From NCBI GenBank assembly GCA_903832665.1, contig CAILCG010000017.1:1-64000 (forward strand): a stretch of 64,000 bases of DNA, given 5' to 3'. This DNA comes from an uncultured Methanomicrobiales archaeon. Its GTDB lineage: Archaea; Halobacteriota; Methanomicrobia; Methanomicrobiales; Methanospirillaceae. The number at the start of each line of letters is the position of its first letter. Position 1 is the first letter of the stretch. The notes beneath the pieces were generated by a model that was given only the letters and a program-made list of their open reading frames with translations, ran no database searches and was not told the origin of the DNA. Positions 1-64,000 of the stretch are shown here, piece by piece. The position numbers were made by a program, and so were the translations under genes.

Positions 1-408
1 GTCTTGAAAAGAAAGTTTGACGGAGATCTTAAAGCAAAAATATTCCGGATTCAAATGAAAGAAATCGCTAACAAAATGATTGTCTGCAATATTCACAGAT
101 TCTTACAATTTCTCATCATTGAGGTTTTCTACAGAACATAAAATTATATACCACATTCTCGTGAGATGTACCCTGTGTCGGGATCCGGTTTAATTGTTGT
201 ATTCTGTTCAGGCTCGTAACTCTCGCACTGCAAACCTGGTCGATCCGTCAATCAACTGAACGCCATTTTTCAAAAAATCATTCATTATATCACAACCGGC
301 ATACGATTTGAGAGAGAAAACGCTATCGTGCAAAAATAAATTCCGGTCGAATACCACTCCACCAACAATCCTTATCCCCCATTCTCACAAATCTCCTCTC
401 AGCACACC
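1..408. other. Intergenic, no gene seen
   Basis: No convincing reading frame on either strand. The stretch is AT-rich. At about 118-136 it carries TTGAGGTTTTCTACAGAAC, which matches the right-hand terminal motif of the dispersed repeats described elsewhere in this window (for example 1845-1857 and 47314-47331). The rest is unexplained. Confidence 0.5.
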
Positions 409-1443
409 ATGCACGAACACAAACCAGTCCCCCATCTCCCAGCGAAGATGAGGTCGATGGCTTTGATGAAGATTTTCACTCCATCTCCTGGTCCGTGGAA
501 CCCGGCCCCTGGCAATAAAAAAGACCGACCGGCCATTCTTTCTCTTCCGCGAGACCGTCATCCCCCAGAAGATGCGGGAGTTCTTCGCGGTCGGGGATTT
601 GCAGCCGGGCCACAAGCGATCCATTGTCTTCTGGCTGGGGGAAGAGCGGTTCGACGCCTTCATAGAAAAGACCAATCACCTCACCCCCCGCACCCGCATG
701 ATCTGGAAGGCAGACTTTACGGCAGTACTTGGTAAAGCATATCCGGAGTGGCTGGAGTTTTTCCGGAAGAGCCGGGGGAGTCCGGGGAGACACCTTCGGT
801 GTTTTTTACGCAGCGGAAGACCCCCCACCAGTACGGTGTGACCTGGGAAGATGCTCCCGGCGCAGCTCCTGTGAAATTCACTGTGCCGCTCAAGCCCGGG
901 GACACCATCGACAACGAGACCCTCCGGGCAATCTTCTCGTGCGGAGCCGAAGGAACCATGCGGCATTCGTCAAAGACCGGCAGTCTCGTGATCGTATCGG
1001 ATCACACCACTTCCCCGTACCTGGATACCTGGGTGAATGCCTTCTTTCACTACACGGGACGGGGACTGGAGGAGACCCGGGAGGAACTCCTGCGGAGGAA
1101 AGCCAATGTATCCGGCCCGGGAACACCCGGTTCAGGAGGTCCGCACTCCCTGAAAGGCCACAGGATGCATGAAGGAGTATCCCAGGTACGGAAACAGGAG
1201 CCGCTCGCGCCGGCACATGCCCGGCACCCGGCCCGGGGGATCTGTCAGCTCTGCAACCAGCCGGCCCCCTTCTGCACCCGGGATGGGGAACCTTACCTGG
1301 AAACCTACCACATCCACCGGCTGTCAGAAGGCGGTGAAGATGTGATGGAAAATATCGTACTCCTCTGCCCGAACTGCCACCGGAAGATGCATGTGCTGGA
1401 TCTGCCGGAAGATGTGGCGAAGTTGAAGAGCCGGTTCTCCTGA
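409..1443 (+). pseudogene. ScoMcrA-like type IV restriction endonuclease (SRA-like + HNH), frameshifted
   Basis: The protein is recoverable only by changing frame. The N-terminal part reads SEDEVDGFDEDFHSISW from about 452, then breaks at the A-run near 514-521 and continues as KKTDRPFFLF. A further shift lies at about 748-790 in a G-rich stretch. The last part, to 1443, is long and intact. It contains an SRA-like segment recalling ScoMcrA (GTMRHSSKTGSLVIVSDHT ... HYTGRGLEETRE) and a C-terminal HNH nuclease with two Cys pairs (CQLC, CPNC) around YHIHRLSEGG and ENIVLLCPNCHRKMH. In the family such proteins cut DNA with modified bases or phosphorothioate links. No modification genes lie nearby. 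As written the gene cannot make a full product; the shifts sit at homopolymers, so sequence error is possible. Family assignment is from motif memory. Confidence 0.7.
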
Positions 1444-2037
1444 TCCTGATAATGAATTGTTTTTCCCATACGGATTTTAAACAGTGAGGGGATCCGATTG
1501 AGTTTGTTGGGCGGAATCACCAGTGAACAATGGTAAATCCGCCCGAATTTTTCCCAACGAATCATAAAATTATGGCATAAATCCAATTATGGACACGGGG
1601 GATGTAAAAAAATCAGCTCTGTAGAAATGATCGTTCCAAATATATCCGGCAAATCTCTGCAGCAGTTATGAGTGTGACCCCCTCTCTCCCCCCGAGGGGG
1701 AGGCATCCCAAGAGGTGCCCCCCTTGACCCCCTTTACTTATGTCATAACATTCAGAGGGGACTATCGCTATTGAGGATGCCCGAGCGGCGGGGCAGAAGC
1801 ATGATGTCCTAGAACCCTCAAGAGCGGTTGTCCTGGCATGGAGGATTTCTACAGAGGAAAAAAATCAAAGAATATTCATCAGTAATGGAGGGATCCAACA
1901 CTGGCGTGAGGGCAAAAAACCCCGGTTGAAAAATCCGAGTCCCCACCAGTTCCTGCGCTGGTAGCGAAAAGCCGATCCTTACTCTTCATATTCCTTCATG
2001 GAAATATGCTGTAGCAACCAAAAGGAGAACATCCGCC
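1444..2037. other. Intergenic region holding a complete MITE-like repeat
   Basis: This gap has no credible gene. Its central part is the repeat element described at 1615-1857. The final 180 bases before the kinase gene at 2038 show no clear TATA box. A ribosome-binding site, AAGGAGA at about 2022-2028, precedes the GTG start. Confidence 0.6.
1615..1857. repeat. Dispersed repeat, family A, copy 1 (MITE-like)
   Basis: The left end AGCTCTGTAGAAAT (1615-1628) and the right end ATTTCTACAGAGG (1845-1857) are inverted copies of each other. Between them lies the family A body: GTGACCCCCTCTC, a GGGGGAGGCATCCCAAGAG segment, CTTGACCCCC, then GGATGCCCGAGCGGCGGGG and CCCTCAAGAGCGG. The same order of blocks recurs at 12590-12755 and 24966-25125, with partial copies at 7640-7705, 32263-32340 and 37069-37100. 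It has no open frame. The size of about 240 bp and the inverted ends suggest a non-autonomous transposable element; no matching transposase is seen in the window. Confidence 0.65.
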
Positions 2038-2532
2038 GTGAACAACATTATCCTCATCAGCATGCCCGGCGCGGGTAAGAGTACCCTGGGCGTGATCCTT
2101 GCAAAAGCCCGGGGCATGAAATTTATCGATACGGATCTCATAATACAGGAAAAAACGGGCAGGCTCCTCCAGGAGATCATTGACACGGACGGACCCGAGG
2201 CGTTCAAAAAGATCGAGGAAGAGACGATCCTCTCCCTCCAATGCCACCAGACGGTCATCGCCACCGGGGGCAGTGTAGTCTTCAGCGGGCGGGCCATGGA
2301 CCACCTGAAATCCGGGGGGATCGTCATTTACTTAACCATCTCGTTTGAGGAGATGGCCCGGCGGCTCAGGAACATCACGACCCGGGGCATTGTCCTGGTT
2401 GCGGGCGAGAATCTTCAGGATATGTATACCAAGCGAATTCCCCTGTATGAGAAGTATGCCGACATTACCATTGACTGCTCGCACGAAGATTTTGAGCACA
2501 GTGTCGAAAAAATCCTGGAGGTACTCCGATAA
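2038..2532 (+). CDS. Shikimate-kinase-like P-loop kinase
   Basis: A 164-residue protein of shikimate kinase length and fold. The Walker A loop is MPGAGKST (residues 9-16), followed by FIDTD, the acidic motif that binds magnesium and substrate. A TGG motif (ATGGSVV) and a lid/adenine region ending RIPLYEKYADITID are present. Two expected features are altered: the substrate-binding FRxxE is FKKIEEE, and the usual GGG is GGS. Many archaea use an unrelated GHMP-type shikimate kinase, so this bacterial-type homologue may be the shikimate kinase of this organism or may act on another small molecule. The start is GTG at 2038, chosen for the AAGGAGA ribosome site about ten bases upstream. It stands alone on its strand. 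Confidence 0.75.
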   Translation: MNNIILISMPGAGKSTLGVILAKARGMKFIDTDLIIQEKTGRLLQEIIDTDGPEAFKKIEEETILSLQCHQTVIATGGSVVFSGRAMDHLKSGGIVIYLTISFEEMARRLRNITTRGIVLVAGENLQDMYTKRIPLYEKYADITIDCSHEDFEHSVEKILEVLR

Positions 2533-2757
2533 AAGTCCCGAAAGAATTCATTTTTTTTTTTCAACAATGCTGAACGCATACCAGTACAGAAACTGGAATA
2601 ATCTGCTGGCACTAGGACCTGCCTGATTTGGAATTCAATCCCCGTGATCGACCGCAATGTCCTGCCTATGCCCGGATCCGGAAAAATTGGTACGTTCCCA
2701 ATGTTTAAGGGAAACTACCGGTATCATAATCTAACGATTTCCAACAGGATATTTCGC

Positions 2758-3240
2758 GTGCAGAAAATTACTCCGAACCTGTGGTTTGACCACCAGGCCG
2801 AAGAGGCCGCAAAGTTTTACGTCTCGGTCTTTAAGAATGCAAAGATTCTCAGTACTACCCACTATGATGAAGCGTCGGCCGCGGTCTCGGGAATGCCCGT
2901 AGGCTCGGTCCTGACCGTCTCATTCCAGCTCGATGGCCAGGAGTTCGTTACCCTCAATGGAGGCCCGATCTACACCTTCAGCCCGGCCATCTCGCTCAGC
3001 ATTGCCTGTGCAACCCAGGCAGAGGTGGACCGGTTCTGGGAGACACTTTCTAAAGGCGGGGCACCCGGGCAATGCGGATGGCTCACCGATAAGTACGGGG
3101 TCTCCTGGCAGGTAGTACCGACGGTTCTTCCCAAAATGCTTGCCGACAAGGATCCTGCAAGAGTCAGCCGGGTGTTAAAGGCCCTCCTCCCGATGACAAA
3201 GATCGAGGTCGCGGTTCTTGAGAAGGCCTTTAAGGGATAG
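2758..3240 (+). CDS. VOC-superfamily protein (PhnB / 3-demethylubiquinone methyltransferase-like fold)
   Basis: The 160-residue product begins VQKITPNLWFDHQAEEAAKF, the typical opening of the PhnB-like branch of the glyoxalase/VOC superfamily, and contains GGP, CATQAEVDRFWETLS and CGWLTDKYGVSWQVVP, all hallmarks of that branch. Members share a paired beta-alpha-beta3 fold; their reactions are mostly unknown, and the old methyltransferase label is doubtful. The frame is open further upstream to an ATG at 2644, but homology starts at the GTG at 2758, with an AGGAT sequence about nine bases before it, so that start is preferred. The 48 C-terminal residues (WLTDKYG onward) are also family-typical. 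Nothing around it points to a substrate. Confidence 0.8.
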   Translation: MQKITPNLWFDHQAEEAAKFYVSVFKNAKILSTTHYDEASAAVSGMPVGSVLTVSFQLDGQEFVTLNGGPIYTFSPAISLSIACATQAEVDRFWETLSKGGAPGQCGWLTDKYGVSWQVVPTVLPKMLADKDPARVSRVLKALLPMTKIEVAVLEKAFKG

Positions 3241-3315
3241 CACCGGCAAAAAGACGTCCCATCTATATTTTTTCTTCCGACGGGACATCTTTTCTTGGCG
3301 TCACGGAAAATTTCA

Positions 3316-3480
3316 AATCCTTGTTTTTTTGTTTTCCGGTAAAAATCAAAATATCCGTTTTTTTCCAGGAAATCTTTATCCTCATTTTTCGCGTATCCTG
3401 GGAGATTCATATCCTCATTTTTCTCATTTTCCGGCAGATCCGAAATCCTCGTTTCTCTTTCCGGAAGATGCCAAAATCCC
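3316..3480. repeat. Degenerate tandem repeat of about 33 bp
   Basis: The motif ATCCTCATTTTTC recurs at 3378 and 3411, with weaker versions at about 3316, 3353, 3445 and 3475, giving a spacing close to 33 bp. The intervals share TTTTCCGG and GGAGAT / GCAGAT pieces. A related AAATCCTCATTTTCC occurs at about 6910. An open frame runs through it in phase with the downstream phosphatase but its composition is not protein-like. Confidence 0.5.
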
Positions 3481-3506
3481 ATGAAATTTCCTCAATCCAT
3501 ATCCTT

Positions 3507-4265
3507 ATGTGGGTCGGGCAAGATGGGAGGAGTATATGTCCACCTCTCGAATTCTCTGCCCTCTCGGAACGGGGCATGCGTGAACGCAATGATGATGCAT
3601 TCTGTGCCGAAAAGATCGGCCCGTATCACCTTTTTGCAATTGCCGAGGGTCTGCCGACACCCCCGTACGGCGACCTGGCCAGCAGGACCGCGATCGATGC
3701 CCTCCGGGCTGTGGTCAGGGAGACCAAAGGTTCAGCACAGGAGATCCTCATTGCGGGCATCCGCCAGGCCGAGGCTGATGTGCGGGTGCTCGCCCAGCTC
3801 CCGAAACATACCGGCCTCGCAACCACCCTGGTGGCGTGCCTGGTCGATACAAAGATGAACTGCACGGTCCTCGAGATCAGTGACCGGAACTGCATGATCA
3901 TCACCAAATCCTCGACCGATAATGCTCGGACGATCGCAAAGGCCCGCCACCTGCCCGGTTCTCCCGCTGCCGCACACCCGGTTCCGCGACCACCGGCATT
4001 AACCGACATGATCTCCCATGTCCTGGGTGAACCCTACCGGATGAAGGATGCGGATTTCCCGGTCTTTGTGCTCGGAAATGAATTCCTCCTCATCAGTTCC
4101 GGGGGTCTCACGGATGTGCTGGACAAGGAAGCGATTGCCGGGATCGTCCGGAAGAACGAGGGGAGCATCAATGCCGCCTGTGAAACCCTGGTGCAGAAGG
4201 CAATGAAAGCCGGCAGCGAGCGGACCATCTCGGTCGTCCTGGTGCATGGCAACAGGGATGCATAG
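3507..4265 (+). CDS. PP2C/PPM-type protein phosphatase-like protein
   Basis: The product (252 residues from ATG 3507) has the layout of a PPM phosphatase: an N-terminal RERNDDAF matching the RxxNEDA motif, a central region IAEGLPTPPYGDLASRTAID in place of the usual DGMGG motif, TGLATTLVACLVD, and a C-terminal LLISSGGLTDVLDKEAI. In the family two metal-binding Asp residues are required; the DG dipeptide is replaced here by EG, so activity is uncertain. The start is unclear. A good ribosome site GGGAGGAG (about 3521-3530) precedes an ATG at 3535, but that ATG is one base out of frame with the domain; ATG 3507 is the nearest in-frame choice. Possible role: reversing Ser/Thr phosphorylation in signalling. 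Confidence 0.65.
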   Translation: MWVGQDGRSICPPLEFSALSERGMRERNDDAFCAEKIGPYHLFAIAEGLPTPPYGDLASRTAIDALRAVVRETKGSAQEILIAGIRQAEADVRVLAQLPKHTGLATTLVACLVDTKMNCTVLEISDRNCMIITKSSTDNARTIAKARHLPGSPAAAHPVPRPPALTDMISHVLGEPYRMKDADFPVFVLGNEFLLISSGGLTDVLDKEAIAGIVRKNEGSINAACETLVQKAMKAGSERTISVVLVHGNRDA

Positions 4266-4544
4266 AAACGGCAGGAGAGCAAATTTGCGTAACCCGGCAG
4301 GTCCGGATACCAGGCACCATTGCCGGGAATGCTTCTCGCTGACCAGCCTGTGAAAATAGAAAGGGAATGAGGGGCCCATTCCGTTAATCTTTTTGTTCCA
4401 TCGAACAATCGAGTCGGGATCTGATTTTCTGTCTTTCCCCCCGGAACAGGATGTCCGGATCAGTGCTTCGTTTTGCGCAGGTAAACCGGCCGGTTAACCG
4501 GTTTTCCCGCAACAATGGTTCCGGGAAAATTCCCGTGATTCCAG

Positions 4545-5351
4545 TCAATGGATCGGTTTTGATCGCAGGAACGAGAGGAGGCTGTCACGGTATGCCTTAA
4601 CCAGGTTCCGGGCAAATATCCCCAGGGGCGGGATCATGCGGACCAGCAGCCACGTGAGGGCAAGGAGAAAGAGGATCCCCAGTCCCTCTGCCAGCACGTT
4701 GTGGACCCAGAAGAAGTTCGCGTCTCCAGTACCAGTGGGATCGTACCATGCACCAAACCAGGCATCCGAGACTGATATGAAAAGGACCACAACCCGGACC
4801 AGGTTGAGGAGAAAGAGAAGTGGTACTACCAGGAGGAAGGCCAGCACTGCCTGCATTCGGGAGAGAGTTCTTTCGCCGAATGCGATACCCAGCATGAGAG
4901 CAATGGCCGTAATTCCCGTGCAGGCGAGAATGATCTGGTTGGAGAATGAATTCTCTGTCATCACGTCCCACGCGAGCATCACAGGGTGGTGCCCGAGTGA
5001 CGTGATGAGCCCGAAAGCCAGGGTAATAACAAGCGAGATCAGTGCTTCATTGAGAAACGGCACCAGGGTAAAAGGGAGATAAATGATCGTCGCGATCGCG
5101 GCTGTGCGCGAGAGCTGGAGGACTGCCGTATCCTCCCGGAGGAGACGCTCTGCCGAGATGGCAAGAAAGGGCAGCGACAGGAGGGCCCGCGCCGGGTACA
5201 GGAAATTATTCTCGGCCAGAAGGGCAGGAATTTCTGACCAGAGGTTCAGCATCATGCAGGCCCAGCCGGCGATTGCAGCAAACTTCTGTTCCCGGGCGAT
5301 AAGAAAGAGAGCAAATGCGGTAAATGCACAGAGGACAAGGAGGTTGCTCAT
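4545..5351 (-). CDS. artA: Archaeosortase A
   Basis: A 268-residue polytopic membrane protein with about seven hydrophobic segments. The catalytic residues of the exosortase/archaeosortase family are in place: Cys144 in ILACTGITAI, Arg186 in LNLVRVVVLF and His217 in FFWVHNVLAEG. Archaeosortase A cuts proteins with a C-terminal PGF-CTERM signal and joins them to a membrane lipid, anchoring them outside the cell. A likely substrate is the protein at 26204-27064, whose tail has LPGFD, a hydrophobic stretch and a basic end. ATG 5351 is chosen because homology begins at MSNLLVLCAF; upstream in-frame sequence is low-quality. The gene is monocistronic and on the opposite strand from its neighbours. 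Confidence 0.88.
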   Translation of the reverse strand: MSNLLVLCAFTAFALFLIAREQKFAAIAGWACMMLNLWSEIPALLAENNFLYPARALLSLPFLAISAERLLREDTAVLQLSRTAAIATIIYLPFTLVPFLNEALISLVITLAFGLITSLGHHPVMLAWDVMTENSFSNQIILACTGITAIALMLGIAFGERTLSRMQAVLAFLLVVPLLFLLNLVRVVVLFISVSDAWFGAWYDPTGTGDANFFWVHNVLAEGLGILFLLALTWLLVRMIPPLGIFARNLVKAYRDSLLSFLRSKPIH

Positions 5352-5628
5352 GGAGATTCCCGGGATCGTTTCGCACACTACACGGGAACGTTCCCGCATA
5401 TACGTGCTCCGATCGTACGGCGCGGGGAGACGAGGACTGGATCCGATAGGGGAACCGCCCGATAGGCAATTCCCGGAAGAACCGGGGAAGGAATTTTCCG
5501 GGAAAAAAATTCCGGGTGGTTCTGGCATCTCCCTGGTTGTTCCCCGGCAAGATCCCGCCAGGTAACCCGGCAATGGTCGGGATCTCCACCCCCATTATAG
5601 CAGTTCCCCGCGCAATGCATGATTACGC

Positions 5629-6537
5629 ATGCTGACCGATTCCGATCCCCCCGCAGCAGACCTCCCGGAGAAAGAGTTTTTCGCACCCGAATGGACCTGT
5701 CTTCCCTGGACCCCGTGGATCCCCTTCTCCGCAGACAAGGCCGGATTCCACCAGGTCCCCACGGAGCCCGGCCTCTACCGCATCCGGGCTACCGGTAAAC
5801 CGCACCTCATGTATATTGGCGAGACAAAAAAGCCCCTGCACCAGCGCCTTCTCGACCTCCGCATGGAACTCAAAGCCTGCGGGCAGATGCCATGGAGCGA
5901 TCCCCACGCGGAATCTCCCGCTCTCTGGGCCTGGCAGGATGCAGAAGGACTGGAGTACGAGTGCTCGGCAGCCCCGCTCGATGCGAGCACCAGTGTCCGC
6001 CGCGGGATGGAGAGTTATCTCCTCTACCGGTACCGGCAGGAGCAGGGGGTGTCGCCCGCCTGCAGCTTCGGCCGTTTCCACCCGCGATACCGGCGCTCCA
6101 CAGAGCGGAAAGCAAACTTACGCGGCGGTAGACTGGTAGAAGGGCAGCAGGACAACCCGGCTGCGGGCCCGTCATATCCGCCGCTGGTGCCAATGGGGGG
6201 GCCAGGCGAACCCGGCTGGATGGGGCTTACCTGGAGCAGCGGGATCGCGCTTACACCGGAACAGGTACCGGCAGCACCAGCCGGGCCGGGGGTATTTGTC
6301 CTCACGGACAGCGCAACACGAGAGATCGTCTTGATCGGCCAGTCGGGGAATTGTGCGAAACGGCTGGCAGAGCTCGGCCGGAGATCCTGGGAAAGGAGAG
6401 TTTTGCTCGTTTCCGTGTACATCCCCGAAAAGGTTCTGCTCCCGCACCAACTCAGGGAGACAGAGACCGATCTTACCGGCAATTTCTTCGAATATTATAA
6501 GAAATCCCCGGAGTTCCAGTTCCGGGCATTGCCATAA
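5629..6537 (+). CDS. GIY-YIG domain protein, possibly with two modules
   Basis: The 302-residue product has a clear GIY-YIG-type module at residues 45-80: PGLYRIRATG, LMYIGETKKPLHQRLLDLR. A second, weaker module appears near residues 220-255: AGPGVFVLTDSATREIVLIGQSGNCAKRLAEL, which has the same order of strand, YIG-like strand and Arg-rich helix. GIY-YIG domains are nuclease folds found in homing enzymes, restriction enzymes and repair proteins. The second module lacks the first Tyr (GVF for GIY) and has LIG for YIG, so it may be inactive. The protein may be a DNA-binding or nuclease pair in one chain. Start ATG 5629 gives an N-terminus directly followed by the acidic leader. No partner gene is adjacent. 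Confidence 0.7.
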   Translation: MLTDSDPPAADLPEKEFFAPEWTCLPWTPWIPFSADKAGFHQVPTEPGLYRIRATGKPHLMYIGETKKPLHQRLLDLRMELKACGQMPWSDPHAESPALWAWQDAEGLEYECSAAPLDASTSVRRGMESYLLYRYRQEQGVSPACSFGRFHPRYRRSTERKANLRGGRLVEGQQDNPAAGPSYPPLVPMGGPGEPGWMGLTWSSGIALTPEQVPAAPAGPGVFVLTDSATREIVLIGQSGNCAKRLAELGRRSWERRVLLVSVYIPEKVLLPHQLRETETDLTGNFFEYYKKSPEFQFRALP

Positions 6538-7026
6538 CTTTTTTCAGGAAGATTCCACAGGCCGGGTACGATCCTCCCTCATTTTACGGCTCTGTTGGAG
6601 TGGTGGGGACAATTTTTGCGGATACGACTGATGGGCATTTTTCCTTCAGGTACCACGGTCAGCCGGCTTACCGATGCTCTGCATTGGAGGAACTGTACGA
6701 ATCCAGAAGTACGATAACACCTTACACCCCATCAGCGAACCCATACCGTGACCATGGGTCCCAACAAGCCTGCTCACAGAGCATCTTTACAAGGCCATCC
6801 ACCCACCGACCGCGCATGATGCGGCCCTGTACCGTAAAACCTCATTTCCAGAGGGCTCCCTGTAGATTTTCCCGGCAGTAATTGTTCACGGTACCGGAAA
6901 AACAGGAAAAAATCCTCATTTTCCCCGATTTTATCGCTAAAAAAGTGGTCGTCAATACAGAACCTCTTATACTCAGGCCTCATGTATAGTGCACAGTTTA
7001 TAATCAGACTGTTTGAGTAATTTATC
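6538..7026. other. Intergenic with promoter of the zinc-ribbon gene
   Basis: No gene is supported in the first 430 bases. Two TATA-like elements, CTTATACTC (about 6966-6974) and GTTTATAATC (about 6998-7007), lie upstream of the small gene at 7027; the first is better placed for a short leader. The motif AAATCCTCATTTTCC at about 6910 resembles the 33-bp repeat at 3316-3480. Confidence 0.5.
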
Positions 7027-7206
7027 ATGTATGGATCATCAAATTTTGGCGGAAACCAGGGTCCTCGCGACTTTGGTCCCCGTGAAATGACAAAAGTAGT
7101 CTGTTCAGACTGTGGAAAAGAATGCGAAGTACCGTTCAAGCCAACTGAGGGAAGGCCCGTCTACTGCAGAGACTGCCTCCCGAAACACCGCAAGCCCCGC
7201 TTCTGA
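7027..7206 (+). CDS. Small CxxC zinc-ribbon protein (59 aa)
   Basis: This short frame (MYGSSNFGGNQGPRDF at its start, KHRKPRF at its end) carries two Cys pairs, VCSDCGKEC and VYCRDCLPKH, spaced about 17 residues apart, which fits the CxxC-x17-CxxC zinc-ribbon type often found in archaea and anaerobic bacteria. The Gly/Asn-rich start and basic end suggest a nucleic-acid-binding or ribosome-associated role, but this is inference. Start and stop are unambiguous (ATG 7027, TGA 7204-7206). It is expressed alone from the TATA-like elements just upstream. Confidence 0.8.
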   Translation: MYGSSNFGGNQGPRDFGPREMTKVVCSDCGKECEVPFKPTEGRPVYCRDCLPKHRKPRF

Positions 7207-8002
7207 GTGTTTTATCGGTTAATTTTTTCTCTTTTTTTGTGGTTCTTTCGGTAGCTTTCCTTTCGAGACCAGGTCTTGTCCAGGGTGTATCCAGACTTGA
7301 CGGAGCCTTGTGCGGGTCGTTCGGATATACGGCTTCATCAATTCCGGAAATCTGGGAATATTTCTACAGAAATGCGTACGAAAATGTACGAAAGTCGGAA
7401 GTGGAGTCCCAGTTAGCTGAAACTTTTCATGGCAGATAAATGAGAAATATTTTCTAAAGGGCTGCCGGGCGCTCATTCAAGATCCTATCGTCCCCCTTGT
7501 GGTAGTGATTGCCCGAAAAGAACCTTTCGAAACGCACTTATCAGGAGATGCAATTTTCACCATCTTGACACTGTTTAAAAAAACGCTCGGGAAAAATCTT
7601 CAATCATTCGTTAATTGTGAGTTCCTTGCGGTAATTGTGATGGTGACCCCCTCTCTCCTCCAGAGGGGGAGGCATCCCAAGGGGAGCATCCCCTTGACCC
7701 CCCGTTAGTTATTGTTAACCGGCTGAATCGGAAATTTACAATTCCGACTACTTTTCACCAAAAAAACTTTGGTGAAAATATTGAAAAATCAGCTGATATT
7801 GGGAAATCGAATGAGGTACATCCACTCACAGAAAAGACAAGACAGGTGCGAGAGAAACAGAAAGTGCGTATTAAATCTTGGAGATCTTTCCTGCAGGAAG
7901 CGAATAAAAAAAGAGATCATGTATTCCAAACTCACGTCACACGCATCAGGAAAGACCCGTACACATGAGCTGGATAAGACCAGATACCGGCCAAAAGATA
8001 TC
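7207..8002. other. Intergenic with partial repeat A
   Basis: No gene is supported. ATTTCTACAGAAAT at about 7368-7381 is related to the repeat terminus. A partial family A body lies at 7640-7705 (GTGACCCCCTCTC, GAGGGGGAGGCATCCCAAGG, CCTTGACCCCCC) and stops before the second half of the element. Confidence 0.5.
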
Positions 8003-8137
8003 TTATTTCGAGCTGTCGTATCCGCAGCGCTTGCAGGTATAGCCGCCGTCCGGCTTGACCTTCAGGTTGGTATCCTGGCATTTTGCGCAGATAGGCTTGT
8101 CATGCTTTACACGGACGGTTTGAGGTTTCTGATCCAT
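8003..8137 (-). CDS. Tiny zinc-ribbon protein (44 aa)
   Basis: Read on the minus strand from ATG 8137 to TAA 8003-8005. The product starts MDQKPQTVRVKHDKP and has two Cys pairs, CAKC and CKRC, 17 residues apart (KPICAKCQDTNLKVKPDG, then YTCKRCGYDSSK). This is a compact rubredoxin-like or ribosomal-type zinc ribbon. Its function is unknown. Such proteins are often missed by gene callers. It is divergent from the exported protein gene at 8245, so the two may share the roughly 110-bp control region. Confidence 0.78.
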   Translation of the reverse strand: MDQKPQTVRVKHDKPICAKCQDTNLKVKPDGGYTCKRCGYDSSK

Positions 8138-8244
8138 GAGAATTGGTAGCTATTTTACTATTTAGATGTTCGGTGAAAGTGACGAATCATTATTTCTCAA
8201 CCACACCTTCATCACCATGGACGAATAAATACCGGCTGAGTATT

Positions 8245-9267
8245 ATGATGCACATAACGAGTCGAATACCCTATGTTCTCCTGCTCCTCGTGATGCTGGT
8301 GGCCGCAGTGCCGGTATCGGCTATCACCCTGACACCCGGGACCTCATTTTCCAGTGCGCCCTCCATTGCGAATGGCGATCCGGTCTATATCCATGGCATC
8401 GCCACCGGCCACCCGCAACAGGGCCTCCAGGTCTGGGTCCTGGGGAACAATTATGCAACAATCTCCACGATCTCGACCAATGCGGACAAGTCCTACGAGT
8501 ACGAGATGACCTCGGCCCAAACCCGTACCCTCTCGCCGGGACAATACTTTGTCCTGATCCAGCATCCCATGATGAACGGGGTCTTCGATATCTACTATAA
8601 TCCATCCACTGGCAGCGTCATCAACCGCCAGCTGGGAACGGGGATGTCGCTTTTCCAGTTCACGGGCGGCGGCAGCCTCCAGACTCCCGCGGGTGCAAAT
8701 GCCCTGCTGGATGCCATCGCCAGCCAGAACATTGACGATACCTTTGCGACGGCATCCTTCATTGTCAATCCCCCGACCGCCATCATCAGCCCGATCGGAA
8801 ACCACGTAGTCGGGGACAAGTTCACCGTCTCGGGATCAACCAACCTGGCAGTCGGCAATACCATGATGGTCGAGATCACCTCATCATCCTTCAAGCCGAC
8901 CTCCAAATCCCAGTCTGCCGAATTCTCGGGTGCCTCGGGACAGGTGACGGTTGTACCGGGAACCGGAGCCCTGAACCGCTGGTCATTCCCGGTCGATGCA
9001 TCGACTTTTAAGCCGGATGAGTACATCGTGAAAATTTCCGGGACCACGATCGATGTCTCCGCCACCACGCTCTTTAACATCCATGCAGCACCGCTGACCA
9101 CCGTAGCAACACCGACACCGGTCATTACCGTGCCGGCATCCCTTCCGGTAGTTCCGACGGCAGTTCCGACGGCAGTTCCGACGACTAAGAAATCGCCTGT
9201 ACCGGTCTTTGTTATTCTTGGTGTGATCGGGCTTGTGACAGTCATGATGATCACCGGCAGGAAATAA
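8245..9267 (+). CDS. Exported, C-terminally membrane-anchored protein
   Basis: A 340-residue surface protein. It has an N-terminal signal sequence (residues 1-25: hydrophobic LLLLVMLVAAVPVSA), two extracellular beta-rich parts, the first with GDPVYIHGIATGHP and GQYFVLIQHPMMNG, a Pro/Thr linker with three repeats of VPTA/T, and a C-terminal transmembrane helix VFVILGVIGLVTVMMI followed by basic residues. The organisation is typical of Methanomicrobiales surface proteins. The tail is not a PGF-CTERM signal, so anchoring is by the helix itself. I do not recognise a function. The start at ATG 8245 (a second ATG follows at 8248) puts the signal peptide at the N-terminus; the longer upstream frame is not protein-like. 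Confidence 0.7.
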   Translation: MMHITSRIPYVLLLLVMLVAAVPVSAITLTPGTSFSSAPSIANGDPVYIHGIATGHPQQGLQVWVLGNNYATISTISTNADKSYEYEMTSAQTRTLSPGQYFVLIQHPMMNGVFDIYYNPSTGSVINRQLGTGMSLFQFTGGGSLQTPAGANALLDAIASQNIDDTFATASFIVNPPTAIISPIGNHVVGDKFTVSGSTNLAVGNTMMVEITSSSFKPTSKSQSAEFSGASGQVTVVPGTGALNRWSFPVDASTFKPDEYIVKISGTTIDVSATTLFNIHAAPLTTVATPTPVITVPASLPVVPTAVPTAVPTTKKSPVPVFVILGVIGLVTVMMITGRK

Positions 9268-9273
9268 TTTTTT
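9268..9273 (+). terminator. T-run terminator
   Basis: A run of six T directly after the stop codon of the surface-protein gene, with a further T-rich stretch (TATTTTTTTCTTTCC) about 16 bases on, is a typical archaeal intrinsic terminator. Confidence 0.45.
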
Positions 9274-9617
9274 CGGGTCACGTTTCCCTATTTTTTTCTT
9301 TCCTTGCAGAATTATTCTGAGACAAATTACCAATGAGAACGTGACTATTCCAGCTGGATATTTAGGCCGGGCCAAAGACGGGGACTATCATATTTTTGTG
9401 ATCTCTTCGGATTCGATCATATACGAACCCTCACCAGACAACTTCGACATTAGTACCCCGATACCAAACCAACGGCTGCCTACTCCATCATCGCACATAT
9501 CCCCGGTTCACCCAAGGAAAATACCGGTCGGTAAATCCGTTTACCAAATCCTTCTTTTTATAAATACCGTAAAGATGAATTCATAAATTTTTTATCCCGA
9601 GTCACAACCAATAGTAT
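9274..9617. other. Intergenic, promoter region of PEGA gene
   Basis: No gene is supported. The only clear feature is the TATA box at 9557-9566 listed separately. Confidence 0.4.
9557..9566 (+). promoter_or_regulatory. TATA box
   Basis: TTTATAAATA, a near-perfect archaeal TATA box, lies about 52-61 bases upstream of the ATG at 9618. Transcription should begin close to 9590, giving a leader of roughly 30 bases. Confidence 0.55.
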
Positions 9618-12440
9618 ATGCATCGAAAATCCCTTTCTGTTTTTATCCTCATTCTCCTGATACTTCTTATCTGTCTTCCCGCACCAGCATGTGCCTCCAT
9701 CCGGACCGGTGCTTTCGTGACCGCACAACCGACCCTGAACCTGGTCCGCGTTACAACAGTAACACCTGATGTTGCACAGATAGGAGCCGTGAGCATCGCG
9801 AGCACCTCCTCCGGCGCAACGGTCAGCATTGACGGTACCGTCATGGGCGCAACCCCCTACTCCATCAGGACGCTCTCCCCCGGGACCCATTCCCTGGTGC
9901 TGCAGCTCTACGGGTACCTGGATTACACCGGCAGCTTCGTGATCGTTCCCAATGACCTGAACCAGCAGAGCATTACGCTCATTCCGGTGCCCGTCACAAC
10001 TGCTCCCCCGCAGGTGGTAGCATATGTCACCACGCCCGAGCAGGTCGCGACCGTCATAACTCCGGAAACAACCATCCCGGCAACGATCCCCACCACCGCT
10101 GCTCCCGTCATCACGATCAATCCCCGCCCCACGATCAAGCAGCCGGTAGTTATTGGGACAACCTCGCCGGTCTATGTACCCCAAATCCAGGCAGCGACCC
10201 TTGAAGAGCAACTCAAGGCCCTCGGCCCGGTCCGGATCGAACCGGTGGTCGTGCAGGTCGGTACCCATAAGAAAGAGTACATGTTCGATACCTTCTTCCC
10301 CTACTTCTCGTACCAGTTCAATACCCGGGACGTCAACTCATCCCTCGGGTACCACACCCCGACCGTTCCTACCTACCCGATGAGTTATCTCGAGGTGGAC
10401 AAATACAATGTCTATCTCAAGGGTTCTCACCTGATGAGCAGTGTTGAAGTTGCCAATGACCCTGTCTGGGCAGATCGCGATGTCGTCTTCATCAAGCCCA
10501 CCGACACGTTCTACAATAATACCAACTTCCGGTGGATATCGTTCGACAAGGACGCAACTGCCTTCTACCAGGTCTCCCGCAACCCGTTCAGTGACAATGT
10601 CTCCGAGTGACAGAACCAGTACGTGCCGGGACTGGTCGCGTCAGGACCGGCAAAGGAAGTGTACCTGGACAAGGAAGGCTTCCATTACTTCACCCTGAAC
10701 TTTGCACCGGTCGCCAACCACGACCCGGCCAAGCCGTCGTACTATACCGGAACTGCCAGTATTGAACAGACCATCCCGGGACAGGGAAAACCCCTGAGCC
10801 TTGCAACGATCCCGTTCACGGGTACCGGGTTCTGGTATTCGCCGGTCAGTATCGGACCGGTCTCCCTCCCGGTGCCAAAGAGTCTGGCACAGATCCCTGC
10901 CGGGGAACTGACCGAGAACGATCTCGGCAACCCCAATAAGAATATCATCCTGAGTAACTCCGGTGCGTTTATTGCCCCCGCAACGGCGCTGGGAGCCATG
11001 ATCTCGGACCAGGAACAGACCTTTTACGTCCGTATCGTACCCATCTCAAAGAACGGGACTGCCGGTACCCCGACTATTCCGGTAACAGTCGTTGTCCGGC
11101 GCCCGCACCCCTGCCCGGAGAACTCGCCCGGCAATGTTAAAACCGACCTTGTGATCAAACCCCCGACTGCCGAGATCAGGTCGTTCTACATGACCCTGCT
11201 CCTGCCGGACTGGATCCGCACTGACCAGAACGGGGCACTCGTATCGCGGGCCCACTTCGTCACGGTCGCATCGCCCCCTTATTGCGAGGCAACTGCCACG
11301 GGCAACAGCATGATTGACTCGACCAATACCCAGTTCTGTACCATGTACGGCGGGAGCGAGCCGGGGTACCATTTCTACGCAGACCCGGCGGAAAGCCACT
11401 GGTACGATACCGTCTGGGATATCATCAAGGGCATGTTCATGGCACTCACGACCGTGACCAACTCGGTCTCTGCGGCCTGGGCAAAGATAAACGCCATCGT
11501 GGTCCAGATCGCCGCAGTTGCAATCCAGGGCCTCACGTTCGGGGCATTTGACTGCGCCAGTTCACCGGCCTGCACGGGCATCCTCCAGGCCGCTCTCTCG
11601 GTTGCAGAGAGTTCGCTGGGCATCCCGCCCACGATTCCCAACATGGCGGATCTCCAGAGCATGGGTGCGGACTACGTGGCAAAGGTCGCAGCCGACCAGC
11701 TTGGTGCCGGCGGCGCCCTGGATGCGGCGCAAAGTGCCTATAGTGCCATGCCCGACAGCGCCAAGAGTGCCATCAAGGACAATTCCAACCAGATCGACGA
11801 GAACCTGGGCGACTCGCTCACGGGGCAGTCTTCCGCAACAACGGCCGCGGCGGTGGGCAACTTCTACATCCCCGACCCCCTCTACTACCAGGCTCACCCG
11901 GCGACCGTGATCGTAAAGGTCACCAACCCCAACAGTCTTGATACAGACCCGGTCTCCATGACGGTAAAAGACACCGGGGGATTCTACCACCCCAAGACCA
12001 TGATGGTCCCGGCACTCAAGCCCTATGACTCAACGGTTATCCCACTGGTCCTGACCGAAGACTTCTCGAAGGTGTACCAACCCGGGTGTGACAACAACGG
12101 GTGGACTTCCACAAACGGTGTCCCCTGTTTCTGGAACAACTGGCAGCTGGCCCTCCGGCAGTCCGGCACCGGCAAGTTCGTCATCACGTACGCGGCAAAG
12201 AAGAACGGCCAGTGGATCACCGGCCTCACCCCATCCTCCTCAGGTACGGTCCTCTCGAGCGTTGATATCTTCAACTTCGATGAACAGGGCAACTCCTGTC
12301 CGGGCTACGAATCCACAACGGTACTGAAGTACCCGCCCGGCTGGAAGATGCAGCAGACCGGCTTCTCCCAGCAGTTCGATAGCGTGATGTGGAACGGGTA
12401 CTCATTTACCGGAGGAGCACGGGGCCGGATGATCAGCTGA
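9618..12440 (+). pseudogene. Large exported PEGA-domain protein interrupted by an in-frame UGA
   Basis: One reading frame of 941 codons spans this interval, broken only by TGA at 10608-10610 (codon 331; context NVSE-stop-QNQYVPGL). Codons after the stop are as protein-like as before, with no shift. The N-terminus is a signal peptide (residues 1-27), then a PEGA domain at about 50-115 (VSIASTSSGATVSIDGTVMG, GTHSLVLQLYGYLDYTG), a Thr/Pro-rich linker, and a long extracellular region. The second half contains AQIPAGELTENDLGNPNKN, several Cys pairs and a hydrophobic stretch around codons 605-645. No C-terminal anchor is visible. Known family role: PEGA domains belong to surface proteins. The stop is most simply a TGG-to-TGA mutation or a base error; selenocysteine use is not expected here. 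Confidence 0.75.
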
Positions 12441-12533
12441 TAATTCCTACCCCACCATTTTTAGAATAAAAATTTAGAGACCGTTTACCGGGTGAGCAAG
12501 GGGAAGAAAATTAAGTTTTGCTATGCAAAATTC

Positions 12534-12785
12534 TGCTCGGTAGAAAACCTATTTTCAAATAATTCGATTCATCGTATCGACTGTTTTGAGGGTGACCCCC
12601 TCTCACCCCCAGAGGGGGAGGCATCCCAAGAGGAGTACCTCCCTTGACCCCCTCCTTTCAGAAGTTCTTGTCGACCTTCTGAGGTTATCGCCATAGGGGA
12701 TGCCCAAGCAGTGGGAACGGAAGCACGAAATGCCGGAGCCCCCAAGAGCGAATTTTGCAGTTCTTTTAAGGGTTTCAACAGAGCC
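12534..12785. repeat. Dispersed repeat, family A, copy 3 (MITE-like)
   Basis: It begins TGCTCGGTAGAAA (12534-12546) and ends with GTTTCAACAGAGCC (12772-12785), an imperfect inverted match. The body (12590-12755) has GTGACCCCCTCTC, AGAGGGGGAGGCATCCCAAG, TTGACCCCC, then TTCTGAGGTTATCGCCAT, GGGGATGCCC and AGCCCCCAAGAGCG in the same order as copies at 1615 and 24909. Length is about 250 bp. Confidence 0.65.
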
Positions 12786-13251
12786 AAAAAAAAACTTATT
12801 GCATTTGGTGAGATTCTTTTTTGCAGGTTTTTTGCCTGGCGGTTCTCTCACGAGCCCGATATCGCAGCAGACCCCGAATACCCTGTATTCTCCCAATTTG
12901 GAGAATATTTACAAAGAACGGGTCGTCCTTTTTGAAGACATTCCGTTCGTGACAGCTGCACGCCACAAAAAAATACGTGGATCACCGGATACTGATAAAC
13001 AATCAGGACATTGCAGAAATGCCACAACCTGAACAAAGCAAGAAAAACCTGTAATCAGGCAATCAACGCCAATTCAGACATAGAGGCAATAAATACCGGT
13101 CTTTACATACCGACAAATCTGGCGGAATTTCGGTTACGGTTTTTCATACCCCATACAATGGCACGTCGTTAACGGATAACCCCGGTTCAGAAAAAATGAA
13201 CAGTGGCGGTTTTTGCCATCCCTTGACACGAATTTTGAAACATGGACAAAC

Positions 13252-13264
13252 CTTAAAATATTTT
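13252..13264 (+). promoter_or_regulatory. TATA-like element
   Basis: CTTAAAATATTTT lies 23-35 bases before the ATG at 13287, so the lipoprotein transcript may be nearly leaderless. Confidence 0.4.
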
Positions 13265-13286
13265 CTTCAATATCAAACGTGAAATT

Positions 13287-14078
13287 ATGACACGGTTACC
13301 TACTGTCGGCATCGTGATTTCCGCACTGCTCATCCTGGCCATTCTCCTGGCAGGATGTGCAGGCCAGCAGAATGCAGCAAACAGTCCTCCCGCAACTCCG
13401 GCAACGAACCCGGGTCCCGGCGGAGCCCGGCTGGCCCCACCGGGTATAACCGCACTCACCGCTGTCCCGTCCCCATTGCCACCGGTATATTCCGCAGCGC
13501 AGCTTCCCGATATCAGCCGCATCCATCTCGGGTTCCAGAATATCCCCAACGGGACGTTGAACCAGATCGAGGTGACCGATATCGATTATCTCAAAGAGAT
13601 GCAGAAACTGGACAGTGACTACTATGCGGTCATAGCCGCCCAGTACCCCCGGGCCCCGATCCTCTCCAATCTCGCCATCTCCTCAAGCACGCTCGCAAAT
13701 GCTGACTATGTGATATATGTCCGCTACAGCATCACCGATCCGGAATCGGATATCCAGGGAATCTTCAGTGACCCGAAACTCCAGCAGATATACAACCAGG
13801 ATCTTGCAACTGCTGCCGGGGGCCTTGGCGATGCCTACACGGCCGCTGCACAGGACGAGGACCTGCATATCGCCAACCTGGTCGCCGCGATGAGCCGGAC
13901 AAATAACCAGGATCTCACCTTCATGTACTCCCAGCAGCTTGCGGAAGCCCGGAACAATCTCCGCCAGGTCACCCAGCAGCTCCGGACCATGGGGATACAG
14001 TATACCCCGGTGTATCTCCCATCCGACTCCTATAACGCCATCATCTACAGCGACATGGAGTCGGTGAGGGTACCGTAA
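13287..14078 (+). CDS. Lipoprotein with DUF2202-like (ferritin-fold) domain
   Basis: The 263-residue product has a lipoprotein signal: hydrophobic residues 8-21, then LLAGCAGQQ with the lipobox Cys at residue 23, followed by a Pro/Gly-rich linker. The C-terminal 150 residues resemble DUF2202 proteins, helical bundles of ferritin type: GIFSDPKLQQIYNQDL, LGDAYTAAAQDEDLHIANL, and QLAEARNNLRQVTQQL match the order of helices in that family. The usual N-terminal metal-ligand motif (EEE...ARD) is not seen; in its place is YLKEMQKLDSDYYAVIAAQY. It may therefore be a metal-free relative. Lipid-anchored on the outer face of the membrane. The gene is monocistronic. Confidence 0.6.
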   Translation: MTRLPTVGIVISALLILAILLAGCAGQQNAANSPPATPATNPGPGGARLAPPGITALTAVPSPLPPVYSAAQLPDISRIHLGFQNIPNGTLNQIEVTDIDYLKEMQKLDSDYYAVIAAQYPRAPILSNLAISSSTLANADYVIYVRYSITDPESDIQGIFSDPKLQQIYNQDLATAAGGLGDAYTAAAQDEDLHIANLVAAMSRTNNQDLTFMYSQQLAEARNNLRQVTQQLRTMGIQYTPVYLPSDSYNAIIYSDMESVRVP

Positions 14079-14085
14079 TTTTTTT
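14079..14085 (+). terminator. T-run terminator
   Basis: Seven T immediately follow the stop of the lipoprotein gene; a second long T run (TTTCTTTTTTTTACG) follows near 14144. Confidence 0.45.
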
Positions 14086-14263
14086 GTCCGAATACGGGAA
14101 ACGTCAAGTAATTCCGTCCTGGTGAGATTTTTTTCGGATTTCGTTTCTTTTTTTTACGCGGTAATTCAGGTGATCGACATTCTCATCCAGTGGATGAGGC
14201 AATTCCATGAGAATCCACCGATCCCTTGATTCTGGAGAATCTCAGCGGCGCGTAATGTTCCGG

Positions 14264-14779
14264 TTACAGCGATCCCGATGAGGAGAACAGCCGGTTCAGG
14301 CTCCCTGCACCCGTCGGCCCGAGTTCAGCAGCCAGGCTCGCCATGAAGATCATTGCCACGATCACCAGCACGACAATGATCACAAGCACGGCAAAGACGA
14401 TAAACAGGACCATGTGAAGGATGCGGGTCTCCCGTAATTTGATCTCCCCGGTATTCATCTTTCCCGCGACCGCGTGGGCATCGTACATTGCATAGAGCCA
14501 GACTAAAAAGCCAGGAACCAGGAGAAAGAAGAGTCCCAGGAGTGCAAGAATGAAGAGTGCAAATCCTTTTGCCATCTCACCATTGTATACCTGGCCGAGG
14601 CCCGGAAGGACTGATGAGCAGAATCCTGCAATCGTGGAGTTCTTCCGCTCCCCGGAAAAGGAAGGCATACCGGGAAAACCGGGCGGGCTGGTTCCATCCA
14701 TCCGGGCACCGCAGCCGCTGCAGAACCGGGGGGATTCCTCTCCGGACACTTTTCCGCAGTGGGGGCAGGTTTCATGCAT
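14264..14779 (-). CDS. Zinc-ribbon/TM2-type membrane protein
   Basis: Read from ATG 14779 the product has 171 residues. The first 27 form a zinc ribbon with Cys pairs CPHC and CSGC. After a Pro-rich linker comes a TM2-like domain: AGFCSSVLPGLGQVYNGEMAKGF, a hydrophobic helix pair and YAMYDAHAVAGKMN. A further strong helix occurs at about residues 120-145, and the tail is Gly/Ser-rich. TM2 proteins are small membrane proteins of unclear function; the family motif GxGQxYxG is present. An ATG nine bases upstream (14788) is also possible. Combined zinc-ribbon/TM proteins are common in Methanomicrobiales; a sensing or regulatory role is only a guess. Confidence 0.72.
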   Translation of the reverse strand: MHETCPHCGKVSGEESPRFCSGCGARMDGTSPPGFPGMPSFSGERKNSTIAGFCSSVLPGLGQVYNGEMAKGFALFILALLGLFFLLVPGFLVWLYAMYDAHAVAGKMNTGEIKLRETRILHMVLFIVFAVLVIIVVLVIVAMIFMASLAAELGPTGAGSLNRLFSSSGSL

Positions 14780-14788
14780 GGCAGACAC

Positions 14789-15200
14789 TCAATAGATGGA
14801 GATAGATTCAGGCAGGGAAAAAATCTCTCATGGTTTCACTGCATTTACCCGGTCTCATTGACTGATATTTGGTGTGTGGTCTCTGAATCCGGAAAAAATC
14901 AGCAGGGACGAAGAATACAGGGGATAGTTATTCATCGCCCGTATTCTCCGGAAGGTGTGTTCCTGATCGTATGTCCCCATGATAACAGGCTATAGGAGAG
15001 ATGGCGTGCACGTAGTGAGAGGAACGATGCAATCTTCCCGCATATCCGGCACCGTTTTTCCCGCTGGGACGGTACTTAGATTGAAAAACGATGAATTCAA
15101 TTTTAGGGAAATCCGTCATTCTCTGGTGGAACAGCCCTTATGTTAGAAAAATCCGGGAACAGGATACAGCGCTTCCGTGAAAAAAGGGATTTTAGATCAG
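14789..15200. other. Intergenic, nothing recognised
   Basis: No credible gene or repeat. The region lies upstream of the minus-strand TM2 gene and downstream of the minus-strand exported peptide gene at 15201. Confidence 0.4.
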
Positions 15201-15539
15201 TTAATATTTTATGCAGGTACCCATGGTGAAAGCCTGGGCAACCTCGGGACCGTAGGTATTCTGGCAGGACTCGAGATCCTTAGCATGATCGTAACCTCCC
15301 TTGCCCCAGTGGGGGCAATCAACTTGAATGAGGCCGAGCTGCTTGTGGTCATTTGACTGGCAACTGACGTAATGATAGGTTTTGGCTGATGAGTCTGAGG
15401 TGTCCGCAATCACGTTACTGGTGTCCTGTGCCTGCACCGCAAAGGTGCTGAACATACAGGTCATGAGAATCGCTGCTCCCAAGAGGGAGAAGATCTTCGT
15501 TGTATTGTTTGCTGGTTTTTTTGTCATATTTGTGGTCAT
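15201..15539 (-). CDS. Small exported Cys-containing protein
   Basis: A 112-residue product with an N-terminal signal sequence (basic MTTNMTKKPANNTTK, hydrophobic core IFSLLGAAILMTCMFS, cleavage site probably after AVQAQ). The mature part of about 75 residues has four Cys (VSCQ, VDCPHW, ESCQN, GTCIKY), which would allow two disulfides outside the cell. I do not recognise the family. An AGGA sequence lies seven bases upstream of ATG 15539; a second ATG (M5) is possible. Its composition is more hydrophilic and Asp/Ser-rich than its neighbours. Confidence 0.6.
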   Translation of the reverse strand: MTTNMTKKPANNTTKIFSLLGAAILMTCMFSTFAVQAQDTSNVIADTSDSSAKTYHYVSCQSNDHKQLGLIQVDCPHWGKGGYDHAKDLESCQNTYGPEVAQAFTMGTCIKY

Positions 15540-15707
15540 GATTATTTTCCTGGCCCTTCTTGCTGGGCCTGATCACTTGGTTGATCGACCCGGGTTATAA
15601 TGGGTAAGAGATTGGAAAAAAAACGGCAAAACGTTTCCAGAACATCCCTAAGCCCTCTCCGGGCAGCCGGATTGTTTCACCGGCACAGCGCCGGATAATT
15701 TCTATTG

Positions 15708-15718
15708 TGTTATATGTT
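15708..15718 (+). promoter_or_regulatory. TATA-like element
   Basis: TGTTATATGTT, 28-38 bases before the start of the small symporter peptide, is a plausible promoter for the two-gene symporter unit. Confidence 0.4.
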
Positions 15719-15745
15719 AGCATGCAACAGATTAGCATATGTACT

Positions 15746-15850
15746 ATGTTCGGATTGCCGGATATCACAATTATTGTTTTTGGCGTCATCACGGTGATCG
15801 CCATTGCTGCGCTTGTCTACTGGGGAATAACATTCAAGGGGCACGATTGA
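15746..15850 (+). CDS. Symporter small accessory membrane peptide (34 aa)
   Basis: A short frame starting MFGLPDITIIVFG, with one transmembrane helix (IIVFGVITVIAIAALVYWG) and a short charged tail TFKGHD. It ends one base before the ATG of the sodium/solute symporter gene, so the two are almost certainly co-translated. Small one-helix peptides directly upstream of SSS-family transporters are known in methanogens and are annotated as symporter small accessory proteins. The role is inferred to be stability or regulation of the transporter. Confidence 0.8.
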   Translation: MFGLPDITIIVFGVITVIAIAALVYWGITFKGHD

Positions 15851-15851
15851 G

Positions 15852-17368
15852 ATGGTTGATTATATCACGGTCGCTGTCGTTGCGCTCTATTTCTTAGGAA
15901 TGCTCGGGATCGGATTCTGGGCTTCAAAGAAGATCAAGAATACGGATGATTACCTCAATGCCGGTCAATCGCTGGGATTCTGGATGTTTGTGCTCCTGAT
16001 GATAGGCACGGTCTGCTCGGGCATGTCCCTGCTCGGGGTCTCGGGTACAAGATGGGCTGGCCGACCATGCGGGAACAGATCTTTGTCCCGCTCTCGATCG
16101 CGTTCTGTATCATCTTCTTTGGCGTGAAACTGCACAATGTTGCCAAGACTGCAGGGGACGTCACGGTACAGGATTACCTGGCCCACCGGTACCAGAGCCC
16201 GACTGCACTGCGAACCCTTGCGGCCGTTGCGGGTATCATCGTCTCACTCATCTACCTGGTCGGGCAATATACTGCGATTGCCATTGTCCTTATCTGGCTC
16301 TTCCAGATCCCACTCTGGCTGGCACTCGTGATTGCCACTGCCGTGACGATGGTCTATACCGCGATTGGCGGCCTTTATGCGGTTGCCTGGGCATCGCTCA
16401 TCCAGTCGATCATCCTGATTGGGGGAGTGCTCATCATGGCGCCAATCATCATCTTCTATGCCGGCGGCTTTACCACTGTCAACGAGTACATCGGTTCGGT
16501 GAACCCGGCGCTCGTCATGCCGTGGATGCCGAGCGGTGCATTTGCCATCCCGTACATCTTCTCGTTTGCGATCCTCCTGATGGTGGGTCTTGCCTGCGCA
16601 CCGCACGTGATCAACAATGTGCTCGCTATCAAGGATGTCAAGTACTTCAAGTGGGCACCCCTCGTGGCTTTCCTCATCTACCTGGTCGCGATGGTGCTCC
16701 TCAAGTTCACCGGGTTTGCCGGTCTCACCATGGTCAAGCAAGGTCTCTTCACCCTCCCGAATGTGCCGAATGCCGGGGATTTCGTGATACTCTACGGGAT
16801 CCAGTACTCGCTGCCCATCATCACCCTCTGGGCAGTCTTTGCCGTTATCGTGCTCGCGGCCGTCATGTCGACCACCGACAGGCTGATGCTGACGATCGGA
16901 GCCATGTTCTCGTGGGATATCTACAAGAAAGTCTTAAAGCCCGATGCGGATGACAAGTCCGTGCTCCTGCTCTCGAAGATTGTGGTCGTGCTCTCGGCCA
17001 TCGGCACCATGATCCTTGCCATCAGCCCACCCGAGATGCTCGCAAGTCTCATCTGGATGGGTATCGGTGTCATGCTCGCAACCTTTGCCGTCCCGCTCCT
17101 GGCGGGCCTGTACTGGCGCGGCGCAACCCGGGAAGGTGCGCTTGCGGCCATGTCGCTGGGACTCGTATCGTCGCTGATCATCGGAGGCCTGAACTATTTC
17201 AAGACCGTCTCGATGGGCATAGAATTTGCAAAGATCCCCATGCACTTCTCGTTCTATGCATTTGTCATCGCCATTCTTGCAATGGTGATCGTCAGCCTGC
17301 TGACAAAGAAGACATCTGACAAGATTCTTGACGAGACCCAAACCGGCTGGTACATTTCCCGGCAATAA
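15852..17368 (+). pseudogene. Sodium/solute symporter (SSS family), frameshifted
   Basis: About 505 codons of an SSS-family transporter. The first 63 codons (MVDYITVAVVALYFLGMLGI ... SGMSLLGVS) are in one frame and the rest (GYKMGWPTMREQIFVPLSI onward) in another; the change is at the GGG near 16043-16045, where one extra G would restore SGYKMGWP. The remainder is intact, with about twelve transmembrane helices, the sodium-binding region and GGLYAVAWASLIQSIILI. SSS proteins import organic solutes with sodium. The substrate cannot be told; the family includes proline, pantothenate and acetate carriers. A homopolymer indel in sequencing is as likely as a true mutation, since codon use is otherwise normal and the small accessory gene is intact. 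Confidence 0.8.
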
Positions 17369-18037
17369 TTCCAACCCAGCTTTTTTTTAAAAGAGAATTA
17401 TTAGAGAGGGGATTTTTTTCGTTCTGGCGATCTTTTTTGCTCTGCAGAAACGCACCTGAACGGAAGTTCGCACACGAAGCATAAAAATCGTATTTTTTGA
17501 GGTCCACCCGCATCAGAGCCTTCTCATAGGTAGGCGGAACAATGAGGATTACTGCATTTTTTCGTTTAAGTCATTGATCCGCCCCTTCGGGAGCGGCGGG
17601 TTTATCGTTGTTGAGGGTATGGGGGTCTCAACCCCCATTATAATCTCACAAGGAGATCATTTTCATAGGAAAACTTTGCAGGGAATTGGGGAATCGCACC
17701 CGGGGGACTCACGTTCTTCATTTTTTCCACCCTCGTCGCTCGGGCATCCCAAAATAGAGATAATTTCAGGAGGTCTGCAATAACTACCGAAAACGGCGTT
17801 AACCCTCCTATATCTAATGAGGACAGGCAAGTAACGGGAAACAATGACTTCACGGGGGCATTTTTTTTATTTCTTTCAGGTTTTCTTTTTCGGGTTTCCC
17901 ATTAGCGCAATCAATTGGCAGTATATTCTCTGGTAACTGAACAAGTGCGGACAAAACATGCGCCATGAAATAAACCTGTCAGCCCAATTCCAAACATTTT
18001 TTCCTCCTCCCGGGAAAATGAGAGTACCCCAACCAAG
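17369..18037. other. Intergenic with repeat B copy
   Basis: No gene is supported. Contains the family B repeat (17438-17760). The stretch 17820-18037 is AT-rich with nothing recognised. Confidence 0.45.
17438..17760. repeat. Dispersed repeat, family B, copy 1
   Basis: It opens with TGCTCTGCAGAAACG and CACCTGAACGGAAGTT, closely matched at 55589-55625. The body at 17574-17650 (CCGCCCCTTCGGGAGCGGCGG, an inverted repeat; GTATGGGGGTCTCAACCCCC, a second inverted repeat; ATTATAATC) recurs at 36838-36930 and 55754-55838. Near the end, CGTCGCTCGGGCATCCC (about 17731-17747) is the reverse complement of the family A block GGGATGCCCGAGCGG, which shows that the two families share parts. Confidence 0.65.
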
Positions 18038-18802
18038 GTGATCTTCCTGCGCTTCTGTCCCCAGTGCGGCAAAGCCGTTGAACCCGGAAAGAAATTCTGT
18101 ACTTCCTGTGGCGCATCCCTGACGCCGGACTTTCACAATGAAGGCAGAGAAACATCCCCGCAAGCAGGGGGACTTCTTCAACCTCATCAGGCTGCTGGAG
18201 CCGGTTCCCGCCGCCGGCTGATCATCATCGCAGGATTGGTCTTTCTCCTTCTCATTGGAACCATCCTGGGCTATCCATTACTCACGGGGACGTCCTTTTT
18301 CAGCTCATCCGGTTCTCGCGTGACACCAGTCGTAACCCCAACAGAAGCCAATGAATCGGGAAGTACACCTGGAGGATCCTATGTCATTATCAGGACCGAA
18401 GAGGCGACACCGGAACCCACAACCCCCCCGCTCCCGACCATCACTTCCCTGAGCCCGGCAACACCCCTCCCCACGCCCCTTGCCACTACTCAGCCCCAGG
18501 TAACCCGGTCCCTCACCTGCTCTTCCGACACAATTGCCTGCAACAATTCCTGTATCGACCCGCGGACCGACAACAACAACTGCGGGACCTGCAAAAATGC
18601 CTGTTCAACCGGAAAATTCTGCCAGAACGGGAATTGTGTTGCAACCTGTACTGCCGATCAGACGAGTTGCGCGGAAGGGTGTTTCAATCTCCTGACCAGT
18701 GCCCGGCATTGCGGCTCCTGCGGAAACTCCTGTCCCAACGGGCTCATCTGTTTCATGGGCAGGTGCGACTCCCCCGCCACACCGATGCCGGTGCCCCAGT
18801 AA
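18038..18802 (+). CDS. Zinc ribbon - TM helix - extracellular Cys-rich (Stig1-like) protein
   Basis: The 254-residue product starts at GTG 18038 with a zinc ribbon (CPQC, CTSC; residues 7-28). A single transmembrane helix LIIIAGLVFLLLIGTILGY lies at about 62-80, followed by a Thr/Pro-rich linker. The last 85 residues hold two Cys-rich repeats: CNNSCIDPRTDNNNCGTCKN with CSTGKFCQNGNC, and CAEGCFNLLTSARHCGSCGN with CPNGLICFMGRC. This pattern resembles stigma-specific Stig1-type repeats of extracellular proteins. The layout, a cytoplasmic metal-binding head joined to an outside disulfide-rich domain, suggests a sensor or adhesion role; that is inference. It is monocistronic. Confidence 0.72.
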   Translation: MIFLRFCPQCGKAVEPGKKFCTSCGASLTPDFHNEGRETSPQAGGLLQPHQAAGAGSRRRLIIIAGLVFLLLIGTILGYPLLTGTSFFSSSGSRVTPVVTPTEANESGSTPGGSYVIIRTEEATPEPTTPPLPTITSLSPATPLPTPLATTQPQVTRSLTCSSDTIACNNSCIDPRTDNNNCGTCKNACSTGKFCQNGNCVATCTADQTSCAEGCFNLLTSARHCGSCGNSCPNGLICFMGRCDSPATPMPVPQ

Positions 18803-18913
18803 CGGGGACGATCCGTTCATGGGGCAGCGATCTCTGTTTTTTCTTTCATCTTTGCGGTGCTGGAAATAATCCTCGATCGTTCGGGTGGATACAACCAGGA
18901 AAATTACCCTTAG

Positions 18914-18924
18914 CAATATAAATT
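18914..18924 (+). promoter_or_regulatory. TATA box
   Basis: CAATATAAATT, 23-33 bases before the GTG at 18947, is a good archaeal TATA box; the transcript would have almost no leader. Confidence 0.45.
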
Positions 18925-18946
18925 CCGGGTGCCAACGTATTGAGCA

Positions 18947-20263
18947 GTGACAATCGCAATTCTTGGCGGCGGACTTTCAGGACTCGCCCTGGCAAGGCTG
19001 CTGCATGAACAGGGCAATGAGGTCGTTGTCCTTGAAGCGGAATCCCGCTGTGGCGGACTCTGCCGATCGAAAGAAGACCGGGGGTTCACCTTCGATACCG
19101 GTGGTTCCCATATCATCTTCTCGCGAGACGAAGAAGTGCTTGGGTTCATGCGCCGGATGATTGAGGGAAACGAACAGCGCAATATCCGCAATACCAAAAT
19201 TTTCTATAAAGACCGGTATGTGAAATACCCGTTTGAGAACGGGCTCTCGGATCTCCCCATAGAGGACCGGTTCTTCTGCATCAACGAGTTTGTCAGGACC
19301 CATGTGGCAGTCGAGAAAGGAGAACTCGCACCACCTGAGAATTTCCGGGAATGGATCTATTATACCTTTGGCAAAGGCATTGCCGAATGCTACATGGTCC
19401 CGTACAATGAGAAGATCTGGAAATTTCCCACCAACCGGATGTCCCTGCACTGGGTAGACGGGCGCATTCCCCGGCCCCCTGTTGAAGACGTGATCAAATC
19501 CGCGATTGGCATTCCCACCGAGGGCTACACCCACCAGTCGGTCTTCTCGTATCCTCTCGACGGGGGTATTGAAGCCCTTGTCGCGGCGATCGCCCGGCCT
19601 ATCCGGGACAAAATCCATACCGGGTTCCGCGTAACGTCAGTCAGAAAGACGGGTGCCGGCTTTGCGATCAGCAACGGTACCGAGACTATCACTGAAGACC
19701 AATGCATCTCAACGATTCCCGTCCAGCATCTCATGGCAGCTCTCGGGGAAGTACCGGAGCGGGTGAAAACTGCCTGCTCCGCACTCCGGTACAACTCCAT
19801 CGCCTGCGTAAATATCGGGATCCGGGGAAGCGTGCCGGAGATCTCCTGGCTCTACATTCCCGAGATTGTGCTGGGGATGACCAACCGGATCTCGTTTCCC
19901 TCAAGTTACAGTGCCCATGCAGCACCGGCCGGGTGCAGCTCCGTGCTGGCCGAGATCACCCACCAGCCGGGCGATGAGACAGCGGGTATGGATGATGCGG
20001 CTCTCATTGACCATGTGGTTACGACATTGGAGACCATGCAGATCCTCAAACGAGACCAGGTGATCTATTCGTCCGTGGAACGCCAGCCCTATGCATACGT
20101 GGTCTATGACCTCGACTATCTGCAGAATATTGCCATAGTAAAGGATTACTGCACCGATGCCGGTATTCCCCTGGTAGGTCGATTCTCCCAGTTCGAGTAC
20201 CTCAACATGGACGGCTGCCTTCGCAGCGTGATGGATTTTGTTGCACGGCGAACACCTTCCTGA
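18947..20263 (+). CDS. FAD-dependent amine oxidase / UDP-galactopyranose-mutase-like protein
   Basis: A 438-residue flavoprotein. The N-terminus TIAILGGGLSGLALARLL with GNEVVVLEAESRCGGLCRS is the dinucleotide-binding fold and extended GG motif of the protoporphyrinogen oxidase/UGM group. ECYMVPYNEKIWKFP and DGGIEALVAAI are typical of the branch found in cell-surface glycan clusters, where such enzymes rearrange or oxidise sugar nucleotides. The start is GTG 18947, matched to the first residue of the fold. A glycosyltransferase gene follows on the same strand after 79 bases, which supports a role in surface glycan or glycolipid synthesis. Confidence 0.78.
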   Translation: MTIAILGGGLSGLALARLLHEQGNEVVVLEAESRCGGLCRSKEDRGFTFDTGGSHIIFSRDEEVLGFMRRMIEGNEQRNIRNTKIFYKDRYVKYPFENGLSDLPIEDRFFCINEFVRTHVAVEKGELAPPENFREWIYYTFGKGIAECYMVPYNEKIWKFPTNRMSLHWVDGRIPRPPVEDVIKSAIGIPTEGYTHQSVFSYPLDGGIEALVAAIARPIRDKIHTGFRVTSVRKTGAGFAISNGTETITEDQCISTIPVQHLMAALGEVPERVKTACSALRYNSIACVNIGIRGSVPEISWLYIPEIVLGMTNRISFPSSYSAHAAPAGCSSVLAEITHQPGDETAGMDDAALIDHVVTTLETMQILKRDQVIYSSVERQPYAYVVYDLDYLQNIAIVKDYCTDAGIPLVGRFSQFEYLNMDGCLRSVMDFVARRTPS

Positions 20264-20342
20264 AGTAGTACACTTTTTTTACGGATTTTAGATCACGCTT
20301 AATATCCGTTAACGTGAAAATGGTACAGGAGTTTTCCCCTGA

Positions 20343-21041
20343 ATGATTTCCGTCATCATTCCCACATTTAACGAAGAAGAGAATATCGCCCAGTGCCTTG
20401 TCTCACTCTCGCACCAGAATATCCCCCGGGCCGATTACGAGATCATTGTAGTCGATGGCGGTTCGAAGGATGCCACCTGCGAGATCGCAAAGAAATATGC
20501 TGACCAGGTCTTTACCCAGACCAGTAAAAAAGTCGGGGGGGCACGCAACGACGGTGTCACGGCAGCAAAGGGCACCATCATCGCCACTACGGATGCCGAC
20601 TGCATCCTGCCACCGGACTGGATCAAAAACCTTGCAGAGGATTTCAGGAATCCGGCTGTGGTGCAGGTTTATGGACCGGTCTATCCTATCGAGGAGGGAA
20701 TCGGGAACCGCTTCTCGCTCATGCTCGCCAACACCTTTGCCCGGATCGGGTACTACAGCAAGACCTTTTACTATACCCTCGGTTGCAACACGGCATTCCG
20801 GAAAGATGCTTTTGTCAGGGCCGGTATGTACCGCTGCATCGATGCCGGAGACGATCTGGAGATCGCGATGCGGATGAAGGATGAGGGAAAGATCCGGTTT
20901 GACAACAGGCTCAAGGTGGGCTTTTCCATGCGGCGGTACCAGAAGTTCGGGACCCTCCGGTCACTCTACGAATGGGTGTATATCGTCTCGAAAGGCGGGG
21001 AATCAGAAAAATATTCGTATTCCCAGAAAAAATACAAGTGA
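20343..21041 (+). CDS. Family 2 glycosyltransferase
   Basis: A 232-residue GT2 enzyme starting MISVIIPTFNEEENIAQCL. The nucleotide-sugar site residues are seen in IIVVDGGSKDATCEIA and TTDADCILPPDWI (the DxD motif); the acceptor-side acidic pair is in CIDAGDDLEIAMRM. There is no C-terminal transmembrane helix, so it is likely cytoplasmic or peripheral. It probably transfers a sugar to a lipid carrier or glycan, in step with the flavoprotein gene upstream. The Gly-rich KKVGGARNDGV motif is typical of the group. Start ATG 20343 follows a weak ribosome site. Confidence 0.85.
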   Translation: MISVIIPTFNEEENIAQCLVSLSHQNIPRADYEIIVVDGGSKDATCEIAKKYADQVFTQTSKKVGGARNDGVTAAKGTIIATTDADCILPPDWIKNLAEDFRNPAVVQVYGPVYPIEEGIGNRFSLMLANTFARIGYYSKTFYYTLGCNTAFRKDAFVRAGMYRCIDAGDDLEIAMRMKDEGKIRFDNRLKVGFSMRRYQKFGTLRSLYEWVYIVSKGGESEKYSYSQKKYK

Positions 21042-21077
21042 GAGAAGACTCAATCACGTTTTTGGCAGGGCCAGTCG

Positions 21078-21461
21078 ATGCCGGAACCAACACCCATTTC
21101 TCCTGATAATCCGAGGGAAAAAGAGCGGATCGATGCCTTCAACCAGAGCTCGTTTGCCCGCCTGCTGAACATGACGATCATGGAAGCGCATGATGGGTAT
21201 GCCCGGGTGGTGATGGCGTGCGGCCAGGCCCTCAATCCCCATGCGGTTATGCACGGAGGTGCGATCTTTGCCGTTGCAGAGCGGGTGGCAGTCTCGATCC
21301 ATATCCAGTACATCGCCCCTGCAACCGGTACCCTGGAGGCAGTTGCACACCGGGTCGCGGATAATGGCCGGTATTCCACCTTCCGGGTGATGGTCTATGA
21401 AGACACTCGCACCATCGCTGAGTTCGACGGCGTGGCGCTCCAGGTCAATCATCCAGTTTAA
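21078..21461 (+). CDS. PaaI-family hotdog thioesterase with an internal gap
   Basis: The 127-residue product has the hotdog motif HAVMHGGAIFAVAE (residues 54-67) and the strand VAVSIHIQYIAPATGTLEA. In family members about 30 residues separate the HGG motif from the corresponding strand, and these include the catalytic Asp of the LAD motif. Here only some 15 residues separate them, so roughly 15-17 residues, with the Asp, appear to be missing in frame. The rest of the domain is intact. Active members hydrolyse acyl-CoA thioesters; this one may be inactive. ATG 21078 lies 36 bases after the glycosyltransferase stop, on the same strand. Confidence 0.7.
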   Translation: MPEPTPISPDNPREKERIDAFNQSSFARLLNMTIMEAHDGYARVVMACGQALNPHAVMHGGAIFAVAERVAVSIHIQYIAPATGTLEAVAHRVADNGRYSTFRVMVYEDTRTIAEFDGVALQVNHPV

Positions 21462-21526
21462 AAAACAGGCATAAAAAAATTGGACCGGTAATTCCTGACC
21501 CTTTTTGCGAATCACTAAATGACAGC

Positions 21527-21823
21527 ATGGACGAAGCTCCGAAACGACCGGGCATGCTGCGCATTGCAGCTGCGGTAATTCTTGGGTTGATCAGCGGCAC
21601 GATTATATTCCTTATCTTCGCGCTGGGTATCGGGGTCGTGAACGACCGGATGGGCATGACGATCCCCATCAACCTGCTCATTGCGGAGAATATCTTCAGC
21701 GCCATCCTGCTTGTGCTCTTTATCATCATCTGCATTGCTGCATTCTGCTGGCAGGTCTGGAACAATCCTTCCGAGATGGACCGGGAAGATTTCGGGCCGG
21801 AAGAGGAAGACGAAGAGATATAA
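21527..21823 (+). CDS. Small two-helix membrane protein
   Basis: A 98-residue product with two transmembrane helices (about residues 10-34, AAAVILGLISGTIIFLIFAL, and 48-75, LLIAENIFSAILLVLFIIIC) and a highly acidic tail (GPEEEDEEI). Family and function unknown. It follows the thioesterase gene by 65 bases on the same strand. Start ATG 21527 is the only one that covers both helices. Confidence 0.65.
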   Translation: MDEAPKRPGMLRIAAAVILGLISGTIIFLIFALGIGVVNDRMGMTIPINLLIAENIFSAILLVLFIIICIAAFCWQVWNNPSEMDREDFGPEEEDEEI

Positions 21824-21937
21824 TCAGTCCCGCAAAAGAGGACTTTTTTGTCCTTCTTTTTATCACATTTTTTCTTACGGTTTTTAACTGAAAAGATACC
21901 GAACCTTTTTTTCCCGTACGGTCACCAGTATTTTTAC

Positions 21938-22501
21938 ATGACAATTGAAACGACCGCAGTGACGACCGTTGCCGGCCTTATGGCACTTGCAGCACGCACC
22001 GCCCCGAAAGGAAAAGGGGTCGATACGATCCATCTCCGCGTGTTGATGGGGAACGAGGTGCAGGCGCTTGCACACAGGCTCAGGGAACTGGGCGAAACAC
22101 AGGGAATTGGTTTTTTCCAGCGGGATGCACTCAATATCGCAGCAAGCGATGCGGTCCTCCTGATAGGGTCCGGAGCGGATCTCGTTGCCGGGTTAAACTG
22201 CGGGGCATGCGGGTATGCCACCTGCGATGCGATGGCAGCAGAAGGTAAAAAACGGGGGAACAAGCGGGGCACGCATTTTTCCGGCCCCAACTGTGCTATC
22301 CGCATCACTGACCTGGGAATCGCGGTGGGTTCGGCAGTCAAGACCGCCCAGATTCACAATGTTGATAACCGGATCATGTACTCAGGGGGCGTGGCAGCAC
22401 TTGACCTCGGCCTCCTCGAGAAGGAGTGTACGGTCGCGTATACGATTCCTCTCTCGGCTACCGGGAAGAATATCTTCTTTGACCGGGAACGGGCAAAATA
22501 A
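21938..22501 (+). CDS. DUF2148 ferredoxin-domain protein
   Basis: A 187-residue product of DUF2148 type. The key segment is LNCGACGYATCDAM (CxxCxxxxC), with a fourth Cys in GPNCAIR, arranged to bind a 4Fe-4S cluster. The N-terminal half (TTVAGLMALAARTAPKGKG, DTIHLRVL) is the family's usual opening. Members are widespread in anaerobes; their redox partner is unknown. ATG 21938 is chosen over the in-frame upstream codon at 21848 because homology begins at the Met and the upstream stretch is rich in Phe without family match. Confidence 0.82.
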   Translation: MTIETTAVTTVAGLMALAARTAPKGKGVDTIHLRVLMGNEVQALAHRLRELGETQGIGFFQRDALNIAASDAVLLIGSGADLVAGLNCGACGYATCDAMAAEGKKRGNKRGTHFSGPNCAIRITDLGIAVGSAVKTAQIHNVDNRIMYSGGVAALDLGLLEKECTVAYTIPLSATGKNIFFDRERAK

Positions 22502-22515
22502 TTTTTTTGTTTTTT
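22502..22515 (+). terminator. T-run terminator
   Basis: Two T runs (TTTTTTTGTTTTTT) directly follow the stop of the DUF2148 gene. Confidence 0.45.
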
Positions 22516-22576
22516 ACGCAATTCTTATTGGGCTTCCGGGCCAAACACTCTGCATTCATCCAGGTACGAAAATCCC

Positions 22577-23635
22577 ATGTCGCGCTACCGCCATAAACTC
22601 CTGAAACGATCGGGCCTCCTCCCCGCTGAGGATAAAACGGGGGGATTGTCCCCGTCCCCCGTAAGGATCACGGTGCTTGATTATGATGCTTCCCAGTTCC
22701 AGGAGAAAAGCCTCAGAGAGATAAGTGAATGTTTCCTGTTCCGTGATACCGGGACGGTCACCTGGATCAATATTGACGGGCTGGGAGATCCGCACCTCAT
22801 CGAAGATCTCGGAAGATGTTTCACCATCCACCCGCTCATCCTGGAAGATATCTTCAACACCAGACAGCGCCCGAAGATGGAGGACCTGGGCGACTATCTC
22901 TACCTAACGCTCAAGATGCTCACGTACCTTACGCCCGAAAACGAGATCAAGATCGAGCATATCAGTATGGTCGTCGGCAAGAACTTCCTCATCTCATTCC
23001 AGGAAGACATCGGGGATGTCTTCGATCCCGTGCGCGACAGAATCCGCAAAGATGGCAGGATCCGGCAATTTGGCCCGGATTACCTGGCGTACGCGCTCAT
23101 CGACGGGATAGTGGACAATTACTTTGCCGTGATGGAGAAGCTCGAAGAGCAGGTCGAGGATCTTGAAGAGGAACTGGGGGTCAATCCCACACAGGCATCC
23201 CTGCAGAAGATCAACCGGCTCAAAAAAGATATGATCTTTCTCCGCAAATCTGTCTGGCCGCTCCGCGAGATGATCAATAATCTCGAACGATCCGATTCGG
23301 CAATCATCCATGAATCGACCCGTATTTATCTGCGGGACGTGTACGACCACACGATCCAGGTGATCGATTCGCTCGAGACCTTCCGGGACATGGTCTCGGG
23401 TATGATCGACATCTACCTCTCGGGACTGAGCTACAAGATGAACGAGATCATGAAGGTGCTCACGCTCATTGCAACCATCTTCATCCCGCTTACGTTCGTG
23501 GTCGGGTTGTATGGAATGAACTTCAGGAATATGCCGGAAATTGACTGGGAGTTTGGCTATTATTCGGTCCTGATCGTCATGGCCCTCATGGTGATCGGCA
23601 TGCTAACTTATTTCCGGAAGAAGAAGTGGATCTAA
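22577..23635 (+). CDS. corA: CorA-family magnesium/cobalt transporter
   Basis: A 352-residue CorA protein. The long N-terminal cytoplasmic domain (WINIDGLGD, HPLILEDIFNTRQRPKMED) and coiled-coil stalk are followed by two C-terminal helices. The signature GMN occurs at residue 313 (VVGLYGMNFRNMPE), at the pore mouth. CorA forms a pentameric channel for magnesium and can carry cobalt, which would suit a cell that makes cobalamin by the cobalt-early route (cbi operon at 56-62 kb), but this link is speculation. The gene stands between the DUF2148 and GHMP genes, all on the plus strand. Confidence 0.92.
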   Translation: MSRYRHKLLKRSGLLPAEDKTGGLSPSPVRITVLDYDASQFQEKSLREISECFLFRDTGTVTWINIDGLGDPHLIEDLGRCFTIHPLILEDIFNTRQRPKMEDLGDYLYLTLKMLTYLTPENEIKIEHISMVVGKNFLISFQEDIGDVFDPVRDRIRKDGRIRQFGPDYLAYALIDGIVDNYFAVMEKLEEQVEDLEEELGVNPTQASLQKINRLKKDMIFLRKSVWPLREMINNLERSDSAIIHESTRIYLRDVYDHTIQVIDSLETFRDMVSGMIDIYLSGLSYKMNEIMKVLTLIATIFIPLTFVVGLYGMNFRNMPEIDWEFGYYSVLIVMALMVIGMLTYFRKKKWI

Positions 23636-23730
23636 TTACGATCGTTTCTTTGCCCGTTCCCGGCAGATCTTTTTCATAACGAAAATATCGATGCATTTTT
23701 CCCGCCCCGCTCCTAACGGTAACTGTTACT

Positions 23731-24810
23731 ATGCCGATTATGAAAATCCGCGGGGGAGACCTGGATCTTGTTGAATATGATTTCAAGTCCTTTGCTCCAA
23801 CAACGATCTTAAAGACACTCGGTCTCGAGAAGAAGAAGTTCAAGCTGGCACCGGCAAAAGGAAAGGTCACGGTAACGGCACCGGCACGGATTCACTTGAC
23901 CGTGCTGGACATGAACCGGTTCGCCCCGGATCACCCGGGCGGCGGCGGGATCGGGTTTGCAATCCAGTGTTACTGCACGGCATCGGCAGAATGCACGAAA
24001 GGAGCCGACACGATCCATTACAGCCGTGCTCCCATCATCGAAAACTTTGTGGCGGTCTTCAAAAAGGCAGTCGGCTATACCGGGGGATTTGCCATCACGG
24101 CAACCGACCACGAGAAGAAGCACGTGGGTCTCGGCTCCACCAGCACGGTCATGATCGCCGTTGCTACCGCAATGAACGTGGCAGTGGGGTCGCCACTGAC
24201 CAGCACCCAGCTCCGGCACCTGGTTGGCCACAATTACGTGGAAGAGACCGCGGATGGGAATGTTGCGTTCGGGTTCGAGACGGGCGTAGGGCCGGCTGTC
24301 AGCACGCACGGCGGTATGGCGATCATGGGCGACGAACTGGCGCTCGTGTACCACCACCCCTTTGCCGAGGGAAAACACGTGCATATTATCATCCCCCCGA
24401 CCGACATCTCATCCGCCGGCGCCCAGGAGTTCGATCTCCTGATGAACAAGGCCCGGACCCTGGACTACCGGGACCGCGAACTCAAGGCGTATTTCTTCTT
24501 AATGGACCTGGTACCGGCGCTGGAAAAGGATGACTTAAAGAAAGCCGGCGATGTAATCTGGGAGATCGAGTTCCGGGGATCCAAGCGGGCCGAGGTGGAG
24601 CACCACAGTTACGGGATCTATCACTATATGAGCCAGCTGCGGGAGAAAAAGCTCGAATTTGTCGGCATGAGTTCCGTGGGACCCTCCATTGCGGTGGTTA
24701 CGGCCCTTGACCGGAAGGCGATGGATACGCTGCTCAAACCCCTGGGCCTGAACGTCACCATCTCAACAAAAGTCGATAACACGGGCATGACGATCGTGTG
24801 CTCGAAATAA
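23731..24810 (+). CDS. GHMP-family enzyme, probable beta-RFAP synthase
   Basis: A 359-residue protein with GHMP-fold motifs: TAPARIHLTVLDMNRF near residue 53, GGGIGFAIQCY, and the phosphate-binding loop KKHVGLGSTSTVMIAVA near residue 130. The domain order and C-terminal block (FVGMSSVGPSIAVVTA, GLNVTISTKVDNTGMTIV) fit archaeal beta-ribofuranosylaminobenzene 5'-phosphate synthases. That enzyme joins p-aminobenzoate (or a derivative) to PRPP with loss of CO2, the first committed step of the aminophenol arm of tetrahydromethanopterin synthesis. The assignment is from motif recall; another GHMP kinase of methanogens is possible. The cell location is cytoplasmic. A strong T-run terminator follows. 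Confidence 0.72.
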   Translation: MPIMKIRGGDLDLVEYDFKSFAPTTILKTLGLEKKKFKLAPAKGKVTVTAPARIHLTVLDMNRFAPDHPGGGGIGFAIQCYCTASAECTKGADTIHYSRAPIIENFVAVFKKAVGYTGGFAITATDHEKKHVGLGSTSTVMIAVATAMNVAVGSPLTSTQLRHLVGHNYVEETADGNVAFGFETGVGPAVSTHGGMAIMGDELALVYHHPFAEGKHVHIIIPPTDISSAGAQEFDLLMNKARTLDYRDRELKAYFFLMDLVPALEKDDLKKAGDVIWEIEFRGSKRAEVEHHSYGIYHYMSQLREKKLEFVGMSSVGPSIAVVTALDRKAMDTLLKPLGLNVTISTKVDNTGMTIVCSK

Positions 24811-24836
24811 TTTTTTTCTTTCCTGCATCTTTTTTT
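24811..24836 (+). terminator. Double T-run terminator
   Basis: Seven T follow the stop at 24808-24810 and a further run of T follows at 24830-24836. Confidence 0.5.
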
Positions 24837-25343
24837 AGAATTTACTCCGGGATCGGTAATGAAATAAAAATGCCAGCATGGCTATCCGGTACCAATAAAA
24901 GGAATTTTTGCTCTGTAGAAATCACGGTTCTCAATTACCGGTTAGTCCTCTTCTGTATCTGGGAAGGTGACCCCCTCACTCCCCCAGAGGGGGAGGCATC
25001 CCAAGGGGGGCACCCCCTTGTCCCCCGAAAGTTCTCATTGACCGTTCTGAGGTTATCGCAATGCGGGGGGATGCCCGAACGGTGGGGGCGGAAACACGAA
25101 GTGCGTGAGCCCCCAAGAGCGACTCCTCAATTCTCCGAAAGGAATGCCCCTGAAAATTAATTACGTTGAATGAACAAATCGTATCAAAAAAAGTCTGGAA
25201 TTTTAATTTCCATGCTTCGCATTTCTCCAGAACAGGAATTTTACCGTGGAAGTCACGGATCGGGACTGAAAAAAGATCCACTGTCCAGCCATTTTTTTGT
25301 TATGCACTGATCTTTGTTATGTACTAATTTTGATGAGGTGAGA
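24837..25343. other. Intergenic with repeat A copy
   Basis: No gene is supported. Contains the family A repeat at 24909-25125; 25130-25343 has no recognisable feature. Confidence 0.45.
24909..25125. repeat. Dispersed repeat, family A, copy 4
   Basis: The left end is TGCTCTGTAGAAAT (24909-24922). The body holds GTGACCCCCTCACTCCCCC, AGAGGGGGAGGCATCCCAAG, then GTTCTGAGGTTATCGCAATG, GGATGCCCGAACGG and GAGCCCCCAAGAGCGACTCC, matching the copy at 12590-12755 block by block. The expected right terminus near 25140-25160 is not recognisable, so this copy appears decayed at that end. Confidence 0.62.
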
Positions 25344-26012
25344 TCAATCCTTTCCGGACCCCGCCTCTTTTCGTCTCTCCAGGTACGCAGAGACAATATT
25401 GTAGAGGAAGAACAGAATCGTCAGGACGCTCAGCCCGATAACGGCGATGACCATGAGGCTCATATTCTCCTTGACTATCGTAAAGGAGCCGAAGTAGTAT
25501 CCTGCGGTTATCAGAGCGGCTGCCCAGACCGTGGCCCCCAGGACATTATAAAAGAGGAAACGAGGGTAATGCATGGATCCAACGCCCGCAAGGAACGGAG
25601 CAAACGTTCGTACAACCGGGACGAAACGTGCAACAAAGATCGTGGCTCCGCCATATTTTTCATAGAAAACATAGGTCTGATCGATATGCTCTTTTTTTAC
25701 TATGGTGGGGAACCTTTCCAGAAATACCTTGAGCCCTATGTAATTCCCAATCCAGTAATTCAGGGTATCGCCCAGTACGGCTCCCAGGACAATTGCCATA
25801 AAGAGCCAGGGGAGTTCAAGAATGCCGCTTGCTGCAGCGGCACCCCCGACAAAGAGGAGGGAATCTCCCGGCAGGAAGGGCATGATCACCAGCCCGGTCT
25901 CCAGAAAGATGATACAGAAGAGGATAGCATAGGTCCACATCCCGTATTCCTGTACAACAGAGACCATGTTCTGATCGAGATGGAGAAAAATAGTAATCAG
26001 GGAATCGATCAT
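25344..26012 (-). CDS. DedA-family membrane protein
   Basis: A 222-residue protein with five or six hydrophobic segments. FCIIFLETGLVIMPFLPGDSLLFVGGAAA matches the N-terminal DedA motif, ENLG-PG-E region, and ATIFVARFVPVVRTFAPFLAGVGSM with the GxxxxRFxPxxR motif is the second family signature. DedA proteins act in lipid-carrier recycling and membrane homeostasis; some are undecaprenyl-phosphate or phospholipid flippases. Start ATG 26012. A TATA-like element lies about 25-35 bases upstream (26037-26047). It is transcribed divergently from the PGF-CTERM protein gene. Confidence 0.88.
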   Translation of the reverse strand: MIDSLITIFLHLDQNMVSVVQEYGMWTYAILFCIIFLETGLVIMPFLPGDSLLFVGGAAAASGILELPWLFMAIVLGAVLGDTLNYWIGNYIGLKVFLERFPTIVKKEHIDQTYVFYEKYGGATIFVARFVPVVRTFAPFLAGVGSMHYPRFLFYNVLGATVWAAALITAGYYFGSFTIVKENMSLMVIAVIGLSVLTILFFLYNIVSAYLERRKEAGSGKD

Positions 26013-26036
26013 GAATGCGAAAATATGGGTCGGTTG

Positions 26037-26047
26037 CCTATATTAAG
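26037..26047 (-). promoter_or_regulatory. TATA-like element of dedA
   Basis: Reading on the minus strand CTTAATATAGG, 25-35 bases ahead of the start at 26012. Confidence 0.4.
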
Positions 26048-26203
26048 TTGAGTTCGGGTCAACACGGTAATCAATGGGGAAATGCAGGTGGGGGACAGGG
26101 CGGGCTTGCCCATCACCTCACTACAAAGTTTATCAGGGATCAACACCAATGTAGCTGAATTGTAGCGGGAAATAATGGATTTCTGACAGGAGAAAAAGTG
26201 GTA

Positions 26204-27064
26204 ATGTCTCACACATTTTCTCACGAATTGTTCTGCTTCCTTGCAATAACGGGCATAGCGCTGATGGTAATCTCACCGGTCCATGCATTTACCGCAAACT
26301 CGCTCGATATTACGATCAGCAAGGATGGTGATGCCACCGCCAGTTTCAGGTTCACCCTTGAGGGGATCTTGGAAAATGCAATCCCCCAGTCAATGCTGGA
26401 AGAAGAACTCAAAAAAGGGCTGACCACCAGTTCCGATCCGCCGGTACTTCTCTCCATGGACAAATCCGGAGCTACCCTGCTCCTGAAAAAATTTGCCGAC
26501 ACGGCAGACGTCCCGCAGGGCACCGAATACCGTACCGCTTCCATGAATTTCCAGAAAGCAGAGATTGCATTAAAAAATTCGGCCATCAGCAATGTTGTCT
26601 CCGCTGACTTTACGCCGGATCGTATCACCCTGACCTTCCCGGACGCCTATACAAAAACCTTTGCAAATACTGCCGTGCTCCCATCTCTCACCCACGTGGT
26701 GATTGACCCCTCAAAACCAGCCGTTGTTGCAACACCTGCAAAGACCGGCTCGATCAATATAACCGCTTCACCGCCAACGGTCCAGGTCTCGATCGATGGC
26801 AGTTATGCCGGGGATTCCCCGGGCACATTTTCCGAGCTCACCGCCGGACCCCATACCCTCCTTTTCCAGAAAGAGGGTTTTTTGCCCGTGACCAAGACCA
26901 TCACGGTTGTAGAAGGCCGGACAACGAGCGCGTTTGTGTACCTGAAGTACGCGGAACAACCGACGACCGCAGCTCCCGGGTTGCTCTCCTTACCCGGGTT
27001 TGACCTGGCGCTTGCGGCACTTGCCCTGGGCAGTTGCTTCCTGGTACGAAGAATTTCCCGGTAA
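26204..27064 (+). CDS. PEGA-domain surface protein with PGF-CTERM sorting signal
   Basis: A 286-residue exported protein. The signal peptide (FLAITGIALMVISPVHA) ends near residue 28. A long mostly beta region is followed by a PEGA domain at about 185-250 (GSINITASPPTVQVSIDGSY, LTAGPHTLLFQKEGFLPVTK). The C-terminus is TTAAPG, then LPGFDLALAALALG and a final FLVRRISR: the Pro-Gly-Phe, helix and basic end of a PGF-CTERM signal. Such proteins are cut and lipid-linked by archaeosortase A (encoded here at 4545-5351). ATG 26204 is used; the GTG at 26198 is alternative, both following CAGGAG. Divergent from dedA. Confidence 0.82.
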   Translation: MSHTFSHELFCFLAITGIALMVISPVHAFTANSLDITISKDGDATASFRFTLEGILENAIPQSMLEEELKKGLTTSSDPPVLLSMDKSGATLLLKKFADTADVPQGTEYRTASMNFQKAEIALKNSAISNVVSADFTPDRITLTFPDAYTKTFANTAVLPSLTHVVIDPSKPAVVATPAKTGSINITASPPTVQVSIDGSYAGDSPGTFSELTAGPHTLLFQKEGFLPVTKTITVVEGRTTSAFVYLKYAEQPTTAAPGLLSLPGFDLALAALALGSCFLVRRISR

Positions 27065-27192
27065 AAAACCGTACAGGCACATTACTCCCGGCCAGCCGAA
27101 AGATAATCTTTTTTCGTACGGATCTCATAAAATTTCCGTGAGAAGAATATTCATACACGAATACATGCTATCCTAGCATAGGAAGCAGAGCT

Positions 27193-29200
27193 ATGGATTC
27201 TGAAGGCAGCACATACCAGCAGGAGATCTTCGACTTTTTACCCGACGCCACATTTGTCATTGACCTTGAAGGTCGGGTGATTGCCTGGAACCGGGCCATG
27301 GAAGTGCTGACCGGTACACCCGCCACCACGATGCTCGGGAAAGGAAATTACGAAGCAGCCATCCCGTTCTATGGCGAGCGAAAACCAATGCTTGCTAATC
27401 TCATCTTCATGCCGGAAGTCGAGATCGAGAAGCGGTACGATACTATCGAGAAGGTTGGCGATACGCTTATCGTCGACGTTTTTATACCAACGTTCGGAAA
27501 AGAGGGGGTATATTTCTGGGCAAAGGCAAGCCCGCTCTTTGATCCGCAGGGGAATATCTCTGGCGCGATCCAGAAGATCCGGGACATCTCGGACCGGAAA
27601 CGAGCCGAACAGGAGATCACCCGCTCCCACCGTAGTCTTGAGGAGATCATCAGCTTCTTGCCCGACCCGACGTTTGTCATCAATCTTGACGGGGTAGTTA
27701 TCACATGGAACAGGGCAATGGAAGTGCTGACCGGGGTACCTGCCGCGGCAATGCTCGGAAAGGGGGATTATGAGTATGCACTCCCGTTTTACGGTGAGAG
27801 AAAACCGATGCTGGCAAATATCGTCTTCATGCCGGAAGTTGAGATCGAGAAACGGTACGACAATATCGAGAAGATCGGCGACACGCTGGTTATGGATATT
27901 TTCATACCAACGTTTGGGAACGGAGTGTATTTCTGGGCAAAGGCCAGTCCGCTCTATGATCCCCAGGGAAATATATCCGGCGCCATCCAGACGATCCGGG
28001 ATATCTCGGACCGGAAACGAGCCGAACAGGAGATCATACGCTCGCGCCGGAGCCTGGAGGAGATCATCAGTTTCTTACCGGATGCAACGTTTGTCATCAA
28101 CCGTGAGGGATACGTCATCACATGGAACCGGGCCATGGAGGACCTGACAGGCGTGCCGGCCCAGGCCATGGTGGGGAAAGGGGATTATGAGTATGCTCTC
28201 CCGTTCTATGGCGCAAGGCAACCGATGCTCGCCAATCTTATTCTCATGCCCGAGACGGAAGTGGAGAGCCGGTATACCCACGTGAAGCGCGAAGGCGACA
28301 CTCTCGTAGTGGACACGTTCCTCCCCCAACTGGGGATCTCGGGACGGTATTTCTGGGCCAAGGCAAGCCCGCTCTATGATCCCCAGGGAACTATTACCGG
28401 GGCAATTGAGACGATACGGGACATCACCGAGCGCCGCGAGATGGAGGGAAGACTCGCCCGTTCGAATGCCGAGCTCCAGATCGCTGCCGAGATCCAGCAG
28501 AGTTTCCTACCGGAAGTGATCCCCCAGATCACGGGCTTTGACATCTCCGCAAAGAGCGTGATGGCCAAGGAAGTGGGGGGATTTTTTCGATGTCATTCCC
28601 TTTGAGATCATCCCGCTCGAGAAAGGTACGCTGGGAATCCTGATTGCCGATGTTTCCGGAAAAGGGGTGCCGGCGGCCCTCTTCATGGCCTTGTCCCGGA
28701 TCGTGGTCCGGGTCAATGCCCTCTGGCACCGCGACCCGGCACGGGCAATCCATGATGCAAACAATGTCATTGCGCAGGACTCCAAGGCAGGGATGTTTGT
28801 CACGCTCTTCTACGGGATCCTTTCCGAGAAGAACCGGACCCTGACGTATGTAAATGCCGGCCATAACCCACCCGTGGTCTTCCGGAGCCGGGATGGCAGC
28901 CTCGAAGAACTCATGCCCACCGGCATTGTGCTGGGTGAGGTTGAACACCGGGAATTCTTCTCCCGAACGATCGATATCGGCCCGGATGATATCATTGTCA
29001 TGTACACCGATGGTATCACCGAATCCATCAATGCCCGCGAGGAGATGTTTGGCGAAGAACGGCTCTATTCAGTGCTGCGAAATAACGCCAGTCGCTCGTC
29101 CCGCGAGATTCTCGGTGAGATCCTCGCCGCGGTCAAAACGTTCACCGGAGATGAGCCCCAGTTCGATGATATCACCCTGATGGTGATAAAAGGCGTCTGA
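27193..29200 (+). pseudogene. Triple-PAS SpoIIE-type phosphatase, frameshifted
   Basis: The gene encodes three nearly identical PAS domains in tandem (starting near 27232, 27650 and 28070; each begins FLPDATFVI or FLPDPTFVI and ends with KASPLYDPQG ... IRDISDRKRAEQEI), then a short coiled-coil and a PPM/SpoIIE phosphatase. The phosphatase begins after a frame change at 28573-28583, in a G6-A-T6 run: reading before gives AKEVGGFFRCHSL then stop; after the shift it gives FDVIPFEIIPL. Two missing G would restore the usual VGGDFFDV. The rest is intact (GKGVPAALFMALSRIVVR, DDIIVMYTDGITESIN, FDDITLMVIKG). SpoIIE-type enzymes dephosphorylate anti-sigma antagonists; archaea lack sigma factors, so the target is unknown. 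Convergent with a histidine kinase. Confidence 0.85.
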
Positions 29201-29247
29201 ATACCCGGGTCTGGCCGGGATCCGAGTGGGCGTGATACCCGGAAGAA

Positions 29248-30945
29248 TTATCCCGAACGTCTCCAGGAACCGCCGGGAACACGGATAACGAACCGGGCAC
29301 CATGGCCCGGCTCGCTGGTCTCGCGGATCTCAAGTCCCGTGATCGCCAGGATCTCCTGGGAGAGGAAGAGACCAAGGCTGGTCTGTTTTCCAAAACCCCG
29401 GGTAAAGAGCCGGCTCTTGTCTTCTGCCGGAATTCCCGCGCCGTCATCCTCGCAGATGATGAGCAGGTCGGGGCCGGTAACTTCACCGGTGATCGTGATG
29501 CGGGTCAGGGTCTTTCCATATACCACCGCATTGCTGATCAGGTTGAAAAAAACCTTCTCAAACATCGGGTCTGCGTACACTTCGCAGGAAAAAAGCCGGA
29601 TCTCGACCAATATTTTTCCCCGCTCAACCAGAGGAAGGACCCGCTCAAGGACCATTACGAGATCCTGCCACTGGGGCAGCTCGACACCCAGGTTCTGGTA
29701 CTCCCGGGTGAACCCGATCTGTTCCTGGATCACGCTGATGATCTTCTTCTCTTTCTCAATATAATCAGCCTGTTCCGGCGTGGTGGCTTCGGTCGCGCTC
29801 AGTTCGACATAACAGTTCAGGGCCATGATCTGGTTGAGGATATCATGGCGGGTGATGCTGGCCATGAGGCTGAGCTTCTTGTTGGCATCGTCCAGGGCAA
29901 TTTCGGCCCTTTTTCGCCGGGTGATATCGCGCAGGATGAGCAGGTGGCCGATCTCTTTTGTCGAATCCGGATCCAGAGGTACGCAAAATGTATCGTAATA
30001 CCCGGTACTGCCGCCCCGTTCCAGGATGATCTCATCATGGGATATGAACGGAACCGTTCCACAGACCGAAGAGAGCCGGGTCGTGTCAGGGAGGATCTCC
30101 AGCAATGGCCGGGCAATCAGGGAACCGGCAGGGGATGCGAGGATCGCTTCTGCCGCCGGATTGATATCCACGATGCACCCCCGGCTGTCGGTCACAATGA
30201 CCCCGTCAGTGATCGTCTTAAAAACCCTCGAGTATGTAACGGGCATAATAACAAAGAGCTGGAAACGGACGATCCCCGGTGCAACAATGAGCCCCGACAG
30301 AGTGAACATCAGCGGCGTGAGGTCGAGGCCCGGGACAGGACCCAGGGAAAGGACGTATACGATATTTGCCAGTACCGGGATCGCACATGCCAGCAGGAGA
30401 AGCTGCATCTGGTGCCGGTAAATATCCCGGGCCGCGTACAACCGCGTGATCACCAGGGCGAGACCCAGCAGGGAAAGTCCGTAAGAATAACTGACATGGA
30501 TCCAGAAAAGGGGTCCGTGAAGAAATGCCCAGATTACGAGCCCGTTATCAACTACTGAAGTAAAACCAGTATAATAGAGGTGGTGCAGGGGGTTGGTCAG
30601 CACCAGGAGGATCGTGATGGCCGGTATGATAAAAAAGAGAGGAATAGTCTTCCGGGTGAGATAGCGGTCGCCCCCGGTGTAATGCAGGACAATGAAGAAC
30701 CATGCCACCGGAACCGTTACGATACCGGGATATTCTATGATGGTAAAGATATAATTCGCGAGGAGGTCGGCGCTGATGAGCTGCCCGATGCTCCCGAGGG
30801 TCCAGAGAGTGGCAGCAGCCATGAGGAGCGTGAATGGCCGGGAGACCCCGAAATTCCGGTTTCTCCAGCTGATGATCGCCAGCACGGCCGTTATGCAGGC
30901 CGAAGCAGCAATCGGGAGGATGAAGGGGGAGAACTGGAGATCCAT
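29248..30945 (-). CDS. Histidine kinase with N-terminal 7TM-like region and PAS
   Basis: A 565-residue membrane sensor kinase. Residues 1-230 hold about seven hydrophobic helices (like the 7TM histidine kinase N-terminal region), then a PAS domain at about 240-345 (FKTITDGVIVTDSRGCIVDI), the phosphoacceptor helix LMASITRHDILNQIMALNC with His, and an HATPase domain with VFFNLISNAVVYG (N box), CEDDGAGIPAEDKSRLFTRG and GLFLSQEILAI. The C-terminal domain is short but complete. It would pass a membrane signal to an unlinked receiver. It is convergent with the SpoIIE gene with a 47-base gap, so transcripts may overlap. Start ATG 30945. Confidence 0.85.
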   Translation of the reverse strand: MDLQFSPFILPIAASACITAVLAIISWRNRNFGVSRPFTLLMAAATLWTLGSIGQLISADLLANYIFTIIEYPGIVTVPVAWFFIVLHYTGGDRYLTRKTIPLFFIIPAITILLVLTNPLHHLYYTGFTSVVDNGLVIWAFLHGPLFWIHVSYSYGLSLLGLALVITRLYAARDIYRHQMQLLLLACAIPVLANIVYVLSLGPVPGLDLTPLMFTLSGLIVAPGIVRFQLFVIMPVTYSRVFKTITDGVIVTDSRGCIVDINPAAEAILASPAGSLIARPLLEILPDTTRLSSVCGTVPFISHDEIILERGGSTGYYDTFCVPLDPDSTKEIGHLLILRDITRRKRAEIALDDANKKLSLMASITRHDILNQIMALNCYVELSATEATTPEQADYIEKEKKIISVIQEQIGFTREYQNLGVELPQWQDLVMVLERVLPLVERGKILVEIRLFSCEVYADPMFEKVFFNLISNAVVYGKTLTRITITGEVTGPDLLIICEDDGAGIPAEDKSRLFTRGFGKQTSLGLFLSQEILAITGLEIRETSEPGHGARFVIRVPGGSWRRSG

Positions 30946-31071
30946 GCGACACCGTTATCCATTCTTCAGCATTTCAATCATGATTCATTTCTCCCGGGAT
31001 TTTCCTGATTGAGAGCATCATTTCCGGGTTCCTGAGTTTTTGTGCGGGGTCTTGGTCCCAAGGGTCCAGTT

Positions 31072-31359
31072 TCAATATTCTTTTGCCGTGGTGAAGGGAG
31101 ATTCTTCCTCGTCTTTCTGCTGGTGATGCTCAAGAAGCCTTCGCACCTCGTCATAGGCTTTCTGCTTGTCCTTGATACCGGTGAAGAGGATGCGGACTTC
31201 GTCGATATCATCCTTTATGTATACTGCTTCATCATACACCACCAGCAGGATCTTTCCCTCCGGGCCAAAGCTACGCTCTTCGCGCTCCCCGGTCATATAT
31301 CGTTCGCGCTGCTCTTTTGTCGGTGCCGCATACATGTTCTCGTATCGGAATACTCCCAT
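31072..31359 (-). CDS. Conserved-looking small hypothetical protein (95 aa)
   Basis: Start ATG 31359 (MGVFRYENMYAAPTKEQRER), stop at 31072. The sequence is soluble, charged and probably alpha-beta, with KILLVVYDEAVYIKDDIDEV and KQKAYDEVRRLLEHHQQ. No family is recognised. A good TATA-like element lies at 31398-31410. It sits alone between two gaps. Coding is supported by even composition and length, by a clear promoter and by the absence of stops. Confidence 0.6.
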   Translation of the reverse strand: MGVFRYENMYAAPTKEQRERYMTGEREERSFGPEGKILLVVYDEAVYIKDDIDEVRILFTGIKDKQKAYDEVRRLLEHHQQKDEEESPFTTAKEY

Positions 31360-31397
31360 CAAATTCCCCGTATTTACTATGTAGAGGGGTATGCGAG

Positions 31398-31410
31398 ATT
31401 AATATATTGA
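31398..31410 (-). promoter_or_regulatory. TATA box
   Basis: On the minus strand TCAATATATTAAT, about 40-50 bases ahead of the ATG at 31359. Confidence 0.5.
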
Positions 31411-31639
31411 CTGGCGGAGGAGTGAGTTAGCAAACTACCGGATTATGAAAGTCAGCCGGGATTACCGGAGGATTATACTTTTCCGGCAAAGAAGAACCCG
31501 GTCCCTGCCGCATTTCTTTTTTAAAAAATAGATGAGTTCCTGTGAATACCCGGATTTTTCGCCGAACGTTTTTTTAGTATAATCCGCCGGAATCCCCTAT
31601 ACAGGAAAATTATCAGCGTTCTTTAAAGACGGGGTTTCC

Positions 31640-32062
31640 TCAAGACAGGGGCTTTCCGGCCGCCAGTCTCTCAATCTCCGCATCCTGCTCATCGAAATAC
31701 GTCTCTAGGTACACGAGGGTTTCGAGATCCACGTCAGCGTAGGTATGGCCCCCGATCTCAAACGGGTTGTCCATGTCCCGGATCAGGAGTAGGAGGCCGA
31801 TGAGCATGCTGCTGATGACTGCAAAGATAATGGTTGCTTCCAGCAGGGGATCGATCTTGACAAAGAGCAGCAGCAGGATGACGCCGGCCGTAGCCACTTC
31901 GGCAAGGGCATATGCCGCAGGAATGAAATCGGTGCGTATGATCACTTCGACTCGGTTGGTCATCCGGTCGATCGTGCCCAGTTCATTTCTCAGTTTTGCA
32001 ATCAGCGGGGGAGCTACATTGGCATAGAAAAGAATCCTGATGTCATTATTGATCTTGTTCAT
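31640..32062 (-). CDS. Two-helix membrane protein, possibly shortened
   Basis: A 140-residue protein with two transmembrane helices (AEVATAGVILLLLFV and ATIIFAVISSMLIGLLLLI) followed by RDMDNPFEIGG. The latter resembles the end of DUF4239/bestrophin-like membrane proteins (DxDxPF), which are usually twice as long. The frame is open for another 23 codons upstream without a start, so an N-terminal loss is possible. ATG 32062 has GGGAG just before it. Function unknown. Confidence 0.5.
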   Translation of the reverse strand: MNKINNDIRILFYANVAPPLIAKLRNELGTIDRMTNRVEVIIRTDFIPAAYALAEVATAGVILLLLFVKIDPLLEATIIFAVISSMLIGLLLLIRDMDNPFEIGGHTYADVDLETLVYLETYFDEQDAEIERLAAGKPLS

Positions 32063-32508
32063 CTCCCGGTTGATATCCGGCAGGTCGAAGGTTATTCGCG
32101 GTAAAGCGGGTAAAGGGGTTCGGGCATATGGTTATTGTTAATCCTTGATCCGCTGCTGGGGCGCCCCTATGGGGGCTGCAGGGTTCATCATAATTGAAAG
32201 ATTAACAGACACGTTCGAGATCCTATTTCCGCATGATTCACTTCATAATTTCAGCCATTTGGAGGGTGACCCCCTCTCGCCATGAGAGGAGAGCAGCCCG
32301 AGGGGAACATTTCCGTGACCACCGGTTTTTCATCCACTGATGAGGACAATTGTAATATGAAAATTCCCAATAACGGGGCAGAAACGAGAAATCTTCGAGC
32401 CATAAGGGATTAATTGTTTACTCTTTGGGGATTTCTACCAATAAAAAAGATCATACCATCCCGATTCGGCAATGGTCCCCGATATTGCAAAAATAATCCG
32501 GAGAAAAA
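32063..32508. other. Intergenic with mixed repeat pieces
   Basis: Contains a partial family B piece (32152-32195, GATCCGCTGCTGGGGCGCCC, then GCAGGGTTCATCATAATTG), a degenerate family A piece (32263-32340, GTGACCCCCTCTCG) and a right-end motif GATTTCTACCAATA (about 32426-32439). No gene is supported. Confidence 0.5.
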
Positions 32509-33201
32509 TTATGAAAGTGAGGCCAGGATACCGGGCAACTCATCCATCGAATCGAGGGTAAAATCTGCTTCAAATTCACTCCGGTCATCTGATAACCGGT
32601 CGCCATACCGGGCATAGACCGAACAGATCCCCAGGTTCCTGCAGGGCTCGATATCGCGCCGTGGACTATCCCCCACCAGCAGCGCCTCATGGTTCTTTGC
32701 CTGCATCATCTCAAGGGCAAAGAGGAAGGGGTCCGGGGCAGGTTTTTTTACCCCCACCACATCATAGCTCACCATCCCGCAGAAAAACGGGAGAAGGCCG
32801 ACTTTTTCCAGGCGGATGGTGGCATCTTTTGAATGGGCATCGGTCACAATTCCCATCGGGTACCCGCTCTTCCGGAGCATCTCGAGCGTATCCTTTACTC
32901 CCGGGTAAGGGATGATGTGCCGAAGTTTCTCTGTCTCATACAGCCGGCATGCTTCCCGGTACTGCCCATCCGGCTCGATCGAACGGTCAGTCATATAGTC
33001 AAGAATATTTTCATGGGATTCAAACCCCCGGGTCGGCCGGAGAAAATAGTCAAAGAGAAGATCTCCTTCATCCATTCCCAGGAACCGGGAGACTACATGG
33101 CAGGAGGCAAGCTGTGCGCCAACCAGGTCGAACAGGGTGTTATCCATATCGAAGAGAAGCGTGGTAATTCCCTGTTTATTCCGATATTCCGGTCGGGTCA
33201 T
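32509..33201 (-). CDS. HAD-superfamily hydrolase (phosphatase type IA)
   Basis: A 230-residue HAD protein. Motif I is LLFDMDNTLFD (residues 15-25), motif II GIVTDAHSKD, motif III KKPAPDPFLF and motif IV VGDSPRRDIEPCRN. The helical cap between motifs I and II makes it a subfamily IA enzyme. Phosphoglycolate phosphatase-like and nucleotidase-like enzymes share this layout, so the substrate is uncertain. Start ATG 33201; divergent from the 2H-phosphoesterase fusion gene, separated by 112 bases. Confidence 0.85.
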   Translation of the reverse strand: MTRPEYRNKQGITTLLFDMDNTLFDLVGAQLASCHVVSRFLGMDEGDLLFDYFLRPTRGFESHENILDYMTDRSIEPDGQYREACRLYETEKLRHIIPYPGVKDTLEMLRKSGYPMGIVTDAHSKDATIRLEKVGLLPFFCGMVSYDVVGVKKPAPDPFLFALEMMQAKNHEALLVGDSPRRDIEPCRNLGICSVYARYGDRLSDDRSEFEADFTLDSMDELPGILASLS

Positions 33202-33313
33202 TATTATTATTGTTTGGTTGTGCGGGTCAAAGGATTTTTGATCCGGGCAACCATTGTCAAAGATTTAACCCAGAAGACGGCCAATAGGAATTAACTGCAA
33301 GGACTGGCGGAGC

Positions 33314-34621
33314 ATGGTAGATCAGTATCTCATTGAGATTCGTCTCGGAACAACAAAATGGCGAATGAATGAGACGATCTACGCCATTGCAAAAAAATTC
33401 CGGCTCGGTGCATTTATTGAAAAACACCCGCATGTAACTCTTTTTGGTCCCCTGATTCTCAACGAAGGAGTCACCACCGCCCAACTCCAGGATGCGATCG
33501 AGAAGGTAGCATCCCGGTACGACCCGATCCCCTTCATGATTGACGGCTGGGAGAAGCGCAATGGCATGCACGGGAGTGTGATTGCATTCTCTGTCAGACC
33601 ATCGGAGGCACTCCGGAGTCTCACTGCCACAATCGCCCAGGCCCTCCCTCCTCACTCCGCCAGTCTTAATCCCTGGGATGCCTTTCCCGAAAAAAAATGG
33701 TTTCATGTCACCATCGCTAACCGGCTCGAACCCACCCGGGCTGAAAAAATATTCTCTGTAATCGCCCGGTCCCGGGAGACGCTGCCCCGGGTTGACCGCT
33801 CCCTGGATGGGATATTGCGCCCGCTAAAATGGGCGTTGAAAGCGCTTGGGATACGGCACCGCAAGGTCATCTGGCCGGTAACGCTTGACGAACACGGACT
33901 CCGCATCACCGTAATGCAAGGCGAAGAGATTCTTGTTGAATATGATCTCCTGGATCACTGCTGGATTCCGGGTGGATCCCGTCACACCTCTGCTGCCTGG
34001 CAGCAGAGCCTTTCAGCGTACCGGAAAAAAATGGGTTTTGAACGCCTCCCAGCGGAACCGTATTCCGGTGAGGAGATCTTCCTCATCTCGGATCTGCACC
34101 TTGGCCATGCCAATATCATCCGGTACTGTTCCCGGCCATTCCTCTTTTCTGAAGTCGGTGATATGGATCGCGTGCTTATCGATAACTGGAACTCTGTGAT
34201 CGGCCCGGGGGACCGGTGCTATTTCCTCGGGGATCTGCGGTACGGGAGCCATGCCCGGAGCACCGGTGAATACCGGGCACAACTCGCCGGGAAGATCACA
34301 TTCATCCGGGGCAATCACGATGATAATGGGCTTGATGCAGTACCGTTTTCGTCTCTGGATTACCGGGGCATCCGGTTCCTGCTGGTGCATGATCCCGCCG
34401 ACGGTCCCCCCGGATTTGAGGGCTGGACGATCCACGGCCATTACCATAACAATGATCTCCATCATTTCCCGTTCATCAACTTTGTTGATCGCCGGATCAA
34501 TGTGAGTGCGGAAGTGATCGGGTACGTACCGGTGGGAATGGACGAGATCATCGACCGTATTCAGGTCGGGCTTGAAGGGAAAGATCTCCGCCCGGTCCTC
34601 CTGAGATACCCCGTATCCTAA
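33314..34621 (+). CDS. Fusion of 2H phosphoesterase and calcineurin-like metallophosphoesterase
   Basis: A 435-residue two-domain protein. Residues 1-165 are a 2H phosphoesterase (2'-5' RNA ligase-like): the two HxT motifs are HPHVTLFGP (His40, Thr42) and KWFHVTIAN (His131, Thr133). Residues about 250-435 are a metallophosphoesterase with the metal motifs SDLHLGHANII (260-265), GPGDRCYFLGDLR, IRGNHDD, LVHD and IHGHYHNN, similar to COG4186 proteins. The linker (about 170-250) contains WPVTLDEHGLRITV. 2H enzymes open 2',3'-cyclic phosphates or related bonds and MPE domains remove phosphates, so one chain could do both steps on RNA ends or ADP-ribose cyclic phosphate. That role is inference. Start ATG 33314. 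Confidence 0.88.
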   Translation: MVDQYLIEIRLGTTKWRMNETIYAIAKKFRLGAFIEKHPHVTLFGPLILNEGVTTAQLQDAIEKVASRYDPIPFMIDGWEKRNGMHGSVIAFSVRPSEALRSLTATIAQALPPHSASLNPWDAFPEKKWFHVTIANRLEPTRAEKIFSVIARSRETLPRVDRSLDGILRPLKWALKALGIRHRKVIWPVTLDEHGLRITVMQGEEILVEYDLLDHCWIPGGSRHTSAAWQQSLSAYRKKMGFERLPAEPYSGEEIFLISDLHLGHANIIRYCSRPFLFSEVGDMDRVLIDNWNSVIGPGDRCYFLGDLRYGSHARSTGEYRAQLAGKITFIRGNHDDNGLDAVPFSSLDYRGIRFLLVHDPADGPPGFEGWTIHGHYHNNDLHHFPFINFVDRRINVSAEVIGYVPVGMDEIIDRIQVGLEGKDLRPVLLRYPVS

Positions 34622-34710
34622 AAACGGCTTGAATACCCTCCCGGATTGGTCGCTTCATAACCTTTTTTACGTACCCGGCTGCAGAGTTCAACAGTGCCGG
34701 TGAAGTGACG

Positions 34711-36078
34711 ATGTTCTTTCAACGAATTGTATCTGAAGGAATTGCCCACAACTCCTATCTTGTCGGGTCAAACGGGCAGGCAGCGGTGATCGATCCGCGA
34801 CGCGACTGCGGGATATACCTGGAGATCGCGCGGCAAAATGACTTGGCAATCTCTCACATCTTCGAAACGCACCGCAACGAGGATTACGTGATTGGTTCGG
34901 TCGAGCTCGCTGCTCGTTCCGGGGCCGAAATTCATCACGGGGCCGCTATGGCATTTTCCTATGGCAAACCTGTGCGGAAAGGGGATATATTCCCGATTGG
35001 ATCGCTCGAACTCCGCATTCTCGAGACACCGGGGCATACCGAAGAGAGCATATCGCTGGTCCTTACGGACAAAGAAGTCTCTGCCCGCCCCTACATGGTC
35101 TTTACCGGCGATACCCTCTTCTCGGGAGATATTGCCCGGACGGATTTCTATGGGGAGAAACGAAAGGCCGAGATGGCAGAGAAGATCTTTGATAATATCC
35201 AGAACAAAATCCTACCCCTGGGGGAAGGGGCGATCATCTGCCCGGCACATGGAGCGGGCTCTGTGTGTGGCGGGGAGATTGCGGATCACCCGTTCACGAC
35301 CGTGGGATATGAAAAGGCGACGAACCGGTGGATTCTTGGGGGACGCGAGGTCTTCATTGCAGCGCGTGTGAAGGAGTCGCCCTATGTTCCGCCGTACTTC
35401 AAAAAGATGGAGCAGTTGAACAAGGAAGGTCCCCGCCCCCTTCACGGGATCTCTCCACCCAGGCCACTTTCGGTAAGCGAGGTCAATACCCTAAGAACAT
35501 CAGGATGCCAGATCCTGGATCTTCGGGCACCCACCAGTTTTGGTGCAGGTCATATTCCCGGCAGCATCTCGATCTGGCGCGAGGGGCTTTCGGCATTCAT
35601 GGGGTGGGTATTCACATACGATCTGCCCATTATCCTGGTCGATGACTTCAATCTCTCGCTTGATACCGTGCAGCGCCAGATGCTCCGGTTAGGCTATGAC
35701 AATGTTGCCGGATACCTGGCCGGAGGCTTTCCCCTCTGGACAAAAGCCGCGCAGGAGATTGCCACTCTCCCGACCTGCTCGGTGCAGCAACTCAATGAGC
35801 GCCTGAGATCAGAGTCGCCGTTCCTCCTCGATGTGCGGGACAGGAAGAACTGGGACTCCATTGGCCATATCCCGGGTGCCCATCACCGGTACGTGGGAGA
35901 ACTCGTTTCTCATCTTGACGAGACGCCCCGTAACCGGCCCCTGGTGATCTATTGCGATGCCGGGTACAAGGGAGGTCTTGCCGCCAGTATCCTGGCCCGG
36001 CACGGTTATCATGAGATGACCAATGTTCTTGGCGGCATGACTGCATGGAAACGGGCCGGGTTCCCTATAGAAAAATAA
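34711..36078 (+). CDS. Metallo-beta-lactamase-fold / double rhodanese protein
   Basis: About 455 residues. The N-terminal 260 are an MBL domain of the persulfide-dioxygenase branch, with PGHTEESISLV, MVFTGDTLFSGD and CPAHGAGS. The usual THxHxDH metal motif is THRNEDY (residues 50-56), which lacks two of the ligands. Next come two rhodanese domains: the first (about 265-345) has no active Cys; the second, near residues 365-455, has VIYCDAGYKGG with the catalytic Cys. Related proteins handle sulfane sulfur. A GTG six bases upstream is alternative. The MBL ligand change may mean lost or altered oxygenase activity, which fits a strict anaerobe. Confidence 0.8.
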   Translation: MFFQRIVSEGIAHNSYLVGSNGQAAVIDPRRDCGIYLEIARQNDLAISHIFETHRNEDYVIGSVELAARSGAEIHHGAAMAFSYGKPVRKGDIFPIGSLELRILETPGHTEESISLVLTDKEVSARPYMVFTGDTLFSGDIARTDFYGEKRKAEMAEKIFDNIQNKILPLGEGAIICPAHGAGSVCGGEIADHPFTTVGYEKATNRWILGGREVFIAARVKESPYVPPYFKKMEQLNKEGPRPLHGISPPRPLSVSEVNTLRTSGCQILDLRAPTSFGAGHIPGSISIWREGLSAFMGWVFTYDLPIILVDDFNLSLDTVQRQMLRLGYDNVAGYLAGGFPLWTKAAQEIATLPTCSVQQLNERLRSESPFLLDVRDRKNWDSIGHIPGAHHRYVGELVSHLDETPRNRPLVIYCDAGYKGGLAASILARHGYHEMTNVLGGMTAWKRAGFPIEK

Positions 36079-36154
36079 CCATGGATCTTTTTCTTTGGAC
36101 AGGAATTAAGAAGATTTATCTTCTTTGTATGGAAACGCAGATCGTAGTGTCACC

Positions 36155-36631
36155 ATGGAAATTATCAAGATCCCCCGGATGGAAAAACTGGAATACGACC
36201 GTCTGATAGAGAACGGGTATATCTGCCGTATCGCGTTCCAGGGCGAGAAATATCCCTACATCGCACCGTTCCTATATGTCTTTGACGGGTCATTCCTCTA
36301 TTTCCTCTCGACTAAATACGGGAAGAAGATCGAATATTTCCGCAAAAGCCCGTATGCTTCAGTCGAGATAGAGAAATACACCAAAGATCTCTCTTCCTAC
36401 ACGTTCGTGACACTCCAGGGGTACCTGGAAGAAGTTCACGACTCGATCGAGAAGAAGATCATCCGGGAGAAATTTGTCGATCTTATCGTAGAGAGAAACC
36501 TCTCATGCAATATCCTGGCGGCACTCGGGCACTCCCCGCTTGACGCCCCGGCAGCAATCGGGCAGGAAGAGCGCTCGCTGGTCTGGAAACTTGTCGGGGT
36601 CAAGGATCTCGTTGCACTGAAAAATCTTTGA
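36155..36631 (+). CDS. Pyridoxamine-5'-phosphate-oxidase-like flavoprotein
   Basis: A 158-residue protein starting MEIIKIPRMEKLEYDRLI. The split-barrel flavin-binding fold is indicated by GYICRIAFQGEKYPYIAPF, the strand FLYFLSTKYGKKIEY and the helix-strand FVTLQGYLEEV. It resembles the nitroimidazole-resistance group that binds FMN or F420. Substrate unknown. In-frame upstream sequence to 36125 is also open, but ATG 36155 fits the family. The gene follows the MBL-rhodanese gene on the same strand after 76 bases. Confidence 0.78.
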   Translation: MEIIKIPRMEKLEYDRLIENGYICRIAFQGEKYPYIAPFLYVFDGSFLYFLSTKYGKKIEYFRKSPYASVEIEKYTKDLSSYTFVTLQGYLEEVHDSIEKKIIREKFVDLIVERNLSCNILAALGHSPLDAPAAIGQEERSLVWKLVGVKDLVALKNL

Positions 36632-37168
36632 TTGACCGCTCATTTTTTCTGATCTTTATTTTGATCTTTTTTTTCCGGTTCGTATTGATTTTTGCTTCAG
36701 AGAGATCCTTATTTTTGCCATGATAAAACGCACATAGAAGGGACTTAAATCCCAAAACATGAAAACCGTAGTTACAATGTTCCCCCGTCTCAGGGCCTCT
36801 CCGAGGCACGGCGGGGCAAGGAAGTTTTCTGCATTTTTTTCATTAATCCGCCGCGGGGGCGCGCCCCGTCGGGGGCGGCAGGGTCATCGTTATTGGGGGT
36901 ATGGGGGTCTCAACCCCCATCATAATCTTTCAATGAAATCATTTTCATGACGAAATCCGTATTCCCATAATTCATTTCATCGTATCGGGCTTTTTTCAGG
37001 GGAAATCAAAAAGATGGAGGCAGCCCTAAAGATGCATCCACTGGAAACCCTTTTTTCATCAACCTTTTGAAGGATATCACCATATAGGATGCCCGAGCAG
37101 CGGAAGAAAATCGTAAATCAGATTTCACATTTTTTATGTGAACTCCCATTCACATGCATTCCAGCAGA
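36632..37168. other. Intergenic with repeat B copy
   Basis: No gene is supported. Holds a family B element (36722-36930) and, at 37069-37100, the family A piece GATGCCCGAGCAGCGG. Confidence 0.45.
36722..36960. repeat. Dispersed repeat, family B, copy 2
   Basis: AAAACGCACATAG and CCCAAAACATGAAAACCGTAG correspond to the start of the element at 55595-55640. The body (36838-36930) has CCGCGGGGGCGCGCCCCG with GGGGGCGGCAGG, GTATGGGGGTCTCAACCCCC and ATCATAATC, followed by AAATCATTTTCATG as in the copy at 17438. Confidence 0.62.
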
Positions 37169-39347
37169 TCAGAATTTTTTTACATTAATCTGCAGGGTCA
37201 GAACACCGGGATCCGTACCGGGCATCGAACAGCTATGCCCGGTACAGACATAGGCGGTTGCTCTTCCTTCTGTCATGGAGAGGTTCCGAGTAAAGGGGGC
37301 AAGATCTGCCAGGGCGACTGCCTCGGGGCCCGGTGTGAATCGCAGGACGAGTAATGATGGGAGATACCCCGACCGTACTGCAGATACCAGCGCACGGGTA
37401 TCTTCCGACTCCTCTGCTCCCACGATAATGACATCATGGGAAGGATCTTCGAGAAGATCGAGCCCGCACAGGTACCAGGTATAGGCAGAGGGAGAGAGGC
37501 CGATCGTGCCAGCAAACGCACGCGAGAGGGCCGAGGCATGCTCCTCAAGCCGGGGGTCTCCGGTGAGGCGGGAGAGACGGATCAGGTTCATAAAGGCAAC
37601 AGAGTTGCAGGAAGGAATCGCACCATCATAAATCTCTTTTTTCCGGACAATCAGTGCTTCAGCAGTATCCGAGACCGTAAAATACCCGCCCTCATGTGCA
37701 TCGTGGAAATGGGCTGACAGGTACTGGTTGAGTTCAACGGCAGTCCTGATAAGAGGCGGGTCGAAGGTGGTCTCGTACAACTCGATGAGGGCATGGATTA
37801 TGCAGGCATAATCATCGGCAAAACCCGGGATTGCGGCTTCCCCTTCCCGGTACCGGTGCAGGAGGCCGCCATCATCGCTGCGCATACGGGACAGGATGAA
37901 ATTCAGGGCGGTTTTCGCCACATCAACCCAGCCGGGATTGTCAAACACCCTCCCCGCCTGGGCCAGGGCCGCTGTCCATAACCCGTTCCAGTCAGCGAGT
38001 ACCTTGTCATCGAGTGAGGGGCGCGCCCGCTCCCCCCGGGCTTTTAAGAGGCGGGAGGCGATAGTTGCCACGCGCAGTTCCAGTTCCTCCCGGGGTACCT
38101 GGAGGGATTCTGCAATGTTTTCAAGCGGTTGCGGGCGGTGGAGAATATTGAACCCGTGACCACGTTCAGCATCATGATAATTTCCTTCTGCAGTAAGATC
38201 GAATACCAGCGCCGCTATAGCCGCGTCCCCGTTCCCCAGGAGCTCTTCGATCTCCCGCAGGGTCCAGACATAAAACGCCCCCTCACCGTCAGGACTGTCA
38301 GCATCCTCTGCTGAAAAAAACGCCCCTTCCGGAGATCGCAGGGAATGCAGTACATAGCCAATGATCTCTTCAACGGTTCTTCGGTACACGTCATTCCCTT
38401 GCCCGGTACGCTTCGGTGCACGCCATGACCAGCAGGGCCTGGTCGTAGAGCATCTGCTCAAAATGCGGGACCAGCCACCGGGCATCCGTGGAATATCGGT
38501 GAATCCCTCCGGCAAGGTGATCATAGATACCGCCATTTCGAATCGCCGTGAGAGTCGTTTCCGCCATGGCAAAAGCACGGGAACTGGGGTGCCTTGCACC
38601 GTACCGGAGGAGGAAAAGAAGCGTATGGGGCGCGGGAAATTTCGGTACCCTGCCAAAACCCCCGTTCACGGTGTCGAACTCCATAAGGAGGGACGGATAT
38701 GCCTCGTCCATGAATTCACTTCCCGATTCTGTCCGGGAAGAGAGAATACCGGGAGATGCAATTGCAGCAATGACCTGGTCAGCAGATCGTATCAGGTTCA
38801 ACCGCTGGTTCTTCCATGCAGTGATTATCCGGGGAAGGAGCGTGAGGAGTCCCATCATGGAGAACCGGGTCTCTTTGGGAATGTAGGTTGCCGCAAAGAA
38901 CGGTTTTTTATCCGGGGTCATAACAATAGTGAGCGGCCATCCCCCCTGTCCTGCCAATTGCTGGCAGACTGCCATATACACGGAGTCGATATCCGGGCGC
39001 TCTTCTCTATCAACCTTTATTGCGATAAAATCCCGGTTGAGCAGAGCGGCTACCTCGGGATCTTCGAAGGATTCGTGTGCCATCACATGGCACCAGTGAT
39101 ACGTGGCATACCCGATCGAGAGAAAGACCGGCTTGTCCTCGCGGGCAGCCCGGGAAAATGCCTCTTCGCCCCATGGGTACCAGTACACCGGGTTTTCCGC
39201 ATGCTGGAGAAGGTAGGGACTCTTCTCGTTCACCAGGCCGTTCGGCTTCCGCCCGGAGTGACCTGCCGGCAGATCTGCCGGGGAATTTTCTTCCACCATT
39301 ACTGCCTCATGGGCGGTGCAACCTGATGAGCCTTTCACCCGTACCAT
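37169..39347 (-). pseudogene. Thioredoxin-domain protein YyaL/SSP411-like, frameshifted
   Basis: Two overlapping minus-strand frames together make one protein of about 725 residues: the N-terminal frame runs 39347 to 38391 (thioredoxin-like domain and first part of the alpha-toroid), the rest to 37169. The shift is at about 38391-38396, between EAYRARE and DVYRRTVEEII. The thioredoxin motif, usually CHWCHVM, is here [17 protein letters not shown], so the first Cys is Tyr. [19 protein letters not shown] at the start is family-typical. The role of these proteins is uncertain; they combine a thioredoxin-like domain with a glycosidase-type barrel. The single lesion leaves both halves well preserved. 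Confidence 0.82.
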
Positions 39348-39404
39348 ATCGTTTTTTAAGTTACCTTATGGGGAAGGCTCCCCAACAGTACAGGCAGGTA
39401 ATGC

Positions 39405-40133
39405 ATGGATACCACCGGATTTCTCCTGGTGATTGCAACAGGACTCTGCGTCTTCCTCATATCAAAGATGCTCGACATCCTCTGGGCACAGGCTCTCCCG
39501 GTAAGGATGCTGTATTACATTCTCCGCTTCCCGGGCGTAGTGCTCCATGAGTGCACTCACATGCTCGGTTGCCTGCTCACTGGTGCGAAAATCCGCAACA
39601 TTGTATTTTTTTCCAAGGAGGGGGGATCGGTCACTCATACAGCACCGGTGATTCCCTTTGTTGGCGATGTGGTGATCAGTACCGCACCGCTCTTCTGCAT
39701 CCCGCTTGTCCTTACCCTCTGCACATGGCTCTTTTCCACCTACCTCGGGTGTTTCTTCCCGGATCTTCCCCTCACGATCGATTCAGCCGATACTCTGGTC
39801 ATAATGGGAGGAGGAATTTTTTCTACGTTCAGCCAGAACCTTCTCACCCGGTTTAATCCCTGGTTCCTGGTCTACCTGTACCTTGTACTCAGCCTGGTCC
39901 TCTCGGCAGCCCCGAGCACCCAGGATCTCAGGAACGCGGCTACAGGGTACTGCATCCTTGCAATAGCAGGACTGCTTATTCTCTGGAGCCAGGTACCATG
40001 GGCTGTGGGTATTCTTACTGGGTGTACGCGCATCATCGGCATGGGATTTGCGCTGGGTCTTGGTTTCGGGCTTACCGCGCTGGTCTTATCCTCCCCGTTA
40101 CTCATCCTCTATCTCCACCGCACTGCTCCCTGA
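39405..40133 (+). CDS. M50-like membrane metalloprotease
   Basis: A 242-residue polytopic protein with HExxH as VVLHECTHMLG (residues 45-55), seven or so hydrophobic helices, and NPWFLVYLYLVLSLVLSAAPS near the C-terminus where a third metal ligand is expected (NxxPxxxxDG is not clear). This fits the site-2 protease or M50 type. Such enzymes cut membrane proteins in signalling. Its target is unknown. It starts at ATG 39405, divergent from the thioredoxin-domain gene, with about 57 bases between them. Confidence 0.72.
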   Translation: MDTTGFLLVIATGLCVFLISKMLDILWAQALPVRMLYYILRFPGVVLHECTHMLGCLLTGAKIRNIVFFSKEGGSVTHTAPVIPFVGDVVISTAPLFCIPLVLTLCTWLFSTYLGCFFPDLPLTIDSADTLVIMGGGIFSTFSQNLLTRFNPWFLVYLYLVLSLVLSAAPSTQDLRNAATGYCILAIAGLLILWSQVPWAVGILTGCTRIIGMGFALGLGFGLTALVLSSPLLILYLHRTAP

Positions 40134-40192
40134 CTCTATGGGTGCAGGAAAGATCGGTATTAACTGATCCGGAAGGCTACATTTCAGCACCT

Positions 40193-42871
40193 ATGGTTCG
40201 TGAGTCGCCACCCGCAGATGCCGATACAGAATTGACCGGGCCCCGCCTTACTCCGGTGATGCGGCAGTATCGGGAACTTAAAGAAAAATTTGCGGACACG
40301 GTCCTCCTGTTTCGCATCGGCGACTTCTACGAGACCTTTGAAGAGGATGCAAAGATCATCTCCCGGGAACTGGAGATCGTCCTCACCTCCCGGTCAAAAA
40401 TTGGCGATAATCCGATCCCGCTTGCCGGGGTTCCCTACCATGCGATCGATGGCTACATTGCCAAGCTGATCGGGAAAGGCTACAAGGTAGCGATCTGCGA
40501 CCAGGTAGAAGATCCCAAGACCGCCAAGGGCATTGTGAAGCGCGAGATCGTCCGGGTGATCACGCCCGGCACCGTTATTGACTCTTCCATGCTCTCATCT
40601 TCGGCGGCCACGTACCTGATGGCTGTCTGCCCTGACAAGAAGAAGAGCACCTGGGGAATTGCACTCCTGGACATATCAACCGGGGAATTTTTTGTCACTT
40701 CTATCGACAACGACAAGCATCACCAGAACCTCTTATCCGAGATTGCCCGCTACCGACCTGCCGAGATCATCATGCCAACGTTTGTGATGGAGGAACTCCG
40801 GGAGCGGATACAGGAACGCGGGGTCCTGGTCTCGCAGGTACGGGATACCCTATTTGACGAGGAGAAGGTCCGACGCCTCCTGCTCTCCCATTTCCACGTA
40901 GCCTCCCTTGACGGGTACGGGTGCGAAGGAGAGCCTTTTGCCATATGCGCAGCGGGAGCCGCCCTCGCGTATGCACAGGAGACCCAGTACTCCCCGCTTC
41001 CCCATATCTCAAGCCTTGCCCGGCGTACTTCGGCCCAGAGCATGATGCTCGACGCCATCACGTTGCGGAATCTCGAAGTGATGGAGAGCATCCGCGGTGG
41101 GCAGAAAGGGCTCACGCTCTTTTCCTGCCTGAATCTCACAAAAACACCGATGGGCAGCCGGCTCCTGAGCCGGCATCTCTCCCGGCCCCTCACAGATATC
41201 GGCGCCATCAACGAGCGACTCGATGCAGTCGAGTTCCTCGCGGGGCACACGGCTGAACGCCTGGCCCTTCGTTCGCACCTGACCCGGGTCGCCGATATCG
41301 AACGGATCGCAGCCCGGATCGCGTACGGGAATGCCGGGCCACGGGATCTCCAGGCACTTGCCGCTTCTCTCCAGACGCTGCCGGAACTGCGCCAGCCATT
41401 GGTAGGGCACGCCGGCAAAAAACTTCCCCGGTTATTACAAGGGGCGCTCGACCAGTGCCGGGACCATCCCGGGACCATAGACCTGATCCAGCGGGCGATC
41501 GTGGATGAACCTCCGGTTATCGCCCGTAATGGCGGGGTTATCCGGCGCGGGTACTCACCCGCACTGGATGAGATCACGGTTGTCCTGCATTCCGGCAAGG
41601 ACTGGATCGTGGAACTCCAGGCAAAGGAACGGGAACTGACGGGAATCAAATCCTTAAAGATCGGTTATAACCGTATCTTCGGGTACTATATCGATATCAC
41701 CAAACCCAATCTCCCCCTCGTTCCTGCGCATTACGAACGCAAGCAGACCACTGCAACGGGCGAGCGGTATACCCTGCCGGAACTCCGGGAGAAAGAAGCA
41801 CTTATCACGAACGCTGACGAGCGGGTGCTGGCGCTCGAGCGGGAACTTTATACCTCGCTCATCGAAACGCTCAAACGAGATATCGATGCCCTCCAGGCGA
41901 TCGCCGCCGGCATTGCAACCCTCGATGTCGCCGCCTCTCTCGCAGAAGCCGCCCAGGCCCGGGATTACGTACGCCCTCAGCTCAATGACGGTGATACCAT
42001 CATGATACGGGACGGGCGTCACCCGGTCGTGGAACAGGGGGTAGCGGGGGGGTTCGTGCCCAATGATACGGAACTCTCGGGCAGCAGGACCCAGATCATG
42101 ATTATCACGGGTGCCAACATGGCAGGTAAGTCCACGTACATGCGCACCGTTGCCCTCTGCTGCATCATGGCCCAGGCCGGGAGCTTTGTTCCTGCCCGTC
42201 ACGCCAGCATCGGTATCCTGGACCGGGTCTTTACCCGGGTCGGGGCATTTGACGATCTCGCCAGCGGGCAGAGCACATTCTTTGTCGAGATGCTCGAACT
42301 GGCAAATATCCTCAACAACTTCACATCCCGGAGCCTGGTGATTCTCGATGAGATTGGCCGGGGTACGAGCACGGCCGACGGCAGCTCGATTGCAAAGGCG
42401 GTCCTCGAATACCTTCACGGGAAGACCACGACCGGGCCAAAGACGCTCTTTGCCACGCACTTCCACGAGATGATCGCAATGGAAGAGCAACTCAAAAGGG
42501 TCAAAAATCACCATTTTGCGGTCAAAGAGACGGACAACGAAGTGGTATTTCTGCGAAAACTCATTCCCGGCGCAACCGACAAGAGTTATGGTATCCACGT
42601 GGCCCGCCTTGCAGGCATCCCGAAGAAGGTGACTGACCGGGCAGAAGTCCTCCTTTCCGAGAGCATGAACCGGGGCGTTCCGGCCGGCACCCGCCCCCAG
42701 CGCTATACACAGATCCTTCTCGTTGATGACCAGGCCGCCGGCAGCATCCCTGCTGAACACCCCACCCTCCGGGCGCTTGGCCGTCTCAACCCGGATGAGA
42801 TGACCCCCATGCAGGCGCTTGCAAAGATCGCGGAACTCAAAAAGAGCATTGAGCGCAAGGAAAGTCCATGA
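40193..42871 (+). CDS. mutS: DNA mismatch repair protein MutS
   Basis: An 892-residue MutS with all domains. The mismatch-binding motif is in the first part, with TVLLFRIGDFYETFEEDAK (Phe-x-Glu at FYETF). The ATPase has Walker A GANMAGKSTYM at residue 640 and the Walker B/switch LVILDEIGRGTSTADG, then GTSTADG. ATG 40193 (MVRESPPADAD) is preferred over the longer frame, since the latter overlaps the protease gene. The last base of its stop overlaps the next ATG (ATGA), so mutS and mutL are translationally coupled. MutS recognises mispairs and recruits MutL. Such a bacterial-type mutSL pair in an archaeon points to old transfer. Confidence 0.95.
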   Translation: MVRESPPADADTELTGPRLTPVMRQYRELKEKFADTVLLFRIGDFYETFEEDAKIISRELEIVLTSRSKIGDNPIPLAGVPYHAIDGYIAKLIGKGYKVAICDQVEDPKTAKGIVKREIVRVITPGTVIDSSMLSSSAATYLMAVCPDKKKSTWGIALLDISTGEFFVTSIDNDKHHQNLLSEIARYRPAEIIMPTFVMEELRERIQERGVLVSQVRDTLFDEEKVRRLLLSHFHVASLDGYGCEGEPFAICAAGAALAYAQETQYSPLPHISSLARRTSAQSMMLDAITLRNLEVMESIRGGQKGLTLFSCLNLTKTPMGSRLLSRHLSRPLTDIGAINERLDAVEFLAGHTAERLALRSHLTRVADIERIAARIAYGNAGPRDLQALAASLQTLPELRQPLVGHAGKKLPRLLQGALDQCRDHPGTIDLIQRAIVDEPPVIARNGGVIRRGYSPALDEITVVLHSGKDWIVELQAKERELTGIKSLKIGYNRIFGYYIDITKPNLPLVPAHYERKQTTATGERYTLPELREKEALITNADERVLALERELYTSLIETLKRDIDALQAIAAGIATLDVAASLAEAAQARDYVRPQLNDGDTIMIRDGRHPVVEQGVAGGFVPNDTELSGSRTQIMIITGANMAGKSTYMRTVALCCIMAQAGSFVPARHASIGILDRVFTRVGAFDDLASGQSTFFVEMLELANILNNFTSRSLVILDEIGRGTSTADGSSIAKAVLEYLHGKTTTGPKTLFATHFHEMIAMEEQLKRVKNHHFAVKETDNEVVFLRKLIPGATDKSYGIHVARLAGIPKKVTDRAEVLLSESMNRGVPAGTRPQRYTQILLVDDQAAGSIPAEHPTLRALGRLNPDEMTPMQALAKIAELKKSIERKESP

Positions 42872-44670
42872 ACCCAGACCAGATCCACCCGGTTATCCAT
42901 GTGCTTGACCAGTCAACGGTCAACCAGATCGCTGCCGGAGAGGTCGTCGAGCGCCCCTCATCCGTTGTCAAGGAACTGGTGGAAAATGCAATCGATGCCG
43001 GGGCACGATCAGTCCGCATCGATCTCTTTGCTGCCGAGGGAAAGATCACCAGCATACGGATCGTTGATGATGGTTGCGGCATGTCACCAAGGGATGCGGC
43101 GCTCGCGTTCGTCCCCCACGCGACAAGCAAGATTACCGGCATCGAAGACCTGGACACCATCCGGACCCTTGGCTTCCGGGGGGAGGCGCTTGCCAGCATT
43201 GCGGCAGTATCGCGGGTGACCCTGATCACAAAACCCCGGGCCTCCGGGCTCATTGCCGGCACTAAAATTATCATTGCCGGGGGAAAGACAGAAGATCAGG
43301 GTGAAATCGGTGCCCCGGAGGGGACCAGCATCCTTGTCGAGGATCTCTTCTTCAACACCCCCGCCCGGAAAAAATTTCTCAAGAGTATCAACACCGAGCT
43401 GGCCCAGGTCCATACCATCATGGAAGGGGTCTGCTTCTCCCATCCCGAATGCTCGTTCCGTCTTTTCTACAACAGCCATGAACAGATGATGACCGACCGG
43501 TCCACCCGACCGCTCGATACGATCGCACGGCTGTATGGCGCAGATACCGTAAAACACCTCATTCCAGTTGAAGTTGAATTTCCCTTCATGGCCGTTACCG
43601 GATACATATCGCAACCCTCCCTGTCAAGGAAGGATACCGCCCGGATGCTCGTGATCATCAATGGGCGGTTCATTTCTTCTGCGGTGATCAACAATGCGGT
43701 CAGGGCCGGGTATGGCACCCTGCTGGCCAAAGACCGGTCCCCGGTCGCGTTCCTCTCCCTCCGGATCGATACCGGGCTGGTAGATGTGAATGTGCACCCG
43801 ACAAAAAAACTGGTACGCCTGTCGCGTGAAAAAGAGATAGCTGAGGCAGTCCGTAAATCAGTAGCAGATGCCCTGCTCAGCAAGGATCTCATTCCTGCGG
43901 CTGGTATCTCAGTCCAGGCTGCGGTTACTCCGCCTGCGGTGCCAGTCCCCCTCAGCCCTTCAGCCTATACATATCCGGTCATAGAACCTGCTCCTTCCGG
44001 TGTATCCGAATCCACGCACACGGGGACCACCGATTCCGACCGGCGCCTCCGCCAGACCGAACTGGTAACCGGTATTGCAGCAGTTCATTCAACACTTCCA
44101 GCCATCGAAGTCATTGGCGAATTCGGGGGGATCTACATTCTCGGGCGGACCGAGACCGATGAACTGGTGATTATCGACCAGCATGCTGCCCATGAACGGA
44201 TTCTCTACGAACAGGTCTTACTCCGGTTGAAAGGGGAGCACCATTCCCAGGAACTGATCTGGCCGGTGATCCTTCATCGCACACCCCGCGAGAGAGCGAT
44301 CCTCAGGGACCTGCTCCCGGCGCTGGCAGCAGAAGGATTTGTGCTGGAGGAGTTTGGTGGGGACACGTTCATTGTCCGGGCTATTCCTGTGGTGCTGGGG
44401 AGGATGGAAGATGCGGGAATTATCGATGAGATCATCAGCGACCTAGTCCACGATGCCTCTGCCGCCACGGTTAATAACCGTGAACGGATCACCCGGGTGA
44501 TCGCGTGCAGAGGTGCGATCAAAGCCGGGACTGTCTGCACGCGGGAGCAGTGCCAGCGCATCGTCGACCAGCTTCGTCTCACGCAGAACCCCTACACCTG
44601 TCCGCACGGGAGGCCGACTGTTATCCGCTTCAGCCGCCCGGACCTGGATGCGATGTTCAAGCGCACCTGA
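42868..44670 (+). CDS. mutL: DNA mismatch repair protein MutL
   Basis: A 600-residue MutL. The N-terminal ATPase has QIAAGEVVERPSSVVKELVEN, DAGARS and GFRGEALASIAAVS. A Pro/Ser-rich linker follows, and the C-terminal endonuclease domain carries DQHAAHERILYEQ at residue 437, the DQHAxxERxxYE motif of nicking MutL proteins. CRGAIKAG and TCPHGRPTVIRF supply the Cys/His sites of the metal centre. It overlaps mutS by four bases (ATGA). The nicking motif suggests repair without a MutH. Confidence 0.95.
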   Translation: MNPDQIHPVIHVLDQSTVNQIAAGEVVERPSSVVKELVENAIDAGARSVRIDLFAAEGKITSIRIVDDGCGMSPRDAALAFVPHATSKITGIEDLDTIRTLGFRGEALASIAAVSRVTLITKPRASGLIAGTKIIIAGGKTEDQGEIGAPEGTSILVEDLFFNTPARKKFLKSINTELAQVHTIMEGVCFSHPECSFRLFYNSHEQMMTDRSTRPLDTIARLYGADTVKHLIPVEVEFPFMAVTGYISQPSLSRKDTARMLVIINGRFISSAVINNAVRAGYGTLLAKDRSPVAFLSLRIDTGLVDVNVHPTKKLVRLSREKEIAEAVRKSVADALLSKDLIPAAGISVQAAVTPPAVPVPLSPSAYTYPVIEPAPSGVSESTHTGTTDSDRRLRQTELVTGIAAVHSTLPAIEVIGEFGGIYILGRTETDELVIIDQHAAHERILYEQVLLRLKGEHHSQELIWPVILHRTPRERAILRDLLPALAAEGFVLEEFGGDTFIVRAIPVVLGRMEDAGIIDEIISDLVHDASAATVNNRERITRVIACRGAIKAGTVCTREQCQRIVDQLRLTQNPYTCPHGRPTVIRFSRPDLDAMFKRT

Positions 44671-44829
44671 ATTATCAGGAGGCCGTATCGTCCCTCATGA
44701 CAGAATTATCCAACAAAATGATGGCAGGGTTACGAGCACGCTCCCTGGTCTTGGAATTCCTGCCGGTCTCCCCTGCCAACGGGGATCAAAAAAATCCATG
44801 ATCAAAAGATACCATCACCCGGTCCTGCC

Positions 44830-45714
44830 ATGAAATCCCGACGCGATCCTGATCAAGCAACACTCGACGGTCCAGATCCGAGCGGTTCCCGGAACTATGA
44901 TCCGGTAACCGGGATCCCCGCATTCCAGCAGATGGTGCTCGATCATTATTCCCAATACGGGCGCCCGATGGCCTGGCGTGACACCACCGATCCCTACTGC
45001 ATTCTTGTCTCGGAGATCATGCTCCAGCAGACACAGGTGGAGCGGGTCAGGGTAAAGTACCCGGAATTTCTTACCGCCTTTCCGGATTTTGCCACTCTCG
45101 CGGGGGCCCCGCTGGCCTCGATCCTTTCAGTCTGGCAGGGGATGGGGTATAACCGGCGGGCGATCTCTCTGCAGCGATGCGCACAGAAGGTGATGGGCGA
45201 GTACGGAGGAGAACTGCCGAACGATGTTGAGACGCTCTCGACATTCCCCGGCATTGGCAGGGCCACCGCTTCATCGATCTGCGCATTTGCCTTCAACCTC
45301 CCGGTCGTTTTTATAGAGACCAATGTCCGGAGAGTCTTCATTCACTTCTTCTTTCCCGGCACTTCCGTGATAAACGATGCGGAGTTACTCCCGATTGTGG
45401 AGCGGGCAGTGTATCGGCAAAATCCCCGGGTATGGTACTGGGCCCTCATGGACCTGGGGACCGCGCTCAAAAAAACCACGACAAATCCAAACCGCAGAAG
45501 CTCCCATTATACCCGGCAGGCACCGTTCGAAGGATCGGACCGGAAGATTCGGGGACGGGTTATTGCACTGCTCCTTGCTACTCCTGAACAGACCCGGGAA
45601 GAGATTACTGCAGCATTCAGCGAAGAACAGGACCGGATCTTCCGGATCATCCAGGTCCTGGAAGACGAGGGTTTTGTCAGGTGCCTGGAGCACCGGTATG
45701 CCCCGGTTTCCTGA
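44830..45714 (+). CDS. MutY-like HhH-GPD glycosylase lacking a 4Fe-4S cluster
   Basis: A 294-residue glycosylase. ILVSEIMLQQTQVERVRVKY carries the catalytic Glu and helix typical of MutY, and FPGIGRATASSICAFAFNLP with ETNVRRVF is the hairpin-helix-hairpin and following segment, where Glu replaces the usual Asp of the D-G/NV motif. The four C-terminal Cys that bind the iron-sulfur cluster are missing; instead there is NPNRRSSHYTRQAPFEGSDR and a winged-helix-like end. It probably removes A mispaired with oxidised G. ATG 44830 lies 160 bases after mutL on the same strand. The repair context supports the role. Confidence 0.8.
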   Translation: MKSRRDPDQATLDGPDPSGSRNYDPVTGIPAFQQMVLDHYSQYGRPMAWRDTTDPYCILVSEIMLQQTQVERVRVKYPEFLTAFPDFATLAGAPLASILSVWQGMGYNRRAISLQRCAQKVMGEYGGELPNDVETLSTFPGIGRATASSICAFAFNLPVVFIETNVRRVFIHFFFPGTSVINDAELLPIVERAVYRQNPRVWYWALMDLGTALKKTTTNPNRRSSHYTRQAPFEGSDRKIRGRVIALLLATPEQTREEITAAFSEEQDRIFRIIQVLEDEGFVRCLEHRYAPVS

Positions 45715-45748
45715 TAGAAGAAAAAACCGCCCGCATTTTATTTTGAAT

Positions 45749-46602
45749 GGGTAAACTACCAGTTTAACACCTAATTTTCTCTAACAGTTGAATGATTCTC
45801 CGTGTCTTTATCCTTTCTGGATCAGACCGATGATTGTATCTCCACACGTATTCATCTAAGAAAAGATGCAATCTTTCTCTTCGAACACCCCCTTTCGATG
45901 CAAGTTTGCGTTTCAGGTAACCCCAAAATCCCTCAAGCCCATTGATATGATTGCCCTTTCTATCAGAGTACTGCCCTTCAGTGTGATTAACGAGACGATG
46001 AACATATCCACGGGCTGCGATACCGGAGTAAGCTTTCCAGGTATCGGAACAAACGATAGAACCTGTTGATACTTTTTGTGAGATAAGTGGTTGAAGGGTA
46101 TCAGCTCCAACGTCATCAACGACATCGGCCCAAACCGTACCGTTGCGACAAAAAATTCCGAATACCGGTTGTTTCTCGGTTCCTCGTCCTCGTTTTATTC
46201 CCTTGTCACGAATCGTTTTTCGTTTGTTTTTCCTTTGACCTCATAGATAGGTTTCATCCACTTCGACGGTGCCTGAGAAGATCTCTGGAACGTCTTGCAT
46301 CATAACGAATCGAATCTTAGTTAATGCCCGGATTACTGGTCATTGTTCGAACCCTATTTGTTCGTTTATCTAGTTCGAACTTTGTTCCATGAGAAATAGA
46401 TGAATGATCTGTTTCCATTCATCTCGGGTAAAAGTCAATGGTAATTTATGGGGAATGAATTCGTATCTGCATCGCGCACAACGTCTCTTCCCACTCTGCA
46501 GTTTGTATAACTTTTTTGAATTGCATTTTGGACATGCAATTTTTGCCATTTTTATCTCAGTAAATCCTTCTTTGATTTAGGTGTTAAAATAGCATATTAC
46601 CC
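45749..46602 (-). mobile_element. IS1595-family (ISXO2-like) insertion sequence, dead
   Basis: An element of about 854 bp with terminal inverted repeats GGGTAA...TTTAACACCTAA. The left end lies at 45749 (GGGTAAACTACCAG then TTTAACACCTAATT) and the right end at 46602 (on the minus strand GGGTAATATGCTAT then TTTAACACCTAAAT). The transposase on the minus strand is broken. No flanking duplication is obvious. Its right end cuts the gene fragment at 46577-47221, whose last codons come from the element. Confidence 0.8.
45764..46549 (-). pseudogene. ISXO2-like transposase with three in-frame stops
   Basis: From ATG 46549 one frame of 262 codons runs to TAA 45764-45766. The N-terminal zinc ribbon (CPKCNSKKLYK, CARCRYEF) is followed by the DDE region: VEVDETYL (first Asp) after which GGQ reads stop-GQ, VCSDTWKAYSG (second Asp), HINGLEGFWGYLKRKL (region of the last Glu). 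Three stops break it: TAG after EQSSN, TGA after IGFEQ and TGA after DETYL. The frame is otherwise whole, so the element died by point mutation rather than by deletion. Confidence 0.85.
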
Positions 46603-47221
46603 AAGTTTTTTTTAAATCTCCAGAGGGAGCGGCTGCAGAAGCCCCGTTTCCGATAAGTGCCCTCTGCTGCCGCAGGGCAGCTTGCATGGACTCCGGAGTG
46701 TTCGCCACGAATTCGTGGGCCAGGAATTCAGGGCGGACCATTGCAACAACCTTCCGGCACGCGGGATCCGAGAACGGGCGGTGCTCATCGATACGCCGGC
46801 GATTTTCCGCCCGGATCCGGGCTTTCTCCTGCCAGGTCATGCCGGGGAGCTCCGGGGGATGATTCTGGGCCTGCCACTTCCCAGGGGTGCTGCAATGGAG
46901 GTGGACCGCCCGGATCCGCTGCTGCGCTTCTTTTGGCAACCGGTCGATCGTCCGGATCACGTCCCGTATCCCCTTCTGCTCGTTTTCTGCCTGAAGTGCG
47001 TTCATCAGGTGGCCGGTGTCCAGGACAAAGATCCAGTTGTCGAAGGTTAGAAGGCTCGTGAAATATCCGGTATCCCAGGGGGATAGGAAGGTGAGGCCAC
47101 AGGACCCCAGGTTTTCAAACGCGAGGGTGACCGGGATGCCAGTGAATTGGCAAACGAAGCGGTGGCTGCCAGGATCTCGAAACCAAATTCTCTTTCCTGA
47201 AAAGAAGGTACGGAGCTGACC
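46577..47221 (-). pseudogene. Truncated TIM-barrel sugar isomerase/AP-endonuclease-like gene
   Basis: An open frame of 214 codons on the minus strand (47221 to 46577) with no start near its upstream end. FVCQFTGIPVTLAFENLGSC, then WIFVLDTGHLMNALQ and RAVHLHCSTPG match the strands of the xylose-isomerase-like TIM barrel group (sugar phosphate isomerases and AP endonuclease 2). The N-terminal barrel strands are missing, and the C-terminus KKTWVICYFNT comes from the inserted IS end. An ATG at 47005 could start only a shorter piece. It is a remnant cut at both ends, probably with the IS as the later event. Confidence 0.65.
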
Positions 47222-47331
47222 TCAAATCCCGTATATATCAGATCCAGAAGAAGGAAATCTCATGTAAGATCATTCTCGCTAACCTTGACCGGTTCATACA
47301 GATTGTGTGGATTGAGGTTTTCTACAGAGCA

Positions 47332-47500
47332 GTAATAACTAACACCTTGTGCGATAGTAAGCCAGATCCAAGGTTCTATATCGAATCCACCTCCGGTACC
47401 AAGGAGTCTGTGCTGTCGCCCGAATTTGTAGCACTATCATCCCGCTTTGATGAATTCCGACCGCTCATCGCCGGGATTGAGTATATAATCCTCACCGGGC
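47332..47500 (+). pseudogene. Duplicated fragment of the S1-type protease gene
   Basis: VITNTLCDSKPD and YIESTSGTKESVLSP, ALSSRFDEFRPLIAGIEY repeat residues of the protease at 48680-48830 (VITNTLCESKPD, YIQSTSDTKESMVSP, ALSSRFDEFRPLIAGIQY), with DNA identity clearly high. The left boundary coincides with a TTTTCTACAGAGC repeat terminus. The fragment is 160-170 bp and has no own start. Confidence 0.8.
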
Positions 47501-47569
47501 AGCCGCTGGCACCGCCGTTTCTTTTCCCCGATCCCGGTTTTTATCATCTCCTGCTCTCAGGGACTCCTC

Positions 47570-47788
47570 ATGATACCGCTGAACTACCAGGATAAGAAGT
47601 TCCAACAATTCATGACCGCGGAACTCTTCCTGACGGACAAGGCCGAGTTCACGTTCTGCAGCATCTTCCGGGGTCCCTCTTTTTCCGATCGCTGCATCGG
47701 GATCATCCGGGACCGTGGGATGACCAGCATCCTGATGAAGGGCACGTACGAGATCACCGGCACTTTTCCCTGTCGCAATTTCCCATAA
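47570..47788 (+). CDS. Possible small hypothetical protein (72 aa)
   Basis: The frame starts MIPLNYQDKKFQQFMTAEL and contains FTFCSIFRGPSFSDRC and GIIRDRGMTSILMKGTYEIT; AGGG lies upstream. It is soluble, with no family recognised. It could be a remnant, since it lies among other broken sequences. Confidence 0.35.
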   Translation: MIPLNYQDKKFQQFMTAELFLTDKAEFTFCSIFRGPSFSDRCIGIIRDRGMTSILMKGTYEITGTFPCRNFP

Positions 47789-48038
47789 AAAAACTATCTC
47801 TCGATAACTGTAAATAAATTTTCACTCATCAATGCGTTCATATCCCCCCACCCATATTTATTCATGGATGCATTATGTTCCCCAGTGAAAGAAGAGCCGA
47901 ACAAAGGAATGCGGCTGGTGGAAAGAGTGGCTCATGACGATCATATCCCGGGCCCGGTATGCACAGGCCTGATAATGCAGATACAGGAACATCACCGGTT
48001 GCTTCACGGGCGGGGACGGGGAGCGTGGGGGTTGTACC

Positions 48039-49579
48039 ATGAAAAAATGGGGAATTGCTCTCATAGTACTTGGGCTCGCTTTCCTGGCCTTCACCGGGCT
48101 GGCTGCGGCGACAGTCGATGATGAGACGTACACGCTGTGTGTAGACTGCTATAAGCAGAGGAAGCATCCCAAATTCAGAACAACCTGCAATCTAATTGGG
48201 TGGAAGATGCGAGGGCCAGTTGGGATCCAAAAAAGCATCAGATCCCGCTCACCCCGGAACTGGATAATCTCACCGCAAACCGCACTCTCGCAGAGAAGTT
48301 TGCCCATGATCCGTTTGAATATGCGATCTGGCGTATCAATGACAATCTCCTCCCCGAAGAGATACGTAAACAGCTCGGGACAAAGCCTCTAACTGAGGAA
48401 GAAAAGGCGATCCGGGTGGCGGATGTCCGATGGCTTGATGAAAATCGCGGGTACAGGAGCCGGACCATGACGGTTGGAGACTTTGCGCGGGAGTACTCCA
48501 CCAGCCTTGTCGGTGGAAGTGTCGGCGAGGGGTGGAGCCAGGGATATTATACTATCTCCGCCAGGCATCCCTGCTCCGGAAATATCACCGAAGCTCAAAA
48601 ACGCGACTTAATCAATTTGTGCAATTTCATGCTGGCATATGGAAAGCAGAGCGGGTACGAGAGCGAGCTCCCGCTGTTGGTAATAACTAACACCCTGTGC
48701 GAAAGTAAGCCAGATCGATCCGCAACGATCTATATCCAATCCACCTCCGATACCAAGGAGTCTATGGTGTCGCCCGCGATCGGAGCGCTATCATCCCGCT
48801 TTGATGAATTCCGACCTCTCATCGCCGGGATTCAGTATTATGTATTCACTGATCTGGGCGATCCGCACACAGGAAACGCAATCGCAGCCACGCTAGGCTT
48901 CCCGGCAACAAAGAGTGATGGTACAGCAGTCATGGTCACATGCGGGCACGGGAATCCCGGGAAATCTGATACATCTTTTAAAGAGCCAAGCAATTCGGCG
49001 TATCAGCCAAATGTCGATGATGACTATAAATACGGCAATGTAGGAGATCACACGCTCGCAAACTTGGATGCGAGTTACCATACCTTTGCGAGCGGGATAT
49101 CGGCTTCGGCCAAAATATATGATAAAAAATGGGCCGAGGATGATCACAAAGTGCCAATATTGAAATACACCAATACGCCGATCGATCCCAAGGATAAAGT
49201 AACGGTAAGTGGTCGTTCGTCCGACCAAATAGATATGGACTATGTGGAATTCTGTACCTCCTCTGTCCTCTCGGAGGCGATATACGAGGGGGATCATAAT
49301 GCACCCGGTTGTATTTACGATAAAGAATCAAAAAAGTGGATTTACTATTTGAACCCCACGATTAAGTTAACCTACAACTCGGCATATGGGCCCGGAAGGA
49401 TTTTAGCTGGGGATAGCGGAGCTCCCGCGTACCAGTACGTACAAAGGACATCGGATCAAAAGAAAGGTGCACAGGTTCTCGGTATCATTCAGGGAACTTC
49501 TCTGGATGAAAAGTATGTCTTTCTGACTCCGGTCGAAAGCATAACGACCAAATGGCAACTCACGGGGAAGACGGCATGA
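48039..49579 (+). pseudogene. Secreted S1-type (chymotrypsin-fold) protease, frameshifted
   Basis: The first 40 codons (MKKWGIALIVLGLAFLAFTG, a signal peptide, then VDDETYTLCVDCYKQ) are in one frame, the rest in another. The change is at about 48150-48162, where one base appears lost between CYK and EEASQIQNNLQSNW. The body, about 470 residues, contains VMVTCGHGNPG, recalling the His site of chymotrypsin-like proteases, and ILAGDSGAPAYQY with the catalytic Ser motif GDSG. A strand-rich tail QVLGIIQGTS follows. A repeat of part of it lies upstream at 47332. The stop overlaps the start of the next gene (ATGA at 49576), so the pair is translationally coupled. Confidence 0.72.
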
Positions 49580-51213
49580 ACAAATTCACTCTTATTACCG
49601 CCTTTTTTCTGTTCCTGATCGGTGGGGTCGCCGTGGCAGGAGCGACCGAGATCCACATTACCACCGTCGCGGGATTGCAGGCGATCCAGGCCGATCTCGG
49701 AGGTACATATGTTCTGGACAATGATCTTGATCTCAACGGCTCTGTTTTTACTCCCTTGGGTCACTATTGGGCCCCGTTTGCCGGTACATTCGATGGCAAG
49801 GGACATACGATCGCCAACTTTGTCTTGAACAAACAAGAGGCGACGGGACAAGGGTTGTTTGGCTGCTCTGGCGGCACAATACGGAACCTGAAACTGAAGA
49901 ACAGCCGGTTGACCCCCGATGTAGACACAAACTATGTCGGCAGCCTCGTTGGCTGGAATACGCTCTCGGGAACCGTCAGCACTATCACAGTACAGGACGT
50001 GGTTGTCCAGGGCGGCGCAGATGTCGGGGGTATCGTAGGCCGGAATGATGGCAGCATAACGAACTGCTCTGCGGCTAATGCCACCATCACCAACCCCACT
50101 TACGGAGGTGGGATCGCCGGCACGAACCGGGGGAGTATCCGTAATTGCACTGTGCTGAGCAGCACTATTTCCTGCGGGAGTGACGGTGGAGGTATCACCG
50201 GGTTCAGCGAACAGGATGTGATTGAGTCCAAGCAACGGCAGCCGGTTGTGACCAACTGTACTGTTCGTTCAACCACCGTGACTGGCCATGGACCAATTGG
50301 AGGACTTATCGGCGCCATTAATGCAGACTTCAGAGCCGGAGTTACCCTTTCCAACTCATCCGTGGAAGACAGCACAATCCGTGGAATACGTGGTATTGAC
50401 GGTTCTGAAGATATTGGTGGTGGTGTAGGATACGTTATGGGTGGCCGTGTTGGAAACTGCAGTGTTCTCCGGACAATAGTCGAGGGTGATAAAAATGTCG
50501 GCGGTTTCGCAGGAGAGAGTGGGGACGGTCAGATCACGGACAGTACTGCCTCAGCAACCGTAACCAGCACCGGGCAGGGACAGAGTTACGGAGGGTTCAT
50601 TGGACGAAATGAAGGGATGATAAACCGGTGCACAGCGTCAGGACCAACAAACGATAAGAACGTCGGGACCATGACCGGTGGTTTTGTCGGTGCCAATATG
50701 CAACCGGGGATCATTAATTCCTGCACTGCCTCAGGAGATGTAACCGGGAACAACCGTGTCGGAGGATTCGGAGGGTATAATCAGGGAGGCGCCACGATCG
50801 CGGACAGTTCCGCATCCGGCACGGTATCGGGTGTCTCTGAAACCGGTGCTTTTATCGGTGTAAATAATGGGCTGATTAGGAATTGTTCGTTAGTGCCACT
50901 GACTCGTACGAGCCAAAGCCCCCGGACCGATCGACAGCAGTCCTTGCAGGTACAGACAAATTCGAATTATGGGATGAAGCTGACCTCAACACCACTGTAT
51001 GACCAGGCACGTGAAGATGCGTGTGATGCTGTTCTGGCTGGCAGCGTTCCGGTTGACGAATTCGTCAGAATGGTGAATGACGAGGTCATCATGACGACCC
51101 TACAACAAACCGGCCCGATGACATCATCAGCATCAATTTCAAAGATAAAAAAGCAGCCCGATGCCTTTACCCATCACAACTGCGGGACGGGAAAGATCGA
51201 GAACAAACCCTGA
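49576..51213 (+). CDS. Secreted GLUG-repeat beta-helix protein
   Basis: A 545-residue exported protein (start MNKFTLITAFFLFLIGGV, signal peptide cut after AGA). After an N-terminal strand (VAGLQAIQADLGGTYVL, DNDLDLNGSVFTPLG) come at least eight GLUG-like repeats of 25-45 residues, each with a pattern such as GGIVGRNDGSITNCSA, GGFVGANMQPGIINSC, GGFGGYNQGGATIADS. These fold as a right-handed beta-helix, as in adhesins. The C-terminus is not a recognisable anchor. ATG 49576 overlaps the protease stop. The protease may process or release the helix; this is inference from coupling. Confidence 0.82.
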   Translation: MNKFTLITAFFLFLIGGVAVAGATEIHITTVAGLQAIQADLGGTYVLDNDLDLNGSVFTPLGHYWAPFAGTFDGKGHTIANFVLNKQEATGQGLFGCSGGTIRNLKLKNSRLTPDVDTNYVGSLVGWNTLSGTVSTITVQDVVVQGGADVGGIVGRNDGSITNCSAANATITNPTYGGGIAGTNRGSIRNCTVLSSTISCGSDGGGITGFSEQDVIESKQRQPVVTNCTVRSTTVTGHGPIGGLIGAINADFRAGVTLSNSSVEDSTIRGIRGIDGSEDIGGGVGYVMGGRVGNCSVLRTIVEGDKNVGGFAGESGDGQITDSTASATVTSTGQGQSYGGFIGRNEGMINRCTASGPTNDKNVGTMTGGFVGANMQPGIINSCTASGDVTGNNRVGGFGGYNQGGATIADSSASGTVSGVSETGAFIGVNNGLIRNCSLVPLTRTSQSPRTDRQQSLQVQTNSNYGMKLTSTPLYDQAREDACDAVLAGSVPVDEFVRMVNDEVIMTTLQQTGPMTSSASISKIKKQPDAFTHHNCGTGKIENKP

Positions 51214-51398
51214 GCCCTCCGGTTGATGTGCAAGTGGATGCTCCGTAAATCGGCTATCGCGGACTATCTGGCCCATCCTAAATATGCGCTCTAATTTTTT
51301 CGAATCCGACTCGGATCGGTCTGAAATTTTTTTGACTAGGGGTACCCCACCCCCGCTCTTCCGGAAGACAGGCCATCCCCCATCCTATTGCATGGACA
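51214..51398. other. Intergenic, nothing recognised
   Basis: No gene is supported. It separates the GLUG gene from the broken AlbA_2-like remnant. Confidence 0.4.
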
Positions 51399-51596
51399 AG
51401 GGCATGGCTTCGCGTGGAACCGAAACTCTATCCAAAAGTTGCAGTTAGAGAATTTGTTGCAAATGCATTTATCCGCCAAAACTTTCTAATCTCGGGTGCC
51501 GGCTCAACCATTGAAAATTTCAAAAAAGATTTTTATCAGGAATCGGGTTCTCATGGTACTTGGACATCCACCACATACGAAAGCTTTGTCGTGTGA
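51399..51596 (+). pseudogene. Fragment of an AlbA_2/RecG-like ATP-binding protein
   Basis: AWLRVEPKLYPKVAVREFVA and NAFIRQNFLISGAGSTI match the segment of Schlafen-AlbA_2 type proteins that reads YPxxAVREAIxNAxxHxDY, with the usual H replaced by R. Only about 45 residues are present. It then runs into unrelated codons. No N-terminal domain is found upstream, so it is a remnant. Confidence 0.5.
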
Positions 51597-52168
51597 TCAA
51601 TAAGACACGTGTCATCACCTGTGCAAATATGTGCTGAATCTGTGACGGTTACAAAATTATAAGTTCCACTGGAGGGTTTTGTATAATATGCTGAACTTCC
51701 GGGGGTTGTCTTAGCGGAGCTCTCTCTTGCTGCAGCTGAATTGGCATTATACTTCCACTTGGCGAACTTTTGTGCCATATCAGAAAGATCATATCTGGAA
51801 TAATCGTCTTGCTGAAATGACCAGCTTGCCGATATTGATAGAGGGAGGGAAACAGAAATTGAGTAGGTCTGTTTTCCAGACTGACTATTGCTTGGCTGGT
51901 AGTCATTTACGTGAGTATTGGATAGCGTACTACTTCTATAATCGTGCAATAGCGTGTAATCGAACAAATAGTACTTGATTAGAGCATCTGGATACGCTAC
52001 ATTACCTGGTGTAATCCCTGCAAAAATATCAGCCACATCAACTTCCCTGATATCCTCGAGTGAAGAATACCCGAGGATATCTACCAGGGTGGGATTCCCC
52101 CAGACAAACCGGCCTTTGGGATCTCCCGTACTCCGGTATACCCCGACAGTAAGATTCTCTACCTGGGT
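51551..52168 (-). pseudogene. PAS start joined to unrelated secreted-protein-like sequence
   Basis: Downstream of and in frame with the TGA ending the sensor gene at 52169, the frame continues TQVENLTVGVYRSTGDPKG, FVWGNPTLVDILGYSSLEDI, the start of a PAS domain. After VADIF near 52022 the sequence stops looking like PAS and becomes YPDALIKYYLFDYTLLHDYR, a Ser/Thr/Tyr-rich region (SISVSLPLSISASWSFQQ) ending SYVVDVQVP. The latter resembles an extracellular strand-rich protein. The frame is open over all 205 codons. It is best read as a chimera created by recombination; function unlikely. Confidence 0.55.
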
Positions 52169-54417
52169 TCAATACTTATTCTCAGAATTCCTGAGGCGCT
52201 CTTCTGCTTTTTCTGCTGTTATGTCCCGGGAGATCGTTGAAACACCGATAATTCGCCCGTCATCTTCAATAATGGGTGAGATGGTGATGCCAACGTCGAT
52301 GACGGAACCATCTTTGCGGATACGCCGGGTCAGGAGATTTGAAAAGCCGGTTCCCCGGGAAATTTTTTTCATGATCTCATCCAGTTCACCGAGTTTTTCA
52401 TGAGGAACAATCACCGATATGTTCCGACCGATAATTTCATCACGCGAATAACCATAGAGACGCTCTGCCGCCGAATTCCAGCTGATGATGAACCCCTGGG
52501 AAGTCTTTCCGATGATCGCATCATCGGTAGATTCCACAATCGAAGCGAGAAGTTTTCTGGTGCGCTCGGTATCCCGCCTCTCGGTAATATCCTCATACAC
52601 GATACATTGTTTTCCATCCGAGAGGAGGACTGACCTGAAAAAAATCTCCTTCTCACCCCCATCCCGGCATCTCACGGTATAGGCACGGGAACGGGGCACT
52701 CCGACCGCAGTGCAACCGAGATCTTTTTTCCAGTCAGCAATAACTTTTTTCCGGTAGTGAGAATCCGGGAATGCGAGCAGAAACCATTCCCGGCCGGTCT
52801 GGAAATCTTGTAACGTGTACCCGAAAATTCGTGAAAAATTCTGGTTGATGTACGAGTACCTGCCGGAAGGATCAATGATCGCAATCGCAAAGGGTGAATG
52901 CTCTGCAATATTTGAGAATAACTCCTCGGACTTTTTTAGGGTATTTTCGGCCACAGCCCGCTTGAGAGCAATCGATGCCTGACGCACGTACGTCTGGATA
53001 CAACCCTCACGGTCCAGGTTTTTGCCAGTCTCCGGAAGGATCATGACGCTGCCTAACAGCGACCCTTCACACACCAGCCCGATGGCAAAGAGATTGTCCC
53101 TGCTGGATAGAACAGATGATTCCTGCTCGACCTGGCTGATAATCCGGGATAAGGAGGACTCATGGGGGGAGATTGGAACCCGGAACACTTCACCAGAGAG
53201 AAGATGGGGAAATATCCCCGGATCAATAGGTATTTCGGGCCCGGCCGCATGTGAACCCGGAGCCCCTGCCGGGATCCCCACACATATTTTTTCGGGCATG
53301 ATGCTGCGTATGGTCAGGATACCCCGTTCCCCATCACAATCACTTACCAGGATGTGGGAGCCGGGAAGCAATTCTTCCAGGTCCCCGGCAATTTTTTTAA
53401 AGATATCAGTATCCCGGGGTAATTCGATAAATTCCAGCAGTTTCTGGGAGAGGTATTCGATCTGGGAAATATACCGGTGGATCTTTTCCCGGGCTGTCTT
53501 TCGTTCGCTGATATCCCGGAAAATTCCTTCCACCCCCATGGCTGAACCATCCGGACCGTAATAGATATAACTCTGGGTTGAGACAAAGGCCGGGGTTCCA
53601 TCTTTTTTCCTCAGACTACTTCAAAATCTTTCACCAGGCCATCCCGGTCAATGGCATCGAGAAGCAGCCTGCGTTTTTCAGGATCCATATAAAAATCCCG
53701 GGCAATATTACAACCCAGACACTCGTCGACCGAATCATATCCGAGAAGATGAGCCCAGCTCGGGATTGCCATGATCAGGTTCCCATCCGGGTCAGTCCGA
53801 TAAAAGACATCCTGGATATTTTTGATCACATCCTGGTACAACTGCTGGCGTTCCGCAAGGGCATTTTCGGCACGCTTCTGGTCAGAAATGTCCTCAATAA
53901 TGATCGTGAAACCCCGGGATCCACTGTCAAAAATGGTAGGAACAACTTTGATCCGGAAATAACAGTCGGACCCGTTCCGCCAGATATTCCGGAATAAGGT
54001 CCGTACCTGCTGTTCTTCTGATTCTCCAAGGTACGAAGATACCGGAAGATCCTGTATCAGTTCATCCGGAATACTGGTGATATTCTGGCCTACGAGCGCT
54101 TCATGCGGTATACCGAAAAATGTTGAGAAAGGATCATTGGCCTGCAGGACCATCCCTTTTTCGTCGATCATGACAATCATTTCAGAAGAAAAACGCATCA
54201 TTGCCGAAGCGGGTACACGCTGGGAAACGGTATAGATCCGGGAGGACCCTGACTGTCTCGATTCGGCTTCCCCACTTCTCAAAAAAATCTCAAGATATTT
54301 CGCAACCGAATTACGGTTCATCCGGAGATGGCGGGAAAGGTCCGTGATACTCATGCCTTTGGGTTTGAACCTGAGCGCATTTTTTATCCGGGAGAGATTT
54401 TCCGGGTCGAGGACCAT
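52169..54417 (-). pseudogene. HTH-multi-PAS/GAF sensor protein, broken
   Basis: From ATG 54417 the protein starts with a winged-helix-like HTH (MVLDPENLSRIKNALRFK, ITDLSRHLRMNRNSVAKYL), followed by two PAS domains and, after a frame change near 53606-53613, a further PAS end (RKKDGTPAFVSTQSYI), a GAF-like domain (KIAGDLEELLPGSHILVSDC) and two PAS domains. It stops at TGA 52169-52171 in NSENKY-stop-TQVEN, a place where CGA (Arg) is usual in PAS proteins (KYRTLVEN). The frame change is mended by one C. The type is common in Methanoregula-like genomes. HTH-PAS proteins are one-component regulators or lost kinases. Three lesions (shift, stop, chimeric tail) make decay convincing. Confidence 0.78.
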
Positions 54418-54600
54418 ATATAAAAGAGATAATAGAATGATCTCCAGATAATTCTATCGTTCTTTTTATTTTTCCTTCATCGGGACGCTGGCGGTCTGGA
54501 TCCAGCGGTCTGTTCAGGCACTCTGTATGAGGAGTTGCAGCCAGACAATCATTGAAATAACCCGGTTTCTTATACACCTTTACCTCAAGGTGTTGAACAC

Positions 54601-55137
54601 ATGCCGGACCTCAAATCCATTCCTGATGAGATCAAGTGGCAGCTCGCATCGGATTATGCTGCGCGGCTTCCTGCACTGTATGATGCAGCATTCCGGAAGT
54701 GCCTGGGAGAAAAGTATGATGAACTTGAACGGGAGATCTGGATCGAGCTCTCCCAAAGAGCGCTCGTCATAGCCCGGGATCTCGGGTTCCCGTTAAAAAA
54801 CGCCCATGATCTTTCGGAGAGTATGCGATCGGTCTTTGCGATTCTGTTCGGCCCGGAGTACCGGAGTGAAACGATCGATGTATCGGAAGACGGTTCCGTG
54901 ATCCTGGTCAAACGGTGCCCGTTTCTCGACACCGGCTATGAAATCGGGACGAAAGGTGAACATATATTCCTCCCCCGCTGCATGGCACTTACCCTGACCA
55001 CAATCCCGGGGTTGAGAAAAGAGTACGCTGCCCGGTATGTCCGGTCCATGTGTACGGGCGATCGCCAGTGCGAGATCAAGATCGGACGGGAGAAAAAGGC
55101 AGAAGACCCGGCAAGCGCGAAAGAAAAGAAACGATAG
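54601..55137 (+). CDS. Probable methanogen output-type domain protein
   Basis: A 178-residue soluble protein. Residues 1-75 are helical (LPALYDAAFRKCLGEKYDEL, EREIWIELSQRALVIARDLG). The rest contains VKRCPFLDTGYE, LPRCMALTLTTIPGL and MCTGDRQCEIKIGRE, a Cys pattern seen in V4R-like and methanogen output (MOD1) domains. This type often ends sensory proteins in methanogens; here it is a stand-alone protein. A ligand-binding or output role is inferred. ATG 54601. The gene is divergent from the broken sensor gene at 54417, with 183 bases between. Confidence 0.6.
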   Translation: MPDLKSIPDEIKWQLASDYAARLPALYDAAFRKCLGEKYDELEREIWIELSQRALVIARDLGFPLKNAHDLSESMRSVFAILFGPEYRSETIDVSEDGSVILVKRCPFLDTGYEIGTKGEHIFLPRCMALTLTTIPGLRKEYAARYVRSMCTGDRQCEIKIGREKKAEDPASAKEKKR

Positions 55138-55177
55138 TCTTCCCGTTCCGGCACGAGCAACCGGGACAGGTAAATGG

Positions 55178-55354
55178 TTACTTCAGGTAATACCCGATGA
55201 CCATGAAGATCAGGCCGATGTAGAACATGATCGCAAACGGCAGGGAAAATCCAAGGTTTATGGTATCCAGGCGTTTGAGATCCTGCATAAAAATCATGGC
55301 CAGGCCGATCACAAAGAACAGGACACTCAATTGCGTTTTGGTTGCTTTATCCAT
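55178..55354 (-). CDS. Small two-helix membrane protein (58 aa)
   Basis: The frame starts MDKATKTQLSVLFFVIGLAM, with a second helix LGFSLPFAIMFYIGLIFMVI and the end GYYLK. AAGGAGAGAG lies 6-15 bases before ATG 55354 and supports the start. Function unknown. It is convergent with the output-domain gene. Confidence 0.65.
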   Translation of the reverse strand: MDKATKTQLSVLFFVIGLAMIFMQDLKRLDTINLGFSLPFAIMFYIGLIFMVIGYYLK

Positions 55355-56108
55355 AGGAAACTCTCTCCTTACTTCAGTATCAGATTCGGGAGGGAAAAAT
55401 CCTTTCTTAAGAAAAAGGGCCTTTCCAAGCCGGGAGTGATGACCGGGCATCGGACGACCTTTTGCGGATCCAACATCCATTCAAAAAATAAAGCGTACTT
55501 GATCTCCAGTATCATAACACCAGTGCCTGCTTCCCTTCATGATACTGCTTTCCCATCACTGAGGAAAAGCAATGAAAAAGATTTTTTTTGCTCTGGAGAA
55601 ACGCATATGAACGGGAGTTTACTCCTAAACATGAAAAACTGATAGTTATTTCTCATATTTTTTTGTGAGTATACCCACCCCTTTTGGGGGTCGCTCGGCC
55701 GCCTCATCGGAGTCTCGCTGGGCAGATAGGTCGAAAGAGAGTGACCGGTTTTTTAAGCGCCGCGGGGGCGCCCTGTCGGGCGCGGCGGGGTTCATCGTTA
55801 TTGGGAGGTATAGGGGTCACAACCCCCATCATCATTCCTGAAAAATATGATTTCCCGGGGAAATCTTTTCGAAGAGAGGGGGCGTTCTTTAGAGTTCAAG
55901 CACTTTCGTTGAGTCCCCCTCTCATCGCTCAGGCATTACCCCATAGAGCCATAATCTCATAAGTTCGACAAGGACTTTTCGAAAAATGGGTCGAAAAGGG
56001 CCCCCATTGGGATGCTTCCACATCCGGGGGAGAAAGGGAGTCACTTCCTCAATCCTGAAGATGACTGACAAGTAATGGGAAGACGTTAATTTCTCCAGAG
56101 CCGGATTT
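55355..56108. other. Intergenic with repeat B copy and A-like piece
   Basis: No gene is supported. Contains the family B element (55589-55838) and, at 55905-55945, an inverted family A piece (CATCGCTCAGGCATTACCCC). The stretch 55960-56108 shows nothing. Confidence 0.45.
55589..55860. repeat. Dispersed repeat, family B, copy 3
   Basis: The start TGCTCTGGAGAAACG with CATATGAACGGGAGTT matches 17438-17470. The body (55754-55838) has GCCGCGGGGGCGCCC, GGGCGCGGCGGGGTTCATCG, GGTATAGGGGTCACAACCCC and CATCATCATTCC. It is followed by AAATATGATTTCC, a match to AATCATTTTCA in the other copies. Confidence 0.62.
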
Positions 56109-56693
56109 TTAGAATCTTCCGATAACCAGCGAATAGAGATCTGCCTTCTGCGCAGGTGGCTCATAAATATCTCCAACCGCAATGCGCTCATCGGGATAAC
56201 CGAGATTTTCACAGACTGCAATCCTGAGCGAACTACCGTTGAGGGAAGACAAGCGCCGGTACAATTCCCCCAGATCGAATTTCGGATCCGCGAGGAGATA
56301 CACAATTTTTCCGCGCCCGACCTCTTCAAGCGTCTCCGACATTCCCTGCTCATGTCCCCTCCCGTGCGCTACCACGACTGCGATGCGGGCAAGAGGGATA
56401 TGCAAACGGGCGGCTGCAACCTGGAGTGACGAGATGCCGGGAATGACCGTTCCGGTCAGGTACCCGAGCCCCGCGAGCATCGGATCTCCGGTCGAGAGAA
56501 CCACGACATCCTCCGGCAACCGGTGAAGCGCCTTGAAGTCGTCAATGGTCCTGACATCACAGCCGGGTGCAATGAACGGTCGCGCTATCTCTATTGCACG
56601 ATCCGAGCCATAGATTGCGGTGGCGATGCTAATGGCGCGAATTGCCTCTTCGGTCAGCATCCCCGGCCCGCAGCCAACGCCAATGATGATCAT
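56109..56693 (-). CDS. cbiE: Cobalt-precorrin-7 (C5)-methyltransferase CbiE
   Basis: A 194-residue SAM-dependent tetrapyrrole methylase with MIIIGVGCGPGMLTEEAIRA at the start, VVLSTGDPMLAGLGYL (the GDP loop) and IPGISSLQVAAARLH. Within the anaerobic pathway CbiE methylates C5 of cobalt-precorrin-7, often working with CbiT. It is the last gene of the cbi operon here; its ATG overlaps the cbiD stop (ATGA). Confidence 0.9.
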   Translation of the reverse strand: MIIIGVGCGPGMLTEEAIRAISIATAIYGSDRAIEIARPFIAPGCDVRTIDDFKALHRLPEDVVVLSTGDPMLAGLGYLTGTVIPGISSLQVAAARLHIPLARIAVVVAHGRGHEQGMSETLEEVGRGKIVYLLADPKFDLGELYRRLSSLNGSSLRIAVCENLGYPDERIAVGDIYEPPAQKADLYSLVIGRF

Positions 56694-57697
56694 GGACTTT
56701 CCCCGATAACAGTACCATTGCGATCTACCAGCACCACGTGGACGGAGGGTCGTTTTCGTTTGAACCCGGCAAGAGTTCTCTGCATGACAGGCCCGAACAA
56801 TGAGGATGCGGCGAATTCTTCAACGGTCGCAAAATCGGTTCCTTCGAGCAGCCGGGGATCAATATGGCGGAGGATAAGGGCAGGCAAACCACAGAGAATT
56901 ACATCCCCGGCTGCCGCATCCAGCGCCTCGCCAATCTTCCCGCCCACGAGAATCACCTCATCGTCAGGGTAGAGCAGCCGGGCATACCGCAGGCCAATCC
57001 TGCCGGTCGTAATCACCGGTCGTCTGGCAGAAGATACTCTCCCGCACACCGATTCTTCCAGGTGATCGTCCCAGGGCTCCACGAGTCCGGTGGTCCCGAG
57101 GAGCGAGATCCCCCCATCCACGCCCACGCGGGAGTTCAGGGTCTTTCCGGCAATTTCAATACCATGGGGAATAGAAAGTTTTACAATCACGCCGGGAAGG
57201 GCGGTCTCGTCCATGGCTTCCTGCACGGAACTCATAATGCAGTCCAGGGAGGCGGAGCTGATGGCCGGGTCACCCTTGCGGTAGCGGGGGGTATCACGGA
57301 CAAAGTGTCCGATACCTTCCCCCGGTTCGAGCCGGATTCCCTCAACAGCGGGAGATGCTGCCGCCAAAAAGATCACACCGGCTGTCACATCCGAGGGATA
57401 ATCCCCGGCATATTTTTTCCCGGTGGCCTTGCCATCCTGTGCATCCACCAGGACCTGGACGATAAGTCCGCAGGGAATTTGTAAAGAGACTAATGAGATC
57501 GCATTGCCGGAGAGAGAGAGGACTGCCGCTTTGGAAACGGCAGCAGCGGTCGTACCGGTGGTAAATCCCCGTCGCAAAACGGTTCCGGAGGAGGTGAGCA
57601 CGGCAAGGCCCTGCCCTACGAGAAGAAGCCCTGCCGGATCAGTGCACCGCTCCTCCCAAGTGACGGGATATTCAAAACCGGTGACCGGATCCCTCAT
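56690..57697 (-). CDS. cbiD: Cobalt-precorrin-5B C1-methyltransferase CbiD
   Basis: A 335-residue CbiD (MRDPVTGFEYPVTWEERC). FTTGTTAAAVSKAAVLSL, SVRD-like IPHGIEIAGKTLNSRVGV and GGISLLGTTGLVEPW are family motifs. The enzyme methylates C1 of cobalt-precorrin-5B. ATG 57697 overlaps the cbiC stop by four bases. The longer frame upstream (57730) would overlap cbiC more and is not used. Confidence 0.92.
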   Translation of the reverse strand: MRDPVTGFEYPVTWEERCTDPAGLLLVGQGLAVLTSSGTVLRRGFTTGTTAAAVSKAAVLSLSGNAISLVSLQIPCGLIVQVLVDAQDGKATGKKYAGDYPSDVTAGVIFLAAASPAVEGIRLEPGEGIGHFVRDTPRYRKGDPAISSASLDCIMSSVQEAMDETALPGVIVKLSIPHGIEIAGKTLNSRVGVDGGISLLGTTGLVEPWDDHLEESVCGRVSSARRPVITTGRIGLRYARLLYPDDEVILVGGKIGEALDAAAGDVILCGLPALILRHIDPRLLEGTDFATVEEFAASSLFGPVMQRTLAGFKRKRPSVHVVLVDRNGTVIGESP

Positions 57698-58359
57698 TTT
57701 TTCTGGCCTTCGATAGAGATCGTGATGCACTCGTTGATGGCCGCAACGGCAACGGGCGTCCCACCCCGGGTCCCTTCATTGGAGATGGACGGGATATCGG
57801 CTGCCCGCAGGACTTCTTTTGACTCGGCAGCATTGACAAAACCAACAGGGGTGCCAATGATGACCGCCGGGCGGATGCCTTCTTTTACGAATTCACAGAG
57901 CATGAGGAGGGCTGACGGGGCATTGCCGATCACCACGATAGAGCCGGGAAGACGATCTTTTAAGCTGATGAACCCGGCCGAGCTTCTTGTAATTCCCCGC
58001 TCCTGTACAATCTCTGCGCCATAATCGAGTGCGCAGATGACCTCGCTGGTATGGCCTTTCTTCTGGATGCCGACCTGCACCATGCGGATATCGGTGATGA
58101 TCGGTGCACCGGCACCGAGTGCCTTGAGTGCCGCGGGTAGGGGATCGTGCGTGAACCGGAGCAGGTCTGCCATGGAAAAATCGCCCACAGCAATCGAGCA
58201 GCGCTGGCGCACCCGGTCCTCCACCGTCGCGTTTCCCACCATCTGCCGGGCGAGCGTCCGGGATTTTTGGGAGATCGCGTAGCCTTCCCGGGTGTCGGCA
58301 CCCGGATCAATATACGTATTTGCGGTGGTACCCGCGTGGTGTGATGATTCCTTTGACAT
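57694..58359 (-). CDS. cbiC: Cobalt-precorrin-8 methylmutase CbiC
   Basis: A 221-residue CbiC. DPGADTREGYAISQKSRTLA, MVGNATVEDRV and VQVGIQKKGHTSEVICALDY, with APSALLMLCEFVKEG and GTPVGFVNAAESKE, are signatures of the family; the conserved His supports the methyl shift from C11 to C12 that gives cobyrinic acid. Its ATG 58359 lies 53 bases inside the 3' end of cbiH, an unusually long overlap. Confidence 0.92.
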   Translation of the reverse strand: MSKESSHHAGTTANTYIDPGADTREGYAISQKSRTLARQMVGNATVEDRVRQRCSIAVGDFSMADLLRFTHDPLPAALKALGAGAPIITDIRMVQVGIQKKGHTSEVICALDYGAEIVQERGITRSSAGFISLKDRLPGSIVVIGNAPSALLMLCEFVKEGIRPAVIIGTPVGFVNAAESKEVLRAADIPSISNEGTRGGTPVAVAAINECITISIEGQKK

Positions 58360-59092
58360 TATTTCCCATCCTCCATAGTCTGCTTTCCATCCCGCCGATG
58401 AATACCGTTGTGTGCATGTCGACAGCATCCATCACCTGTTCCACGTCTTTGAGGGTGGTGACGATCTTCTCTTCACCCTCATCCCGTAGGGCATTCTTTA
58501 CCAGTGCCAGCGGGGTCTCGGGCGGGAGATACTTCCGGGCATGTTCGATGGCCAGGGCAAAGTTGTGGGGCCTGCCCCGGCTTCTCGGGTTGTAGAGCAC
58601 GACCGGAATGCCAACCGAGAATACCGCATCGAGACGTTTCTCGATCACGTCAAGCGGGGTTAAGAGATCTGATAGGCTGATCACGGCAAAATCCCCGGAT
58701 AGTGGGGACCCGAGAGTCGAGGCCCCGGCATTGGCAGCCGTGACTCCCGGGATCACTTCCACATCGATCTCAATACCACTGTGTTCGAGCACCTCAAGCA
58801 CGATACTTGCCATACCGTACACACCGGCATCGCCTCCGGAGACAATTGCGACCTGATGGGTCTTGGCAAGATCAATGGCCTGCTGTGCCCGCTCCACCTC
58901 TTTACCCATCGAGCTCCGGATCACATTTTTTCCGGTGAGCAGCGGTTCGAGCGGCTCGAGATACGAGGCATTGCCGATCACGTAGTCTGCCCGGGCGACT
59001 GCTTTCATGGCCCGGGCAGTCATGTATTCCCTCCTGCCGGGTCCGAGACCGACAATGGCAAGATTTCCTTGTTTTTCAGTGTGCGATGGCAA
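58307..59092 (-). CDS. cbiH: Cobalt-factor III (C17)-methyltransferase CbiH
   Basis: A 261-residue tetrapyrrole methylase with NLAIVGLGPGRREYMTARAM, IVSGGDAGVYGMASIVLEV and VIPGVTAANAGASTLGSPLS. It methylates C17 and contracts the ring. No ATG is available before the fold; the frame's TTG at 59092 (just inside the cbiG end) is the best start, giving LPSHTEKQGNLAIVG. It overlaps cbiG by 17 bases and cbiC by 53. Confidence 0.88.
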   Translation of the reverse strand: MPSHTEKQGNLAIVGLGPGRREYMTARAMKAVARADYVIGNASYLEPLEPLLTGKNVIRSSMGKEVERAQQAIDLAKTHQVAIVSGGDAGVYGMASIVLEVLEHSGIEIDVEVIPGVTAANAGASTLGSPLSGDFAVISLSDLLTPLDVIEKRLDAVFSVGIPVVLYNPRSRGRPHNFALAIEHARKYLPPETPLALVKNALRDEGEEKIVTTLKDVEQVMDAVDMHTTVFIGGMESRLWRMGNNVKGIITPRGYHRKYVY

Positions 59093-59948
59093 CCGTAACT
59101 CTCCCGTAAACTTTCTTTCCCATGACAAGCATCTTTCTCTTCGATACTGCGAGTGCACAGGGCTCTGCAACGCCCAAAAGTCCAAGCCGCGTTGCCTGGG
59201 AAGGGGCAGTCCCTGTCTGGGCGTTTATTGTTTCATCGTCAAGGAATATTAAATTGCCAGAAAGTGTTGTGATGGCATCGGTAATACCGGTCTCATTGAA
59301 CTTTTTTTGCGTGGTTGCGTAGATCAGCACATCTTCCGGAGTGATTCCGGCAGAGGAGAACGCGTCCCGGATCGCATCCACCACCTCACCCGCATCCACT
59401 CCTTTCCGGCAGCCAACCCCCACCGAATATTCACCTTTTTTTACCAGGAACGACACCCCGGGGCCCGCGATCACGATGCCGGGGCTCGGGACGAGATGGA
59501 CCGGCACGTCCGCATCCAGCATTGCCCCGTTGACCTGTCGGGTGGAGTCGCGGTTCACGATATCGCAGCCGCTCCGGTCTGCAATCGCTTCCACCGAATC
59601 CCGGCCGGTAGCTTCTGTGGCGGTCGTAATCACGGGCTGCATGCCCAGCGCAGACAACTCCTTTGCAAGAGCGTTTGCCCCATGATGACCCCCGAGAAGC
59701 GGGATCGCGTAGCGAAGATCAGGGCTTATCACGACAACGGCAGGATCCGTCCACTTGTCCGAGAGCAGCGGGGCGCACTTCCGCACCACAATGCCCATTG
59801 ACATCAGGGCAATGATCCTGCGGGCGGTAAAAAAATGTTGGGAAAAAATATCCGGTGTATATTCATGACAGGGGGCATGAAGGAATTGAGCGATCCGTTC
59901 TGCTTCCGGCAGGAAACGGGTAAGCGCAATGACGACAGTATCGGTCAT
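59076..59948 (-). CDS. cbiG: Cobalt-precorrin-5A hydrolase CbiG
   Basis: A 290-residue CbiG with the N-terminal domain (RRIIALMSMGIVVRKCAPLL, PLLGGHHGANALAKELSAL) and C-terminal domain (SVGVGCRKGVDAGEVVDAI, GLLGVAEPCALAVSKRK). It opens the delta-lactone, releasing the C20 unit as acetaldehyde. ATG 59948 overlaps the cbiF stop (ATGA). Confidence 0.92.
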   Translation of the reverse strand: MTDTVVIALTRFLPEAERIAQFLHAPCHEYTPDIFSQHFFTARRIIALMSMGIVVRKCAPLLSDKWTDPAVVVISPDLRYAIPLLGGHHGANALAKELSALGMQPVITTATEATGRDSVEAIADRSGCDIVNRDSTRQVNGAMLDADVPVHLVPSPGIVIAGPGVSFLVKKGEYSVGVGCRKGVDAGEVVDAIRDAFSSAGITPEDVLIYATTQKKFNETGITDAITTLSGNLIFLDDETINAQTGTAPSQATRLGLLGVAEPCALAVSKRKMLVMGKKVYGRVTVAIAH

Positions 59949-60679
59949 GAATAGAGATGCGATCGCTGGTAGCCCGACTCCGTACCTTTAACTGCGTTGC
60001 CCACGATGAGCAGGGCGGTTTTTGTGATACCGGCAGCCTGGGCCTTCTGGGCGATATCGGCCACAGTGCCATAGAGTACCTGCTGGTCAGGCCAGGAGGC
60101 ATGGAAGATCACCGCGGCCGGCGTATCCTTGGGGCAGGAGAGTTTTTCGGTGATGGCAAAAAAATGTTCGCTGCCCAGGAAGAAAGCCAGGGTTGCCGGG
60201 TACTGCGAGAGTTCGGCAATGTAATCTTTTTCAAGGGTCTTTCCCGCGGGTCGGGTGATGATGAGGGTTTCTGAAACTCCCCGGGGGGTGAACTCTGTCG
60301 TGAGGGCCGCTGCCGCGGCAAAAACAGAAGAGACACCCGAGACGATCCGGACCGAGATCTCCTTTTTCCGGAGTTCAGCGATCTGCTCCACGATCGAACC
60401 ATAGAGTGCCGGGTCTCCCGAATGGAGCCGGACTACGGTCTTTCCCTGCTGTACCCGGTCTGCCATGAGGGCAACCATCTCGTCCAGGTGCATGCCCCAG
60501 CTGTCCACTTTTTCTGTAGCGGGGCTGGAGGCAACCAGAACCGGGTTGACCAGCGAACCGGCATAGATCAGCACATCAGCCATGTCGAGCAGTCCTTTTC
60601 CTTTCACAGTGATCAGTTCGGGATCGCCGGGACCGGCCCCGACGAACCAGCAGCACGTATCAGGATTATTTCCGGGCAT
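59945..60679 (-). CDS. cbiF: Cobalt-precorrin-4 (C11)-methyltransferase CbiF
   Basis: A 244-residue CbiF. CWFVGAGPGDPELITVKGKG, ADVLIYAGSLVNP, VVRLHSGDPALYGSIVEQ and VSGVSSVFAAAAAL are typical. It methylates C11. Overlaps cbiL by 14 bases and cbiG by four. Confidence 0.93.
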   Translation of the reverse strand: MPGNNPDTCCWFVGAGPGDPELITVKGKGLLDMADVLIYAGSLVNPVLVASSPATEKVDSWGMHLDEMVALMADRVQQGKTVVRLHSGDPALYGSIVEQIAELRKKEISVRIVSGVSSVFAAAAALTTEFTPRGVSETLIITRPAGKTLEKDYIAELSQYPATLAFFLGSEHFFAITEKLSCPKDTPAAVIFHASWPDQQVLYGTVADIAQKAQAAGITKTALLIVGNAVKGTESGYQRSHLYS

Positions 60680-61271
60680 ACATCACGCTCATGTAATCGC
60701 TCTCTGCGGGAAGATCCTCGTTCCGGTACACTTTCATATCGGGAAAGAACATCCGCTCAACCAGGACAAATTCACTGTACCCTTCCGACCGCAGTTCCGC
60801 TGCTTTCTTCCGGGGTCTCCGCACCTTGAGGAAGATCCCGGCTTTGTCGACCGATCCATCGGAAACGGAGAAACTGCTGTTGACCGGGATGCCGGCAGCG
60901 GAGGCAAATGCAGTGATGGAGCTGATACCAGGCTCTGTCCGGAACTCGATGTCCGGGTGCGTCTCGGCAATTACAGCACAGAGCCGGGAGAAGGTGGAGA
61001 AGAAGTTGGGGTCGCCAAGGATACCAAAGACCGCGAGGCCATTATCCGCAACGGGTGCAATCTTTTCTGCATTTGCTACCAGGCAGCGTCGGATTTTTGT
61101 CTCGTCACTGGTCATGGGGAAATCCAGGATAACCGGTTCGCGGTAGGGCAAGACCAGGTCAAGGGCAATCCTTCCCGGGACAAAGACCGTATCGGCTTCC
61201 TTGAGCAGCCGTACTGCCCGGAGGGTGAGGAGGTCCGGGTTTCCCGGGCCAAGGCCGAGGCCTACGAGCAT
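60666..61271 (-). CDS. cbiL: Cobalt-factor II (C20)-methyltransferase CbiL
   Basis: A 201-residue CbiL: MLVGLGLGPGNPDLLTLRAV, FGILGDPNFFSTFSRL and EPGISSITAFASAAGIPVN. It methylates C20 of cobalt-factor II / precorrin-2. Overlaps cbiT by 10 bases and cbiF by 14. Confidence 0.9.
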   Translation of the reverse strand: MLVGLGLGPGNPDLLTLRAVRLLKEADTVFVPGRIALDLVLPYREPVILDFPMTSDETKIRRCLVANAEKIAPVADNGLAVFGILGDPNFFSTFSRLCAVIAETHPDIEFRTEPGISSITAFASAAGIPVNSSFSVSDGSVDKAGIFLKVRRPRKKAAELRSEGYSEFVLVERMFFPDMKVYRNEDLPAESDYMSVMYARK

Positions 61272-61804
61272 GCTGCACCCCGTGCGGTGATGATAAAGAC
61301 CGGGTCAATCGGTTTGAACATGATACTGCCGGCAATATCATAGGATCGCGAGACCTGCACCTGGACGACTTCACTAAAGATCCCCAGTTCCTTCAGACTC
61401 GTTACGGCCCGTTCGAGCGTGCTCACCATGACGGCATTGATCACGATCGTCCGCCGGACCCGCTTTGCGAGCACCGGGAGAATCCGGACAAGATTTTGCG
61501 TGCCTCCAAGGAATGCGCAATCAAATGTGTGATCCTTGGGGAGGAAATCCATTGCTTCCGTGCAGAAAAATTCAATGTTCCCCGTTCCTGCGTGGCGGGC
61601 GGTTTCGATGGCAATCGAGATCGCTTCCGGGCGCTTGTCGATCGAAACTACTTTTTCTGCAGTTCTTGCCATCGCAACTGAGACCTTGCCGGTCCCGCAC
61701 CCGATATCCAGGACCGTATCCGTTTTCAGGAGTCCCAGTTTGCATAAAGAGACTGCCATGATCTCGTCCTGGGTCGGACCGCCGGCAAGTTTTGTCCCGT
61801 TCAT
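61262..61804 (-). CDS. cbiT: Cobalt-precorrin-6B (C15)-methyltransferase CbiT
   Basis: A 180-residue Rossmann methyltransferase with AGGPTQDEIMAVSLCKL, TVLDIGCGTGKVSVAMA (SAM loop) and DCAFLGGTQNL. It methylates C15 with decarboxylation of the C12 acetate. As the first gene of the operon it marks the promoter side. Upstream (61810-61870) TTAATACC sequences may include a TATA-like element, but it is weak. The operon lacks cbiJ (precorrin-6A reductase), cbiA and cbiX; these must lie elsewhere. Confidence 0.9.
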   Translation of the reverse strand: MNGTKLAGGPTQDEIMAVSLCKLGLLKTDTVLDIGCGTGKVSVAMARTAEKVVSIDKRPEAISIAIETARHAGTGNIEFFCTEAMDFLPKDHTFDCAFLGGTQNLVRILPVLAKRVRRTIVINAVMVSTLERAVTSLKELGIFSEVVQVQVSRSYDIAGSIMFKPIDPVFIITARGAACS

Positions 61805-63088
61805 CAGGACAAGTTTAGTTGTGTTAAGGTATTAAGGCTTGTTTTCACGAGAGCGGGGTCGATTCCGTGATCGAACCGGTGCGGTAAAAATTTCCGTGGT
61901 TCCAGTTTTTAAAAAAAAACCTGCATGTAGTTCAAAGACCTCGCACCGAAGCGATGAAAATTATCCAACCGTAAAAAAATCCGGTTTTGTCTTTCATAGT
62001 CAGTGATTTTCAAATTTTTCCTGACAAACCTGCATGAAGTCAAAGACCTCGCACCGAAGCGATGAAAATTATCCAACCGTAAAAAGAATTCCGTATTTGT
62101 CTTTCATTGTCAGAGGTTTAAAATTTTTCCTGACAAACCTGCATGAAGCCAAAGACCTCGCACCGAAGCGATGAAAATGATCCAACCGTAAAAAGAATTC
62201 CGTATTTGTCTTTCATTGTCAGAGGTTTAAAATTTTTCCTGACAAACCTGCATGAAGCCAAAGACTTTGTACCGGAGCAATGAAAATTTCCTGCAATCGG
62301 AACTCCATTTCGCTTGGCCGGGTCCCTTGTCGGATTTTTCAAAATTTTCATGATGAGAAGGACTGTCTATCTGTTTCTCCGACGTAAAAACCCGGTTATC
62401 CATTTCCCTCCCACTACGCCCCACCGGACCCATATCAACCCCCCGTTCAGGACAAAACCAGCCACACTCCTTTTTTCTCCACCCAAAGCGGCCTAAAGAG
62501 GGAAATTTTCGGGCGCGATTTGCCCGGAAATATCCCCATCCGGCCCTGAAATCACCACTACCTGAAAACAGGGGTACGCTTTTTTGCGAATGCGGTACGC
62601 AAAACTCCACAAAGGAACCAAACGGAGCCCAAAACCGGCTCTGATGGTCTCACCCCAAAAATCGCTTACCCTACGACGAATAAATGGAACACCCGACGTT
62701 GCAATAGATCCTGTTACCCGGTGACCGCAGCAACCAGATCACGAGTATATTTTTCCATCCGGACAAAAAATCGTGCAGGTTGTAACGTGTCGTTTGGTAC
62801 AGAGTAAAAAACCTGCACGAAGTCAAAGACTTCGCACAAGAGCAATGAAAATTTTGCACACAAAACAAAAATTTACATTCGCCCACAATTGGGTCTGAAG
62901 TTTTTAAAAATTTTCATGACAAAATCATTCGATTATTTTCAAATTCCTGCCATGGATCTTTAAAAAAAATAACACCGGGTAAAAATTCCAAAAAACCGGC
63001 ACCATACAAAAAAAATAATTATCTCACACCAAAAAAAATCCCAAACACATTTCTTCTTACTCGGTGCATATACCGGTCAGGAAATATT
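61805..63088. other. Long noncoding region with tandem repeat
   Basis: No convincing gene on either strand. The region contains the 109-bp array (61920-62296), a distant related unit (62809-62860), and otherwise AT-rich sequence with several T and A runs. It lies between the divergently transcribed cbi operon and the AIM24 gene. Confidence 0.6.
61920..62296. repeat. 109-bp tandem direct repeat, three full copies and part of a fourth
   Basis: Units begin with CCTGCATG at 61920, 62029, 62138 and 62247, an exact 109-bp spacing. Each starts CCTGCATGAAG, then CAAAGACCTCGCACCGAAGC, GATGAAAATTATCCAACCG, TTGTCTTTCATTGTCAGAG, and ends TTTTTCCTGACAAA. Copies 2 and 3 differ at two or three positions. 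TCGC-ACCGAA-GCGA could form a short hairpin. The fourth copy is cut after about 50 bases. A fifth, diverged piece (CCTGCACGAAGTCAAAGACT) is at 62809-62857. The unit has no stop-free frame. Confidence 0.8.
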
Positions 63089-63787
63089 ATGAAATATGAG
63101 ATCATAGGCAGCAATCTCCAGATGGTAAAGATCAACCTTGCAATGGGAGAAGGAATCTTTGCAGAAGCAGGAGCCATGGTGAACATGACCGGTTCATTCC
63201 AGATGGAGAGCCAGCTCAAGGGGGGCGTCATCTCGGGCCTCAAGCGCGCAGTGGTCGGGGAAAGTCTCTTTCTTACCCGGTTTTCTCCCGCGAATGAACC
63301 GGGTTTTGTATCCTTTGCCGGGACAATGCCGGGCAAGATCTTTATGGTGGCAATCTCGGAAGGAAACGAGTTCATCGCCAAGCGGGAATCCTTCCTTGCC
63401 TGCGAAGAAAGCGTAGATCTGGACATTGCTCTTGCCGACAAGATCCGGGCGGGCTTGTTCGGCGGACAGGGTTTCATACTCCAGTTAATGAGCGGGAAAG
63501 GGATTGTATTCCTGCACTGCTGCGGGGATATCATCGAGATGACCTTGAAGCCGGGCGAAGTTGTAAAAGTCCAGACCGGCCTGGTTGTCGGTTTTGATAA
63601 GACAGTCGGTTATGATATCGCGCTTGCCGGGGGCATCACCACCGCACTCTTTGGCGGCGAAGGACTCTTTGTCACGACCCTGACCGGACCGGGAAAAGTG
63701 GTTCTCCAGTCGATGAGCATTGCAAAGATTGCCGCATCCCTCATCCCGTACCTGCCCAAGCCGGAGATTAACGTAAAACCGGTATAA
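63089..63787 (+). CDS. AIM24/TIGR00266-family protein
   Basis: A 232-residue product, mainly beta strands, beginning MKYEIIGSNLQMVKINLAMG. EGIFAEAGAMVNMTGSFQME, GFVSFAGTMPGKIF, SGKGIVFLHCCGDI and GGEGLFVTTLTGPGKVVLQS are the repeated motifs of this family, which folds as a flat beta-prism. Function in archaea is unknown. ATG 63089. A T-run follows the stop. Confidence 0.9.
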   Translation: MKYEIIGSNLQMVKINLAMGEGIFAEAGAMVNMTGSFQMESQLKGGVISGLKRAVVGESLFLTRFSPANEPGFVSFAGTMPGKIFMVAISEGNEFIAKRESFLACEESVDLDIALADKIRAGLFGGQGFILQLMSGKGIVFLHCCGDIIEMTLKPGEVVKVQTGLVVGFDKTVGYDIALAGGITTALFGGEGLFVTTLTGPGKVVLQSMSIAKIAASLIPYLPKPEINVKPV

Positions 63788-63793
63788 TTTTTT
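63788..63793 (+). terminator. T-run terminator
   Basis: Six T directly follow the TAA stop of the AIM24 gene. Confidence 0.4.
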
Positions 63794-63846
63794 ACCGGCA
63801 TTTGTTGCCGGGTGCCTGCCCGTCAGACCGGAACATTGCAAATAAC

Positions 63847-64000
63847 TGCTCGGTAGAAACATACCTGAATGGGGTTCACACCAGAATCATGAAAAATAAG
63901 ATCCAGACTTTTTTTGATGTGAATTGTTACCTTAAATTTAGTCAATTTTCAGGGAATCATCCGTTGAATGAAACATATTTTTCACTCATCGACAACGGCT
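63847..64000. repeat. Start of another dispersed repeat (family B type), cut by window end
   Basis: TGCTCGGTAGAAAC at 63847, then ACCTGAATGGGGTTCACACC and AATCATGAAAAATAAG, correspond to the opening of the family B elements at 17438 and 55589. The body is beyond the window. Confidence 0.5.

Follow-up and report, generated by a model that had tools for sequence, protein, structure and literature searches.

A conserved, apparently undescribed fusion of a 2H phosphoesterase and a calcineurin-like metallophosphoesterase in an uncultured Methanomicrobiales archaeon

What might an archaeon gain by joining a 2H phosphoesterase and a calcineurin-like metallophosphoesterase (MPE) in one polypeptide? 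The question is raised by a gene in the window, by which we mean the whole 64,000-nucleotide stretch analyzed here (positions 1 to 64,000 of contig CAILCG010000017.1 from an uncultured Methanomicrobiales archaeon). At 33314-34621, on the + strand, the window contains a single ORF with an ATG start and a TAA stop, encoding a protein of 435 aa. A first-pass annotation had read this ORF as a fusion of the two domains and had proposed that they jointly clean the cyclic-phosphate ends of RNA or process ADP-ribose cyclic phosphate. As detailed below, the fusion itself is borne out by profile matches, by fold and by its conservation, while the proposed functions fare less evenly.

Architecture of the window protein

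The 2H domain (residues ~3-150; 33320..33763, + strand) matches PF13563, the 2'-5' RNA ligase superfamily, over residues 29-155 with an E-value of 5.5e-18 and 65.9 bits (cut-off 27), and it also matches the profile of YjcG (PDB 2d4g; E 1.2e-6). Alignment confirms the two HxT motifs picked out at first pass, that is, H40-V41-T42 (33431..33439, +) and H131-V132-T133 (33704..33712, +), with H40 and H131 both invariant in 46 intact members, as we call the fusion proteins that keep both motifs, those without them being termed degenerate. The motifs, the duplicated fold and a PF13563 match above cut-off assign this half of the protein to the 2H superfamily.

As for the MPE domain (residues ~252-418; 34067..34567, +), the window protein alone gave no match as good as E 1 to any Pfam MPE model, and among the 46 aligned homologs Metallophos_2 matches 25 and Metallophos 14. 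The domain matches PDB 1xm7 (aq_1665) with an E-value of 1.8e-4 as a single sequence and of 7.3e-14 with the family profile. Its metal and catalytic set is complete (D260, H262, D307, N334, H335, H359, H376 and H378), as had been claimed, except that the GDR assigned to it (residues 299-301) was the wrong motif, the conserved one being GDL, formed by G306-D307-L308. All the motifs of the MPE superfamily are found: D260 and H262, G306-D307, G333-N334-H335-D336, H359 and G375-H376-x-H378. We also considered PdeM, the ligase-associated endonuclease of TIGR04123, and rejected this identity because the match (E 4.8e-7, 29.4 bits) lies under that model's curated cut-off of 150 bits and no ligase occurs among the Pfam-identified neighbors. 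As a sub-threshold match, it nonetheless counts among the evidence for an MPE domain, next to 1xm7, the Metallophos_2 matches of the homologs and the fold.

The two domains are connected by a conserved linker (residues ~190-246; 33881..34051, +) composed of a strand hairpin and a helix (226-240), with R197, D211, W217 and R237. R237, which sits in the helix preceding the MPE domain, is an arginine in 111 of the 111 fusion proteins compared, intact and degenerate alike. The linker region is present in stand-alone 2H proteins as well. Judged from these motifs, the window protein is a single chain carrying a complete putative 2H site and a complete putative MPE site.

An AlphaFold2 model, built on the alignment of the 46 intact homologs, predicts both folds with high confidence (mean pLDDT 90.1, pTM 0.88), and the pTM suggests that the two halves adopt a defined arrangement. 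When the halves were compared with known structures using Foldseek, the best match of the MPE half was again 1xm7 (E 2.9e-8), with VPS29 and LpxH also found, and the 2H half matched plant cyclic phosphodiesterase (CPDase), human Usb1, YjcG, LigT and AKAP18.

Distribution and genomic context of the fusion

Full-length fusions of the same length and architecture were collected from ~108 genomes or records; the intact form occurs in 68 of them and the degenerate one in 41, a single case having both. Methanoregula and other Methanomicrobiales are among the carriers, and the families concerned are, by group code, f1, f2, f3, f5 and f6 in the host order, together with f9 and f14, which lie outside that order but in the same phylum. 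Conservation of the pairing thus spans a large part of one methanogen order and extends to two further families of its phylum. Matches of any kind were found in 68 of the 150 genomes sampled in the host order and in 128 of 232 genomes in the class, although fusion counts are not to be read as frequencies since sampling is uneven; bacteria were covered by a pattern scan only, which is sensitive to close relatives. In close pairs, both halves are under purifying selection, with a dN/dS of ~0.15-0.5 for the N domain and ~0.05-0.24 for the MPE. Because the one-chain architecture recurs so widely, with purifying selection acting on both halves, the fusion goes beyond a chance occurrence and is, on these comparative grounds, an old architecture.

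The contrary picture envisaged at first pass, in which the homologous domains are separate genes with unrelated contexts, is not what we observed: the two are fused, or adjacent in a few genomes. In two of these (G064 and G183), a 2H gene is directly followed by a same-strand MPE gene, and in trees their products group with stand-alone proteins, apart from the fusions, so that these gene pairs look like an independent pairing of 2H and MPE activities. In another genome (G412), a 2H ORF is followed by broken MPE reading frames. Stand-alone MPE genes and stand-alone 2H genes exist besides the fusions, and a PF13563 family match is present in 143 of 150 genomes of the host order, mostly as separate genes of ~180-210 aa. 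With a separate PF13563 gene near-universal in the order, the fusion is an extra copy and opening of cyclic phosphates would be available elsewhere. Three genomes with a degenerate fusion (G049, G099 and G119; L176, L177 and L178) also encode a separate 2H protein of 262-266 aa in which both motifs and the linker are preserved, as though each activity had been assigned to a gene of its own.

Searches of phages, plasmids and 80 viral contigs returned the MPE half alone and never the fusion, the viral contigs encoding short stand-alone MPEs with no 2H close by, and a phage, plasmid or viral origin of the fusion was rejected on this basis. A match on a rhizobial plasmid over residues 195-415, apparently a distant fusion, proved to be a 302-aa MPE-only protein, and a haloarchaeal "fusion" of 455-475 aa (L112), which has no 2H domain upstream, was excluded from the set. 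One fusion copy (L106, G296:C1, 8525-10452) is broken because the gene is interrupted, directly past its GNH motif, by an insertion bearing a DDE_Tnp_IS240 transposase (8819-9457). On the Halorubrum plasmid p117 (L075, 1-6297), a stand-alone MPE of the same family is surrounded by genes for three other annotated metallophosphoesterases, a DHH phosphoesterase and an ATP-binding protein.

Searching archaeal genomes for the domain pair and inspecting its neighbors had been suggested at first pass, and the fusion does recur across families. Clustering the neighborhoods of ~45 loci revealed no shared operon partner, synteny being seen at genus or family level alone; among the immediate neighbors there is no conserved partner pointing to RNA or nucleotide metabolism, and none is defense-like. 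In the window's genus, the fusion has a divergent HAD gene upstream and an MBL-rhodanese gene downstream, and in several f2 genomes the downstream gene resembles, by eye, an NDP-forming acyl-CoA synthetase. The genus-conserved downstream genes in the window encode a metallo-beta-lactamase plus rhodanese protein (34705-36078, +) and a pyridoxamine oxidase-like protein (36125-36631, +).

Two further genes of the window are split between reading frames. The PAS/SpoIIE-phosphatase-like frames at 27193-28605 and 28667-29200 continue one another, with a shift near 28575 (region 28500-28760), and this break in a predicted gene is a frameshift or a sequencing error. A DUF255/YyaL-like gene, named by eye (37169-39347, -), occupies two frames that overlap, one of 495 aa and the other of 318 aa, and its relatives in the same place mostly have one frame of ~700-720 aa.

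Loss of the 2H active site

The first-pass reading depended on conservation of the 2H histidines, which turned out to be partial. Among 114 distinct fusion proteins, the H, T/S, H, T/S residues are all present in 73, neither histidine is found in 41, and no protein has a single one. An alignment-free pattern check found a correctly spaced HxT/S pair in none of the 41 degenerate members, and the MPE active-site residues, from D260 to H378, are intact in nearly all fusions. These residue patterns indicate that much of the fusion family can do without 2H catalysis but not without the MPE. Since more than a third of the fusion proteins lack the 2H motifs, the fusion cannot be taken simply as one RNA-end repair machine, and two-step chemistry is not what maintains it.

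While its motifs are gone, the degenerate N domain can still be linked to the 2H fold. In profile-profile comparisons with intact N domains, most degenerate groups match with E-values from 2.8e-5 to 1.3e-17, the weakest (g26) giving 2.7e-4, when unrelated alignments used as negative controls gave 0.06 or worse. The N domain evolves faster in degenerate members (at an MPE identity of 0.74, its identity is 0.49 versus 0.67 in intact members), with the MPE motif residues and R237 staying fixed, and it is under some constraint since its dN/dS remains within the range given above. The one degenerate member that we modeled, which has no Pfam 2H match, was predicted by AlphaFold2 (pLDDT 87, pTM 0.86) to be still 2H-like, resembling drCPDase (5h7e; TM 0.69, normalized by target), Usb1 and the P. 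furiosus ligase-like 2fyh. Because the motifs are lost yet the place of the domain is kept, and in this modeled member its fold too, the 2H half of degenerate proteins is probably a binding or positioning domain.

These observations also bear on the strongest competing explanation, that the MPE is the sole enzyme that matters and that every member uses its 2H half chiefly for substrate binding or regulation, with intact motifs serving binding or a secondary activity, on a substrate that is maybe an oligonucleotide, a dinucleotide or another phosphodiester. We regard this as rather unlikely, although the joint disappearance of both 2H motifs next to a retained MPE site, the 2H fold predicted in the absence of a Pfam match and the profile links to intact 2H domains, which the negative controls lack, all speak for it. 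However, the fold evidence comes from one degenerate model, and intact members retain both HxT/S motifs down to ~30% overall identity, a persistence across deep divergence that would be unexpected for mere binding.

The number of losses was estimated on several trees. On a full quick tree of the MPE domain, the degenerate label has to change eight times, and well-supported branches force at least four of these changes; a careful MPE tree (54 rows) gives three losses, with three to four in bootstrap trees and a single loss in none of 200. In the 2H-domain tree, nine degenerate members form one clade, which is possibly an artifact because the branches are long. Recurrent independent loss of the 2H site is likely, and we grade it no more firmly because an AU test does not reject a single degenerate clade (p 0.125). 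It is conceivable, although we would put the chance below even, that the 2H half was converted, perhaps several times independently, from an enzyme to a non-catalytic binding domain serving the MPE half, in which case the family would offer a naturally occurring series, within a single architecture, of 2H domains that work and others that are dead. The all-or-none loss of the motifs within one architecture makes the family a natural experiment on non-catalytic 2H roles.

Proposed function and relation to known systems

For the intact form, our preferred reading, held tentatively, is that RNA breakdown products with cyclic phosphates are cleaned up or salvaged in two steps; gene context speaks neither for nor against it, and we infer substrate, reaction order and biological role as follows. 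The window protein would be a cytosolic phosphoesterase with two sites. Its 2H half would convert a 2',3'-cyclic phosphate, carried by a nucleotide or by an RNA fragment at its 3' end, into a monoester, from which the MPE half, through its two-metal site, would then strip the phosphate. The indispensable core of the family as a whole would be the MPE half together with the R237-bearing linker helix, the 2H half being catalytically optional. Of the joint cleaning of cyclic-phosphate ends that had been proposed at first pass, cyclic opening followed by monoester removal thus stands as the best reading of the intact form, but cleaning of ends for sealing is weakened.

That the fusion prepares RNA ends for sealing, or processes ADP-ribose cyclic phosphate, strikes us as improbable. 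Both are among the known 2H reactions (PMC5283653), and gene clusters for phage RNA repair and for sirtuins can contain calcineurin-like and 2H enzymes together (PMC9503650). However, among 150 genomes of the host order, 0 gave a match to KptA/Tpt1 (PF01885) and 0 to the Pab1020-type ATP-dependent RNA ligase (TIGR01209, the one ATP-dependent ligase family covered), positive controls being recovered in both searches. The ADP-ribose reading thus lacks its partner and the "heal then ligate" reading lacks a ligase of this type; the former, also put forward at first pass, is not upheld. Moreover, 2H enzymes convert 2',3'-cyclic phosphates to 2'-phosphates (PMC5283653), whereas RtcB, which is present in the host genome, joins 2',3'-cyclic or 3'-phosphate ends directly (PMC3973293). 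A 2H enzyme would therefore compete with RtcB instead of helping it, since a 2'-phosphate or free end would work against RtcB. This conflict, combined with the lack of KptA/Tpt1 and of a Pab1020-type ligase, suggests that the enzyme cleans up or salvages the products of RNA breakdown rather than preparing ends for ligation. Hydrolysis of a signaling nucleotide (cyclic oligoadenylate, cGAMP-like or 2'-5' oligoadenylate), as by Acb1 and poxvirus or other viral 2H enzymes, is very improbable. Profile and fold searches link the protein weakly to penguinpox cGAMP PDE and to Acb1, but Csm1 (type III CRISPR, the signaling system covered) occurs in only 17 of 150 genomes and is absent from the host genome, though the fusion is common, and there is neither a PADLOC match nor a defense-like neighborhood.

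Full-text literature searches, whose coverage did not extend to Mazumder 2002 or to a 2016 review on RNA repair, found no paper describing a 2H-MPE fusion, in agreement with the first-pass impression. The fusion is real, conserved and apparently undescribed, although neither domain is new. The window protein shares with the 2H superfamily (PF13563/YjcG-like 2d4g, LigT/ThpR) two HxT motifs ~90 residues apart, a duplicated fold and a match above the curated cut-off, but differs in being fused to an MPE, in having an extra conserved linker and in having fusion relatives (41 of 114) from which the motifs are absent. RNA repair clusters of phages and bacteria, made up of 2H, cRec, HAD and calcineurin-like genes (PMC9503650, PMC7824862), likewise bring together these two enzyme classes, which are proposed to act on cyclic-phosphate ends. 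There, however, these are separate genes with ligase or sirtuin partners, none of which is found among the immediate neighbors of the fusion.

The salvage reading has a functional counterpart, itself hypothetical, in CpdB, a 2',3'-cyclic nucleotide phosphodiesterase/3'-nucleotidase that clears or salvages 2',3'-cyclic nucleotides in bacteria (PMC7922932, PMC4905662). The proposed net reaction in one chain is the same, but CpdB is secreted, performs both steps without a 2H domain and has an unrelated architecture. In sequence and in fold, the MPE half comes closest to Aquifex aeolicus aq_1665 (1xm7) and to stand-alone phage MPEs annotated COG4186, with which it shares the order of motifs and an NVS/E...P tail region. 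In contrast to the fusion, these are single-domain proteins, and 1xm7 is without a demonstrated function or substrate. By tying this uncharacterized MPE family, common in phages, to cyclic-phosphate chemistry, the fusion would provide it with a first testable substrate class.
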